49,925 nucleotides of DNA from contig JAJYUL010000026.1 in NCBI GenBank assembly GCA_021792555.1, positions 1 to 49,925 on the forward strand, read 5' to 3'. This document shows positions 1-49,925 of this stretch, in pieces (position 1 is the stretch's first letter; the number at the start of each line of letters is the position of its first letter). The stretch comes from Pseudomonadota bacterium (lineage in GTDB: Bacteria; Pseudomonadota; Gammaproteobacteria; Steroidobacterales; Steroidobacteraceae). A program made the position numbers and the translations under genes. The notes below the pieces were generated by a model. It worked only from the letters and a program-made list of their open reading frames with translations, was not told the DNA's origin and did no database searches.

Positions 1-146
1 GGCGCTAACGTTCAGCCTCCGGCGTGGGTCAGAGTGTTCAGCGACTTCCGGCGGCCCCTGAGGCAGGAGCGGATCACTGGAGGCGGGCATCCAGGGTGTC
101 AAATGGTGTCAATATGTGTGTAACGCCGTGATTGTAGAAGGCATGA

Positions 147-195
147 ACGGCCTGCAAAGCCGTCTACGCCGGTTCGATTCCGACCCTAGCCTCCA
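147..195 (+). other. tRNA-Cys(GCA) 3' half, probable att-site remnant
   Basis: The segment folds as the 3' half of a tRNA: anticodon stem acggc/gccgt (147-151/159-163) around loop ctgcaaa with anticodon GCA, a 4-nt variable loop, a T-arm (168-184) with loop ttcgatt and one mismatch, the acceptor strand cctagcc (185-191), U73 as expected for Cys, and an encoded CCA (193-195). The matching 5' acceptor strand ggctagg is not found upstream, and no normal D-arm precedes it. A 3' half alone is what integration of a genomic island at a tRNA 3' end leaves at the distal junction. That reading is an inference; a badly degraded tRNA gene is the alternative. Confidence 0.7.
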
Positions 196-469
196 GAACT
201 CTGTTGCGTGCGTTTTCCTCACTGGGACGTTAGCCACAAAGAAACGCCGATAAGCCCTTGGAAACGTGCCGATTGGCACTCCGGTCAGGTTGTCAAAATG
301 AGCGTGCCATAGTCCCAGTCTGACGGCGGCCGCTGCACGACGCTTCGCGGTCAGGCAGAGGGCCGGATAGCAGTTCAGTTGCCTTCGGGTCGGATGGCTG
401 GAAACTCGGCCCGTTCTCGTTTGACTTCGTCTTCGCCCTGAAGCAGAGCAAGTCGGGGAGAAACCGAGA
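196..469. other. gene-free stretch after tRNA fragment
   Basis: No convincing coding region, RNA or repeat is visible here. The long minus-strand frame that crosses it is mainly antisense to the tRNA fragment. Confidence 0.4.
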
Positions 470-895
470 TCAAGCTTCCCCGTGCTCAGAGAGCCATGCA
501 CTGGGTGTCACGGCGTTCGCCCGTCGAAGGAGCTCCTCATCCCATGAGATGATGAGTCCGTCTTCATCTGTGGCGACTGCCGCATAAAACGCGTCGCCAG
601 CGCGTAGAAAGGACTCGGTTCCCAGCGTCAGCGCCGTTCCCAGCAACGATCCGAGATCGATTTCGGTGATGAGCGGAGAGAGCAGGAGGCGGTCCGCCAG
701 GTCGCGACCCTGCCGGGCATCGCGCAGCCGGCGCGAGAGCGCGCAGGCGACCTCGAGCCTCGCGATGGCGGGAAGGGCGATAGGATCACGCTGGCGCATG
801 ACCGTGCGAAGAAACGTTCGGCTTGGGGCTGACAGTTTGTCGGCGGCGTCGGCTGCGGAGACCCAGACACTGGCGTCTACCACCAGTGCCGTCAC
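470..895 (-). CDS. PIN-domain toxin, VapC-like
   Basis: A 141-aa PIN-domain protein, expected to be a Mg-dependent ribonuclease toxin. The acidic residues of the family are in place: D7 in VVDASVWV, E48 in ARLEVACAL, D101 in AGDAFYAAVA, and D119 in SWDEELL. The length is normal for VapC. It overlaps the end of the upstream RHH-antitoxin gene by 4 nt (ATGA), the usual translational coupling of a toxin-antitoxin pair. Its RNA target cannot be told from sequence. The pair sits between the tRNA-Cys scar and an IS, which fits an island-maintenance or passenger role (inference). Confidence 0.88.
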   Translation of the reverse strand: MTALVVDASVWVSAADAADKLSAPSRTFLRTVMRQRDPIALPAIARLEVACALSRRLRDARQGRDLADRLLLSPLITEIDLGSLLGTALTLGTESFLRAGDAFYAAVATDEDGLIISWDEELLRRANAVTPSAWLSEHGEA

Positions 896-1173
896 TTCGG
901 CGTCCTTCGGTGATCCTGTCGGTTGCGGTCAGCCATCAGAATCTCGCGCGCGGAAGGTCCGCGAGGAGCGGCTCGCACGGCTTCGTCGGCCGCAGCGAGC
1001 CAGGAGTCCAGCCAAGGCTCGGCGGGAGGGGCCTCCGAATGCGGAGCTTCTTTTTCTCCCAGCCAGTGCTGGTACAGCTCCACGGTGATCTCGCGCACCG
1101 GCTTGCCGAGCAGGGCGCTCTTGGCCTTGACCTTGCGGTACAGAGCATCTGGGATATCGATGGTTGCTTTCAT
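892..1173 (-). CDS. ribbon-helix-helix antitoxin, VapB-like
   Basis: A 93-aa antitoxin. The N-terminal part (MKATIDIPDALYRKVKAKSA) has the beta-strand plus two helices of a ribbon-helix-helix DNA-binding domain; the C-terminal part rich in A, E, P and R should wrap and neutralise the PIN toxin encoded immediately downstream. The start was placed at the internal ATG (1173) because the RHH strand begins there; a longer frame to 1236 adds residues unlike the family. A short inverted repeat (ACAGC/GCTGT, 1175-1190) lies just upstream of the start and may be the autoregulatory operator. Confidence 0.8.
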   Translation of the reverse strand: MKATIDIPDALYRKVKAKSALLGKPVREITVELYQHWLGEKEAPHSEAPPAEPWLDSWLAAADEAVRAAPRGPSAREILMADRNRQDHRRTPK

Positions 1174-1174
1174 A

Positions 1175-1190
1175 ACAGCATGGTAGCTGT
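1175..1190. promoter_or_regulatory. possible vapBC operator palindrome
   Basis: ACAGC-ATGGTA-GCTGT inverted repeat directly in front of the antitoxin ATG (1173). RHH antitoxins normally bind short palindromes in their own promoter. Arms are only 5 bp, so chance is possible. Confidence 0.3.
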
Positions 1191-1256
1191 ATTGCCATAT
1201 TCCTGTCAATCCGGCTCTTGCGGGACTCTCGCCCAAGTCCTACCCAAGCGACGAAC

Positions 1257-2240
1257 TGGAGTTCCCAGGGTTTCGTGGACACGTGACTATTTCCGTTTGA
1301 CAGCATCCTCGTACGTCTCTGGGCTGACACCGTTCAGATAGCTGTGTCGGCGCGTTCGATTATAAAAGCATTCGATATAGTCTGAAACATCCGCCGTGGC
1401 CAATGCTCTGGTCTTGTAAATTTGCTTCTTGATTCGCTCCTTCTTGAGGCTACCAAAGAACGACTCGGCAACTGCATTGTCCCAGCAGTTTCCTCGCCGG
1501 CTCATACTTGGTTCCAGGCGGTTTGCGCGGCAAAATCGACGCCAATCGTCGCTCCCGTACTGGCATCCTTGATCTGAGTGGATCATCGTTCCACGCGGTC
1601 GGCGTTTGCGTACGGCCATCATTACGGCGTCCAACACCAACAGCCTGTGAATAGTTGGTCGAGTGGACCAGCCGACAATCTTCCGGGAGAATAGGTCCAT
1701 CACCACCGCCAGGTACAGCCAGCCTTCCCACGTGCGGATATAGGTAATATCCGTTACCCAGATCATGTTCGGTCGTGGTACGTCGAATCTCCGCTTTACG
1801 AGGTTCGGAATGAGGACTGAGGGCTTTCCAACCGAGTAATGACGCGTCCGGTATCCGTGCAGCGCCATGATCTTGTTGACGCGCATTATGCGTTCGACGC
1901 GATGTTTGCTGCACGTCTCACCTGCTTCACGCAGATCGAGAAGGATTCGGGGTGCGCCATAGATACCGTGACTGGCTTTGTACGACGCACGGATTAGACG
2001 AAGCAGCCGCGCATCCTCGAGGGCGCGGTCGGATACCGGCTTGTGCAGCCACTCGTAATACCCGCTCGGAGCTACACCCAAGATTCGGCACATCGTCTGA
2101 ACCGGGTATTCTCGCGCATGCGCCTTGATGAACTCGTAGGCACGTCGAGCGCGTGGATTTCGAGATGGCGTGGTCATTTTGACCCCTCCGGCGAACAGTT
2201 TCACCAGCTATAGGGTGTCCACGAAACCCTGGGAACTCCA
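1257..2240 (-). mobile_element. IS3-family element with orfB only, 26-bp perfect inverted repeats
   Basis: The ends 1257-1282 (starting TGGAGTTCCCAGGG) and 2215-2240 are perfect 26-bp inverted repeats and begin TG/end CA like IS3-family ends; the match continues 2 bp outside (AC/GT). The element is 984 bp and holds a single orfB-type transposase. IS3-family elements are normally about 1.2-1.5 kb with orfA and orfB; here only 37 nt separate the right repeat from the orfB start, so orfA is completely absent. I see no 3-4 bp target duplication (flanks GAAC and GTGC). Confidence 0.85.
1287..2177 (-). CDS. IS3-family transposase, OrfB (DDE integrase core)
   Basis: A 296-aa transposase. An N-terminal HTH-like segment (RRAYEFIKAH to SGYYEWL) is followed by the integrase core with catalytic D143 (WVTDITYI), D202 (IHSDQGCQY) and E238 (AVAESFFG), i.e. 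the DD(35)E spacing of the IS3 family. The start at ATG 2177 is chosen for its strong Shine-Dalgarno (GGAGGGG); an alternative start at 2204 adds nine residues. It is full length compared with other OrfB proteins and intact, but lacks a partner OrfA, which normally supplies the end-binding HTH-leucine zipper by programmed frameshift. It may depend on a relative elsewhere, or work alone. Confidence 0.9.
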   Translation of the reverse strand: MTTPSRNPRARRAYEFIKAHAREYPVQTMCRILGVAPSGYYEWLHKPVSDRALEDARLLRLIRASYKASHGIYGAPRILLDLREAGETCSKHRVERIMRVNKIMALHGYRTRHYSVGKPSVLIPNLVKRRFDVPRPNMIWVTDITYIRTWEGWLYLAVVMDLFSRKIVGWSTRPTIHRLLVLDAVMMAVRKRRPRGTMIHSDQGCQYGSDDWRRFCRANRLEPSMSRRGNCWDNAVAESFFGSLKKERIKKQIYKTRALATADVSDYIECFYNRTRRHSYLNGVSPETYEDAVKRK

Positions 2241-2363
2241 GTGCCTGAGCTGCTGGCCGCGCGTCCGGAGATGAAGAACAGCAGATCAGGTGCCAGCTCT
2301 GCGCAATCAGATCCGGTCATCAACGGCGACGACAAACACCTGCTGGCGCTCCGTGCTACGTGA
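2241..2363 (+). pseudogene. possible gene 3' fragment cut by the IS
   Basis: The plus frame starting right at the IS end reads about 40 codons (VPELLAARPE... to ...HLLALRAT) before TGA at 2361. It looks protein-like but I recognise no family, and no matching 5' part is visible on the other side of the element. It may be the tail of a gene lost in rearrangement, or chance. Confidence 0.25.
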
Positions 2364-2384
2364 CAAATCTCACGTAGCACGGAG
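2349..2384. repeat. perfect 15-bp inverted repeat with 6-nt loop
   Basis: CTCCGTGCTACGTGA (2349-2363), loop caaatc, and its exact reverse complement (2370-2384). The hairpin lies between the IS and the membrane-protein gene at 2537. No T-tract follows on either strand, so a classic intrinsic terminator is unlikely; an operator, a recombination or folding site, or a small-RNA stem are alternatives. Confidence 0.75.
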
Positions 2385-2536
2385 AAAGACGCCGCGCATG
2401 CGGGCTGTGTTGCGGCATCGCGGCGCGAATTGCGACGCCGTTCGTGCTCTCAGCGGGGCGCAGCGTGCAACGCTGTAGAAGAGAATTTCGGACATCTCCG
2501 GGATGCAGACACAGAAATCAGGTTTGGGAGAGGCAC

Positions 2537-3019
2537 ATGGACTCGAAACAACTGAATGTCGGCGCACTCATTGGCTCTGCCGCGATTTTTTTTGCGGCAT
2601 TTCTCAGCTCGGCGGTAAACGGGCCGTTTTATGTTTCGGCCGTGGGAGTCGGCGGCATCTGGTATCTGCTGCCGTTTGCGGGCGCTGCGGGGGTCGTGTC
2701 GGCGGCGCTGGCGTTGGGCGGAAAGCTCGACATGAAAGTTCCGTCGCTCCTCATCGGGGGCGCCGTCTTCATTCTGGGCTCTTTGTTCGCTGCGCACTCG
2801 AAGGCGGCACTCGACCAATATGTGGCGATGCAGGCGGATTTCTCGAAAGGATTCGATTCCTCGTTCTTTACCGGCAAGCCGCTCGATACGAGTCATATCT
2901 CGCATTCGTCCTTCGGGCTGGGATTCTACGTCGACCTATTCGGCTCGCTGATGCTGATCGGGGCAGGCGTGTTGCTCAGCGGAAAAGCCAAGGGCCAGCT
3001 GGCCGATCCTGTCGGATAG
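2537..3019 (+). CDS. small integral membrane protein, unknown function
   Basis: A 160-aa protein with about four hydrophobic segments (near residues 8-25, 33-55, 68-85 and 130-150) and a soluble loop between the last two. I recognise no family or active-site motif. The start at ATG 2537 follows a good ribosome site (GGGAGAGG). It stands alone, downstream of the 15-bp inverted repeat at 2349-2384 and upstream of a gene-free stretch. Confidence 0.65.
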   Translation: MDSKQLNVGALIGSAAIFFAAFLSSAVNGPFYVSAVGVGGIWYLLPFAGAAGVVSAALALGGKLDMKVPSLLIGGAVFILGSLFAAHSKAALDQYVAMQADFSKGFDSSFFTGKPLDTSHISHSSFGLGFYVDLFGSLMLIGAGVLLSGKAKGQLADPVG

Positions 3020-3852
3020 CCGCCGGGCGAGCGCTCCTGGACCCGTCGCTGCAGGGTGAGGCGGCGCAGCTACCGCCCCCCGGCGTTCGTCGCGGAAGCC
3101 GCCCGCAGGCTGCGAAGTCTGCGGGCGATACCGTTTGTGCGCGGGTCGACTGTGATTGATGGCCGCTCGGCCCGGGGCGAGGTGCGGCCGCGGGGTGCTT
3201 TGCGACCGTGCCGCAGAGCGGTGTCTGACCAGGCGGGGGCACCGACGCGGATAGACCGCCAGCCGCTCCGCAAGCATTTTGTTTTTTCAACGACTTGCAG
3301 TGATATCTCAAAGCAGAGCGTGCTGCGGTCCGGCGCGATCGGGCGCCCGTTTGCGCAGGGCGTCTCTTGTGCAGTGGGCCGCTCAGCTCGCGGGGCGCGG
3401 GTGAGGCTCTTGGTGCGGTCCGCTCATGGCGTGTTCAACAGGCGGAACAGTTTCGGGTCAATGCCGATCGAAATCTGTGCTCAGCTTGCCGGCGACGTTC
3501 ACCGTTGCGAGCATGGCCGGTCCCAGGGGTCCGCGGTTACGCGGCTAACGAGAACTCTGGTCCCGCCCCGAACTCGACGAACGCGTGCGCAGGCCAGCCC
3601 CGGTGCAACCCGATCATCCGCGTATCCGCTTCACTGCCAGCCGGGCTCGGGCTGCTGAGCCCGACGCATCAAGGCATTGCAGCCAGGGCGGTTCGATGAA
3701 GCGGGCAGTGCTATCAAACGTGACGCGCTCGCGGCAGCGCCGGTGCGACGTACGGCTGACCCGCCGGGGTCCTCGCCGGGCCAAGGGGCGGTCAGTTCAA
3801 TCGCTCGACGATGACACAACCGTAGAACTCGAACATTCAACGAGGGGAGTCA
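3020..3852. other. 833-bp stretch without a convincing gene
   Basis: Several long frames run through here on both strands, but their arginine-rich compositions are those of GC-rich non-coding frames and none has a recognisable domain or good start. The only structure seen is the hairpin at 3101-3126. Confidence 0.4.
3101..3126 (+). terminator. hairpin downstream of 2537 gene, weak terminator candidate
   Basis: GCCCGCAG (3101-3108) and CTGCGGGC (3119-3126) form an 8-bp perfect stem with a 10-nt loop about 80 nt after the membrane-protein stop. The following sequence is only slightly T-rich. Confidence 0.3.
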
Positions 3853-4455
3853 ATGATGGGCGCTCAATTGATCCAACTTCCGGCCTCGATCTTCGTGCCG
3901 CTCGGTCTGGCATTCTTCGGCCTGGGCACCGGATATCTCATATTCGGCCCGCAGGAGCTGCTCGGGTTTCCCGCGCGCGATGCGAACGTCGATCTTGCGA
4001 ACGGGGTGTGGGGCTTCTGGATGCCGGGATTCTGCCAGTTCGTCAACGGAATGCTTCTGCTGATCGGACTGAGCTGGTTTCCGGTCTTCAAAGGCTCGCC
4101 GCTCTATGCTGCCGGCATTATCACCTCGGTCTTCGGCATTCACTGGTTCGCAATGGGCTATATCCGCATGCGCGGTGGCGATCCACGTCCGGGCGGATTC
4201 ATGGCGATCGCCTTTTTCCTGGTCTCGCTGCTCGGCTTCATCGTGTTCCTGCGCGCGGGCGACTGGCCGGTGTGGCTGCTGTTCATCGGTCTGATGGCGA
4301 TCTATGTGGCGGACTTCTTCGTGAGCTTCGGGCGTGGATTGCCCGGCAGTCTCAAGACGATGGGATTGCTGCACACCGTCACCGGACTGTGGCTGATGTA
4401 CCTCACCTTCGCGATCGTGCTCAACCTCGCGAGCGGCATGCATTTGCCGTTGTGA
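3853..4455 (+). CDS. six-TM membrane protein, possibly AmiS/UreI or YaaH-like
   Basis: A 200-aa, very hydrophobic protein with about six transmembrane segments. The length, six-helix layout and the Gly/Gln/Asn pattern in the third segment (PGFCQFVNGMLLL, then FGIHWFAMGY) recall small channel/transporter families such as AmiS/UreI or GPR1/FUN34/YaaH acetate carriers, but I see no diagnostic motif, so the substrate is unknown. Ribosome site GAGGGG precedes ATG 3853 (a second ATG follows at 3856). It is convergent with the borosin-type operon; the two 3' ends share a hairpin at 4468-4492. A role in that pathway is not supported by orientation. Confidence 0.6.
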   Translation: MMGAQLIQLPASIFVPLGLAFFGLGTGYLIFGPQELLGFPARDANVDLANGVWGFWMPGFCQFVNGMLLLIGLSWFPVFKGSPLYAAGIITSVFGIHWFAMGYIRMRGGDPRPGGFMAIAFFLVSLLGFIVFLRAGDWPVWLLFIGLMAIYVADFFVSFGRGLPGSLKTMGLLHTVTGLWLMYLTFAIVLNLASGMHLPL

Positions 4456-4467
4456 TGCGCTGGAGTG

Positions 4468-4492
4468 GCGCCCCGGGGATGGATCGGGGCGC
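4468..4492. terminator. shared hairpin between convergent genes
   Basis: GCGCCCC (4468-4474) and GGGGCGC (4486-4492) form a 7-bp GC stem with an 11-nt loop. It lies between the stop of the plus-strand membrane gene (4455) and the stop of the minus-strand 48-codon peptide gene (4512), where a bidirectional terminator would be expected. Confidence 0.45.
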
Positions 4493-4511
4493 TGTCCCTC
4501 GCGCTGCGCGG

Positions 4512-4658
4512 CTATATCACGACGACGACGATGATCTTCTCCCCGGGAAACGCGCACGTCTCATTCGCGCGGAGCACTTTGCCGTGCGGAACCTCGGTGT
4601 AGAGGATGCGGCCGAAGCGGCCGAGCGCAATGCCGGTCATGGTCTGTCGTGTGGGCAT
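4512..4658 (-). CDS. candidate borosin precursor peptide, 48 aa
   Basis: A 48-residue peptide starting MPTRQTMTGIALGRFGRIL and ending FPGEKIIVVVVI. The C-terminal Ile/Val run is the kind of core that borosin methyltransferases N-methylate on the backbone (compare the omphalotin core WVIVVGVIGVIG). The gene has a clear Shine-Dalgarno (GGAG, 7 nt before ATG 4658), lies 145 nt downstream of the borosin-type methyltransferase on the same strand, and is followed by a hairpin at 4468-4492. The leader is short and looks beta-rich, unlike the helical borosin-binding domain of SonA; one Cys and one His are present. Family membership is inferred from context and core composition; it could instead be an unrelated small protein. 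Too short for usual gene finders. Confidence 0.6.
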   Translation of the reverse strand: MPTRQTMTGIALGRFGRILYTEVPHGKVLRANETCAFPGEKIIVVVVI

Positions 4659-4803
4659 GAGAGTTCTCCGATGAGTGAACGCAGAGTGGAGCTCGGGAAA
4701 TCTGACTCTTGCGGTGCGGCCGGAGGTGATGTGGCCACGACCGGTTGCCGGGTGCGACGGGCAGGGGACGCCGGGTGGGATTTGCGGGCCATGTGCGTCC
4801 CTC

Positions 4804-5706
4804 TCAGGCGGGGGCGCTGCCGTGGGGCGAGGGAGATCCCGTCACCCAGCCGGGTTTTTCCGGATGAGTGAGGCCATAGGCCTGGCCGGGAATGCGGCCG
4901 CTGCCCTGGCGACGCGAGAGCGACAGGTCCGTCAGGCGCACGCCGAGCAGTTCGGCCCGGTACGGGTCTGGGTCGGCGCGCATCGCGGGCGGGATGTACA
5001 GGGTGCTCAGCGCATTGATGTCCTGGCGCGCCAGCTCGCAGAGCGGAAACACATGGATGACCGGGGCCACGTTCTCGTATGCGGAGGCCTGGTACACGAC
5101 CGCATCGTGATCCGACGGGTAAGTCTGCAGCAGCGTATCGGTGAGGGCTTCAAGGTTTTTGCGTGAAGGCGTCGGTTCGGGGGTGAGAAGCCCGACGACG
5201 CCGATTTGCCAGAGAATCAAGGGAATCCGCGCATCGATGGCAGGTTTCAGCAGCACAAAGCCGGTTGCTTCGTAGGTCTGCAGGCCGGGCAGCGCCGGAT
5301 CGAAGCCGAGGTCGGCGAACAGCATGTCCTCGGCGGAGATGCCCGGCAGCATCTTCGCCTCATGTCCCTCCCGGCGGGCCTGGACGACGGCCTCGTGAGA
5401 CGGATACACGAACACGCCGGGATGGCCGTAAAAGGCGGCGCATACGCTCAATCCCTTGCGCACCGGCGCGAGTATCGCCTCGACCATATCCTGGTACGCC
5501 CAGAGACGCGGCTTGCCGGTTCCCGGTTCGTAGTGGCGCTTGAGACACTCGGCGGACGCGTTGAGCTGCTTCAGGAACGTCTCGGTATGCGCGTCCGTCA
5601 CGAGGTAGTACACCTTGTCCGCGGTGAAGAGGCAATGTTCGGCCTCACGCGTCAGCTGGCTGATGGCGGTCATCCCGGTGCCGACCACGGTCAGTTTTCC
5701 GTTCAT
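4804..5706 (-). CDS. borosin-type alpha-N-methyltransferase (tetrapyrrole methylase fold)
   Basis: A 300-aa SAM-dependent methyltransferase. Features shared with OphMA/SonM borosin enzymes rather than cobalamin-pathway methylases: VVGTG (7-11), Q17-L-T, the block with Y59, R67 and Y71 that aligns with OphMA Y66, R72 and Y76, the SAM-site motif YGHPGVFVYPSH (93-104), MLPGISAEDMLFADLG (119-134), LILWQIG (163-169) and TLYIPP (235-240). The OphMA Y63 position appears to be a Lys here. The protein stops without a hydrophobic core, so the substrate must be separate (split type); the 48-aa peptide gene downstream is the obvious candidate. Start ATG 5706 has GAGG five nt upstream. The activity predicted is iterative backbone N-methylation of a peptide. 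Confidence 0.88.
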   Translation of the reverse strand: MNGKLTVVGTGMTAISQLTREAEHCLFTADKVYYLVTDAHTETFLKQLNASAECLKRHYEPGTGKPRLWAYQDMVEAILAPVRKGLSVCAAFYGHPGVFVYPSHEAVVQARREGHEAKMLPGISAEDMLFADLGFDPALPGLQTYEATGFVLLKPAIDARIPLILWQIGVVGLLTPEPTPSRKNLEALTDTLLQTYPSDHDAVVYQASAYENVAPVIHVFPLCELARQDINALSTLYIPPAMRADPDPYRAELLGVRLTDLSLSRRQGSGRIPGQAYGLTHPEKPGWVTGSPSPHGSAPA

Positions 5707-6338
5707 GGCGACCTCGTGTTTTTTCGGTGGCGGGCAGGCAATCGAAGGTGCGTTCGACGATCGTTTCAGCGTCGGGTCTGCCGGAGCAGGTGCGACGGAG
5801 CCTCGGTCGCCCTCAGGGCGGCGCCAGTGTTCTGTGCGCAGTCACCCTCTGCGCTCCGGAACATCCGGTCTGCGGTCTTGTCAGCGTAGGGCGCATGTCT
5901 GAGTTCGTGCTCGGGTGGCGGCGGTTCGGCGGATCGTCATGACGGGTGCACGGAAGGGTTGGATCGCGTGCGATGTTGCCGATGGCCCGATCCGCTCCTA
6001 CACTGGAGTCGGAAACATTTCAGCGTCGAGGGGACAGATTCGCGCCGGTCGTCTTGACGGCTTGGGGGAGCAGGGGATGTCGCGCTGCACGGTGATCGCG
6101 TGGCGCCGCGGGCAGCAATTATTGTAGCGACAGACGAGACCATGGAGCTATGAAACGCTCGCGGCCGTAGGACGGGAAGAGGGGAACAACGAATTCGTCC
6201 CTCTCTTCAGCGGTTTCGTCCCAGCAGGGGCGCAGTGGCGTGGCCGAAGCGCAAGAATGAGCGTATCGCGAGGCGGTGTGGCCGGGTTGATGCGTCGCAG
6301 TGCGCTCCCGAAGCCGCCGGATGGAAGGGGGAAGCGGT
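5707..6338. other. 632-bp intergenic region between divergent units
   Basis: It separates the minus-strand borosin-type gene from the plus-strand sensor kinase and must contain both promoters. I found no convincing gene, RNA or strong repeat; frames here are arginine-rich shadows. No second precursor-like peptide was seen. Confidence 0.4.
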
Positions 6339-7451
6339 ATGAACAGCCGTATGCGCGTGCCGGTGCTCATCGTGACGGCCTTCTGGGCATATGTCTCGGC
6401 GTCCGCCATTCTGTATGCCAAAAGCGTGCAGGATCTGCTCGGCGCGCTGCACGCGGCGGACTTCCTGGCGCCCTGGAAGGCGCAGGCGTTGCAGCACGCT
6501 TTGCTCTATCCGGTGCTGCTCGGCTGCGCATGGGTGTCACGACGCATCGGATGGCAGCCGTTCGCACGGCGCTTCGCGCTGCAGACCCTGCTCGGGCTCG
6601 CGTTTGCCGGCATCGCCGTGCCGTGTCTGGCGCTGGCCGATGCGATCACCGGGAATCTGGCTGCGGCGCCGCATGTGCCGGTCTCCTCGGTCGGACAGGC
6701 GATCGCAGTGGAGGCGCCGGCGCTGCTTTCGAGCGTGATGCGGTTCCTGCTCAGCTACGCCTTTGCGATGGCGCTGGTGACCGGCTTCGAGCTGTATCGC
6801 AAGCTGCGCGATTCGGAGATGCATTCCGCCTCGCTCGCCCGTGAGCTGGCCACCGCAAGGCTCGCCACGCTGCGGATGCAGCTCTCGCCGCATTCACTCT
6901 TCAATCTCCTGCACACGATCCACGGGCAGATCGAGTGGGATCCGGAGGCGGCGCGCGCCCTCGTGATCCGGTTCGGGGATTTTCTGCGCCGCCTGCTCAA
7001 GGCCAGCGAGCGGGAGTTCTGGCGGCTGGCCGAGGAGATCGAGTTCGCCCGTCTGTACCTCGAGCTGCAGCAGAAGCGCTTCGCCGACCGCCTGACGGTC
7101 AGTGTGCGCGAGGAGGAGGCCTCCGCGGCGGTGTGGGTGCCGAGCCTGATCCTCCAGCCGCTGGTGGAGAACGCCGTCGTGCACGGCCTCGCGGGCCACC
7201 ATGGGCCGGTGTCCGTGAGCGTTGCGGCGGTGAGCGCCGGTGGCGTTCTGACGCTGCGGGTCAGCAACACCATGAGCGGGAACGGCCGGCGCGCAGCCGA
7301 CGGCATTGGATTGAAGAACGTGCGCGACCGGCTCGAGATTCACTTCGGCGCGGCGGCATCCGTGCGCGCGGCGCCCGGCGCCTCGGGAGAATGGGTCGGT
7401 GAGATCCGCCTTCCCCGGCTGCCCGACGTGCGGGTTCCCTCGGTCAGTTAG
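6339..7451 (+). CDS. LytS/AlgZ-type sensor histidine kinase
   Basis: A 370-aa membrane sensor kinase. Four hydrophobic segments cover roughly residues 8-25, 50-68, 80-105 and 125-150; then comes the His_kinase domain with phospho-acceptor H185 in LRMQLSPHSLFNLL, the N-box LVENAVVHG (N278), and an ATPase G-box near GIGLKNVRDRL. The start at ATG 6339 follows GGAAGGGGGA; a longer frame from 6300 is less likely. The LytTR response regulator is 12 nt downstream, so the two form a phosphorelay pair. The signal is unknown. Confidence 0.9.
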   Translation: MNSRMRVPVLIVTAFWAYVSASAILYAKSVQDLLGALHAADFLAPWKAQALQHALLYPVLLGCAWVSRRIGWQPFARRFALQTLLGLAFAGIAVPCLALADAITGNLAAAPHVPVSSVGQAIAVEAPALLSSVMRFLLSYAFAMALVTGFELYRKLRDSEMHSASLARELATARLATLRMQLSPHSLFNLLHTIHGQIEWDPEAARALVIRFGDFLRRLLKASEREFWRLAEEIEFARLYLELQQKRFADRLTVSVREEEASAAVWVPSLILQPLVENAVVHGLAGHHGPVSVSVAAVSAGGVLTLRVSNTMSGNGRRAADGIGLKNVRDRLEIHFGAAASVRAAPGASGEWVGEIRLPRLPDVRVPSVS

Positions 7452-7463
7452 GGAGGTCAGAGG

Positions 7464-8252
7464 ATGCTCGAGGTGGTTCTGGTAGACGATGAGGCGGCTG
7501 CGCGCCGTGTTCTGCGCGAGTATTGCGCGCTGGAGCCGGATCTGAAGGTCGTGGGCGAGTACGGCGACGGGCGGACGGCCTTGGAGGCAATCCGCACACA
7601 CGTGCCGCACGTGCTGCTGCTTGACGTCAAGATGGAATCGCTGGACGGGATCGAGCTCGTTCGCTCGCTCGATGTGCGCACGCTGCCGTTGATCGTGTTT
7701 GTCACCGCCTATGATCATTATGCGCTCGAGGCGTTCGAGCTGAGCGCAGTGGATTATCTGCTCAAGCCGTTCGATCGGGAGCGGTTCCGGCACACCATCG
7801 ATCGTGTGCGACGACGGGTGGCGGCCGAGACGGCTGCGCAGCGGCGTGAGGTGCTGGAGGCACTGCTCGAGCGCATCGAGCGGGCGCAGCACGCGCGTAT
7901 CGATGCGATACCGCGCATTCTGGTGGGAACGGGCAGCGAACAAAGCATGCTGGACGTCGAACTGATTGAGCTCGCGACGGCAGAGCGCAATTACGTCCAG
8001 CTGACGGTGGGCCGCAAGACGTTTCCGGTGCGCGGCACGCTTCAGCAGACCGAGAAGACCCTGCAGGTGCTGCCGATTCTGCGCATCAGCCGCTCGCGTC
8101 TGGTGAACATGAACCATGTGCGCAGCGTCAGCCGCACGCCGCGGGGCGATTTCATTCTGGTGCTGGCGGGCGGCACGACCGTCACGAGCAGCGAGGGTTT
8201 CCGCGAGTCGGTCCGCCGGCACCTCGATCGCTTCCGCCTGCCGCCGGGCTGA
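7464..8252 (+). CDS. LytTR-family response regulator
   Basis: A 262-aa regulator. Receiver domain 1-120 with acidic pair D8/D9, phospho-acceptor D54 in LLLDVK, the conserved Thr in VFVTAYD and Lys in LLKPFD; then a LytTR DNA-binding domain from about residue 155 (ELATAERNYVQLTV to ISRSRLVNMNHV). It is the partner of the kinase encoded 12 nt upstream (AlgZ/AlgR or LytS/LytR-like). Targets are not evident; the downstream genes are on the opposite strand. Confidence 0.92.
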   Translation: MLEVVLVDDEAAARRVLREYCALEPDLKVVGEYGDGRTALEAIRTHVPHVLLLDVKMESLDGIELVRSLDVRTLPLIVFVTAYDHYALEAFELSAVDYLLKPFDRERFRHTIDRVRRRVAAETAAQRREVLEALLERIERAQHARIDAIPRILVGTGSEQSMLDVELIELATAERNYVQLTVGRKTFPVRGTLQQTEKTLQVLPILRISRSRLVNMNHVRSVSRTPRGDFILVLAGGTTVTSSEGFRESVRRHLDRFRLPPG

Positions 8253-8292
8253 GCGGGCACGGGATCGGCCGTTGCTGTGGCGTTCTGCGGGT

Positions 8293-8811
8293 TCAGCCGA
8301 GCGCGGCGGGATTGGCTCGCCAGATCGACCAGCTGAGGACCGTGGCAAAAGCCACCCAGCCGAGATAGGGCGCGAGGAGCAGCGCGGCGGGACGCTCGAT
8401 GCGCCAGAACGCCACCAGTGTCGCGCCGATCAGCACCAGCAGCAGGACGATCCATGCGAAGGCCGGCCCGCCGAGATGCCAGCGGAAGAACAGCCAGGAC
8501 CACAGGGCGTTGGCCACGAGCTGCGCGAGGAACAGGCCGATGGCTGCGGCGCGCGGGGGTGAACTGCGCCATACGCGCCAGAGCGCGAGGCCCATCAGGG
8601 AGTACAGCAGCGTCCAGACCGGACCGAAGAGCCACGAGGGCGGTGCCCAGGAGGGCTGAACGAGCCGCGCGTAGAACGCCGCCGCATCGACCGAGGCGAT
8701 TGCGCCGATCGCCTCCGTCAGGTACGCGAGCAGCAGGCTCGCCAGGAGCAAGGCGAGATCGCGCTGCAGCGAGCGGGCTCCTGGGGCGGTGTGCGACGCA
8801 CGGGGCGGCAT
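8293..8811 (-). CDS. tspO: TspO/MBR family protein
   Basis: A 172-aa protein with five transmembrane helices of the TspO/peripheral benzodiazepine receptor family, which bind porphyrins and respond to oxygen or stress signals. The family signature is clear: W-x-P-P in QPSWAPPSWLFGPVWTLLYSLMGLALW-like spacing, then ANALWSWLFFRW and the C-terminal PYLGWVAFATVLSW. The start was set at ATG 8811 because the frame further upstream is arginine/serine-rich and overlaps the next gene. It lies 31 nt downstream of the hydrolase gene, probably in one transcript. Confidence 0.88.
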   Translation of the reverse strand: MPPRASHTAPGARSLQRDLALLLASLLLAYLTEAIGAIASVDAAAFYARLVQPSWAPPSWLFGPVWTLLYSLMGLALWRVWRSSPPRAAAIGLFLAQLVANALWSWLFFRWHLGGPAFAWIVLLLVLIGATLVAFWRIERPAALLLAPYLGWVAFATVLSWSIWRANPAALG

Positions 8812-8842
8812 CGGCGCAGCCTGCGCCAGGGCCGCCCTCCGG

Positions 8843-9571
8843 TCAAGGCGGATGCGTCGGCGAGCCCGCTGTTTCCGGGGCGGATTCGGTGGAACCGCCG
8901 GGCCGTTGAGCGGCGCGCCGGGCCGCCTCGGCGTCGAAGTGCTGCTCGAACCAGCGCGCGGCGAGCCCCGCGACCTGCTCGAGGGCGCCGGGTTCGGCAA
9001 ACAGGTGGGTTGCCCCCGGCACGACCTCGAGCTCTGCTTCACAACGCAGACGGGCGAGCGCGCTACGGTTCAGATCCAGCACCTCGGGGTCATGACCGCC
9101 GACGATCAGCAGCGTGGGTGCGCGGACCTGTTCGAGCGCCTCGGCTGCGAGGTCTGGCCGGCCGCCGCGCGAGACGACGGCGGTGATCTGCGGCACCCGG
9201 GCCGCGGCGGCAAGCGCGGCGGCGGCGCCCGTGCTGGCACCAAAATAGCCGATCGGCAGGGTGTGAAGCTGTGCATGACGCTCGACCCAGGTGGTCACGG
9301 CGAGCAGGCGGTCCGTCAGCAGCGCAATATCGAAGCGCAGCCGCGCGGTCAGGACGTCGATCTCTTCTTCCTGCGCCGTGAGCAGATCGGCCAGGAGGGT
9401 TGCAACTGCATGGCGCGCGAATTGTTCCGCGACGTAGTTGTTGCGCGGGCTGAGCCGTCCGCTACCGCTGCCGTGGGCGAAGAGCACGATGCCGCGCGCG
9501 TCCTGCGGGACGCGCAATATGGCGCGCAGCGTCACGCTGGGAAGCTCAAGGGTAACTTCACGGCTCGGCAT
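8843..9571 (-). CDS. alpha/beta hydrolase, dienelactone hydrolase-like
   Basis: A 242-aa alpha/beta hydrolase. Oxyanion region LFAHGSGSG near the N-terminus, nucleophile elbow G-A-S-T-G, catalytic Asp in VGGHDPEVL and His in PGATHLF, so the triad looks complete. Proteins of this type often sit beside phosphoribosyltransferase domains or act on small esters; the substrate is unknown. The start at 9571 (MPSREVTLELP) fits the first beta strand; a start at 9622 would add 17 residues. It precedes tspO. Confidence 0.8.
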   Translation of the reverse strand: MPSREVTLELPSVTLRAILRVPQDARGIVLFAHGSGSGRLSPRNNYVAEQFARHAVATLLADLLTAQEEEIDVLTARLRFDIALLTDRLLAVTTWVERHAQLHTLPIGYFGASTGAAAALAAAARVPQITAVVSRGGRPDLAAEALEQVRAPTLLIVGGHDPEVLDLNRSALARLRCEAELEVVPGATHLFAEPGALEQVAGLAARWFEQHFDAEAARRAAQRPGGSTESAPETAGSPTHPP

Positions 9572-9634
9572 GGAGCGCGGCGACGGGGATGCGAACGGAC
9601 GGTGAGTGCGCACGGGGTGCATCAGCCTCGGCGG

Positions 9635-9907
9635 CTACCGATGGCGGCGGGGTCCGCCCGCGCGCGCCCGCTCCTGGGCTTCATTGACGCGCAACGGGCG
9701 TCCGCCGAGGTTCTTGCCGTTGAGCCCATCGATCGCGCGGGCGGCCTCGAAGCTCGGCATCTCGACGAACGCGAATCCGCGGGACTGGCCGGTCTGCTGG
9801 TCGGTGACGATCTTGATGGACTGCACGGTGCCATATTGCGCGAACAGCTCGCGAAGCGACTGCTCGGTGGCCGAGAACGGCAGATTGCCGACATAAATCT
9901 TGGTCAT
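9635..9907 (-). CDS. RRM-domain RNA-binding protein
   Basis: A 90-aa single-domain RNA recognition motif protein, like the cold-inducible Rbp proteins of cyanobacteria and proteobacteria. RNP2 is IYVGNL (4-9) and RNP1 RGFAFVEM (43-50), with the aromatic residues that stack on RNA bases; the tail is Arg/Gly-rich. It binds RNA, probably as a chaperone. It is divergent from the archease-rtcB operon, so RNA-related genes face each other across a 339-bp region. Confidence 0.93.
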   Translation of the reverse strand: MTKIYVGNLPFSATEQSLRELFAQYGTVQSIKIVTDQQTGQSRGFAFVEMPSFEAARAIDGLNGKNLGGRPLRVNEAQERARAGGPRRHR

Positions 9908-10246
9908 GCTGATTACTCCAGAAGACTCATCGGGACGCCCGAACGGTATTCAGTCCCGTGCGCGACGGTGCATCCGAGAGGCCGTCGGGTCTGGCCTTTC
10001 ACCTAAGAGCCGGCTTTGCCCGAGCACCCCCATCGTTGCGACGCACGGCACCGCAGGCGGACCGCGAGGGTGCGGCGGCGCCCATGGGCACTGCGCCTGC
10101 CGATATCCTCATCCGCCGCGACGGCGCGCGTTATCGTTATTTGTACCGATGATGCGTCGGTGCGTAGTGTTCCGGATGCACTGCGCCGGAGCATTTGCTC
10201 ATGATTGCGCTCGAGGGCCAGCGAGCGACTCGCCCGACGAGATGCC
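9908..10246. other. 339-bp divergent intergenic region
   Basis: Promoter region between the RRM gene (minus) and archease (plus). I see no gene and no clear operator. A long 5' leader for the RRM gene is plausible but unproven. Confidence 0.4.
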
Positions 10247-10663
10247 ATGAGCGCGCATTGGGAGCACTTCGCGCACGAAGCCGATGTGGGCGTGCGCGGG
10301 ATCGGGCCGAGCAAGCCGGAGGCCTTCGAGCAGGCTGCGCTCGCGATGACCGCCATCGTGGCCGATCCGGCGGCGGTGCGGCCCGCCGAGCGGGTGCACA
10401 TCGAGTGCGAGGCGCCCGACGATGAGCTGCTGCTTGCGGAGTGGCTGAACCGTCTGATCTACGAAATGGCGACGCGCCACATGCTGTTCGGCCGCTTCGC
10501 GATCGAGCTCGGACCGGGATGGCTGCGCGGCACGGCCTGGGGCGAGCGCCTCGATCCGAAGCGGCATGACCCGGCGGTGGAGGTCAAGGGCGCCACGTAC
10601 ACCGCGCTGCGCGTGGGGCAGGAAAACGGTGCCTGGATCGCCCAGACCGTGGTGGATGTGTGA
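10247..10663 (+). CDS. archease, RtcB ligase activator
   Basis: A 138-aa archease: HEADVGVRGIG near the N-terminus contains the conserved Asp/His-region used in metal binding, and DELLLAEWLNRLIYE and KGATYTALRV are typical of the family. Archease helps RtcB turn over by promoting guanylylation. The start at ATG 10247 is supported by the family's N-terminus (MSAHWEHFAHEADVG). The rtcB start lies 4 nt after its stop, making an operon. Confidence 0.92.
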   Translation: MSAHWEHFAHEADVGVRGIGPSKPEAFEQAALAMTAIVADPAAVRPAERVHIECEAPDDELLLAEWLNRLIYEMATRHMLFGRFAIELGPGWLRGTAWGERLDPKRHDPAVEVKGATYTALRVGQENGAWIAQTVVDV

Positions 10664-10667
10664 GGTC

Positions 10668-12086
10668 ATGGAGCTCTCGCTTCTCACCCGCCGGACCGAA
10701 TACGAATGGGAGATCCCCCGGCGGGGCGCGATGCGCGTGCCGGCGGTGATCTTCGCCAGCGAGGCGCTGGTTGAGCGCATGGACCGCAAGGTCTACGAGC
10801 AGGCGGTGAATGTGGCGATGCTGCCGGGCATCGTGGGGGCCTCGTACGTGATGCCGGATGCGCACTGGGGCTACGGATTCCCGATCGGCGGTGTCGCGGC
10901 GTTCGATGCGGACGAGGGCGGGGTGATCTCCGCCGGCGGGGTCGGCTTCGATATCTCCTGCGGCGTGCGCTGCCTGCTCACCGGGGTGAAGAGCGCCGAG
11001 GTGCGGGCGGTGCAGCACGAGCTCGCCGATGCGCTCTATGGGCAAATCCCCGCCGGCGTCGGCAGCACGGGGAGCATTCAGCTCGGGGTGTCCGAGACCG
11101 ACGCTATGCTCGCCGGCGGGGCACGGTGGGCTGTGCAGAGCGGCTGGGGCGAGGCGCGCGATCTGGAGCGAATCGAGGAGGGCGGACAGATGGCCGGCGC
11201 CGAGCCCGCGGCGGTTTCCGCACGCGCCAAGCAGCGGCAGATGGATGAGATGGGCACGCTCGGCAGCGGCAATCACTACCTGGAGGTGCAGCGTGTGTCG
11301 GCAATCTTCGACGCTGCGCTCGCGCAGCAGTTCGGTCTCCAGACCGACGACGTCGTGGTGATGATCCACTGCGGATCGCGCGGTCTCGGCCATCAGATCG
11401 GCACGGAGTTCCTCAAGCGGATGGCCGAGACCGCAGCGGAGCACGGGATCGTGCTTGCTGACCGGGAGCTCGCCTGCGCACCCATCCGCAGCGAGCTCGG
11501 ACAGCGTTACCTCGGGGCCATGCGCGCGGCGATCAACTGTGCGCTCGCCAATCGGCAGATTCTGACCCATCTGGTGCGCAGGGTATTCGCCGAGCTTCTG
11601 CCGCAGGCGGCGCTGGCGCTGCTCTACGACGTGTCGCACAACACGTGCAAGCTCGAGCGGCACGGGGCGCGCACCCTGTATGTTCACCGCAAGGGCGCCA
11701 CGCGCGCATTCGGCCCGGGCCATCCGCAGCTGCCGGCGGCGCTGCAAGCGGCCGGGCAGCCGGTGTTGATCGGCGGTTCGATGGGCACGGGATCGTACAT
11801 TCTGGCGGGGACGTCGGAGTCGGAAGAGCGCGCCTTCAGCTCGGCCTGTCACGGGGCGGGTCGCGCGATGAGCCGTCATCAGGCGTCGCGCACGTGGCGA
11901 GGCCGGGAGGTGATCGAGGCGCTCGCGGCACGCGGCATCATCGTCCGGAGCCCCTCCATGCGGGGCGTCGCGGAGGAGGCCCCCGAGGCGTACAAGGACG
12001 TCGCAGAGGTGGTGGATGCGGCCGATGCCGCGGGGCTCGCGCGCAAGGTGGCGCGCGTGGAGCCGCTGATCTGCATCAAGGGGTAG
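10668..12086 (+). CDS. rtcB: RNA-splicing ligase RtcB
   Basis: A 472-aa GTP/Mn-dependent RNA ligase joining 2',3'-cyclic phosphate (or 3'-phosphate) and 5'-OH ends. Metal ligands and active-site residues are visible: D64 in MPDAHWGYG, C98 in GFDISCGVR, H203 in GSGNHYLEV, H234 in MIHCGSRGLGHQ, H324 in YDVSHNTCK, and the guanylylated H395 in SSACHGAGRAMSR. Start ATG 10668 follows GTGAGGTC. It follows archease directly and precedes the CapA-like gene by 4 nt. No RtcA or RtcR gene is nearby. Confidence 0.95.
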   Translation: MELSLLTRRTEYEWEIPRRGAMRVPAVIFASEALVERMDRKVYEQAVNVAMLPGIVGASYVMPDAHWGYGFPIGGVAAFDADEGGVISAGGVGFDISCGVRCLLTGVKSAEVRAVQHELADALYGQIPAGVGSTGSIQLGVSETDAMLAGGARWAVQSGWGEARDLERIEEGGQMAGAEPAAVSARAKQRQMDEMGTLGSGNHYLEVQRVSAIFDAALAQQFGLQTDDVVVMIHCGSRGLGHQIGTEFLKRMAETAAEHGIVLADRELACAPIRSELGQRYLGAMRAAINCALANRQILTHLVRRVFAELLPQAALALLYDVSHNTCKLERHGARTLYVHRKGATRAFGPGHPQLPAALQAAGQPVLIGGSMGTGSYILAGTSESEERAFSSACHGAGRAMSRHQASRTWRGREVIEALAARGIIVRSPSMRGVAEEAPEAYKDVAEVVDAADAAGLARKVARVEPLICIKG

Positions 12087-12090
12087 GGAA

Positions 12091-13302
12091 ATGCCGGTCC
12101 CCGACGATGCAATGCGCGGCTCGGCGGCGCGGGCGGTGACGCCCAGCCCGAGCGAGGCGCCTGACCCGGCCGCGGCCGCGAGCGCAGGCGTGAGCGAGCC
12201 GCTCGCCCGCCTGTTTCTCTGCGGCGATGTGATGAGCGGCCGGGGTATCGACCAGATTCTTCCCAGGCCGAGCGAACCGAGGCTGTTCGAGCCGTTCGTA
12301 CGCTCAGCGGTGGAGTACGTGCAGCTCGCCGAGAGCGTTTCCGGCCCGCTGCCGCGGCGGGTCGAGAGCGGGTACATCTGGGGGGCGGCGCTCGGAGTGC
12401 TGAGCGAGTTTGATCCGCACGTGCGTATCGTCAACCTCGAGACGGCCGTCACGCGCAGCACGCGAGCGTGTCCGGGCAAGCAGATCCATTACCGAATGCA
12501 CCCGGCCAACATCAGCGCACTCGCGGCGGCGCGCATAGATTGCTGCGTGCTCGCCAACAATCACGTGCTCGACTGGGGCGAGGAGGGTCTGCAGGAGACG
12601 CTGACGGTGCTGCATCATGCGGGCATAGCCACCGCCGGCGCCGGAGCCGATGAGGATGCGGCCGGGCAGCCGGCGGTTCTGCCCTGCGCCGCGGGCACTC
12701 GCGTGCTGGTGTTCGGCGTGGCCGTGGCGAGCAGCGGCGTGCCGCGCAACTGGCGGGCCGGTGAGGACCGGCCGGGGGTCAACTGGCTGGCGCGCCCGTC
12801 CGTGGAGGCCGCGGAGCGGCTCGCCCGGCGGATTGCCGTGCACCGACGGCCCGGGGACCAGGTGGTCGTGTCCATCCACTGGGGCGGTAACTGGGGCTAC
12901 CCGGTGCAGCGGCAGGAGCGGCGCTTTGCCCACTGGCTCATCGATCATGCCGCGGTCGATCTGGTGCACGGGCACTCCTCGCACCATCCGAGGGGCCTGG
13001 AGGTGCACCGGGACCGGCTGATCCTGTATGGATGCGGTGACTTCCTCAACGACTACGAGGGCATCGGCGGCTACGATTCGTTCCGGCCCGAACTGACCCT
13101 GATGTACCTGCCGGTGCTCGACTCGGCCTCGGGGACGCTGCGGCGTGCGAGGCTCGTGCCGCTGCGCATCCGGCGCTTTCAGCTGCAGAGCGCCGCGCCG
13201 CAGGAGGCCGAGTGGCTCACGGACACCCTGGATCGGGAGAGCCGCGGCTGGGGCACGCGGGTGCGCCTCGAGCCCGACGGCACCCTGGCGGTGCAATGGT
13301 GA
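12091..13302 (+). CDS. CapA-like metallophosphatase family protein
   Basis: A 403-aa protein of the PGA_cap (poly-gamma-glutamate CapA) family, a calcineurin-like metallophosphatase fold. Motifs: FLCGDVMSGRGID (metal-binding Asp), IVNLETAVT, CCVLANNHVLDWG (Asn-His), VVSIHWGGNWG, and VDLVHGHSSHHPRGLEV. There is no signal peptide or membrane anchor, unlike capsule CapA proteins, so a cytoplasmic role is likely. It follows rtcB by 4 nt with a good ribosome site (AGGGGTAGGGAA), which suggests a job linked to RNA ends or nucleotide phosphates rather than capsule (inference). Confidence 0.85.
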   Translation: MPVPDDAMRGSAARAVTPSPSEAPDPAAAASAGVSEPLARLFLCGDVMSGRGIDQILPRPSEPRLFEPFVRSAVEYVQLAESVSGPLPRRVESGYIWGAALGVLSEFDPHVRIVNLETAVTRSTRACPGKQIHYRMHPANISALAAARIDCCVLANNHVLDWGEEGLQETLTVLHHAGIATAGAGADEDAAGQPAVLPCAAGTRVLVFGVAVASSGVPRNWRAGEDRPGVNWLARPSVEAAERLARRIAVHRRPGDQVVVSIHWGGNWGYPVQRQERRFAHWLIDHAAVDLVHGHSSHHPRGLEVHRDRLILYGCGDFLNDYEGIGGYDSFRPELTLMYLPVLDSASGTLRRARLVPLRIRRFQLQSAAPQEAEWLTDTLDRESRGWGTRVRLEPDGTLAVQW

Positions 13303-13327
13303 GCGGCGCGCCCGTCTGAGCAGTCCT

Positions 13328-17523
<4,196 letters not shown>

Positions 17524-17527
<4 letters not shown>

Positions 17528-19605
17528 GCGGGTGGACCGAGCAGGAAGGCACCGCGCTGCCGCTGGGAGCGACCTGGTGCGAGGAGGCACAGGCGTGGAA
17601 TTTTGCGCTCTATTCGAAGCATGCCGATGCGGTGACGCTGCTCCTTTATGGCGAGGATGATCTGGCGCAGCCGCTGCTCGCGCGGCGCATGGATTATCTG
17701 CACAACAAGTCAGGCCGCATCTGGCACTGCCGGGTTGCCGCTGCCGCCGCGCGCGCCGCCCGCTACTATGCCTATTCGGTGAGCGGACCACGCGCTGACG
17801 GCGGGTTCGAGCGCCATACCTTCGATCCCGAGAAGGTTCTGTTCGACCCGTATGCCTGTTCGCTTTTCTTCCCGCCTGCCTTCGAGCGCGCCGCGGCGCG
17901 CCGGCCGGGCTCGAACGCCGGCAAGGCACCGCTCGGGCGGCTGCCCGAGCCGCGGGACGGGTTCGATTGGGGCGGGGATCGCCGCCCGCGGCACGAGTCG
18001 GATCTCGTGATTTACGAGCTGCACGTGGGCGGATTCACGCGCGGGGCGCAGTCCGGCGTCGCCGAGAGCCGCCGCGGGACCTTCGGCGGCGTGATCGAGA
18101 AGATTCCCTATCTGCGCGAGCTCGGGATCACGGCCGTCGAGCTGATGCCGGTGTTCCAGTTCGATCCCCAGGAGGGCAATTTCTGGGGCTACATGCCGCT
18201 TAGCTTCTTCGCCCCGCACCACGGGTACGCAAGCGGCGAGGGCGAGTGCCGGCCGCGTGATGAGTTCCGGGCGATGATCAGGGCGCTGCATGCGGCGGAC
18301 ATCGAGGTGATCCTGGACGTGGTGTACAACCACACCGGCGAAGGCGATGAGAACGGGCCGCTCTACAGCTACAAAGGCATCGACAACAGCACGTATTATC
18401 TGCTGTCCCGGGGCGGGCGGATGTACGAGAATTTCTCCGGCACCGGAAACACGCTGCACTGCGCCAACCGCTACGTGCGCAAGCTGATCATGGACAGTCT
18501 GCGCTACTGGGTGCGCGAGATGCATGTCGATGGGTTCCGATTCGATCTCGCCTCGGTGTTCGCCCGCAACGCCGACGGGTCGCTCAATACCGCCGATCCG
18601 CCGATCTTCGGCGACATTCTTTCCGATCCGCAGCTCGCCGACGTGCGGCTCATTGCCGAACCATGGGACGCCGCCGGGACGTATCAGCTGGGACGGGGTT
18701 TCCCGGCGACGCGCTGGCTGCAGTGGAACGGCCGCTTCCGGGACGACATACGGCGTTTCGTGCGCGGCGATGCCGCTCTGGTCCCGGCGCTGATGCAGCG
18801 GCTCTACGGGAGCGATGATCTCTTTCCGGACGATCTCGCCAACGCGTTTCACGCCTATCAGAGCGTGAATTTCGTGACGGTCCACGACGGGTTCACGCTC
18901 TATGACCTTCTCTCCTACGACCGCAAGCGCAACGAGGCGAACGGCCATGCGAACATGGACGGCATCGAGGAGAACTTCAGCGGCAACTGCGGCTGGGAGG
19001 GCGATGAGGGCGTGCCACAGGCGGTTGTGCGGCTGCGCCGGCGGCAGGCGAAGAACTTCTGCGCGCTGCTGCTGCTCGCAAACGGCACTCCGATGCTGCG
19101 CGCAGGCGACGAGTTTCTCCAGACCCAGCGCGGGAACAACAACCCCTACAACCAGGACAACGAGACGACTTGGCTCGACTGGCGGCTGGCGCGCGAGAAC
19201 GCGGAGATCGTGCGCTTCTTCCGCTTGATGATCCGCTTCCGCAAGGCGCATCCCTCCCTGTGCCGCAGCCGCTTCTGGCGGGAGGATGTGCGCTGGTTCG
19301 GCACCGGGCGCGAGGTCGACATGGGCGCGCGGTCTCACGCCCTCGCGGTGTACCTTCGCGGGCAGTCCCAGCGCGACGGGGATCTGTACCTGATGATCAA
19401 CGGTTCGGAACGCGAACAGCGCTTCGTGATCCAGGTTGCAGCCGATGCACCGTGGCGGCGCGTGATCGACACCGGGCTCAAAGCCCCGGAGGACTTCGCA
19501 GAGCAGGCCGAGCAGGTGGCGATCTGCGAATCGCAATACCGCCTCGGTGCCCATGCGATCGCGGTGCTGGCGAGCGGTCCGCGGGCCCGCGCGGCAGGGG
19601 CCTGA
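17524..19605 (+). CDS. glgX: glycogen debranching enzyme GlgX
   Basis: A 693-aa GH13 isoamylase-type debranching enzyme that hydrolyses alpha-1,6 branches of limit dextrins. An N-terminal CBM48-like domain (about 1-130) precedes the TIM barrel with VVYNHTGEG, the nucleophile Asp in GFRFDLASV, the acid/base Glu in LIAEPWD and the third acid in FVTVHDG; also AGDEFLQTQRGNNNPYNQDNE, typical of GlgX. The start at 17524 overlaps the glgP stop by 4 nt. A hairpin at 19610-19629 follows the stop. Confidence 0.95.
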
Positions 19606-19609
19606 TCAG

Positions 19610-19629
19610 CCCGCTGGGGCAACAGCGGG
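19610..19629. terminator. hairpin after glgX
   Basis: CCCGCTG (19610-19616), loop gggcaa, CAGCGGG (19623-19629): a 7-bp perfect stem starting 4 nt after the glgX stop and 15 nt before the stop of the convergent small gene. Probably a bidirectional terminator, though without a T-tract. Confidence 0.45.
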
Positions 19630-19643
19630 GTCGGCGCCGGCGC

Positions 19644-19889
19644 TCAAGAGCGTGCGCCGGCCGATTGTGCGGGGCGCATCGTGTACGGGTTGAGCGCTAG
19701 GCGCGCCTCGGCCCAGGGACGCAGCAGATGCGCGAGCAGTTCCAGGTCATTGGCCACGACCAGAGGATCCCGCTCGAGCGCGCCGTGCAGCGCCGTCTTC
19801 AGCCAGTCGCTGAAGGCCGGATGCGCGAGCGCACTGCGGATGTGCGCCTCGCTGCGAAGGACGTCGATGGTGGAGGGGTGGTGTTTCAT
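19644..19889 (-). CDS. small conserved-looking protein, last gene of dab operon
   Basis: An 81-aa, mainly helical soluble protein (MKHHPSTIDVLRSEAHIRSA...). I do not recognise a family. It has a good ribosome site (GGAG, 8 nt before ATG 19889), and its ATG overlaps the stop of the 66-aa gene upstream (ATGA). The chain dabB-dabA-66 aa-81 aa implies co-expression with the inorganic-carbon pump. Whether it is a subunit, a regulator or unrelated is unknown. Confidence 0.65.
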   Translation of the reverse strand: MKHHPSTIDVLRSEAHIRSALAHPAFSDWLKTALHGALERDPLVVANDLELLAHLLRPWAEARLALNPYTMRPAQSAGARS

Positions 19890-20086
19890 TGCATCGTCTC
19901 CAGATTTCGACTTAAGAGGTGAGTCTCACGATTGCGCCGGCGACATTCGGCCGCATCCTCCGCCGAGACGGGATTCGGGACGTGCTGTCCTTCGGCCGAG
20001 AGGGTCTCGGGCGCGGATGAGGGTGACCGGCGGCGGCGGGGGCGGCTCTCGTGCGCGCCGGTGAGGCGTGCGTGGGCTTTCAGCAT
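19886..20086 (-). CDS. 66-aa small ORF linking dabA and the 81-aa gene
   Basis: A 66-codon ORF starting MLKAHARLTGAHESR, Arg/Ser-rich in the middle and ending RNRETHLLSRNLETMQ. Its ATG (20086) overlaps the dabA stop by 7 nt and is preceded by GGAG at a good distance; its TGA overlaps the ATG of the next gene. This unbroken coupling is the main reason to accept it, since the composition is not distinctive. No family recognised. Confidence 0.45.
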   Translation of the reverse strand: MLKAHARLTGAHESRPRRRRSPSSAPETLSAEGQHVPNPVSAEDAAECRRRNRETHLLSRNLETMQ

Positions 20087-22605
20087 CGAGGGTGCTCCAC
20101 CTGCCCGGCCTGTGGGTACAGACGGGGCGCCTCCCGGTCCTGCCGCGCCAGCGCAGCATATGCGCTCCAGGGCTGCCAGCGGCGGGCGAACAGCCGCTCG
20201 ACGGTCTGATCGGTGAGTCGAAACAGGTACAGCCACTGATGATCGATCAGCTCGCGGATCGAGGCATGCCGCTCGAGGATCGATTCGATCACGGCGCGGG
20301 GCGCCTCGAGCACTACCGTCAGGCGCAGTGGGGTGTGCCGCCATTGCGAACCGTCGTGAACCGATTGCCGGGACAGGCCGATGCGCAGATCCCCGGCGCA
20401 CCCTTCGAGCACGCCGAGGCGCCCGCCGACAACGTTGTGCAGCACCTTGTTGCCGCTGCCGAAGCGCTCGGGGTCGACCGTTGAGCCGTAGTACTGCAGA
20501 TTGATCCAATGCGCCACGATCAGCGGTGCGGTGAGAATCTGCTCCAGAACGGCTCCATCGGGATCGTCCTCGCTGTGATATTCGTGCAGAAATGCGCGCC
20601 CCTGGAGGTCGACTCCGCGGGTGCGGCTGCGCGGGGCGATGATCAGTGCCGCGTTGTCGGCGAGTCCCCATTCCGGACGGGTCTCGGCCCAGTCGCGCGT
20701 GCGCCGGCGCAGCTGCCGCAGCAAGGCGCCGTCGCGCTCGGCAAGGTGCGCGAGACCGAGACTCGCGGCGCGCTCGCTGCGGACCCGTGCGCCGGCGAGC
20801 GTGAGCGTCGCGCGCAGCTGCTCGAGGTCAGGCCGGTGCGTATCCGGAATGCGATCCTGATCGAACACCTCGATACAGTCGGTGACGGTGTCGTGCAGTG
20901 CGCCGAGGACGACGGTGTCCCTGGGGATGCGGATGCCGCGCTCGGCGAGTGCGCTGCGGACCGGCTGCTCGTTGAGCAGGGCCGCGAGCAGCCGCGCGTT
21001 GACCTCGCCGCTGTGTCCGCCACAGGCGCCACAGGCGAGTCCGGCGGCCTGCGGATTGTTGGCCGTTCGCGCCCCATGCGCCACCAAGACAAGCAGCCGG
21101 CCGAAATGCTCGGTCAGACCGATGGTGCGCAAGAGTTTTGCCGCGTGGTCCGCCGCCCACCCGCTGCTGTCGGGTCCGCCGGCCTGCAGCCGCGGGCGCA
21201 ATTCCCGCTGGTCGCGCGCGCGCAGGCCGGTGTATTCGACCGCGGGCAGCGGCCGACCGAACGCGCGCAGCAGCAGCTTGGGCAGGCTCGCAAGACCCAG
21301 TATCTCGACGGTCGCGAAGGCTCCCGAGGGAAGTCGTCCGAACGCCGCGGTGCTCGCGCGGCGCCGCAGTGCCTCCTGGCGCGACAGGGCGAGGTGCGCG
21401 TCGCGGGCGCGATCGCCGGTCGAATCGGTGACCTGCGCACGGGCAGCGATCAGACCGGGGAGTTGGGGACGCGCAAGCTCAGTGCCGAGGGGCGAGTAGC
21501 GGATCGGCAGTCCGAAGAAACCGGCGAACCCGTAAGTGTGCGCATCGGCATCGATGCTCTCGATGGCGCGGCGCATGCGCTCGCAGCGCACATCGATACA
21601 GAACACGAGCTGCGTGCCGGGCGGTCGCCGTATGTCCGTGGCGGTGCGCGCGGGGCGTGGCGCGAGGAGTCGGGTGAAGAGACTCTCCTGGTAGGCGATC
21701 TCCTGCGCGCGCTGCCAGAGCAGGTCGATTTCAATCGCCGGGCCCGAGTCGTGGCGGCGGGCCGCGCTCCATTGCGCCATCCATGCGGCCCAAGCCGAGC
21801 CGCTGTCGTGCCGTCCGTCATGAAGCAGAGCTTCCCAGCACAAACGCATGACGAGCAACTCGCCGAGGTGCGGATCGTCTGTCTGTGCCAGCGCCGCCTC
21901 CCAGCGCAGGTACGCGCACCAGGACGCCCAGCCGCCGATGCGCAGGAGGACGAGCTGCAGGAGCTCCGGCACGTGCGAGTCGGGGATGGCGAGGCGCTCC
22001 AAGGCCCAATCGAGCGCGGCATCGGCCGAGCCCGGCATCGCGGCCGCGCGTCCGCGCAGCGGGCTCGCGAGAGTGCCGTCTTCGAGCACGCCCGCCCGCC
22101 ACCCCGCGAACAGGCTACCCGCGGTGTGCGCCCGCCAGTCTGCCTGGAACTCATCGAAATACGCCGCGCAGTACTCGCTGATCTGCTGCGTCACGCGTGA
22201 ACTCCACGCGCCGGTGCGCGCTGCGTGCGCGTCGGTCTCGAGCACGTCGGAAAGCAGCGGGAGGCCCGCGTGGACGCCGGCCGGCTCATCCAGGGCAGCG
22301 ATGGCGCGCGGCAGGGACAATGGCAGCGCCTGTTCGCGAAGCGCCTGCTCGAGGTGTCTCGAGGTGATTTCGCTCGATTGCCAGGCCGCCCGGTAGTCCG
22401 TCCGGGAAAGCGTCAGGGACGCACCCGCCAGCCTGTGCAGGGCCGCAGCGGCGGCCGCAAACGGCTGATTGCGCAGGCCCCAATACGGGCTGACCGCAAT
22501 CTGTCTGTCGAGCGGCCAGGCGGGCGCCACGGTTCGGCAGGCCGCCTCGAGCGCCGCCTGCCACCGGCTGTTGCACCCCGCCTGGGCCGCCGCCGTGCGG
22601 CTCAC
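20080..22605 (-). CDS. dabA: DabA, DUF2309 subunit of the DAB inorganic-carbon pump
   Basis: An 841-aa protein of the DUF2309/UPF0753 family. In the DAB complex the soluble DabA is a beta-carbonic-anhydrase-like zinc protein that hydrates CO2 one-way, driven by the membrane partner DabB. The zinc-site residues known from Halothiobacillus (C351, D353, H524, C539) have clear counterparts: C336 and D338 in LVFCIDVRCERMR, H510 in LLVLVAHGARTANNP and C525 in GLACGACGGHSG, with the same H-to-C spacing. Its start overlaps the dabB stop by 4 nt. It indicates autotrophic carbon concentration. Confidence 0.95.
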   Translation of the reverse strand: MSRTAAAQAGCNSRWQAALEAACRTVAPAWPLDRQIAVSPYWGLRNQPFAAAAAALHRLAGASLTLSRTDYRAAWQSSEITSRHLEQALREQALPLSLPRAIAALDEPAGVHAGLPLLSDVLETDAHAARTGAWSSRVTQQISEYCAAYFDEFQADWRAHTAGSLFAGWRAGVLEDGTLASPLRGRAAAMPGSADAALDWALERLAIPDSHVPELLQLVLLRIGGWASWCAYLRWEAALAQTDDPHLGELLVMRLCWEALLHDGRHDSGSAWAAWMAQWSAARRHDSGPAIEIDLLWQRAQEIAYQESLFTRLLAPRPARTATDIRRPPGTQLVFCIDVRCERMRRAIESIDADAHTYGFAGFFGLPIRYSPLGTELARPQLPGLIAARAQVTDSTGDRARDAHLALSRQEALRRRASTAAFGRLPSGAFATVEILGLASLPKLLLRAFGRPLPAVEYTGLRARDQRELRPRLQAGGPDSSGWAADHAAKLLRTIGLTEHFGRLLVLVAHGARTANNPQAAGLACGACGGHSGEVNARLLAALLNEQPVRSALAERGIRIPRDTVVLGALHDTVTDCIEVFDQDRIPDTHRPDLEQLRATLTLAGARVRSERAASLGLAHLAERDGALLRQLRRRTRDWAETRPEWGLADNAALIIAPRSRTRGVDLQGRAFLHEYHSEDDPDGAVLEQILTAPLIVAHWINLQYYGSTVDPERFGSGNKVLHNVVGGRLGVLEGCAGDLRIGLSRQSVHDGSQWRHTPLRLTVVLEAPRAVIESILERHASIRELIDHQWLYLFRLTDQTVERLFARRWQPWSAYAALARQDREAPRLYPQAGQVEHPRC

Positions 22606-24167
22606 GCAGCTTCTCCTTCCTGCCGGCCCAGCCGGTGTGCGGCTCGGGGGGGCGCGCTGCGCGCGGGGCGTCGCGGCCAGCGGCGGGCGACCCAGCGGGT
22701 CAACGGCTCATCGAGGAAGTATCCTGCCGCCGCCCAGCTGAGCAGCCGGCGGGTCGCGTTCGACTGCGCGCGGCGCGCCGCACTCCACTGCGCCAGATAC
22801 AGCACGAGGAAGCACAGCGCCGTCCAGGCGGCGAGCGGTGGCAGCGGACTGACGGAGGCGACGCCGAGCCCGCTGCGGATTGCCGCATGCCATCCGAGGT
22901 ACAGCTGCACGCCGAGGACCGCGGCGCCGAGGTTGCGCAGGAAGAGCGCAGCACTGCCCTCGCTCTCCCACAGCAGGGTCGCGATTCCGAAGGCGCAGAT
23001 GAGCGTGGCGATCGGCGCAATCCTCGGCACGTGCAGCACGCGCTGCCAGAGAATCTCGGAGCCGGCGAGCACCAGCAGCGCCAGCGGCGCGCTGATCAGC
23101 GGCAGAAGTTTGCCGATGCGTGCTGCCGTCTGGGCGGGAGGCAGCATCCGCCGCGCAGTGCTCTCGCGCACCGCCTCGCCCGAGCCGAGAAATGCGTACG
23201 CCTTGTAAAGGGCGTGCGCGAGCAGGTGCAGCAGCGCCAGGTCATAGAGCCCCAGGCCGCATTCCGTGGCCATCAGGCCCATCTGTGAGCAGGTGGACCA
23301 GGCGAGCCGCGCCTTTATCGACGGACAGGTCATGGTGGTCAGTCCGGCGAGCACGGCCGTCGTACTGCCCACAACAACAAGAAGGGCCTGCGCTGGCGGC
23401 GAGGCTGTGATCAGCGGCGCGAGCCGGATGAGCACGTAACCGCCGAGATTGACGATGCCCGCATGCAGCAGCGCGGAGACGCTGGTCGGCGCCTCCATCA
23501 CCTGCAGCAGCCAACCGTGCACGGGCAGCTGGGCGGATTTCAACAACACGGCGAGCGCGATCAATGCGGCGGCGAGCTCGACACCGACGGGCGCAGCGGC
23601 GCCGGTTCCTGCCAGTCGGGCGAGGGCGCCGAGGTCGAGCGTTTGCCACTGATGATAGAGCAGGGCGGCCGCGGCGAGCATGCACAGCTCGGCCATCCGA
23701 CTCACTACGAACTTCTTGCGTGCGGCAATGCGGGCCAGCGGGCGCTCGCGGTAGAACAGGAGCAGCTGATGCACGGTGACGCTGCTCGCCGCCCAGGCCG
23801 CAATGAGCACCAGGAGATTTTCCGTCGTCAGCACCATGGTCACCGCCGCGAGCGTCGCGAGCAGGGCCACGACGTAGCGGCGCTCCCCGGGCTCGCGCGC
23901 CAGGCTGGTGCGTGAGTAGCCGGCAATGACCCAGCCGAGGAAGGCCACCAGCAGCGTGACGACCGTGGCCACCCAGCGGACCGCGCCAGAGGCGCCGTGC
24001 AGGTTAATCCCGAAATCGAGCAGCAGGCCGCCCGCGGCAAGGCCCAGCGCGCTGCGGGCGGCGAGCATCAGTGCGGGCCAGGCGTGCCTGCCGCGCAGTG
24101 CGGCGATGGCGCCGAGCGCATAGACAAGCGGGATGAGCCAGGCCAGCCACTCGGTATCGCGCAACAT
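22602..24167 (-). CDS. dabB: DabB, NuoL/MrpA-like membrane subunit of the DAB pump
   Basis: A 521-aa membrane protein with about 13-14 helices of the proton-conducting antiporter family (NuoL/ND5-like). It contains the helix with Lys in LLKSAQLPVHGWLLQVMEAPTSVSALLHAG and MTCPSIKARLAWSTCSQMG, standard for this family. In DAB it couples cation influx to CO2 hydration by DabA, whose gene overlaps its stop by 4 nt. The start ATG 24167 was chosen for GGAGAG just upstream; ATGs at 24188 and 24185 are alternatives. The LysR gene is divergent. Confidence 0.92.
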   Translation of the reverse strand: MLRDTEWLAWLIPLVYALGAIAALRGRHAWPALMLAARSALGLAAGGLLLDFGINLHGASGAVRWVATVVTLLVAFLGWVIAGYSRTSLAREPGERRYVVALLATLAAVTMVLTTENLLVLIAAWAASSVTVHQLLLFYRERPLARIAARKKFVVSRMAELCMLAAAALLYHQWQTLDLGALARLAGTGAAAPVGVELAAALIALAVLLKSAQLPVHGWLLQVMEAPTSVSALLHAGIVNLGGYVLIRLAPLITASPPAQALLVVVGSTTAVLAGLTTMTCPSIKARLAWSTCSQMGLMATECGLGLYDLALLHLLAHALYKAYAFLGSGEAVRESTARRMLPPAQTAARIGKLLPLISAPLALLVLAGSEILWQRVLHVPRIAPIATLICAFGIATLLWESEGSAALFLRNLGAAVLGVQLYLGWHAAIRSGLGVASVSPLPPLAAWTALCFLVLYLAQWSAARRAQSNATRRLLSWAAAGYFLDEPLTRWVARRWPRRPARSAPPRAAHRLGRQEGEAA

Positions 24168-24266
24168 GAACTCTCCGACGCTCATCATGACGGCCGGCAG
24201 TATTCACGGACACCAGTGGCTGTGTAAAATAGAATAAATAGAATGAATTGTTCTAGAAAACAGAAT
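24168..24266. promoter_or_regulatory. dab/LysR divergent promoter region
   Basis: About 100 bp between dabB and the LysR gene, notably AT-rich (aaaatagaataaatagaatgaattgttctagaaaacagaat, read in short runs) in a GC-rich genome. Two copies of tagaat occur 10 bp apart and a palindromic TTCTAGAA lies further on. LysR regulators usually bind such divergent regions; the exact sites are inferred. Confidence 0.45.
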
Positions 24267-25151
24267 ATGCGCAACCTCAATTTCCGTCATCTGCTTTACT
24301 TCTGGACGGTGGCGAAGCAGGGTCACCTGACCCGCGCGGCTGCCGAGTTGCGCGTGTCGCAATCGGCGCTGTCGGCGCAGATCCGCCAGCTCGAGGCCTA
24401 TCTCGGGCGGCCGCTGTTCGAGCGCACCGCGCGCTCGCTGCAGCTGACCGAGTTCGGCGCCGTAGTGCTCGATTACGCCGACAGCATCTTCGGGCTCGGC
24501 CAGGAGCTCATGGCGACGGTTCGCGGAGGACTCGACCAGCGTGTGCAGCAACTGCGCGTGGGCGTCGTGGCGACGCTCTCGCGCAACTTCACGGAGAACC
24601 TGCTGCGGCCGCTGTTCACTCAAGCGGAAGTGCGTCTCTCGCTGCAATCAGGAAGTCTCGAGGAGATGCTCGAGCGACTGGCTGTGCACAATCTCGATGT
24701 CGTCCTGTCGAACAAAGCGGTGGTCCCCGATGCCACACGGCCGTGGCGTTGTATGCTGATCGCCCGCCAGGCGGTGTGCATGATCGGGCCGCGGCGGCCC
24801 CCGCGGCGTCGCTTCCGCCTGCCGGACGATGCCATGGGGCAGCGCTTCTTGCTGCCCGGACCGAGCAGCGATGTGCGCACGCAGTTCAATCTGTGGTGTG
24901 AGAAGGCGCGCGTTCAGATCGAACTGGCGGCCGAGGTGGACGACATGGCGATGCTGAGACTGCTGGCGAGAGACTCTGGTGCGATCGCCGTACTGCCCGA
25001 GGTGGTCGTGCAGGACGAGCTCCGGGAGGGCCGTCTGCATCGCTATTGCGTCATTCCGGGGGTGTTCGAGAACTTCTATGCCATTACCGCGTTCCGGCAC
25101 CGACACTCCCCGCTGGTGCAGAAGCTGCTCGCCGGCGCGGCGCCCGGCTGA
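24267..25151 (+). CDS. LysR-family regulator, divergent from dab operon
   Basis: A 294-aa LysR-type regulator. The N-terminal winged HTH (FRHLLYFWTVAKQGHLTRAA ... SQSALSAQIRQLE) is NhaR-like; a substrate-binding domain follows from about residue 90. The start at ATG 24267 (MRNLNFRHLLYFW) fits the family better than 24243. It is divergent from dabBA, the arrangement seen for LysR regulators of DAB and other inorganic-carbon genes in chemolithoautotrophs, so it probably controls CO2 uptake. The effector is unknown. Confidence 0.9.
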   Translation: MRNLNFRHLLYFWTVAKQGHLTRAAAELRVSQSALSAQIRQLEAYLGRPLFERTARSLQLTEFGAVVLDYADSIFGLGQELMATVRGGLDQRVQQLRVGVVATLSRNFTENLLRPLFTQAEVRLSLQSGSLEEMLERLAVHNLDVVLSNKAVVPDATRPWRCMLIARQAVCMIGPRRPPRRRFRLPDDAMGQRFLLPGPSSDVRTQFNLWCEKARVQIELAAEVDDMAMLRLLARDSGAIAVLPEVVVQDELREGRLHRYCVIPGVFENFYAITAFRHRHSPLVQKLLAGAAPG

Positions 25152-25343
25152 TTGCGCCGCCGAGGTAGAGTGACGGCCGTCGCGCGCGCTATAGTGCCCA
25201 CGCGGCCCGGCGGGCCCGTGACACCGGGAGCCGCCGTGCCGATCGGCTGACATCCGTCAACTTGCGCGGTTTGCGGTGCGCGGCCGCAGCGGGCCTGGCT
25301 CGGCGATTATAAGAACGATGACTGCCTGGGGAGGAGCGTTGCG

Positions 25344-27443
25344 ATGGCACAGTCGCGGGCGCCGGTGCACGATCCCTACGGGGCCGGCGCCGCCGAATTG
25401 CTCGGAGCACTGCAAGCCGATCTGGCCGCCATGGCGGCCGACGCGGTGGGGCAGTTTTATGCCGTGCTGCGTGATGCGGGCCGCATGCCACGCTTGGTCA
25501 GCGCCTTGTCGGCTCGGGAGTTCGCGCAGCTGCAGGCGCGTGAGGCCGAGCACCTCGCAGCGCTTTTTTCCGCGCAGCTTGACCGCACCGGGCATCTGCA
25601 GAGGGCGCAGAGGGCGGGCGCGGTGCACCGCCTGACGGGCGTCGCCCTCGATACCCTCATCGATGCCTATGGCTTCTATCAGGACCGCACCTACTGGCTG
25701 CTGCAGGAGCGCGTACCGGACCCGCAGATCCGCGAGGAGCTGCTGCGGCTGATCGTCCAGCGCATGCTGCAGGATCTGCAGGGCCAGTTACAGCGCTACG
25801 CGAACATCAATGCCGCGAGTGCCGCGGCGTTCTCGGATCTGAACCGCCACGTGGCCTCGGCGGAGAACCTCGCTGATCTGGTGCGCGGCGCGCTCGAGAT
25901 CATCGGCGCCCTGCCGGGCAGCGTGAGCGCATTTTTCGCACGCGTCGATGACGCCGGCGATCTGCAGGTCGAGCAGTCCTACGGCGCGGCGGCTGAGACC
26001 TACCATCATGCGATGGAGGCCGGCGAGGTGCCGAAGCTCAGCATCGATCCGAACGTCCCCGCCGGCCAAGGGCCGGGCGGCCGGGCGTGGCGCAGCGGCG
26101 AGATCGTCGTCTCGGACGCCTGGCTGCTCGAGTCGGACAAGATGCCGTGGCGGGAGATCGGCGCACGCCTGGGCTTTCGGGCAAGTGCAGCGGTGCCGCT
26201 GGTCGATGAGAACGGTAGGTCGATCGCGCTGCTCAGCCTCTACAGCGCCTGGCCCGGATTTTTCTCGACCGAGGGAACGCAGAGCCTGCTGAGCCACGCC
26301 CAATTGCTCTTGAGCGGCGCGGTTCAGCGGCGCATGTCGGCGGTGGTGGTGCCGCTGCGCAAGCAGCTGTCTTATCGGCGGCTCCTCAGCGAGCGGCGGG
26401 TTCTGTTCCACTATCAGCCCATCATCGATCTGCGCGACGGGAGCCTGGTCAAACTCGAGGCGCTCGGGCGCCTGCGCGCGCCCGATGGGGAGATCATCGC
26501 GCCGCAGCGGTTTCTCCCAGCGCTCGGCGGGGAAGAGCTGCTGCGGCTGTTCGAGCTCGGCCTCGAGCAGATCTGCGCGGATGTCCGGGTGCTCGAGCGC
26601 GAGGGCATCGAGGTGACCATGGCCATCAACTTCCCGGCCGCCGGATTTGCCGATCCGCGCTACGAAAGGACGATTCTCGGCGTGCTGCGGCGCGGCGAGC
26701 TTCCCGCGCACCGCATGGAGCTCGAGGTGCTCGAGACCCACGACGGCGGGGAGTGGACGCCGGGGCGGCAGGAGGCGATCCAGCGCTTGCGGCGCGCCGG
26801 TGTGCAGATCGCGCAGGATGATCTCGGCTCGGGCCACAGCTCTCTGTTGCGCATGGATCAGTACCCGTTCAACGGGGTGAAGATCGACGGAGGACTGGTG
26901 CGCGGGGCGTTGCACAACCCCAAGCGCGCCGTGGAATTCATGCTGTACCTGACGCGCCTGGCCCATGCGTTCGATATCCCGGTCACCGTGGAGGGACTGG
27001 AGAACGCCGGCATCATCGAGGCGGCGGCCATTCTGGGGGCTGACCGCGGACAGGGCTACGGCATCGGGCGTCCCATGCCCGTGGGGCAGGTGCGCCGGTG
27101 GCTGGATGGATACCGCTACGACATCAATGCCCGCCGGCCGCGCACGGCCATCGGCGCCATGGCCGCGTATCTGCTCTGGGATCAGCAGATTGTCGGCATG
27201 GCCGACCGTCCGGAGCTGATCGCCCAGTTCGTCGGGGCGCGCGCGATCGTTGATGAGTTCATACGGGCGAACAATCTGCAGGGCGGCGCCATCGAGCGCC
27301 TGCTGGCCCGCAACCATGAGCTTGCGACACTGTTCGACAGCGCCTCGCGCGAGACCGCCGCGGTTCGCACGCAGCTGATCGAGGAGCTGACCCGGCACTG
27401 GCTCGAGGAGGTGCGCGGCGCGCACGCCGGGCCGTCCGGCTGA
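25344..27443 (+). CDS. globin-coupled GAF-EAL cyclic-di-GMP phosphodiesterase
   Basis: A 699-aa signalling protein. Residues about 15-150 form a globin-sensor domain with the likely proximal heme ligand H95 in RAGAVHRLTGV; 165-330 are GAF-like; 345-590 form an EAL domain. The EAL catalytic set looks complete: EALGR, MAINFPAAG, MELEVLET, QDDLGSGHSS, VKIDGG, TVEGLEN and GQGYGIG. No GGDEF domain is present. A helical tail of about 110 aa follows. It should hydrolyse c-di-GMP in response to O2 or another heme ligand. Start ATG 25344 follows GGGGAGGAG. Confidence 0.87.
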   Translation: MAQSRAPVHDPYGAGAAELLGALQADLAAMAADAVGQFYAVLRDAGRMPRLVSALSAREFAQLQAREAEHLAALFSAQLDRTGHLQRAQRAGAVHRLTGVALDTLIDAYGFYQDRTYWLLQERVPDPQIREELLRLIVQRMLQDLQGQLQRYANINAASAAAFSDLNRHVASAENLADLVRGALEIIGALPGSVSAFFARVDDAGDLQVEQSYGAAAETYHHAMEAGEVPKLSIDPNVPAGQGPGGRAWRSGEIVVSDAWLLESDKMPWREIGARLGFRASAAVPLVDENGRSIALLSLYSAWPGFFSTEGTQSLLSHAQLLLSGAVQRRMSAVVVPLRKQLSYRRLLSERRVLFHYQPIIDLRDGSLVKLEALGRLRAPDGEIIAPQRFLPALGGEELLRLFELGLEQICADVRVLEREGIEVTMAINFPAAGFADPRYERTILGVLRRGELPAHRMELEVLETHDGGEWTPGRQEAIQRLRRAGVQIAQDDLGSGHSSLLRMDQYPFNGVKIDGGLVRGALHNPKRAVEFMLYLTRLAHAFDIPVTVEGLENAGIIEAAAILGADRGQGYGIGRPMPVGQVRRWLDGYRYDINARRPRTAIGAMAAYLLWDQQIVGMADRPELIAQFVGARAIVDEFIRANNLQGGAIERLLARNHELATLFDSASRETAAVRTQLIEELTRHWLEEVRGAHAGPSG

Positions 27444-27470
27444 GGAATGCGCCGCTGCCCCTTGAGAGGG

Positions 27471-28712
27471 CTATTCCGGCAGCGCCGGCTCGGCCACGGG
27501 CGCAGGACGCGGAGCAAACAGCCAGCGGCGCAGAACGATCACGAGCAGGATGCAGGAGAGGAGCCTCACGCCCGCGTCCATCACGAAGCTGCCGACGAGC
27601 CCGCCGCGATCGTAACCCCAGCCGTCGAGCATTCCGCTGTAGACGATCGGCAGGTTCATCGCGGCGATGAGCACGGTGAAGATCGTCGCGGCGAGGGGAT
27701 TGCCGGGGCCGATGATCTGGAAGGCGATGCCGAATGCGGCCGTGAAGGCGAGCGCCTGGAAGATGATCTCACCGGTGAACACCACCCCGAAGGTCCAGGG
27801 CGCCCGCGGCAGCAACAACGTGGCGAGCGTGAACAGCGCGCCCATGATGCCGATCAGCAGATACAGTCGCCGCAGCTCGATTTTGCGCGCCAGGCGCGGC
27901 ACCAGGAAGCTGCCGCCGAGACCCGCCACGATCGAGCCGGTGCCGGCGAACAGGCTCACGGTCGTGGCGCTGGCGTGATAGTCCTTGCCGATGCCCCCGA
28001 GCACATTCGTGAGGGCAAAGGAGGCCGACGGCAGGATGAACATCGCGAGCCCGATGAGCACCTCGCGCCGGCGCAGCAGATCGAGGATGGAGCGTCCGAA
28101 GCGTCCGAAGCTCTCGCTGGCGAGCAGCTTGTCGGGCGGTGGCGCCGGGATGAACAGGAAGAGCACCGTCGGCACGAGCATGGCGAGGAGCATGAACGCC
28201 GCAGCGAGCTCCCGGGGAGCGTGCAGAATGAGCGGCCCGCCGGCCACGATGATCAGGCCGCTCGAGCCGATATTCGCGACGCTGAACCACGTGCCGAGCC
28301 GGCTGTCTTCCTCGTGGCTGATGAGGCTGCCCATCCAACCGCCGACCGCCCCCTGATACAAGGCGGCCGCCAGGTAGCCGATGAGCATGACGAACTCGAC
28401 CATGGCGACGTTGCTGTGGTGCAGCACGGTGAACGCCGCGGCGAGGGCGGCGGTCGCCCCGAAGACGAGCGCATAGGTGCGCCTGCGCAGGCGCACATCA
28501 AGCATCGGCGAGAGCACGAAGGCCCAGAAGCCCGGCGAGATGATGGTGGCGGTGATCGCAGCGATGTGCCCGCCGGGGATGCCCTCGGCGGCGAGCAGCT
28601 GCGGCAGGGTCACCACCGCAAAGCCGCCCATCATGCCGAAGATGGCATTGGTGAGGCCCATCACCCAGATCGGCGGATGATGCGGGGGCTGCGCGGCGGC
28701 GAGCTCAGTCAT
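27471..28712 (-). CDS. MFS transporter
   Basis: A 413-aa major facilitator superfamily protein with 12 predicted helices. The loop between helices 2 and 3 (SPMLDVRLRRRTYALVFG) carries the basic pattern of the superfamily. The overall look is similar to AmpG-like/peptide-signal permeases, but no substrate can be named. It is convergent with the EAL gene and lies downstream of the soeC gene in the same direction after a 283-bp gap. Confidence 0.8.
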   Translation of the reverse strand: MTELAAAQPPHHPPIWVMGLTNAIFGMMGGFAVVTLPQLLAAEGIPGGHIAAITATIISPGFWAFVLSPMLDVRLRRRTYALVFGATAALAAAFTVLHHSNVAMVEFVMLIGYLAAALYQGAVGGWMGSLISHEEDSRLGTWFSVANIGSSGLIIVAGGPLILHAPRELAAAFMLLAMLVPTVLFLFIPAPPPDKLLASESFGRFGRSILDLLRRREVLIGLAMFILPSASFALTNVLGGIGKDYHASATTVSLFAGTGSIVAGLGGSFLVPRLARKIELRRLYLLIGIMGALFTLATLLLPRAPWTFGVVFTGEIIFQALAFTAAFGIAFQIIGPGNPLAATIFTVLIAAMNLPIVYSGMLDGWGYDRGGLVGSFVMDAGVRLLSCILLVIVLRRWLFAPRPAPVAEPALPE

Positions 28713-28995
28713 GGAGCGCTCCGGCGCGAGAGCGTCTCAGCCGAGGCGGCCTGGCGGATCGGGCGGCACTCGAGGCTGTTGTGTCAGCCAACAGGGCACC
28801 CCAGCGCGGGCCGGTGCGCGCGAGGCGAGCGGGTATCGGTGCAGGCTGCCATCGAAGGATTCTAGACAGGTATTCGCCCGTGCCGCAACCGTCCGGGCGT
28901 GCGCGCACCGAGTGCGATCCTGAGCATGCTTTGGGCATCGCCGGGCGTGCCGTGCAGGCGAGCGACCGCCGCGCCGATCTGGGGTGACGGAGCGC

Positions 28996-29931
28996 TCAGA
29001 TCTTGCGGCCGTAATAGAGCGCCGACACGTGCGTCGCCTGCGCAAAGAACAGCCACCGCTCGGTGAGCAGGCCGAGCGCGGCGCACGCCACGGCGAGAGC
29101 GCTGCTCGTCAGCGGAAGAACCTCGAAATGCGCCGCAACGCTGCAGGCGAGCGGCAGGGCGAACGCGAGCACGAGCGTGATGCGCCGCAGCTTCACGGCG
29201 TGACGGCGGGCGACCTGGAAGCCCATCTCGCGCAGGATGAAGTTTTCGGTGAAATGCGGCGCATCGAGCGGCCGGGCGCTCGTGTCCTTCGGCAGGCCGA
29301 TGGCGCTGGCAAGGGTGGCGAGCGGGCTCTGGGCGTCCACGTGGCGCCAGTAGGCGAGTTTGGCGATCAGCGCGCCGAGCGCGGCGAGCGCGGCGAGGGC
29401 GGCCGCGCCGCCGGCCACGCCGAAGGTCACAGTGTGCAGCAGCGCGAAGAGCGTCCCGCCGGAGAACAGAGCGTAGAGCAGATAGTCCGGCGCGGTGTGA
29501 GGATTGTGCCACTGGCGAATCGGCTTGAGGCTCGCGTAGATCATCGCAGTGCAGAACACGGTGCCGAGCGAAGCGAGCGCCGCGGCCACGCCGAGCGCAC
29601 GGGCTGCGAGACCCCCGGGGGCGCGGTACTCCGTCCAGGCGAACGCCAGAACGACCGGGTAAGTGAGCACCGCGGCGACGCCCTCGCGCGAGAGCCACGA
29701 GGAGCGCCATTGGCTGAAGGCGCGCCAGGCGCGCTCCTTGCGCCCGAGGTGCATCGCGGAGGAAATCAGGCCGAGCGTGGCGAGCACGACCCCGGCGCCG
29801 ACGCCGCCGAGCACCAGAGTCCGTGCGGCCAGCGGCGCGCCGGCGGCCACGTACAGCCCGAGCCAGGCGAGCAGCCCGTAGGCAAAGCCCGTGAGGGTCG
29901 TCAGCAGGAGGATCGAGGCGGCGGGCTTCAT
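28996..29931 (-). CDS. soeC: SoeC-like membrane anchor (DmsC family)
   Basis: A 311-aa membrane protein with eight or nine helices of the DmsC family, the quinone-reactive anchor of molybdopterin oxidoreductases. Typical motifs: STGFAYGLLAWLG-type first helix, SAMHLGRKERAWRAFSQWRSSWLSREG, and WTEYRAP. In SoeABC it passes electrons from sulfite oxidation into the quinone pool. Its start overlaps the soeB stop by 4 nt. Being third in an A-B-C order matches soe operons of sulfur oxidisers. Confidence 0.86.
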   Translation of the reverse strand: MKPAASILLLTTLTGFAYGLLAWLGLYVAAGAPLAARTLVLGGVGAGVVLATLGLISSAMHLGRKERAWRAFSQWRSSWLSREGVAAVLTYPVVLAFAWTEYRAPGGLAARALGVAAALASLGTVFCTAMIYASLKPIRQWHNPHTAPDYLLYALFSGGTLFALLHTVTFGVAGGAAALAALAALGALIAKLAYWRHVDAQSPLATLASAIGLPKDTSARPLDAPHFTENFILREMGFQVARRHAVKLRRITLVLAFALPLACSVAAHFEVLPLTSSALAVACAALGLLTERWLFFAQATHVSALYYGRKI

Positions 29932-30668
29932 CGGCTGAGGGCCTTGTCGAGCAGCTTCAGCAGCGCCGTACCGATGCCGCGCCCGCCACTGCCTGCGCTC
30001 TCGCGCGGCGCGGTCGGGATCTGTGCGCGCCGCGGCGGCAGGTACTTGTTGGTCGGCCGATAGCCGAGCTCGGGCAGCAGATCGGTCCCGCCGCGCTCCT
30101 TGACCAGTTTCGAGACCTTGCTGTCGGGGTCGGCCAGATCCCCGAAGTGGCGCGCCTTGGCCGGACAGGTCGCCACGCAGGCCGGCTCGCGCTCGGCCGG
30201 CGGCCGGCTCTCGTCATAGATGCGATCGATGCACAGCGTGCACTTGCGCATCACGCCGTTGTCCTCGTCGAACTCGCGCGCCCCGTAGGGACAGGCCCAG
30301 GAGCACAGCTTGCAGCCGATGCAGATGTCGGTGTCGATGAGCACGATCCCGTCCTCGGCGCGCTTGAAGGAGGCGCCGGTCGGGCAGACCGTCACGCACA
30401 GCGGGTTCTCGCAGTGCAGGCAAGATCGCGGGAAGTTCACCGTGCGCGAACTCTCGCCCGAGCCGCTCTCGTAGGAGTGAATGCGGTTGAACCACACGCC
30501 GTCGGGGTTGGCGCCGTATTTGTCGTAATCGGGCAGGATCCCGGCCTCACCGCCGGTGTTCCACTCCTTGCAGTTCACCGCGCAGGCATGGCAGCCGACG
30601 CAGGTGTCGAGGTCGATCACCAGGCCCATCTTGCGCGCGGTGGGCTCACGCTTCGGCAACATCGTCAT
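29928..30668 (-). CDS. soeB: SoeB-like iron-sulfur subunit
   Basis: A 246-aa ferredoxin-type subunit with four [4Fe-4S] cysteine groups: CVGCHACAVNCKEWN (residues about 23-37), CLHCENPLCVTVCPTG, CIGCKLCSWACPYGARE, and CTLCIDR...CVATCPA. It relays electrons between the molybdenum subunit and the membrane anchor. No Tat signal is present, as in SoeB, which works on the cytoplasmic face. Start ATG 30668 overlaps the soeA stop. Confidence 0.9.
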   Translation of the reverse strand: MTMLPKREPTARKMGLVIDLDTCVGCHACAVNCKEWNTGGEAGILPDYDKYGANPDGVWFNRIHSYESGSGESSRTVNFPRSCLHCENPLCVTVCPTGASFKRAEDGIVLIDTDICIGCKLCSWACPYGAREFDEDNGVMRKCTLCIDRIYDESRPPAEREPACVATCPAKARHFGDLADPDSKVSKLVKERGGTDLLPELGYRPTNKYLPPRRAQIPTAPRESAGSGGRGIGTALLKLLDKALSR

Positions 30669-33451
30669 ACGTCGGTCTCCTCGGCGCGCCTGATTCGCAG
30701 CGGATTGGCGCCGGGGCGCGGGGCGGTCTCATCGGGCGTATCGGGCGCGCATCGCTCGATGCGCACCGTGAGGTCGAACCACGCGGCCTGGCCGGTCACC
30801 GGATCGGAGTTCGAGTGCGGTGGCTCCCCGCCGCTGGCGGGCAGAAATTCCGAGATGACGTGATTGAGCAGAAAGCCGCGGCGGAACTCCGGCGCATCGC
30901 GCTTCAGCGCCCAGGCGCCCGCGCGCTTGCCGATCGCATTCCAGGTCCACACCGTGTTGCGGTTGACGCCCTCCATGGTGCGCGCGCGGCATTTCACTCG
31001 CCCATTGCGCGAGTCGACCCAGACCCAGTCCTCATCGGCGATGCCGAGCTCGGCGGCGAGCTCCCGGTGCAGATAGATGCGGTTCTCGGGCAGGATCTGA
31101 CGCAGCCACGCATTGTGCGAGCCCCAGGAGTGATACATCGCCATCGGGCGCTGCGTGATGGCGTGCAGCGGATAGCGCTGCCGGTCGGTCAGCGCCTGCT
31201 CGAGTGGCAGGTACCAGATCGGCAGGGGGTCGAAATACGTGCGCACCCGCTCGCGCAGGCGCGGCGGCGGAACGCGCGGCCCGTGGCCTTCGGCGGCGAG
31301 GCGGAAGCGCTGCAGCGGCTCGCTGTAGAGCTGCAGCACGATCGGCGCGTTCGAGCCGATCAGGCCCATGTCGCGTGCGCCGGTGAGGTAGGCTTGATTG
31401 GCGTATTTGAAATACAGCTGCTCGGGGGGCAGGTGGTGCACCCAGAACCCGCCGTTGTCGATGTAGCGGCGCAACTGATCGGGGTTCGGCTCACCGCGGC
31501 CGATGGCAGTCCCGTCCGCGCCGCGAAAGCCCGCCAGCGGACCGATGCCCGGCCCGCGCTGGTGGCGCACGATGTAATCGGCGTAGGACTCGTAGAGCGG
31601 GTGGCCCTGCGCATCGGCGAAGTCCGGCAGCCCCAGCCGCCCGGCGAGCTCGATGAGCACGTCCTGGAACGGGCGCACGTCGCGTTCGGGCTTGAGCACC
31701 GGCACGCGGATGGCATCGGCCGGACCGTGCGCCGAGCCGATCGGCCGGTCGAGCAGCGAAATACAGTCGTATCGCTCGAGATAGGTCGTATCCGGCAGGA
31801 CCAGATCGGCATAGGCGACCGTCTCTGACGCGAACGCGTCGGCGACCACGACGAAGGGGATGCGGTAGCGACCTTCCTCGTCGCACGCGCTCAGCATGCG
31901 CGTCGTCTCGCCAGGGTTCATGGCGGAGTTCCACGCCATGTTCGACATGAACAGGAACAGTGTGTCGATCTTCTCCGGCCCCGCCTCGAAGGCGCGGGCG
32001 ATCACCATGTGCATCAGCCCGTGGACGGCGAGAGGCGCCTCCCAGGAGAACGCCCGGTCGAGTCGCAGCGGCTCGCCCGCCTCATCAACCAGCAGCTCCT
32101 CCGGCCGGGTGGGATAGCCGAGCGGTGTGGCGTCGAGCGGCTCGCCGGGGGCGCGCGGCGGGCGGCCCGGCGGTCCGTTGCCGGGGATCGGCTTGGGGTA
32201 CGGGGACTTGTAGCGCCAGGATCCGGGCGTATCGACCGCGCCGAGCAGCATCTGCAGCACGTGGATCGCGCGGCAGCTGTGAAATCCGTTGGAATGCGCC
32301 GAGATGCCGCGCATGGCATGAATCGCCACCGGCCGGCCGAGCATGTGCGAGTGGCGCCGCCCGGCGCTGTCCGTCCACGGCTGATCGAGCCGCACGGGCT
32401 GATTGAAGGCGACTTCGGCCATCTCCGCGGCCAGGCGGCGGATCGTGGCGGCGGGAACGCCGCAGCGTTCGGCCACCGCCTCCGGAGCGTAGGCCGGATC
32501 ACTGTAACGCTCGGCGAGCAGCGCGAATGCCGGGCGCGCATGCCGACCGTCGGGCAGCGCGTACGTGCCGGCGAGAGCCGGGTCGATGCCGGTGGCGCTC
32601 GCCGCCGCCAGAGCGCCGCGGGCGCGGTCGAAGGCGAGCTCACGGCCCTCGGCATCGCGCGCGATGAGCCCGTGCTCTGCGCTGCCCGGCTCTTCGATGA
32701 CCAGGTGATGGGCGTTCGTGTAGCGGACCAGGAACTCCGTGTCGATGTGGCCGGACTCGAGCAGACAGTGGATGAGCGAGAGCACCAGCAGGCCGTCGGT
32801 GCCGGGCGTGACCGGCACGAACTCATCGGCGATCGCCGAATACCCGGTGCGCACGGGATTGAAGGAGACGATCTTCGCGCCGCGCGCCTTCAGCCGCGCG
32901 AGGCCCAGCTTGATCGGATTGGAGTCGTGATCCTCCGCGACCCCGAAGAGCAGGAACAGCCGGGCGTGCTCCCAATCCGGCTCGCCGAACTCCCAGAAGG
33001 CGCCGCCGAGCGAATACAGCCCTGCGGCGGCCATGTTGACCGAGCAGAACCCGCCGTGGGCCGCGTAATTGATGGTGCCGAACATGCGCGCGAAGTGCCC
33101 GGTGAGCGCCTGCGACTGGTCACGGCCGGTGTACAGCGCAAGGCGGCTCGGATCGCTCGCGCGCACGGCCGCGAGCCGCTCGGTGAGCATGCCGAGCGCC
33201 TCCTCCCATGAGATCGTCTCGAATGAGCCCGAGCCGCGCGGCCCGGTGCGCTTCAGCGGCGCGGTGAGGCGCGCCGGGGAGATCGCCGTCATGATCCCCG
33301 CCGATCCCTTGGCGCACAGCACGCCGCGGTTGATCGGATGGTTGCGATTGCCCTCGATGTAGCGCAGCCGGCCGTCCTCGAGATGCACTTTGATGCCGCA
33401 GCGGCAGGCGCACATGTAACAGGTCGTGTAGGCGACCGACTGGCTCGTCAT
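30665..33451 (-). CDS. soeA: SoeA-like molybdopterin oxidoreductase, sulfite-oxidising
   Basis: A 928-aa catalytic subunit of the DMSO reductase family. It starts directly with the iron-sulfur motif (C11, C14, C18 in TTCYMCACRCGI, C46 in GVLCAKGSAGIM) and has no Tat signal, so the enzyme faces the cytoplasm as SoeABC does. The MGD-binding domains follow, with the molybdopterin dinucleotide domain at the C-terminus (MYHSWGSHNAWLRQI, WVWVDSRNGRVKC). Start ATG 33451 has GAGG six nt upstream; the longer frame is not supported. Together with SoeB/SoeC it predicts sulfite to sulfate oxidation. Other substrates (polysulfide, tetrathionate) cannot be ruled out from sequence alone. Confidence 0.88.
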   Translation of the reverse strand: MTSQSVAYTTCYMCACRCGIKVHLEDGRLRYIEGNRNHPINRGVLCAKGSAGIMTAISPARLTAPLKRTGPRGSGSFETISWEEALGMLTERLAAVRASDPSRLALYTGRDQSQALTGHFARMFGTINYAAHGGFCSVNMAAAGLYSLGGAFWEFGEPDWEHARLFLLFGVAEDHDSNPIKLGLARLKARGAKIVSFNPVRTGYSAIADEFVPVTPGTDGLLVLSLIHCLLESGHIDTEFLVRYTNAHHLVIEEPGSAEHGLIARDAEGRELAFDRARGALAAASATGIDPALAGTYALPDGRHARPAFALLAERYSDPAYAPEAVAERCGVPAATIRRLAAEMAEVAFNQPVRLDQPWTDSAGRRHSHMLGRPVAIHAMRGISAHSNGFHSCRAIHVLQMLLGAVDTPGSWRYKSPYPKPIPGNGPPGRPPRAPGEPLDATPLGYPTRPEELLVDEAGEPLRLDRAFSWEAPLAVHGLMHMVIARAFEAGPEKIDTLFLFMSNMAWNSAMNPGETTRMLSACDEEGRYRIPFVVVADAFASETVAYADLVLPDTTYLERYDCISLLDRPIGSAHGPADAIRVPVLKPERDVRPFQDVLIELAGRLGLPDFADAQGHPLYESYADYIVRHQRGPGIGPLAGFRGADGTAIGRGEPNPDQLRRYIDNGGFWVHHLPPEQLYFKYANQAYLTGARDMGLIGSNAPIVLQLYSEPLQRFRLAAEGHGPRVPPPRLRERVRTYFDPLPIWYLPLEQALTDRQRYPLHAITQRPMAMYHSWGSHNAWLRQILPENRIYLHRELAAELGIADEDWVWVDSRNGRVKCRARTMEGVNRNTVWTWNAIGKRAGAWALKRDAPEFRRGFLLNHVISEFLPASGGEPPHSNSDPVTGQAAWFDLTVRIERCAPDTPDETAPRPGANPLRIRRAEETDV

Positions 33452-33751
33452 AGAAATCCTCATCCTTCCTGCCGTGCGGCGTGACTCGCGCAGCTGCGGC
33501 GCTGGCCCACCCGGGGCGCGGCCGCAGGGCCGTGGCGTCAGAGAGTGTCTTCCCTGCGCCGGCGCTGCTGTAGCGCATACGCCGACGCTTACGGAGGTCT
33601 CTATGATGCGGGGCCGTCCCCTATATCGCAAATGCAGATACTGCGCATACCACATAAATTAAATGCATTTTGTGAGGCGCGGCACGCGTCCCTCGGCCTG
33701 CCTCGCGCGCTGCGGCGGGCGAGGCAGGCGGTATGCCGTTTGCGCCCCGGG
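33452..33751. other. 300-bp region upstream of soeA
   Basis: Contains a locally AT-rich stretch (33645-33675, cacataaattaaatgcattttg) that probably holds the soeABC promoter on the minus strand. On the plus strand a 19-codon ORF (33603-33662) has GGAGG before a double ATG and encodes CRYC; whether it is translated is unknown. Confidence 0.35.
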
Positions 33752-36700
33752 TCAGCCGGCGTAGGGTGCCGAGAGGGCCACCGGGAACGGCCCGACCGCT
33801 ATTGAGCCGAGTACTCGGCCCGAGGCGGTATCGATCAGCGTGCAGCGGCCGCTCTGACTGTCGATGGCGTAAGCCTCACGACCGTTGCGGCTGAAGGTGA
33901 CCGCGATCGGTCCGCGGCCGACCGCGATGGGCGGCGCAGCAGTCCCGGAGGCGGTGTGGATCACACTGACCGCATCGACGGCCGAGTCGGCCACGTAGAG
34001 CGTCTTGCCGTCCGGTGAGAGAGCGAGCTGGCGCGGCGAGAGCCCCGTCGCGATGGGCGGCTCGCGCTGCCCGGAGCGCGCGTTGATGGGCGTCACTTCG
34101 TGCGCGAGCGTGTCTGCTACGTACAGCGTGCGTCCATCCGGGGTGACCGCGATCCCCATCGGACTCGCGCCCGCTGCGAAGGTTGCCCGTAGCGCTCCTG
34201 TGGCCGTATCGATGACGCTCACACTGTCGGAGCCCTGGTTGGTGACGTACAACGTATGGCCGTGCGGCGCGAGGGCGAGTCCGGCCGGACCTGTGCCCAC
34301 CGTGACGGGTTTGCCGGGCTGCAGGGTCGAAGTATTGATCGGCTCGACGGTATCGCCGCCGCCGTTGGCGACCCAGAGCGTGTGCCCGCCGGGGCTCAGC
34401 GCCAGCGCATCGGGCGCCGGGCCGACGGACACCGTGGCGGTGACGCGCGCGGTGCGCGCATCGACGACGGACACGCTGTTCGAGCCCTGGTTGGCCACAT
34501 AGACCCGGGCGCCATCGGAACTCGTGGCGAGCGCCGCGGGATTCTCTCCGACGGCGATGCTCGGTCCCGTGCCGCGTGTGGCCGGATCGAACGGGATGAC
34601 CGCATTGTCGGCGGTGCTGGCGATGTAGAGCACCGGCAGCACCTTCGCTGCCGGCGCGGCGCGCACGATCAGCTTCGTGGTGGGCAACCGCGCTCCGTTG
34701 GCGGCACGTGCGTTCAGTTCGATGTCGTAGTAACCGGGACGCAGCGCAGGGGATGCCGCGACCGCGAGGCGCACCGTGTGTGCTTGGCCCGGGTGGATCT
34801 CGAGCCGTCCGCTGGCCGGGCGCAGCTGTAGTCCGGATGGGGCGACGGCGCGCCAGCGAAGCGGGACGGGTGCGCCGCCCGCGGGGACACTCACGCTGAA
34901 CGCTGCCGTGCCCTGACTGCCCGGAATCACGATGCTCTGGCGCGCAACCGCGGCGATGTCCGCGGCCACTGCGGCGGGAAAATGCGGCACGCCGCCTGCG
35001 AAAGACGGCGGCGCATCGTGCGCACCGGTGCCCCAGAGCATGTCGGGGGTGCGGCGCAGTGAGAACTGCAGCTGCACGGTGCCCCGCAGAGGCAGCCCGA
35101 GCCAGGTGTGCTGCGTGACCTGCCCGTCGATGCTCAGCCGGTGCACGTACGGGCGGTCCGCCGCGGCCCGGGGCGCATCGATCTTCAGCGTCAGGCCGCC
35201 CGGGGAGCTGAGCGTGATGCGGGGGAAGAGCGGACTGCCGATCGCGAGGCCTCTGACCGCCGGAATCTGCGGATACAGGCCCATCGCCGACCAGACGTAC
35301 CAGGCGCTCATGGTGCCCAGATCGTCGTTGCCCGGTATCCCGGCCGGCGTATCGTTGTAGAGCGTGTCGATCGCGCGGCGCACCACCTCTTCGGCGCGCC
35401 ACGGCGCCCCGGCGCTGAGGTAGACCCAGGGCGAACCGAGGCTCGGCTCGTTGCCGAGCCAGGCGTAGGGGGCGCCCTGGCCGGCATTGAGATGACGGAA
35501 GAACACGTTGAGCCGCCGCCGCGCGGCCGCCCGCCCGCCCATGGCGGCGATCAGATCGTGCAGATCCTGCGGCACCATCCACGTGTACTGCGCCGCGTTG
35601 CCTTCCTGAAAGCCGCGCTGCCCGTTGGAGTTGATCGGGGTGGCGACGAATGCCCCGGCCGCATCCCTCGCGCTCGCCAGGCCGGTCGCGGTATCGAACA
35701 CGTTCTGCCAGTTCATCGAGCGGCGCAGGAAGGTGCGCGCCAGGGCCATCGCGCCGTTCTCCCCGGCGAGCCGCGCAATGGAAAAGTCGTCCTCGGCGTA
35801 CTCGAGCGTTTCCGAGGATCCGTTCGGCACCGGAGCGGAGGAGCTCGTGGCGTCATCGTCGAGATAGCCCTTGCGCAGGTACTGCGCAAGGGCCGGGCGC
35901 TCCACGTACCAGCCCTGTCCGGGCGCGGCGCGGGTGTCGCTCGCCCCTTTGACCATCTCCTGCAGCGCCTCGTGCACGTCGAAGGCGCGGGCGCCGAAGG
36001 CCCAGCCGCCGGCGAGGATGATGTCGGCGGCATCCCCGCCCATCACCCCGGTGTAGCCGTTCTCGAGCGGCCACTTCGGCAGCCAGCCGCCCTGGCGCCC
36101 CTCATCGAGAAGCGATTGCATCATGTCGCTCACCCGATGCGGCGCGAGCAGCGCGATCAGCGGCACCTCGGTGCGATAGATGTCCCAGCCGGAGTAATTG
36201 GCGTACTCGTCGTGGCCCTCGGTGAGGCGGTGGACCTTGCCGTCGAAGCCGCGATAGTCGCCGTTGACGTCGCTGTAGAGCGTCGGTGAGAGCAGCGTGT
36301 GGTAGAGAGCCGTGTAGAACGTGGCCTGTTCGGTGCGCGTCCCGCCGCTGACCTCGATTCGGCGCAGCATGCCGTTCCAGATGCGGGTGGCCCGCGCGCG
36401 CATGGCCCGGATGTGCCAGCGGTCGGGCGCGGCGCGCAGGTTCTCGAGCGCATCGGCGCGGCTCACGTAGGAGATCGCGACCTCGGCCTCGACGCTGCGC
36501 TGCCTGGAGGTGTCGAACGTCACCCAACCGCCGCTGCCGATCCCTCGCACGCGGTTTGCCCCCGGCATCACGTGCGCGGCGCGCCACGTGCCGTGAGCAC
36601 TCATCGGCCGGTTGAAGCGCGCCACGAAATAGACGGTGTAGGTGTCGGGCGCGCCGCAGAACGCACCGCCGGTGGCCGAGCCGCTCACCTGCGTGGGACT

Positions 36701-37309
36701 GTCGATGCGAAAGTGCGCGGCCGTCACGCCAGCCTGGTTCGAGGAGACGTTGAAGAGCAAGTGGGCCGGGCGGCTCGCGGGGAACGTGAATCGCCCGAGC
36801 CCGGTGCGGCGCGTCACGGTGAGCTGCACGGCGATGCCCGCATGCGCGAGCCGCACCGCGTACCAGCCGGGCGCGGCCTGTTCGTCGCGGTGGGAAAACG
36901 GCTGCTCGGCCGTCGCGGGCGAGCCGATGGCGCCCGCTGTCGGCAGGATGCGGATGTCCCCGGCCACCGAGCAGCCCGGACCGCTCAGGTGCGTCAGGCT
37001 GAAGCCCGTGATGGCCCGGTCGGTGTAGTTGTACCCGCCGCCCGCCGGTGCCGTGGGCGTGTCGGGACTCCATTGGATCATCCCGAAGGGCAGGCTCGCG
37101 CCGGGGAAGGTGTCGATCGGGCCGCCGACGGACGTGCCGGATGTGCCGACGAAGACGTTCACCAGCGCCGCCGGATCGGCCACCGGCACGGGCGCGACCG
37201 CGGCCGGGGCCGCCGCATGTGCGGTCCCGGCGCCCGCCGCGAGCACCAGTGTGGCGCCGAGCAGCGCATGACGGAGGGCGCGCGTTGCGGTCAGGTCGGC
37301 AGTTCTCAT
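33752..37309 (-). CDS. secreted GH92 alpha-mannosidase fused to YVTN beta-propeller
   Basis: A 1185-aa exported protein. A signal peptide (residues 1-33, ending AGTAHA-AAP) precedes a GH92 exo-alpha-mannosidase domain (about 45-760) with PFGMIQWSPDT, FSLTHLSGPGC, GWDIYRTEVPL, GGDAADI, EGNAAQYTWMVPQD and the catalytic-region motif GNDDLGTMSAWYVWSAMGLYP. After an Ig-like linker (about 790-880) come seven YVTN repeats (885-1185), e.g. RVYVANQGSNSVSVVD and TLYVADTLAHEVTPIN. GH92 enzymes are calcium-dependent and trim mannans or glycoproteins. GH92 plus propeller is unusual; the propeller may bind a surface or partner. Monocistronic. Confidence 0.9.
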   Translation of the reverse strand: MRTADLTATRALRHALLGATLVLAAGAGTAHAAAPAAVAPVPVADPAALVNVFVGTSGTSVGGPIDTFPGASLPFGMIQWSPDTPTAPAGGGYNYTDRAITGFSLTHLSGPGCSVAGDIRILPTAGAIGSPATAEQPFSHRDEQAAPGWYAVRLAHAGIAVQLTVTRRTGLGRFTFPASRPAHLLFNVSSNQAGVTAAHFRIDSPTQVSGSATGGAFCGAPDTYTVYFVARFNRPMSAHGTWRAAHVMPGANRVRGIGSGGWVTFDTSRQRSVEAEVAISYVSRADALENLRAAPDRWHIRAMRARATRIWNGMLRRIEVSGGTRTEQATFYTALYHTLLSPTLYSDVNGDYRGFDGKVHRLTEGHDEYANYSGWDIYRTEVPLIALLAPHRVSDMMQSLLDEGRQGGWLPKWPLENGYTGVMGGDAADIILAGGWAFGARAFDVHEALQEMVKGASDTRAAPGQGWYVERPALAQYLRKGYLDDDATSSSAPVPNGSSETLEYAEDDFSIARLAGENGAMALARTFLRRSMNWQNVFDTATGLASARDAAGAFVATPINSNGQRGFQEGNAAQYTWMVPQDLHDLIAAMGGRAAARRRLNVFFRHLNAGQGAPYAWLGNEPSLGSPWVYLSAGAPWRAEEVVRRAIDTLYNDTPAGIPGNDDLGTMSAWYVWSAMGLYPQIPAVRGLAIGSPLFPRITLSSPGGLTLKIDAPRAAADRPYVHRLSIDGQVTQHTWLGLPLRGTVQLQFSLRRTPDMLWGTGAHDAPPSFAGGVPHFPAAVAADIAAVARQSIVIPGSQGTAAFSVSVPAGGAPVPLRWRAVAPSGLQLRPASGRLEIHPGQAHTVRLAVAASPALRPGYYDIELNARAANGARLPTTKLIVRAAPAAKVLPVLYIASTADNAVIPFDPATRGTGPSIAVGENPAALATSSDGARVYVANQGSNSVSVVDARTARVTATVSVGPAPDALALSPGGHTLWVANGGGDTVEPINTSTLQPGKPVTVGTGPAGLALAPHGHTLYVTNQGSDSVSVIDTATGALRATFAAGASPMGIAVTPDGRTLYVADTLAHEVTPINARSGQREPPIATGLSPRQLALSPDGKTLYVADSAVDAVSVIHTASGTAAPPIAVGRGPIAVTFSRNGREAYAIDSQSGRCTLIDTASGRVLGSIAVGPFPVALSAPYAG

Positions 37310-37575
37310 CCTCGGCTCCTCGAGTGCACCGGACCTGCTAGGGTAACGCTATCGGCCGCGGACGCAAGGCAGCGCCGGCGCGCGCGCTCCGCGGATGACT
37401 CGATACGCTCACACGGGCGGGCGCAAGCGGCATCCTCGCAGCCGCGCACGACGTTCGACGGCTGCGGTCGTGCGCCGGTGCGCGTTTATATATTAGCGTT
37501 TTCTGATATATTAGCTCGGCGGCCGCGCTGAACGGGCCGTCAGACCTTACCGGCTCACAGGACCGAGGGACTCGT
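37310..37575. promoter_or_regulatory. rhodanese promoter region with ATATATTAGC direct repeat
   Basis: The decamer ATATATTAGC occurs at 37488-37497 and again at 37506-37515 (period 18 bp, under two helical turns), in an otherwise GC-rich region about 60 bp before the rhodanese gene. This looks like a tandem binding site for a regulator, or a repeated -10-like box. A sulfur-responsive ArsR-type regulator is a possible but unproven ligand. Confidence 0.45.
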
Positions 37576-37962
37576 ATGACTCAACATTCCCATTCGCACC
37601 ACGCCCACGGCACGCTGCATGAGCTCGAGGCCCACCAGGTCCACGAGCTGCTGAAGTCCCGGCAGGCCGTGCTCATCGACGTACGCGAGCCCGGGGAATT
37701 CGAAGCCGAGCGCATTCCGGGCGCGCTGCTGTTCCCGCTGTCGGGTTTCGATCCGCACAGTCTGCCGCTCGAGGGCCAAAAGCGCATCGTGTTCCAGTGC
37801 GGGACGGGCCGGCGCTCGGCCCAGGCCGCGCGGCTGGTTCTGGCGAGCGGGCTTGCCGAGGCGACGCATCTTGCCGGAGGCATCGCCGCCTGGAAGCGCG
37901 CCGGGCTCGCCGTGACCCGTTACGACCCCGCGACGGGCCGGCTGCGCACCGGACATGCGTGA
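37576..37962 (+). CDS. single-domain rhodanese sulfurtransferase
   Basis: A 128-aa rhodanese. After a His-rich N-terminus (MTQHSHSHHAHG) comes the fold with LIDVREPGEFEAERIPGA and the catalytic Cys75 in the loop CGTGRRS; GGIAAWKRAGL ends the domain. It moves sulfane sulfur between thiosulfate or persulfide carriers and acceptors, which suits a sulfur-oxidising cell. The six His residues at the start may bind metal. GAGG precedes ATG 37576. Followed by a hairpin at 37979-38007. Confidence 0.93.
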   Translation: MTQHSHSHHAHGTLHELEAHQVHELLKSRQAVLIDVREPGEFEAERIPGALLFPLSGFDPHSLPLEGQKRIVFQCGTGRRSAQAARLVLASGLAEATHLAGGIAAWKRAGLAVTRYDPATGRLRTGHA

Positions 37963-37978
37963 ATCGGCGCGGCACCAC

Positions 37979-38007
37979 CGCCGCGGCGGGGCATACCTGC
38001 CGCGGCG
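37979..38007. terminator. hairpin between rhodanese and SDR genes
   Basis: CGCCGCGGC (37979-37987) pairs with GCCGCGGCG (37999-38007): a 9-bp GC stem with an 11-nt loop, between two convergent stops. Likely bidirectional terminator. Confidence 0.5.
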
Positions 38008-38010
38008 CCC

Positions 38011-38718
38011 TCACCAGGGATAGTCGCGGCCGTCGTAGTTGAGGAACTTGCCGCTGTCCTCGCTGCCGAGTGCGGCGATGACGCGCCGCATCGCCGTGAC
38101 GCTCTCGGTGGGGGAAAGCGGCGCCTGCGCCCCGCCCATGTCGGTCCTCACCCAGCCCGGATGCATCACGACGCACACGATGCGCCGCGCGGCGAGTTCG
38201 AGGGCCGCGCATTTCATCGCCATGTTGAGCGCGGCCTTGGAGGTGCGGTAGGCGACCCAGCCGCCGGAGGTGTTCTCGGTGATCGAGCCCATGCCGCTCG
38301 TCAGCGTCACGGCCACTCGCCGAGCGCTGCGCTCAAGGTGCGCGCGGAATGCCTCGAGTACGCGCACCGGACCGAGGGTGTTGACCTCGAGTACGCGCGC
38401 CCAGTCGGCGTAATCGATCTGCCCGAGACTCTGCCGCGCACCGCCCATGATGCCGGCGCAGTTGAGCAGCAGGTCGAGCGGCTCGTTGGCGAGTCTCGCA
38501 GCGGCCTGCGCGACGCTCGATGCGGCGCTGACATCCAGTGCGAGCGTGTTCAGGCGCCCCGCGGAGCCGCCCGCGAGCTGCTGCAGCTGCTGCGCGCGCT
38601 CGGGCGTGCGGCACGCTGCGATGACGCGCCAGCCCTCGAGCAGATATTGGCGTGCGAATTCCAGGCCGATGCCCCGATTGGCGCCGGTGATGAGGACCGT
38701 GGAGGCGGTGTTCGTCAT
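38011..38718 (-). CDS. short-chain dehydrogenase/reductase
   Basis: A 235-aa SDR of the CsgA/sniffer-like group. NAD(P) site TGANRGIG, structural NCAG, catalytic Ser in LTSGMGSI and YxxxK in GWVAYRTSKAALN. The substrate is unknown. ATG 38718 gives the usual short N-terminus before the first strand (STVLITGANRG). It lies downstream of the lipoprotein gene, 19 nt after its stop, on the same strand. Confidence 0.88.
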   Translation of the reverse strand: MTNTASTVLITGANRGIGLEFARQYLLEGWRVIAACRTPERAQQLQQLAGGSAGRLNTLALDVSAASSVAQAAARLANEPLDLLLNCAGIMGGARQSLGQIDYADWARVLEVNTLGPVRVLEAFRAHLERSARRVAVTLTSGMGSITENTSGGWVAYRTSKAALNMAMKCAALELAARRIVCVVMHPGWVRTDMGGAQAPLSPTESVTAMRRVIAALGSEDSGKFLNYDGRDYPW

Positions 38719-38737
38719 GGGGGCTCTCGATCTGTGC

Positions 38738-39373
38738 TCAACTGCCGCGCACCGCGGCGGGCACGCGGAATGCCGGAACATCGCCGACGGCGGTGATCTC
38801 GTAGACCTCGCCCGCATCGCGGCCGCTCATCTCCGCGCCGCTCGCTGCGATCGCGAGCTTCAACAGCGCTCCGCTGCCGTCCGCCACGCATGCGCTGTAG
38901 CGTTCTCCGAACGTCGAGCCGCCCGCGGCGCTCACCGTCCAGGTCTGCCCCGTCAGACCGGCCTGGCGGCACGGTCCGCCGCGGCGGACCGTGACCCCGC
39001 TGACCCGCGTCATCCCGTAGAACTGTCGAGCGAACGACGGCAGGTTGTTCTGCGCGTAGGCGTTCGGCTGATCGCGGTGTGCGAACCATTGGTTGTCGAA
39101 ATGCACGTAGCTCATCGGGCCGATGTGCAGCACGGTGAAGCCGCTCTTGGCCTCCCAGTTCTGCGGGCTGTGCACCTGGGTGTCGATGCTCATGTGGTAC
39201 TTGCCGATGCCGCTGGTCAGGCGGGCACGATAATTCGTGAGCGAGGACAACGCGCGCAGCGACAGCGCGGCGACGGGACGACCCGGGTTGCGCCCGGCCG
39301 AGCCGCAGCCGCTCAAGGCAACGGTGCCGGCCAGGGCGAGCGCGCCGGCGGTGAGGGAATTGCGGACCGTCAT
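38738..39373 (-). CDS. lipoprotein of unknown function
   Basis: A 211-aa predicted lipoprotein: signal sequence MTVRNSLTAGALALAGTVALSGC with lipobox LSGC (Cys23). The mature part resembles LppX/LprG-type or DUF-like beta-sheet domains (repeated FTVLHIGPMSYVHFDNQWF), but I cannot name the family. Three further Cys may form disulfides. Start ATG 39373 has AAGGAG four nt upstream. Probably on the inner leaflet of the outer membrane. Confidence 0.75.
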   Translation of the reverse strand: MTVRNSLTAGALALAGTVALSGCGSAGRNPGRPVAALSLRALSSLTNYRARLTSGIGKYHMSIDTQVHSPQNWEAKSGFTVLHIGPMSYVHFDNQWFAHRDQPNAYAQNNLPSFARQFYGMTRVSGVTVRRGGPCRQAGLTGQTWTVSAAGGSTFGERYSACVADGSGALLKLAIAASGAEMSGRDAGEVYEITAVGDVPAFRVPAAVRGS

Positions 39374-39515
39374 GAATCTCCTTTCGGGGGCGCGGGGGTG
39401 CTTCCCGGCCGGTGTGCCGCGAGCGCTTCTACCATTGCGCGGCACGCGGCTCAAGACGGGGCGGGGCGGTACAATGCCCGCGGCCCATGCCCGGGCCGGC
39501 CGACGGAGGCGCGGT

Positions 39516-40262
39516 GTGAACCCTGAGCGCATCGATCTCAGCGGACGGGTGGCCCTCGTGACAGGATCCTCGCGCGGCATCGGTCGCGCCATCGCGCTCG
39601 CCATCGGGCGGGCCGGGGCCGATGTGGCCGTCAACTGCCACACCCGCGCCGGCCAGGCCGAGGAGGTGGTGACTGCGCTGCGCGCGATGGGCCGCCGCGC
39701 GATCGTGGTGGCGGCCGACGTGTCGGCGCGAGATGCGGTCGAGGAGATGGTGGTGCGCATCGGGCGCGAGCTCGGTCCGATCGATATCCTGGTGAACAAC
39801 GCCGGATCGGCCAAGGTACGCGGCCTGGATGACCTCGATGAGGCGGAATTCGACCGCGCCATCGCGGTGAACCTCAAATCGGCCTTTCTGTGCACGCAGG
39901 CGGTGCTGCCGGCGATGCGGGCGCTGCGGCGCGGCCGGATCATCAACATCTCCTCGGCGGCGGCGCGCGGTTCGGGCGTCGTCGGGGTGCACTACAACGC
40001 CGCCAAGGCGGGTCTGGAGGGGTTGACGCGCGGCTACGCCGCCCGCCTCGCCGCCGACGGCATCACCGTCAATGCCGTCGCGCCGGGGCCGATCGCCACT
40101 GACATGGCCGGCCAGCTGATGCAGACCGATGTCTTCCGGCGCGTGCCGGTCGGGCGGCTCGGCGCGCCGGAGGAGGTGGCCCGGGCGGTGCTGATGGTGA
40201 TCGACAATCCCTACATCACCGGCCAGACCATCGGCGTCAACGGCGGGGTGCTGTTCGGTTGA
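39516..40262 (+). CDS. FabG-like 3-oxoacyl-ACP reductase family SDR
   Basis: A 248-aa SDR. VALVTGSSRGIGRAIA binds the nucleotide; NNAGSA, Ser in INISSAAARGS and Y-N-A-A-K in VHYNAAKAGLEG form the active site; the C-terminal NGGVLFG is FabG-like. The start is GTG 39516, with GGAGG seven nt upstream. It is not next to other fatty-acid genes, so a secondary-metabolism or PHB-type role is equally possible. Stop TGA overlaps an upstream frame of the next gene, but the true next start is 51 nt on. Confidence 0.86.
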   Translation: MNPERIDLSGRVALVTGSSRGIGRAIALAIGRAGADVAVNCHTRAGQAEEVVTALRAMGRRAIVVAADVSARDAVEEMVVRIGRELGPIDILVNNAGSAKVRGLDDLDEAEFDRAIAVNLKSAFLCTQAVLPAMRALRRGRIINISSAAARGSGVVGVHYNAAKAGLEGLTRGYAARLAADGITVNAVAPGPIATDMAGQLMQTDVFRRVPVGRLGAPEEVARAVLMVIDNPYITGQTIGVNGGVLFG

Positions 40263-40290
40263 GGGGACGGGCCGCCTGGACGGCGCCGAT

Positions 40291-40305
40291 TGATACAATG
40301 TATCA
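40291..40305. promoter_or_regulatory. perfect palindrome TGATACA-A-TGTATCA, likely Zur/metal-regulator operator
   Basis: A 7-bp perfect inverted repeat about one A, starting 22 bp before the ATG (40313) of the metal-binding lipoprotein. Fur-family boxes have this kind of AT-rich 15-21 bp symmetry, and a Zur-like gene closes the same operon (43803). It overlaps a possible ATG at 40298, which argues for the 40313 start. Confidence 0.65.
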
Positions 40306-40312
40306 TGTTACG

Positions 40313-41260
40313 ATGCGGGCCGTGATTTCCTCCTTCTGCCGCCTCCTGTGCGTTGCCCTGATCGGGGTGATGGGCGCGCTGGCGAGCGGCTGCAGCGGAC
40401 CGAAGCCCGCCGGCCCGCCGCTCGCAATCGGCGTGGAGAGCCAGTATGCCGATGTGCTCAGCCAGATCGGCGGACCGTACATCCGGGTGCGGGCCATTCT
40501 CACCAATCCGAACACCGATCCGCACTCCTTCGAGGCGACCCCGGCGGTCGCCCGCGAGGTGACCAGCGCCTCGGTCGTAGTGATGAACGGTCTCGGCTAC
40601 GACGCGTGGATCGATCGTCTTCTGGCGGCAGTCCCGGATCCGCGCCGCCGGGTGATCGACGTGCGTCGCCTGCTCGGGCTGCGCTCGGACACCGTCAATC
40701 CGCATCTGTGGTACGACCCGCGCACCATGCCGGCGGTCGCGCGGGCGGCCGCCGAGGCGTTTGCGGCCCTGGAGCCCGCTCATGCGGCGTACTTCACTGC
40801 CAACGCGCGCCGTTTCGACGCCTCGCTCGGGCCGTGGAGGGCGGCGATCGCGGCATTTCGCAAGGACTACGGCGGCACGCCGGTCGCGGTCACCGAGCCG
40901 GTGGCCGACGCGCTGCTCGAGGCGGCCGGCTGCCGCATCCTCACGCCGCTCGCGCTTGAGCTGGCCGTCATGAACGGGACGGACCCCTCGCCGCAGGACG
41001 TCGCGGCCCAGCAGGCGCTGCTGCGCCGCCGCGCGGTCAGAGTGCTCATCTACAACCAACAGGTGACCAGTCCCTTGACCGCCTCGTTTCTGCAGCTGGC
41101 GCGTGCGCATCATATCCCGGTGGTCGGCGTGTACGAGACGATGCCGCAGCCCGGCTATCACTATCAATCGTGGATGCTGGCCGAGATCCATGCGCTGCGC
41201 GAGGCGGTGGCCCATGGCGTATCGAGTCGCAGCCTGGGCGGCGCGGCGGGGAGCCGATGA
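40313..41260 (+). CDS. ZnuA-like metal-binding lipoprotein of ABC transporter
   Basis: A 315-aa solute-binding protein for Zn2+ or Mn2+ (cluster A-I). It has a lipobox (ALASGC, Cys27) instead of a free periplasmic signal. Metal-ligand candidates are H71 in NTDPHSFEATP, H131 in VNPHLWYDP, and the later acidic residues in VTEPVAD and GVYETM. The His-rich loop typical of ZnuA in enterobacteria is absent. The stop overlaps the ATPase ATG (ATGA). The start at 40313 lies just after the palindromic operator. Confidence 0.87.
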   Translation: MRAVISSFCRLLCVALIGVMGALASGCSGPKPAGPPLAIGVESQYADVLSQIGGPYIRVRAILTNPNTDPHSFEATPAVAREVTSASVVVMNGLGYDAWIDRLLAAVPDPRRRVIDVRRLLGLRSDTVNPHLWYDPRTMPAVARAAAEAFAALEPAHAAYFTANARRFDASLGPWRAAIAAFRKDYGGTPVAVTEPVADALLEAAGCRILTPLALELAVMNGTDPSPQDVAAQQALLRRRAVRVLIYNQQVTSPLTASFLQLARAHHIPVVGVYETMPQPGYHYQSWMLAEIHALREAVAHGVSSRSLGGAAGSR

Positions 41261-42084
41261 ACGGCGCCGCGCCTGCGCTCGCGGTGGAGGGCCTGTGCGT
41301 CGCGCTCGGCGGCCGGCAGGTTCTGCGCAATGTGAGTTTCGAACTCGAGGCCGGCGAGTTCTGCGCGCTGATCGGCTCGAACGGCTCGGGCAAGACGACG
41401 CTGCTGCGCGCGATTCTCGGGTTCATTCCGATCGACTCGGGACGAATCGGTCTCGACGGTGATGCGCCGGGCGCGGCCGGGCGTATCGGCTACGTGCCGC
41501 AGAAGATCGCGCTCGATCCGAGCCTGCCGCTGCGCGCCCGCGATGTGGTGGCGCTCGGACTCGACGGGGCGCGGCTCGGGCCGCCGCTGCCCTCGAAGCG
41601 TCGCACGGCGCAGGTCGAGCAGATGCTGCAGGCGGTCGGAGCGGCGGGGTTTGCCGATCAGCGCGTGGGACTGCTCTCAGGGGGGCAGCAGCAACGGGTG
41701 CTGGTGGCTCACGCGCTCGTGCGCCGGCCGCGGCTGCTGCTGCTCGATGAGCCGCTCGCCAATCTCGATGTGCGCAGCACCGCGGAGATCGTCGCGCTGC
41801 TGCGCCGGCTGTCGCGCGAGTACGGCGCCGCGGTGCTGCTCTCGGCACATGACATGAACCCGCTGCTGCCGGCGATGGATCGGATCGTGTATCTGGCGAA
41901 CGGCTCGGCCGTGGCCGGCAGGGCCGATGAGGTGGTGCGCACTGAAGTGTTGAGCAGCCTGTACGGCTATCACGTCGATGTGGTGCGTGTGCACGGACGC
42001 GTGGTGGTGGTGGCCGCCGAGGCGCGCGATGAGATCCGCGATGCCGTGGCGCGCGACCCCGTTCATACCGCCCCCGTGCCCTAG
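41257..42084 (+). CDS. metal ABC transporter ATPase, ZnuC-like
   Basis: A 275-aa ATP-binding subunit. Walker A GSNGSGKTT, Q-loop VPQK, signature LSGGQQQR, Walker B LLLLDEPLANLD and the switch His in LLSAHDMN are all present. It powers metal import through the two permeases encoded next. ATG 41257 overlaps the stop of the binding-protein gene. Confidence 0.92.
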   Translation: MNGAAPALAVEGLCVALGGRQVLRNVSFELEAGEFCALIGSNGSGKTTLLRAILGFIPIDSGRIGLDGDAPGAAGRIGYVPQKIALDPSLPLRARDVVALGLDGARLGPPLPSKRRTAQVEQMLQAVGAAGFADQRVGLLSGGQQQRVLVAHALVRRPRLLLLDEPLANLDVRSTAEIVALLRRLSREYGAAVLLSAHDMNPLLPAMDRIVYLANGSAVAGRADEVVRTEVLSSLYGYHVDVVRVHGRVVVVAAEARDEIRDAVARDPVHTAPVP

Positions 42085-42099
42085 GCGCAGGCCTCCGCC

Positions 42100-42987
42100 G
42101 TGTTGTTGGCGCTTTTCGACACGGGATTCTGGACCAACGGACCGGTGCGCGTCGCGCTGGCCGTCGGCGGCAGCGCGGCGCTCGTGTGCGCCGTGGTCGG
42201 CATGGCGACGGTCATGCGCCGCCAATCGTTCGCCGGTCATGCGCTCGCCGATGTGAGCAGCGCGGGCGGCTCGGCGGCGTACCTCCTCGGTGTCAATCCG
42301 TTGCTCGGCTTTCTCGGCATGGCGGCTGCGGCTGCCGGCGTGATGGAGTGGGCCGACATCCGCGAGGCGCGTGAGCGCGATCTGCTCACCGGGGTGGTGC
42401 TCGGGGCAGGCCTCGGGCTTGCGGCGCTGCTGCTGTACTTCGATGCGACCGTGCGCAGCGTCAGCGGCGCGGCGGTCACCGTGCTGTTCGGCTCGATGTT
42501 CACCATTCCGGCGACGATCGTGCCGCTTGCGCTCGCCGTCGCGGCGCTCGCGCTCGCGGCGAGCGCAGTGATCTACCGGCCGCTCATCGTCAGCTCCCTG
42601 TCGGTTGATCTGGCCCGCACGCAGGGAATCCGCGTGCGGGCCGTGGCGCTGACTCACGCGCTCGCCCTGGCGCTCGCGGTGTCGCTGTCGGCCATGACCG
42701 TCGGGGCGATTCTCTCGACGGCACTGCTGATCGGTCCGGCCGCAGCGGCGCTGAGGGTCGCGAAGCGTCCCGCGACGGCGCTCGCGCTCGCCGCCCTGAT
42801 CGGGCTCGCGGCGAGCTGGGGCGGCATCGTGCTTGCGTACGAGAGTTTCTATTGGACGCCGGGGCATGGCTGGCCGGTGAGCTTTTTCATCGTGGCGCTC
42901 ATTTTCGGCGCCTATCTGCTCGCCGGCTGGGCCGCAGGGCGCGCCCGGCGCCCCACGGCGCACCCCTCGGGGTGCGAGGGGCACTGA
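42100..42987 (+). CDS. metal ABC transporter permease 1, ZnuB-like
   Basis: A 295-aa ABC-3 family permease with about eight or nine helices; motifs MRRQSFAGHALADVSSAGGSAAYLLGVNPLLG and GIRVRAVALTHALALALAVSLSAMTVGAILSTALLIGPAA match ZnuB/MntB. The start is GTG 42100. It is followed one nt later by a second, different permease, so the channel is probably a heterodimer, unlike the homodimeric ZnuB of E. coli. Confidence 0.88.
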   Translation: MLLALFDTGFWTNGPVRVALAVGGSAALVCAVVGMATVMRRQSFAGHALADVSSAGGSAAYLLGVNPLLGFLGMAAAAAGVMEWADIREARERDLLTGVVLGAGLGLAALLLYFDATVRSVSGAAVTVLFGSMFTIPATIVPLALAVAALALAASAVIYRPLIVSSLSVDLARTQGIRVRAVALTHALALALAVSLSAMTVGAILSTALLIGPAAAALRVAKRPATALALAALIGLAASWGGIVLAYESFYWTPGHGWPVSFFIVALIFGAYLLAGWAAGRARRPTAHPSGCEGH

Positions 42988-42988
42988 G

Positions 42989-43786
42989 GTGTTCTCGACC
43001 TTCATGCTGCACGCCTGGATCGTCGCCACGATGGTGGCCATCGTGGCCGGCGCGGTGGGCTTCTTCGTGGTCGCGCGCCGGGCGGCGTTCGCCGCCCACG
43101 CGCTGCCGCTCGGTGCGTTTCCCGGCGCTGCCGCGGCCGCTCTGCTCGGGGTGAACGAGTTGCTGGGACTGGCGGTCTTTTGTGCGCTCGGCGTGGTGGC
43201 GATCAGTCAGTTGCAGCGCGGCGAGCGCAGCGAGGTCGCGAGTGCGCTGTGGCTCGCGCTGTCGCTCGCGGTCGGCACGCTGCTGCTGAGCCTCTCGGGC
43301 GCGTATGCGCAGAGCCTCTACGGACTGCTGTTCGGTGCGGTGCTCGGCATCAGCGCAGCGCAGCTGCTCGGGGTGGCCGCCCTCAGTGCGCTGGCGCTTG
43401 GGCTCGTGGCGCTGTTCGCCCGGCCGTTGCTGCTCGAGTCGCTGTCCGGGGAACTCGCGGCCGCAGCCCTCGGAGGCCCGAGTCGGCTCGAGCTTATCTT
43501 CCTCGGCATCCTCGCGCTCTCGACGACGATGGCCGTGCCGGTGGTCGGTGCGCTGCTCGTGTTCAGCCTGATGGTGGGACCGGCGAGCGCGGCGCGCGCG
43601 TTCACCGATCAGCCGTGGCGCTCGCTCGGCGCGTCCATCGTGCTGGCGTTGGGCACGGTCTGGGCGGCCCTTGCGCTCTCCTACCTCACCGACTGGCCGG
43701 TCGGATTCTTCGTCGGGGCCCTGAGCGCGGTCTGTTATGTCGCCGGGCGGATACGCGGCGCGGGTGTCGTGGCGCAGGCCGCGTAA
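42989..43786 (+). CDS. metal ABC transporter permease 2
   Basis: A 265-aa ABC-3 family permease with about eight helices (FFVVARRAAFAAHALPLGAFPGAAAAALLG, STTMAVPVVGALLVFSLMVGPASAARAF). It starts with GTG 42989, one nt after the previous stop. It differs clearly from permease 1, so it is not a recent duplicate. The Zur-like gene follows 16 nt downstream. Confidence 0.86.
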   Translation: MFSTFMLHAWIVATMVAIVAGAVGFFVVARRAAFAAHALPLGAFPGAAAAALLGVNELLGLAVFCALGVVAISQLQRGERSEVASALWLALSLAVGTLLLSLSGAYAQSLYGLLFGAVLGISAAQLLGVAALSALALGLVALFARPLLLESLSGELAAAALGGPSRLELIFLGILALSTTMAVPVVGALLVFSLMVGPASAARAFTDQPWRSLGASIVLALGTVWAALALSYLTDWPVGFFVGALSAVCYVAGRIRGAGVVAQAA

Positions 43787-43802
43787 GGGGAGGCGAGAGC
43801 GG

Positions 43803-44282
43803 ATGCGCAGGGCGGTCAAAGCACGGGCGGGCCATACGAGCGAGGGGACACTCGAGCGGCTCGAGGCCTTGTGCCGCGAACGCGGCCAGCGCCTGACGCG
43901 TCAGCGCCGCGCGGTGCTGCGCAAGCTCGCGGCCGAGCGGCGCGCGTTGTCCGCTTACGAGCTGCTTGCGCGGCTGCGCCCCGAGGACGGCCGCTCCACG
44001 CCCGCCGGCGTGTATCGCGCGCTCGAGTTCCTGATGGAGGCCGGAGTGGTGCACCGCCTCGAGTCGACCCGCTCGTTCATTCTGTGCGAGCATCCGGACG
44101 CGCCGCACGGGGGTCAGCTGCTCATCTGCCGCGTCTGTGGGCAGGTGGTGGAGGCCGAGGACGAGCCGGTGGCGGCGGCCACCGGCCGGCTCGGCGAGCG
44201 GCTGGGATTCTCGCTCGACCCGCGCGTGCTCGAGCTGACCGGGGTGTGCGCCCGCTGCCGCGCCCGCAGCGCGGCACACTGA
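43803..44282 (+). CDS. zur: Fur-family repressor, probably Zur
   Basis: A 159-aa Fur-superfamily regulator. N-terminal winged helix (LTRQRRAVLRKL, SAYELLARL, STPAGVYRALEFLMEAGVVHRLES), then metal-binding residues C95, H97 and H102, the structural-zinc cysteines C109/C112 and C149/C152. The context inside a high-affinity zinc-type operon and the CxxC pairs favour Zur over Fur. It probably represses the operon through the palindrome at 40291-40305. Start ATG 43803 follows GAGGCGAGAG. Confidence 0.88.
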   Translation: MRRAVKARAGHTSEGTLERLEALCRERGQRLTRQRRAVLRKLAAERRALSAYELLARLRPEDGRSTPAGVYRALEFLMEAGVVHRLESTRSFILCEHPDAPHGGQLLICRVCGQVVEAEDEPVAAATGRLGERLGFSLDPRVLELTGVCARCRARSAAH

Positions 44283-44353
44283 GGGCAAGGCCCGCGGCGC
44301 GCAGCACACACACCGGCGCATGCACTCGCCCATGGAAAGAGGAGCACAGCACC

Positions 44354-45241
44354 ATGACTGAGACAGCCCGGCGGCGCTTGCGGCTTACCGCCACGTTACT
44401 GTCGATTGCGCTCGCCGCGCCGCTCGCGGCGGCCGCCCATCCGGCGTCCTTCACCGCGATGAGCGGCAATCCCTGCCCCGGGCAGCCCAACGGCCGCCCC
44501 GGGGCGGCGTTCCTGCACATGATTCTGCATCCGGGTGCTCACTTTCAGTTGCCGCCGCAGTCGGCGCAGCAGAAGGCGCAGACGGTCCGCGCCGCGGACC
44601 GTGAGCGGGCGCGGGACTGGGCGGACCTGTGCCGCTACCGCGCGGCGAATGCGGCGCTGAAGCATCACCCGCGCGTGGTGTTCATGGGGGATTCGATCAC
44701 GGACTTCTGGCACGACGGGGATCCGGCCCTGTTCACGCACGGGGTGCTCGACCGCGGCATCAGCGGCCAGACCAGCGCACAGATGCTGGTGCGCTTCTGG
44801 CCGGACGTGATCGCGCTGCACCCGAAGGTGGTGCAGATCATTGCCGGCACCAATGACATCGCCGGCAACACCGGTCCGACCACCGAGCAGAATTACAAGG
44901 ACAACATCGAGGCGATGGTCTCGCTCGCCGAGGCTCATCACATTCACGTCATCCTCGGCTCGATGCCGCCCGCAGTGCGCTTCTGGTGGGCGCCGCAGTA
45001 CCGGCCGGCGGGCGAGATCCGGCGCCTCAATGCCTGGCTGCGCCGCTATGCGCGCGAGCAGCACCTGCGATTCGTCAACTACTACGCGCACTTGGTGAGC
45101 GCGACGGGCACGTTCCGCCGCAGCCTCTCGAACGATGGCGTGCACCCGAACCGCAACGGCTACAAGCTGATGAGCGCGCTCGCCCGCAAGGCCATCGATA
45201 CGCCCTGGCCGCGCTCTCCGGTGCAGAACGCGAGCCGCTGA
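44354..45241 (+). CDS. secreted SGNH/GDSL hydrolase
   Basis: A 295-aa exported esterase/acylhydrolase. Signal peptide residues 1-28 (cleavage near AAAAHP). SGNH blocks: S114 in FMGDSITDFWH, G138 in ISGQTS, N167 in IAGTNDIAGN, and Asp/His in SNDGVHPNRNGY. It is similar to platelet-activating-factor acetylhydrolase-like lipases; substrate may be a sugar or lipid ester. The start at ATG 44354 follows GAGGAG. It stands 71 nt after zur and is perhaps separately expressed. Confidence 0.9.
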   Translation: MTETARRRLRLTATLLSIALAAPLAAAAHPASFTAMSGNPCPGQPNGRPGAAFLHMILHPGAHFQLPPQSAQQKAQTVRAADRERARDWADLCRYRAANAALKHHPRVVFMGDSITDFWHDGDPALFTHGVLDRGISGQTSAQMLVRFWPDVIALHPKVVQIIAGTNDIAGNTGPTTEQNYKDNIEAMVSLAEAHHIHVILGSMPPAVRFWWAPQYRPAGEIRRLNAWLRRYAREQHLRFVNYYAHLVSATGTFRRSLSNDGVHPNRNGYKLMSALARKAIDTPWPRSPVQNASR

Positions 45242-45402
45242 GCGGCTGGCGGGCGCCCAGCGCCGCCCGGCGGCGCTGGCCTCACCAGCGAGCGGGTGGT
45301 TATTCCGTATGGACGCTCTGCGCACGGCGCTCGACAGTGCCGAGGGGTTGAGTCTCAGTCCCCGAGCCGCGCCTGCGCGAGGCTGCGGGGCCTGGAGGGA
45401 GT

Positions 45403-46428
45403 GTGCTGGTGCGGATACCGTCATTTCCGGAAGGAGGAGTGCGGCGCCGGGTCGTGCGGGTCGGCGCGGTGCTGCTGCTGTGCAACGCCGCAGCGTGGCT
45501 CTGGGCCCTGCGCGCTTTCCGGCACGATCCTCTGCTGCTCGGCACGGCGCTGCTCGCGTATGGATTTGGCCTGCGCCATGCGGTCGATGCCGATCACATC
45601 GCCGCCATCGACAACGTCACGCGCAAGCTCATGCGGGCAGATCGCCCGCCGCTCACCGTCGGCCTGTACTTCTCGCTCGGGCACTCGACGGTGGTCGTGG
45701 CGCTCACCGTGGCGGTGGCCATCGCCGCCGGTAGCGTGCAGCGGCATTTCCCTCACCTCAGGCTGCTCGGCGGAGTGCTGGGCACAGCCGTCTCGGCGTT
45801 CTTCCTGTTCGTGATCGCCGCGGCGAATCTCGCCATCCTCGCGGACGCGTGGCGCAGCTTCCGCGCCGCCCGAGCGGGCGTGCTCGATGAGCGGGCGCCG
45901 CTCGGGGCGCCGGGAGGCGTGCTGATGCGGCTCTGGCGGCGAGCCTTTCGGCTCATCGAGCGCCCGCGGCAGATGTACGGAGTGGGGCTGCTGTTCGGGC
46001 TTGGATTCGATACGGCGAGCGAGATCGGACTGCTCGGCGTCTCGGCCGCGAGTGCCGCAAAGGGACTTTCGCCGTGGGCGATTCTGGCGTTGCCGGCGCT
46101 GTTCTCGGCGGGCATGGCCCTGATCGACACCGCCGACAGCATCGTGATGGCCGGTGCGTACGGCTGGGCGTTCGTCAAACCGATCCGCAAGCTGTACTAC
46201 AACCTCACCCTGACCTCGCTGTCGGTGATGGTCGCGCTGATCGTGGGAGGAATCGAAACGCTCGGCCTGCTTGGGGCATATCTGCGAGCGCGCGGGGTAT
46301 TCTGGCGATCCGTTGCCGCGGTGAACGGCCACTTCGGTGCTCTGGGCTACGGCATCGTCGCGCTGTTCGTGCTCGGCTGGCTCGTTTCCGTCACGATCTA
46401 CAAGCTCGGACGGTACGAGACCGCCTGA
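45403..46428 (+). CDS. NiCoT-family nickel/cobalt permease
   Basis: A 341-aa HoxN/NixA-type permease with eight helices. Signature motifs: RHAVDADHIAAIDNVTR in helix 2, SLGHSTVVV, LFGLGFDTASEIGLLG, and ALIDTADSIVM. These pick nickel or cobalt with high affinity. The start is GTG 45403, with GGAGGGA just upstream. No hydrogenase or urease gene lies in the window, so the client metalloenzyme is unknown. The operon ends at a strong hairpin. Confidence 0.92.
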   Translation: MLVRIPSFPEGGVRRRVVRVGAVLLLCNAAAWLWALRAFRHDPLLLGTALLAYGFGLRHAVDADHIAAIDNVTRKLMRADRPPLTVGLYFSLGHSTVVVALTVAVAIAAGSVQRHFPHLRLLGGVLGTAVSAFFLFVIAAANLAILADAWRSFRAARAGVLDERAPLGAPGGVLMRLWRRAFRLIERPRQMYGVGLLFGLGFDTASEIGLLGVSAASAAKGLSPWAILALPALFSAGMALIDTADSIVMAGAYGWAFVKPIRKLYYNLTLTSLSVMVALIVGGIETLGLLGAYLRARGVFWRSVAAVNGHFGALGYGIVALFVLGWLVSVTIYKLGRYETA

Positions 46429-46534
46429 GGCGGGCGGGCATTCCGCAGGAACGAAACATGCGGGTGTGGATGGGGCCTCGATACAGGACCCCGAGCGGCG
46501 CGGGATAGGGGCCGGAAATGCGCCGCTCACGCCC

Positions 46535-46569
46535 CGGGGCCGCTGCGGTGAGGCACCGCGGCGGCCCCG
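46535..46569. terminator. 16-bp hairpin between NiCoT and HiPIP genes
   Basis: CGGGGCCGCTGCGGTG (46535-46550), loop agg, then CACCGCG-GCGGCCCCG (46554-46569); 16 pairs with one G-T wobble. It lies between convergent stops at 46428 and 46585, so it is probably a bidirectional terminator. Confidence 0.6.
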
Positions 46570-46584
46570 AGCGCGAGGATGGGC

Positions 46585-46941
46585 TCAGCTCCGCGCGTTG
46601 AACGAAGCGCACCAGCCGTCGGCGTTGACCGAGTAGCCGGCGTAGATCTGGCATCCGGCGTAACCGGATTTCTGGCCCGGCGTGCCGAGGAAGAACCGGC
46701 ACACGCCACAGCGATCGCCCGGCTTGAAGGTCGGGTACTTGGCACGGTCGACCTTGGCGGCATGCGCCACGTAGCCGAGCGATTTGGCGAGCGGGTCGCT
46801 CTCCGACAGGTGCGGGAGTTTCTCACCAGCGGCCGATGCGGTGCGGGGGCGCAGGCCCACGACGGCGGCGGACGCAGCGACGGCGGCCGTCGCAAGGAAA
46901 GCGCGGCGGGACGGATCGGTACGATTCTTCGAGTCAGACAC
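46585..46941 (-). CDS. high-potential iron-sulfur protein (HiPIP), Tat-exported
   Basis: A 118-aa periplasmic electron carrier. A Tat signal (SRRAFLATAAVAAS, residues 11-37) precedes a mature domain with the [4Fe-4S] ligands C78, C81, C97 and C111 in the C-X2-C-X15-C-X13-C spacing of HiPIPs, with Tyr67/Gly residues around the cluster. HiPIPs carry electrons to oxidases or reaction centres in sulfur- and iron-oxidising proteobacteria. The start is GTG 46941 with GGAGG six nt upstream; an ATG at 47019 would give an implausible leader in front of the Tat signal. Confidence 0.92.
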   Translation of the reverse strand: MSDSKNRTDPSRRAFLATAAVAASAAVVGLRPRTASAAGEKLPHLSESDPLAKSLGYVAHAAKVDRAKYPTFKPGDRCGVCRFFLGTPGQKSGYAGCQIYAGYSVNADGWCASFNARS

Positions 46942-47072
46942 AGCACACCTCCATATCGGCGGGTGGCGCAAGTATCGGTCAAGCACTGCCGTGGTGGCAA
47001 CCGCCAAGCCTCGCGACATGTACCTATTCTATGGCGCGGCCCCCTGCAGCTGCCTCTCGGATGGCCGGCTGT

Positions 47073-47735
47073 TCAGCGGGCGTTTATGTTCGGCGGACGG
47101 GCGCGCCGCAGAGTCAGGTTGATGCGCTGAGGACCGAGCTTCGGGTGGTGCCCGTCTGCCACGGGCGCGACACCGTGATAGGCGAGCCGGGCCGGACCGC
47201 CCCACACCACGACATCGCAATGCACGAGCGGCACGCGCAGCGGCCGCTCGCGGCGCGTGAGCCCGCCGAACAGAAAGACCGCCGGCAATCCGAGAGAGAC
47301 CGAGACGATGGGCGCCGCCTGATCCTGCTCATCACGATCCTGATGCAGCGACATGCGCGCCCCGGGCGCGTAGCGGTTGATGAGGCAGGCGTCGGGCTCA
47401 AAGCCGGCGTAACCGGCGTGCCGTGCCGCCGCGATGGCGAGTTCCCGGATTGCATCGGGCAGGGCGGGCCACGGTGCGCCGCTCTCAGGATCGCGCTCTA
47501 CGTAGCGATATCCGCGTCGATCCGAGACCCAGCCGAGCGCCCCGCAATTGGTCATCGCGACGGACATCGGCTGGCCTCCCGGCGTCACCATGTGCCGCAA
47601 CGGTGCCGCAGCGGTGATGCGCGCCAGTTCCTTGAGCAGCGCCTCTTCCCATGCGAGGGCGAAGCCTGCCAGGTGTGCCGCACCGGCCGGCATGGGAAGG
47701 GGCGCCGCAGCACGGGTAAACAGGTCGCGCTCCAT
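47073..47735 (-). CDS. alkB: DNA oxidative demethylase AlkB
   Basis: A 220-aa Fe(II)/2-oxoglutarate dioxygenase that repairs 1-methyladenine and 3-methylcytosine. Iron ligands H131, D133 (LHQDRDE) and H187 (YHGVAP), and 2-oxoglutarate-binding R204 and R210 (QRINLTLRR) have the same residue numbers as in E. coli AlkB. NCGALGW and NRYAPGARMSLHQD are typical. Start ATG 47735 with GGAG six nt upstream; a TTG one codon earlier is possible. Monocistronic. Confidence 0.95.
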   Translation of the reverse strand: MERDLFTRAAAPLPMPAGAAHLAGFALAWEEALLKELARITAAAPLRHMVTPGGQPMSVAMTNCGALGWVSDRRGYRYVERDPESGAPWPALPDAIRELAIAAARHAGYAGFEPDACLINRYAPGARMSLHQDRDEQDQAAPIVSVSLGLPAVFLFGGLTRRERPLRVPLVHCDVVVWGGPARLAYHGVAPVADGHHPKLGPQRINLTLRRARPPNINAR

Positions 47736-48300
47736 CAACGGCTCCGAACGGTGTCCGGGGAGAAGGCGAAGAGCCCTCTCATCGTGAGAAGAAGTCTGCC
47801 TGCGCCAGCGGCCTCGCGGGCTGGGTGTCGCACACGGAACCGGGACTCAAGAGACATTACACGGAATTGAGATCACGATGATTGCCTCTGCAGCGTGATC
47901 TTGCGTTGGAAAAGGCAATCGAGTCGCTGCAAGCGCATTCAATCGAGCCCGGTGATGCCGCAGCGCCTCTAATGCCCGTCCGATGCACGCGACCGGGTGC
48001 ATGATCCGGATTGAACGGCGTCGCTCTCAGAATCGCACTGTACTCGATCTACCGAGGTGGTGAAATCCGCAGACAGCTGAGACCGGACGGCCTGCAGCGG
48101 TGAGGGCTTGACTCCAGGTGGCCCGGAGACAGGTTGAAGAGAGCCTCGTAACCGATTGATGAATAAAGGAGTATCTGGCCTGATTTGAGGGGCCTGCCCC
48201 GGTTTTCGCCCAGGTCCGCCTCCGCTCTCCAAGGCGACCCCCGCCGGGTCGCAAACACCGACGAGGGTCTACCACAACCAGCCTTCGGTGGAGGCCGATC
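47736..48300. other. 565-bp stretch without a convincing gene
   Basis: Composition changes here to a lower GC content with less codon-like structure. Long minus-strand frames are present, but none has a recognisable family. A GGAG-like site at 48165-48171 (aaaggag) leads to no long frame. It may be degraded mobile DNA linked to the IS at the right edge. Confidence 0.35.
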
Positions 48301-48648
48301 ATGGGTACTGGTATTCGGCGGGATTCTACCCGCACATCACGTTCACGCACTTTTCGAATGTCGTCGGCTGTCCCGAGACGGAGGAAGCCAACAGTCGAGC
48401 CGGCTCTGGACGCGTTGCTCGGAAGACTCTCTGACGCGATCTCGATGATCCGTGTCTCGCATCGATCGCTCAACGCGAGCGACTTATTCGGGGACGAGGA
48501 ATTCGTGTTGCGCACGGGACTTGCCGCGCTCGATGCCCTCTACAGCGAGCTCGATCTCGCCATCATTGCTGTCCACACGCGAACACCGGTCCGTAAGGGC
48601 GGACGCGGCCGTGCACCGACGTCACGGAGGAGGGCGACGCATGGGTAG
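48301..48648 (+). CDS. hypothetical small protein
   Basis: A 115-aa ORF; an internal start at 48358 is possible. The middle (EPALDALLGRLSDAISMIRV ... FVLRTGLAALDALYSELDLAI) looks like real helical protein; the ends are Arg-rich. No family recognised. A minus-strand frame of 162 aa overlaps it and is the competing possibility, but its composition is less protein-like. Confidence 0.4.
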   Translation: MGTGIRRDSTRTSRSRTFRMSSAVPRRRKPTVEPALDALLGRLSDAISMIRVSHRSLNASDLFGDEEFVLRTGLAALDALYSELDLAIIAVHTRTPVRKGGRGRAPTSRRRATHG

Positions 48649-49005
48649 TCCGCGCAGGAGACCGAGCACGTTCACGCGCCTTGGTCGAATTTCGGCACGC
48701 GCAAAAATGTCCAGCCGAGTCCACGCCCGTTGTGCGGTATCCATAGTTTCTACTTCTGCTTGTCTCCATGCGTCACGCCACAGACGAAGAAGTTGGAACT
48801 ACGAGAAACAATGTGCATTTGGATGCTTTAACAGGTTGATGAAAAACCCGGTGATCGAGGCGTCTGATTTCCTGTGAACGCTCGTCGAACAACTCCTTCG
48901 AGTCCGATTTCGGTCGTTTCGGCCTCGCGATCCTTGCCGTGGGAGACTCCGTTGCCCGGCCGGGTGGACATTTCGATCACCGTGTCGCTCAAGATGGCAT
49001 CCGAG
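48649..49005. other. 357-bp stretch beside the IS5-like transposase
   Basis: No gene accepted. The string AACAGGTTGATGAAAAACCC at 48830-48849 resembles the sequence found downstream of many IS transposase genes and may mark the element's left end, about 160 nt past the transposase stop. The opposite end lies outside the window. Confidence 0.35.
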
Positions 49006-49925
49006 CTATGTGAACCCCGGTGCAAGAAGATTGCGCATGCGCACCAGGTTGTAACCGGTGAAGGTCAGCAGCGTCGCGAACTCGATCTTCCTGCGACCCC
49101 GGACCTTCGGGCGTCTGAGAAGGCCGATGTCCTTCGCCCAGCCGAAGGACTCCTCGATGCGCTTGCGCGCTTTGATGCTCAGGACGTATCCGGCATGACG
49201 GGTCGTGCGGGCATCGATTGCCGATCCGCCCCGTCGCTCGATGTTCTGCGCCACATGCGGGGTGACGTTCCGCTCCCGGGCTTGCCGGACGAACTCGTGC
49301 GTGTCGTAACCCTTATCCGCTGCGAGCGTGCACCGCCTTGGGCCGGACAGTTCACCGAGCATGTCGATCGCGGCGCTGCGCTCGGCCGTGCCACTCGCCT
49401 CGGTCACCTGCGCGGCGACAATCAGACCACTGCGGTTCTCGCTCACCGCATGCCCGAGGTACGCCAGCTTCGAGGGTGTCCCGGCACTCTTCTTGTACAG
49501 CTTTGCCTCAGGGTCGGTTGTGGACGCATGTGTGTCGTTCGTGCGCTGCTCGCCACGAAAATCGCGTGCGTTATTGCGGCCACCGCCTCCACCAGTGCCG
49601 CCAGAACCGTCCTTGGGACGGAAACTCTTGTGCGACGCCCATGCCGCAATCATCGTGCCGTCGACGCTGAAATGCTCATCGCTCAGAAGACCCGCCATCC
49701 GTGCCTGCTCGACAATCGCCTCAAAGAGCTCGCGCGCAATGTCTGCTTCGAGCAGCCGATCTCGGTTCTTGCTGAAGGTCGAGTGATCCCACACCGGTTC
49801 ATCGACCGAGAGTCCCACGAACCACCGGAACAGCAGGTTGTACTCGAGCTGCTCGACCAGCAGCCGCTCGCTGCGGATCGAGTAAAGCACCTGCAGCAGC
49901 AGCGCCCGAATCAGCCGCTCCGGCG
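49006..49925 (-). CDS. IS5-like transposase, 5' end beyond window
   Basis: At least 306 residues of a DDE transposase. The frame is open to the window edge (PERLIRALLLQVLYSIRSER...), so the N-terminus is missing from view. DUF772-like N-terminal region (LVEQLEYNLLFRWFVGL), then D in HFSVDGTMIAAWAS, D in LAADKGYDTHEF, and E in RKRIEESFGWAKD. A Gly-rich, Asn/Asp insertion occurs between them. The reading frame is intact as far as it can be seen, ending ...NLVRMRNLLAPGFT. Confidence 0.9.
   Translation of the reverse strand, partial: PERLIRALLLQVLYSIRSERLLVEQLEYNLLFRWFVGLSVDEPVWDHSTFSKNRDRLLEADIARELFEAIVEQARMAGLLSDEHFSVDGTMIAAWASHKSFRPKDGSGGTGGGGGRNNARDFRGEQRTNDTHASTTDPEAKLYKKSAGTPSKLAYLGHAVSENRSGLIVAAQVTEASGTAERSAAIDMLGELSGPRRCTLAADKGYDTHEFVRQARERNVTPHVAQNIERRGGSAIDARTTRHAGYVLSIKARKRIEESFGWAKDIGLLRRPKVRGRRKIEFATLLTFTGYNLVRMRNLLAPGFT

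Follow-up and report, generated by a model that had tools for sequence, protein, structure and literature searches.

The two-gene locus described here probably encodes a split borosin pathway, consisting of a borosin-type alpha-N-methyltransferase and a separate 48 aa precursor peptide; we put the probability of this reading at about 0.82. The locus lies in the window, the whole stretch of DNA that was analysed (49,925 bases), which is the entire contig C42 of a genome rated 99.2% complete. The enzyme very probably N-methylates the backbone of the separately encoded peptide, and the best reading of the sequences is the "Class 4" arrangement, a split borosin that appears to lack a SonA-type binding domain. 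Homology of the enzyme, co-occurrence of the two genes, coding constraint on the peptide and conservation of a direct repeat were all observed. The coordinates are collected in Table 1.

Table 1. Features of the borosin locus and its divergent neighbours (window coordinates)
Feature	Position	Strand	Basis
Alpha-N-methyltransferase, borosin-type, 300 aa	4804..5706	-	PDB matches, active-site residues, Foldseek
Enzyme C-terminal extension, about residues 263-300, ..PG.AYG.T.PE...WV conserved	4807..4920	-	Enzyme alignment
Predicted precursor peptide gene, 48 aa, end ...FPGEKIIVVVVI	4512..4658	-	Homologues, dN/dS
Predicted core KIIVVVVI, residues 41-48	4515..4538	-	I/V/L at even positions, 10/10 rows
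GGAG ribosome-binding site of the peptide gene	4666..4669	-	9/10 rows
GC-rich hairpin, 8-bp stem, 3' of the peptide gene, no T-run	4468..4492	-	
Direct repeat GGGACGAA-N13-GGGACGAA, candidate LytTR-type operator	6194..6222	-	Single window match
TTTCATA, putative -10 region with conserved TCATA	6149..6155	-	10 enzyme-side sites
Histidine kinase, PF06580, divergent from the enzyme	6351..7451	+	Homologues, kinase tree
Response regulator, LytTR DNA-binding domain	7464..8252	+	Pfam; adjoins the kinase in 10/10 genomes

The Methyltransferase

A sequence search of the PDB (E 0.1 or better) returned 25 matches, every one a borosin enzyme (dbOphM, OphMA, MroM or SonM), with E values of 1.4e-51 for dbOphM, 1.5e-50 for OphMA, 8e-47 for MroMA and 2.2e-46 for SonM, and a range to 1e-45. 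The initial annotation had read the motifs YGHPGVF, MLPGISAED and TLYIPP in a 300 aa enzyme and equated Y59, R67 and Y71 with active-site residues of OphMA. All three motifs are present, both ORFs lie at the coordinates it had given (on the minus strand, which it had not named), and the three residues align to the Tyr/Arg/Tyr of OphMA and dbOphM. None of Y59, R67, Y71 and Y93 varies among the 23 aligned enzymes, and the catalytic Tyr/Arg/Tyr set of the OphMA/SonM-type alpha-N-methyltransferases is present. In SonM, the Y58F, R67K, Y71F and Y93F mutations lower kcat/KM for SonA by 14-, 97-, 98- and 1.6-fold, respectively (PMC8429565).

The AF2 model of the enzyme has a mean pLDDT of 79.7, with residues 264-300 below 50. 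In a Foldseek search with this model the best 50 of 1,066 matches are all borosin enzymes, and SonM superimposes with an rmsd of 2.0 A at 38% identity. Sequence and predicted fold thus place the enzyme with OphMA and SonM and not, as would have refuted the initial annotation, with the cobalamin/diphthine methylases. The end of the enzyme is variable and polar and carries no hydrophobic run, which bears out the view that no core is built in and disposes of a core fused to the enzyme tail, as in the fused borosin types I-III. In the 23-row enzyme alignment a conserved extension of ~40 residues occurs in the nine clade members and is absent from the 14 other rows; it possibly helps hold the precursor.

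The Precursor Peptide

The downstream gene of 48 codons proposed by the initial annotation has its own GGAG 7 nt 5' of the ATG; the one row of ten without GGAG (L007) has AAGGAC. The gap between the enzyme and peptide genes is 145 nt in the window and 100-145 nt across the ten rows. There are ten peptide homologues, one per genome, each 48 aa long and aligned without gaps, and the Ile/Val run noted at the C-terminus of the window peptide is kept in all of them as an I/V/L-rich end. Every row has I, V or L at residues 42, 44 and 46, and some have S or T at 43 and 45, so that a predicted hydrophobic C-terminal core is present in the genetically linked peptide in 10/10 rows.

This ORF is unlikely to be a chance one, on three counts: of the 624 window ORFs of at least 20 aa it is the only one with at least six V/I/L among its last eight residues, it has ten homologues, and dN/dS is low. 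The ratio is 0.15-0.43 in eight of the nine pairs with at least 82% nucleotide identity, which points to purifying selection in those eight; in the ninth (L006/L009) dN exceeds dS (0.064 and 0.040) on eight differences. dN exceeds dS also in five distant pairs that involve L007, window/L007 included, four of them saturated.

Pfam gave no match to any of the ten peptide homologues, and the peptide profile matched no PDB chain up to E 10; as a control, the SonA-like precursor of L016 finds SonA in the PDB at E 0.0038. The borosin-binding domain that marks type IV split borosin precursors was not found by sequence, the fold model being of low confidence (pLDDT 67), and no fold was taken from it. 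PADLOC reported nothing for enzyme or peptide, and no protease or exporter was identified next to the pair.

The hairpin reported 3' of the peptide gene exists as a GC-rich 8-bp stem but, lacking a T-run, is not a canonical terminator. The 60 nt that follow the peptide gene fold with -28 kcal/mol; GC-rich folds occur also 3' of the peptide ORF in the other nine rows, with no evidently common stem. Convergent to the peptide gene (window 3853-4455, plus strand) is a gene for a hydrophobic 200 aa protein with no Pfam/NCBIfam match, and none like it was found beside the enzyme-peptide pair in the other loci searched. Farther off (470-2204, minus strand) lie ORFs resembling a PIN-domain toxin-antitoxin pair and an IS3-type transposase.

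Distribution and Wider Relatives

Among 58 genomes of the genus, the peptide profile matched ten, with a single match in each. Thirteen genomes have the enzyme. Ten are those with the peptide, each enzyme being at least 72% identical; the other three, G010, G077 and G079, have enzymes of 38-41% identity and no peptide. The small ORF that the initial annotation expected near homologous enzymes is thus kept: in each of the ten genomes whose enzyme is at or above 72%, a homologous, ungapped 48 aa ORF lies 3' of the enzyme gene, and the gene order is constant. In G024 the enzyme is divided between two contigs, of which L060 carries the other half and ends before the kinase and regulator. Run against 369 genomes of the class, the peptide profile matched the genome of the window itself; the sole other match (G141, E 8.4e-4) was partial, covering residues 11-33 within a 612 aa frame, and was taken as chance.

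The nearest enzyme beyond the genus (48%) is in an Acidobacteriaceae MAG (L011). In the order, 22 of 396 genomes matched at 1e-20, and the closest enzyme outside the genus is 44% identical (G057). Enzymes at 32-48% identity are without the 48 aa ORF, and most adjoin larger precursor-like ORFs, which were judged by eye or by SonA-like alignment, L016 excepted; this tells against too simple a version of the initial interpretation. A SonA-like ORF of 74-92 aa lies 3' of the enzyme in the gammaproteobacterial loci L013, L016, L018 and L020. Precursor-like ORFs stand before the enzyme in L012 (94 aa), L014 (285 aa, repetitive), L015 (309 aa, repetitive) and G057; a repetitive 179 aa ORF follows it in L017, and ORFs with acidic stretches follow it in G010, G077 and G079. 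No precursor was identified at the L011, L021 and L022 enzyme loci.

The long repeat-built ORFs beside borosin-type enzymes (L014:3526-3928, L015 upstream of 4001, L017 after 4885) have the units QILPQIHPQQIFPQVAP, VVYAAGA and AADAAIIKGYAP, and their sequences suggest that each chain may hold many cores. Elsewhere in the family, a second genus has ten genomes (G354, G622, G626, G641, G673, G733, G734, G737, G765 and G773) with a borosin-type enzyme at 35-42% identity. Among 72,556 plasmid records the enzyme matched 21, every one below 60% identity, and it matched none of 50,697 phage records; location on mobile DNA was accordingly rejected.

The Two-Component Pair and the Direct Repeat

In all ten pair-bearing genomes, genes for a histidine kinase and a LytTR regulator lie next to the enzyme gene and divergent from it (in G008 the regulator is cut by the contig end). 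The regulator has a receiver domain (PF00072, 5.5e-22) and a LytTR domain (PF04397, 9.9e-15), as in LytTR two-component systems. In a kinase tree of 36 rows (46 loci with 10 duplicates removed; the G029 fragment and unfetched second copies, e.g. G000:C8, not included), the ten enzyme-side kinases form one group, supported 100/100, that excludes the 26 other kinases from the genus. The enzyme-side label requires one change on this tree, and none of 500 shuffles was as low. In G029 a contig (L126, G029:C203, 3-1340) starts inside a kinase 91% identical to that of the window, followed by a 95% identical regulator; no enzyme match was found in G029, and its absence may be an assembly gap.

A search of the window with up to two mismatches found the direct repeat once (0.04 expected). 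The repeat, with a 21-bp period, is present in exact form in the enzyme-kinase gap of all ten genomes, with none in the reversed control. Genus-wide, 13 of the 58 genomes hold exact GGGACGAA-N13-GGGACGA, at 19 places in total (reversed control 0): ten are in the enzyme-kinase gap, six rows (five loci) are at a lasso peptide cluster and three are elsewhere. The six lasso-side rows fall in five pair-bearing genomes; a sixth locus has one mismatch. The remaining three are in pair-less genomes, upstream of other family kinases in G072 and G078 and ~3 kb away in G061, so the exact repeat is not RiPP-specific in the genus. A matrix search added repeats upstream of family kinases in G079 and G080 at ~26 bits, against a maximum of 7.6 in 20 shuffles of 44 kb.

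All ten enzyme-side sites have a TCATA beyond the repeat, at a distance of 34 nt in nine rows and 33 nt in the window. A small ORF starting from a conserved ATGG after the repeat was considered and dropped: by eye, the predicted proteins differ among genomes, and L124 keeps GTGTCTCATA without the ATGG. At L122, L123 and L124, family kinases with a similar repeat have a divergent UrcA family gene at the enzyme's place. It is as if the enzyme-peptide pair took over a regulated promoter. Taken as a whole, a regulatory role of the kinase and LytTR regulator at the borosin locus is likely.

A Lasso Peptide Cluster with the Same Repeat

The second locus encodes a lasso B2 protein (NF033537, 70.6 bits with a cut-off of 33), an Asn-synthase-like cyclase (PF00733, PF13471), an ABC exporter and a companion protein of ~340-385 aa. 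The cyclase is under the NCBIfam lasso cyclase cut-off (33.5 versus 525). As a rule, lasso precursors carry Gly1 and Glu8. By pattern search, short precursors, e.g. MQYLGNVSTETKG-IVGQYPEG..., were found in eight loci, Glu occupying position 8 after the TxG glycine in all eight; L116, L158 and L161 gave no match to the pattern. B2 protein, cyclase and precursor are thus all represented in the sister genomes. The companion protein, encoded just 5' of the exporter (L117:6006-7160, L116:570-1586), matches the DnaA C-terminal domain (PF08299) only below the threshold and is an unusual partner for an exporter. In the window's own genome, two lasso B/C pairs flank the exporter and companion genes (L157, G000:C19, 2774-11559); they are 47% and about 28-31% identical to the query, and the precursor is MTMTYHGSVSYDTKG-IDTQQTESLGVPGYQF.

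The repeat is directed at lasso genes in L118, L120 and L158, and at the companion-exporter genes in L116, L117 and L119. Three of these six lasso-side sites have TTGACA 9 nt past the repeat and three lack it within 80 nt, so a TTGACA-N17 promoter at the lasso cluster fails on these counts.

All other exact repeats in pair-bearing genomes being at lasso clusters suggests that the borosin and lasso clusters are under joint control. Seven of the ten pair-bearing genomes, as against 3 of the 48 without the pair, have a lasso cyclase of at least 40% identity (Fisher p 4e-5, the 40% line having been set after the list was seen, with a query from a pair-bearing genome and kinship uncorrected); when all cyclase matches at E 1e-30 are counted, the figures are 8/10 and 19/48. 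Completeness is 70, 75 and 87% for the three pair-bearing genomes without such a cyclase. Of the seven that have it, six carry the repeat at the lasso cluster (G020 with one mismatch) and the window's own genome does not; of the pair-less genomes, neither of the two testable clusters (L159, L160) has it, L161 being cut at the contig start.

The lasso-side repeat could also be a by-product of a family of kinase-regulator pairs, which commonly act on their own divergent promoter, with no function joint with the borosin. The repeats upstream of other family kinases (exact in G072 and G078, by matrix in G079 and G080) speak for this, as do the divergent UrcA family gene at three of these four kinase-side sites (the fourth being cut by the contig end) and the lasso cluster of the window's genome, in which no repeat was found (best matrix score 0.3). 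Against it, all 16 exact rows in the ten pair-bearing genomes are at the borosin or the lasso locus, and the pair-less lasso clusters that could be compared do not have the repeat. We regard the by-product as possible, on the less likely side, and lean modestly towards a functional lasso link.

The repeat common to the two loci bears as well on where the substrate is encoded. If the enzyme is a real borosin enzyme and the 48 aa peptide a partner or regulator, the substrate would be encoded elsewhere, e.g. by the repeat-sharing lasso precursor, and the peptide does have neither a known domain nor a recognisable binding domain. Yet its hydrophobic end and the gene order are kept throughout, the lasso precursors of pair-bearing genomes are without such a hydrophobic run, and three of these genomes lack the 40% cyclase, though they are only 70-87% complete. 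A SonA-like precursor profile gave weak matches in six of the ten pair-bearing genomes; the seven places opened (an eighth, G067:C152, was left out) are open frames of 114-182 residues, which look LigA-like to us, and none is a SonA-like precursor. This absence is not firm, since the profile was weak on controls: it found the G057 precursor (its own row) and the ORF beside the G042 enzyme, and missed those that adjoin the G010, G077 and G079 enzymes. A substrate encoded elsewhere is on balance very unlikely.

The chance is negligible that the enzyme is an ordinary tetrapyrrole methylase of the cobalamin, YabN or diphthine type with a spurious peptide ORF beside it, as Pfam's assignment to TP_methylase (3.1e-17) and four weak NCBIfam matches (YabN, CobJ and CobI models) might suggest, for these four are all far under their cut-offs (best 50.5 against 525), the PDB matches and the best 50 Foldseek matches are borosin enzymes, the active-site residues are retained, and the peptide ORF is conserved and constrained.

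Proposed Pathway

In the split borosin pathway that we favour, the backbone amides that the SAM-dependent methyltransferase would N-methylate are those of the peptide's C-terminal I/V/L run, the first 40 residues of the peptide serving as leader. Because a SonA-type binding domain is not recognisable, recognition must rest on the short leader, perhaps with the aid of the enzyme's conserved C-terminal extension. SonA is methylated at L63 and I65 (PMC8429565), i.e. at every second residue, and by analogy residues 42, 44 and 46 are the predicted, likely methylation sites. The divergent kinase and LytTR regulator probably control the operon via the 21-bp-period repeat, and in sister species the same regulator may also govern the lasso cluster with its ABC exporter operon. 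The product may also be exported.

A more elaborate version, which we think quite unlikely, makes the N-methylated borosin the signal for its own kinase, the LytTR regulator then inducing both the borosin and the lasso peptide; export would perhaps be by the ABC exporter whose operon has the repeat in three sister genomes. If true, the circuit would be a Gram-negative counterpart of the Gram-positive pheromone-kinase-LytTR bacteriocin circuits, with a backbone-methylated pheromone.

The roles of borosins in bacteria are mostly open. The dedicated two-component pair, together with the repeat shared with a lasso cluster, allows direct study of the conditions under which a bacterial borosin is produced and of what is produced along with it. 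The pair itself, 300 + 48 aa with no recognisable binding domain, is a very small natural borosin pair and is useful for studying how such enzymes recognize their substrates and for the production of N-methylated peptides. The number of mature borosin compounds identified is small (PMC11395268).

Comparison with Known Systems

Split borosins, types 0-XI and a Class 4 without the binding domain (BBD-less) have already been described (PMC8429565, PMC11395268, PMC11285071), and the locus is very probably a genuine split borosin locus that follows this known general arrangement. The precursor family, the enzyme extension and the regulatory link were not found described in the literature examined, and no borosin under two-component control was found in the literature searched.

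As in SonM/SonA, the type IV split system of Shewanella oneidensis (PMC8429565), the enzyme and precursor genes are separate and adjoining, the active-site residues are the same, and the hydrophobic core is near the C-terminus of the precursor. Unlike SonA, the precursor is 48 aa long instead of about 71-75, its predicted core reaches the last residue, and the peptide has no match to the five-helix binding domain (residues 1-53); unlike the SonM-like rows of the alignment, the enzyme has the C-terminal extension. Class 4, by its description in a figure legend (PMC11395268, Figure 1), likewise has separate enzyme and core proteins and no binding domain. With OphMA and dbOphMA the enzyme shares the methyltransferase fold and residues (E about 1e-50), but in contrast to these fused borosins the core is not fused, the enzyme tail being variable and without a hydrophobic run.

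On the regulatory side, the pair resembles AlgZ/AlgR of Pseudomonas in its LytTR regulator, and the reverse complement of the repeat contains GTTCGTC, the core of the AlgR box CCGTTCGTC (PMC4064291). LytTR sites are described in that paper as two direct repeats about 12 bp apart, AlgR's own sites not necessarily being direct repeats. The candidate operator here, judged by its sequence, follows the pattern of the other LytTR sites, with two direct repeats at about that spacing.
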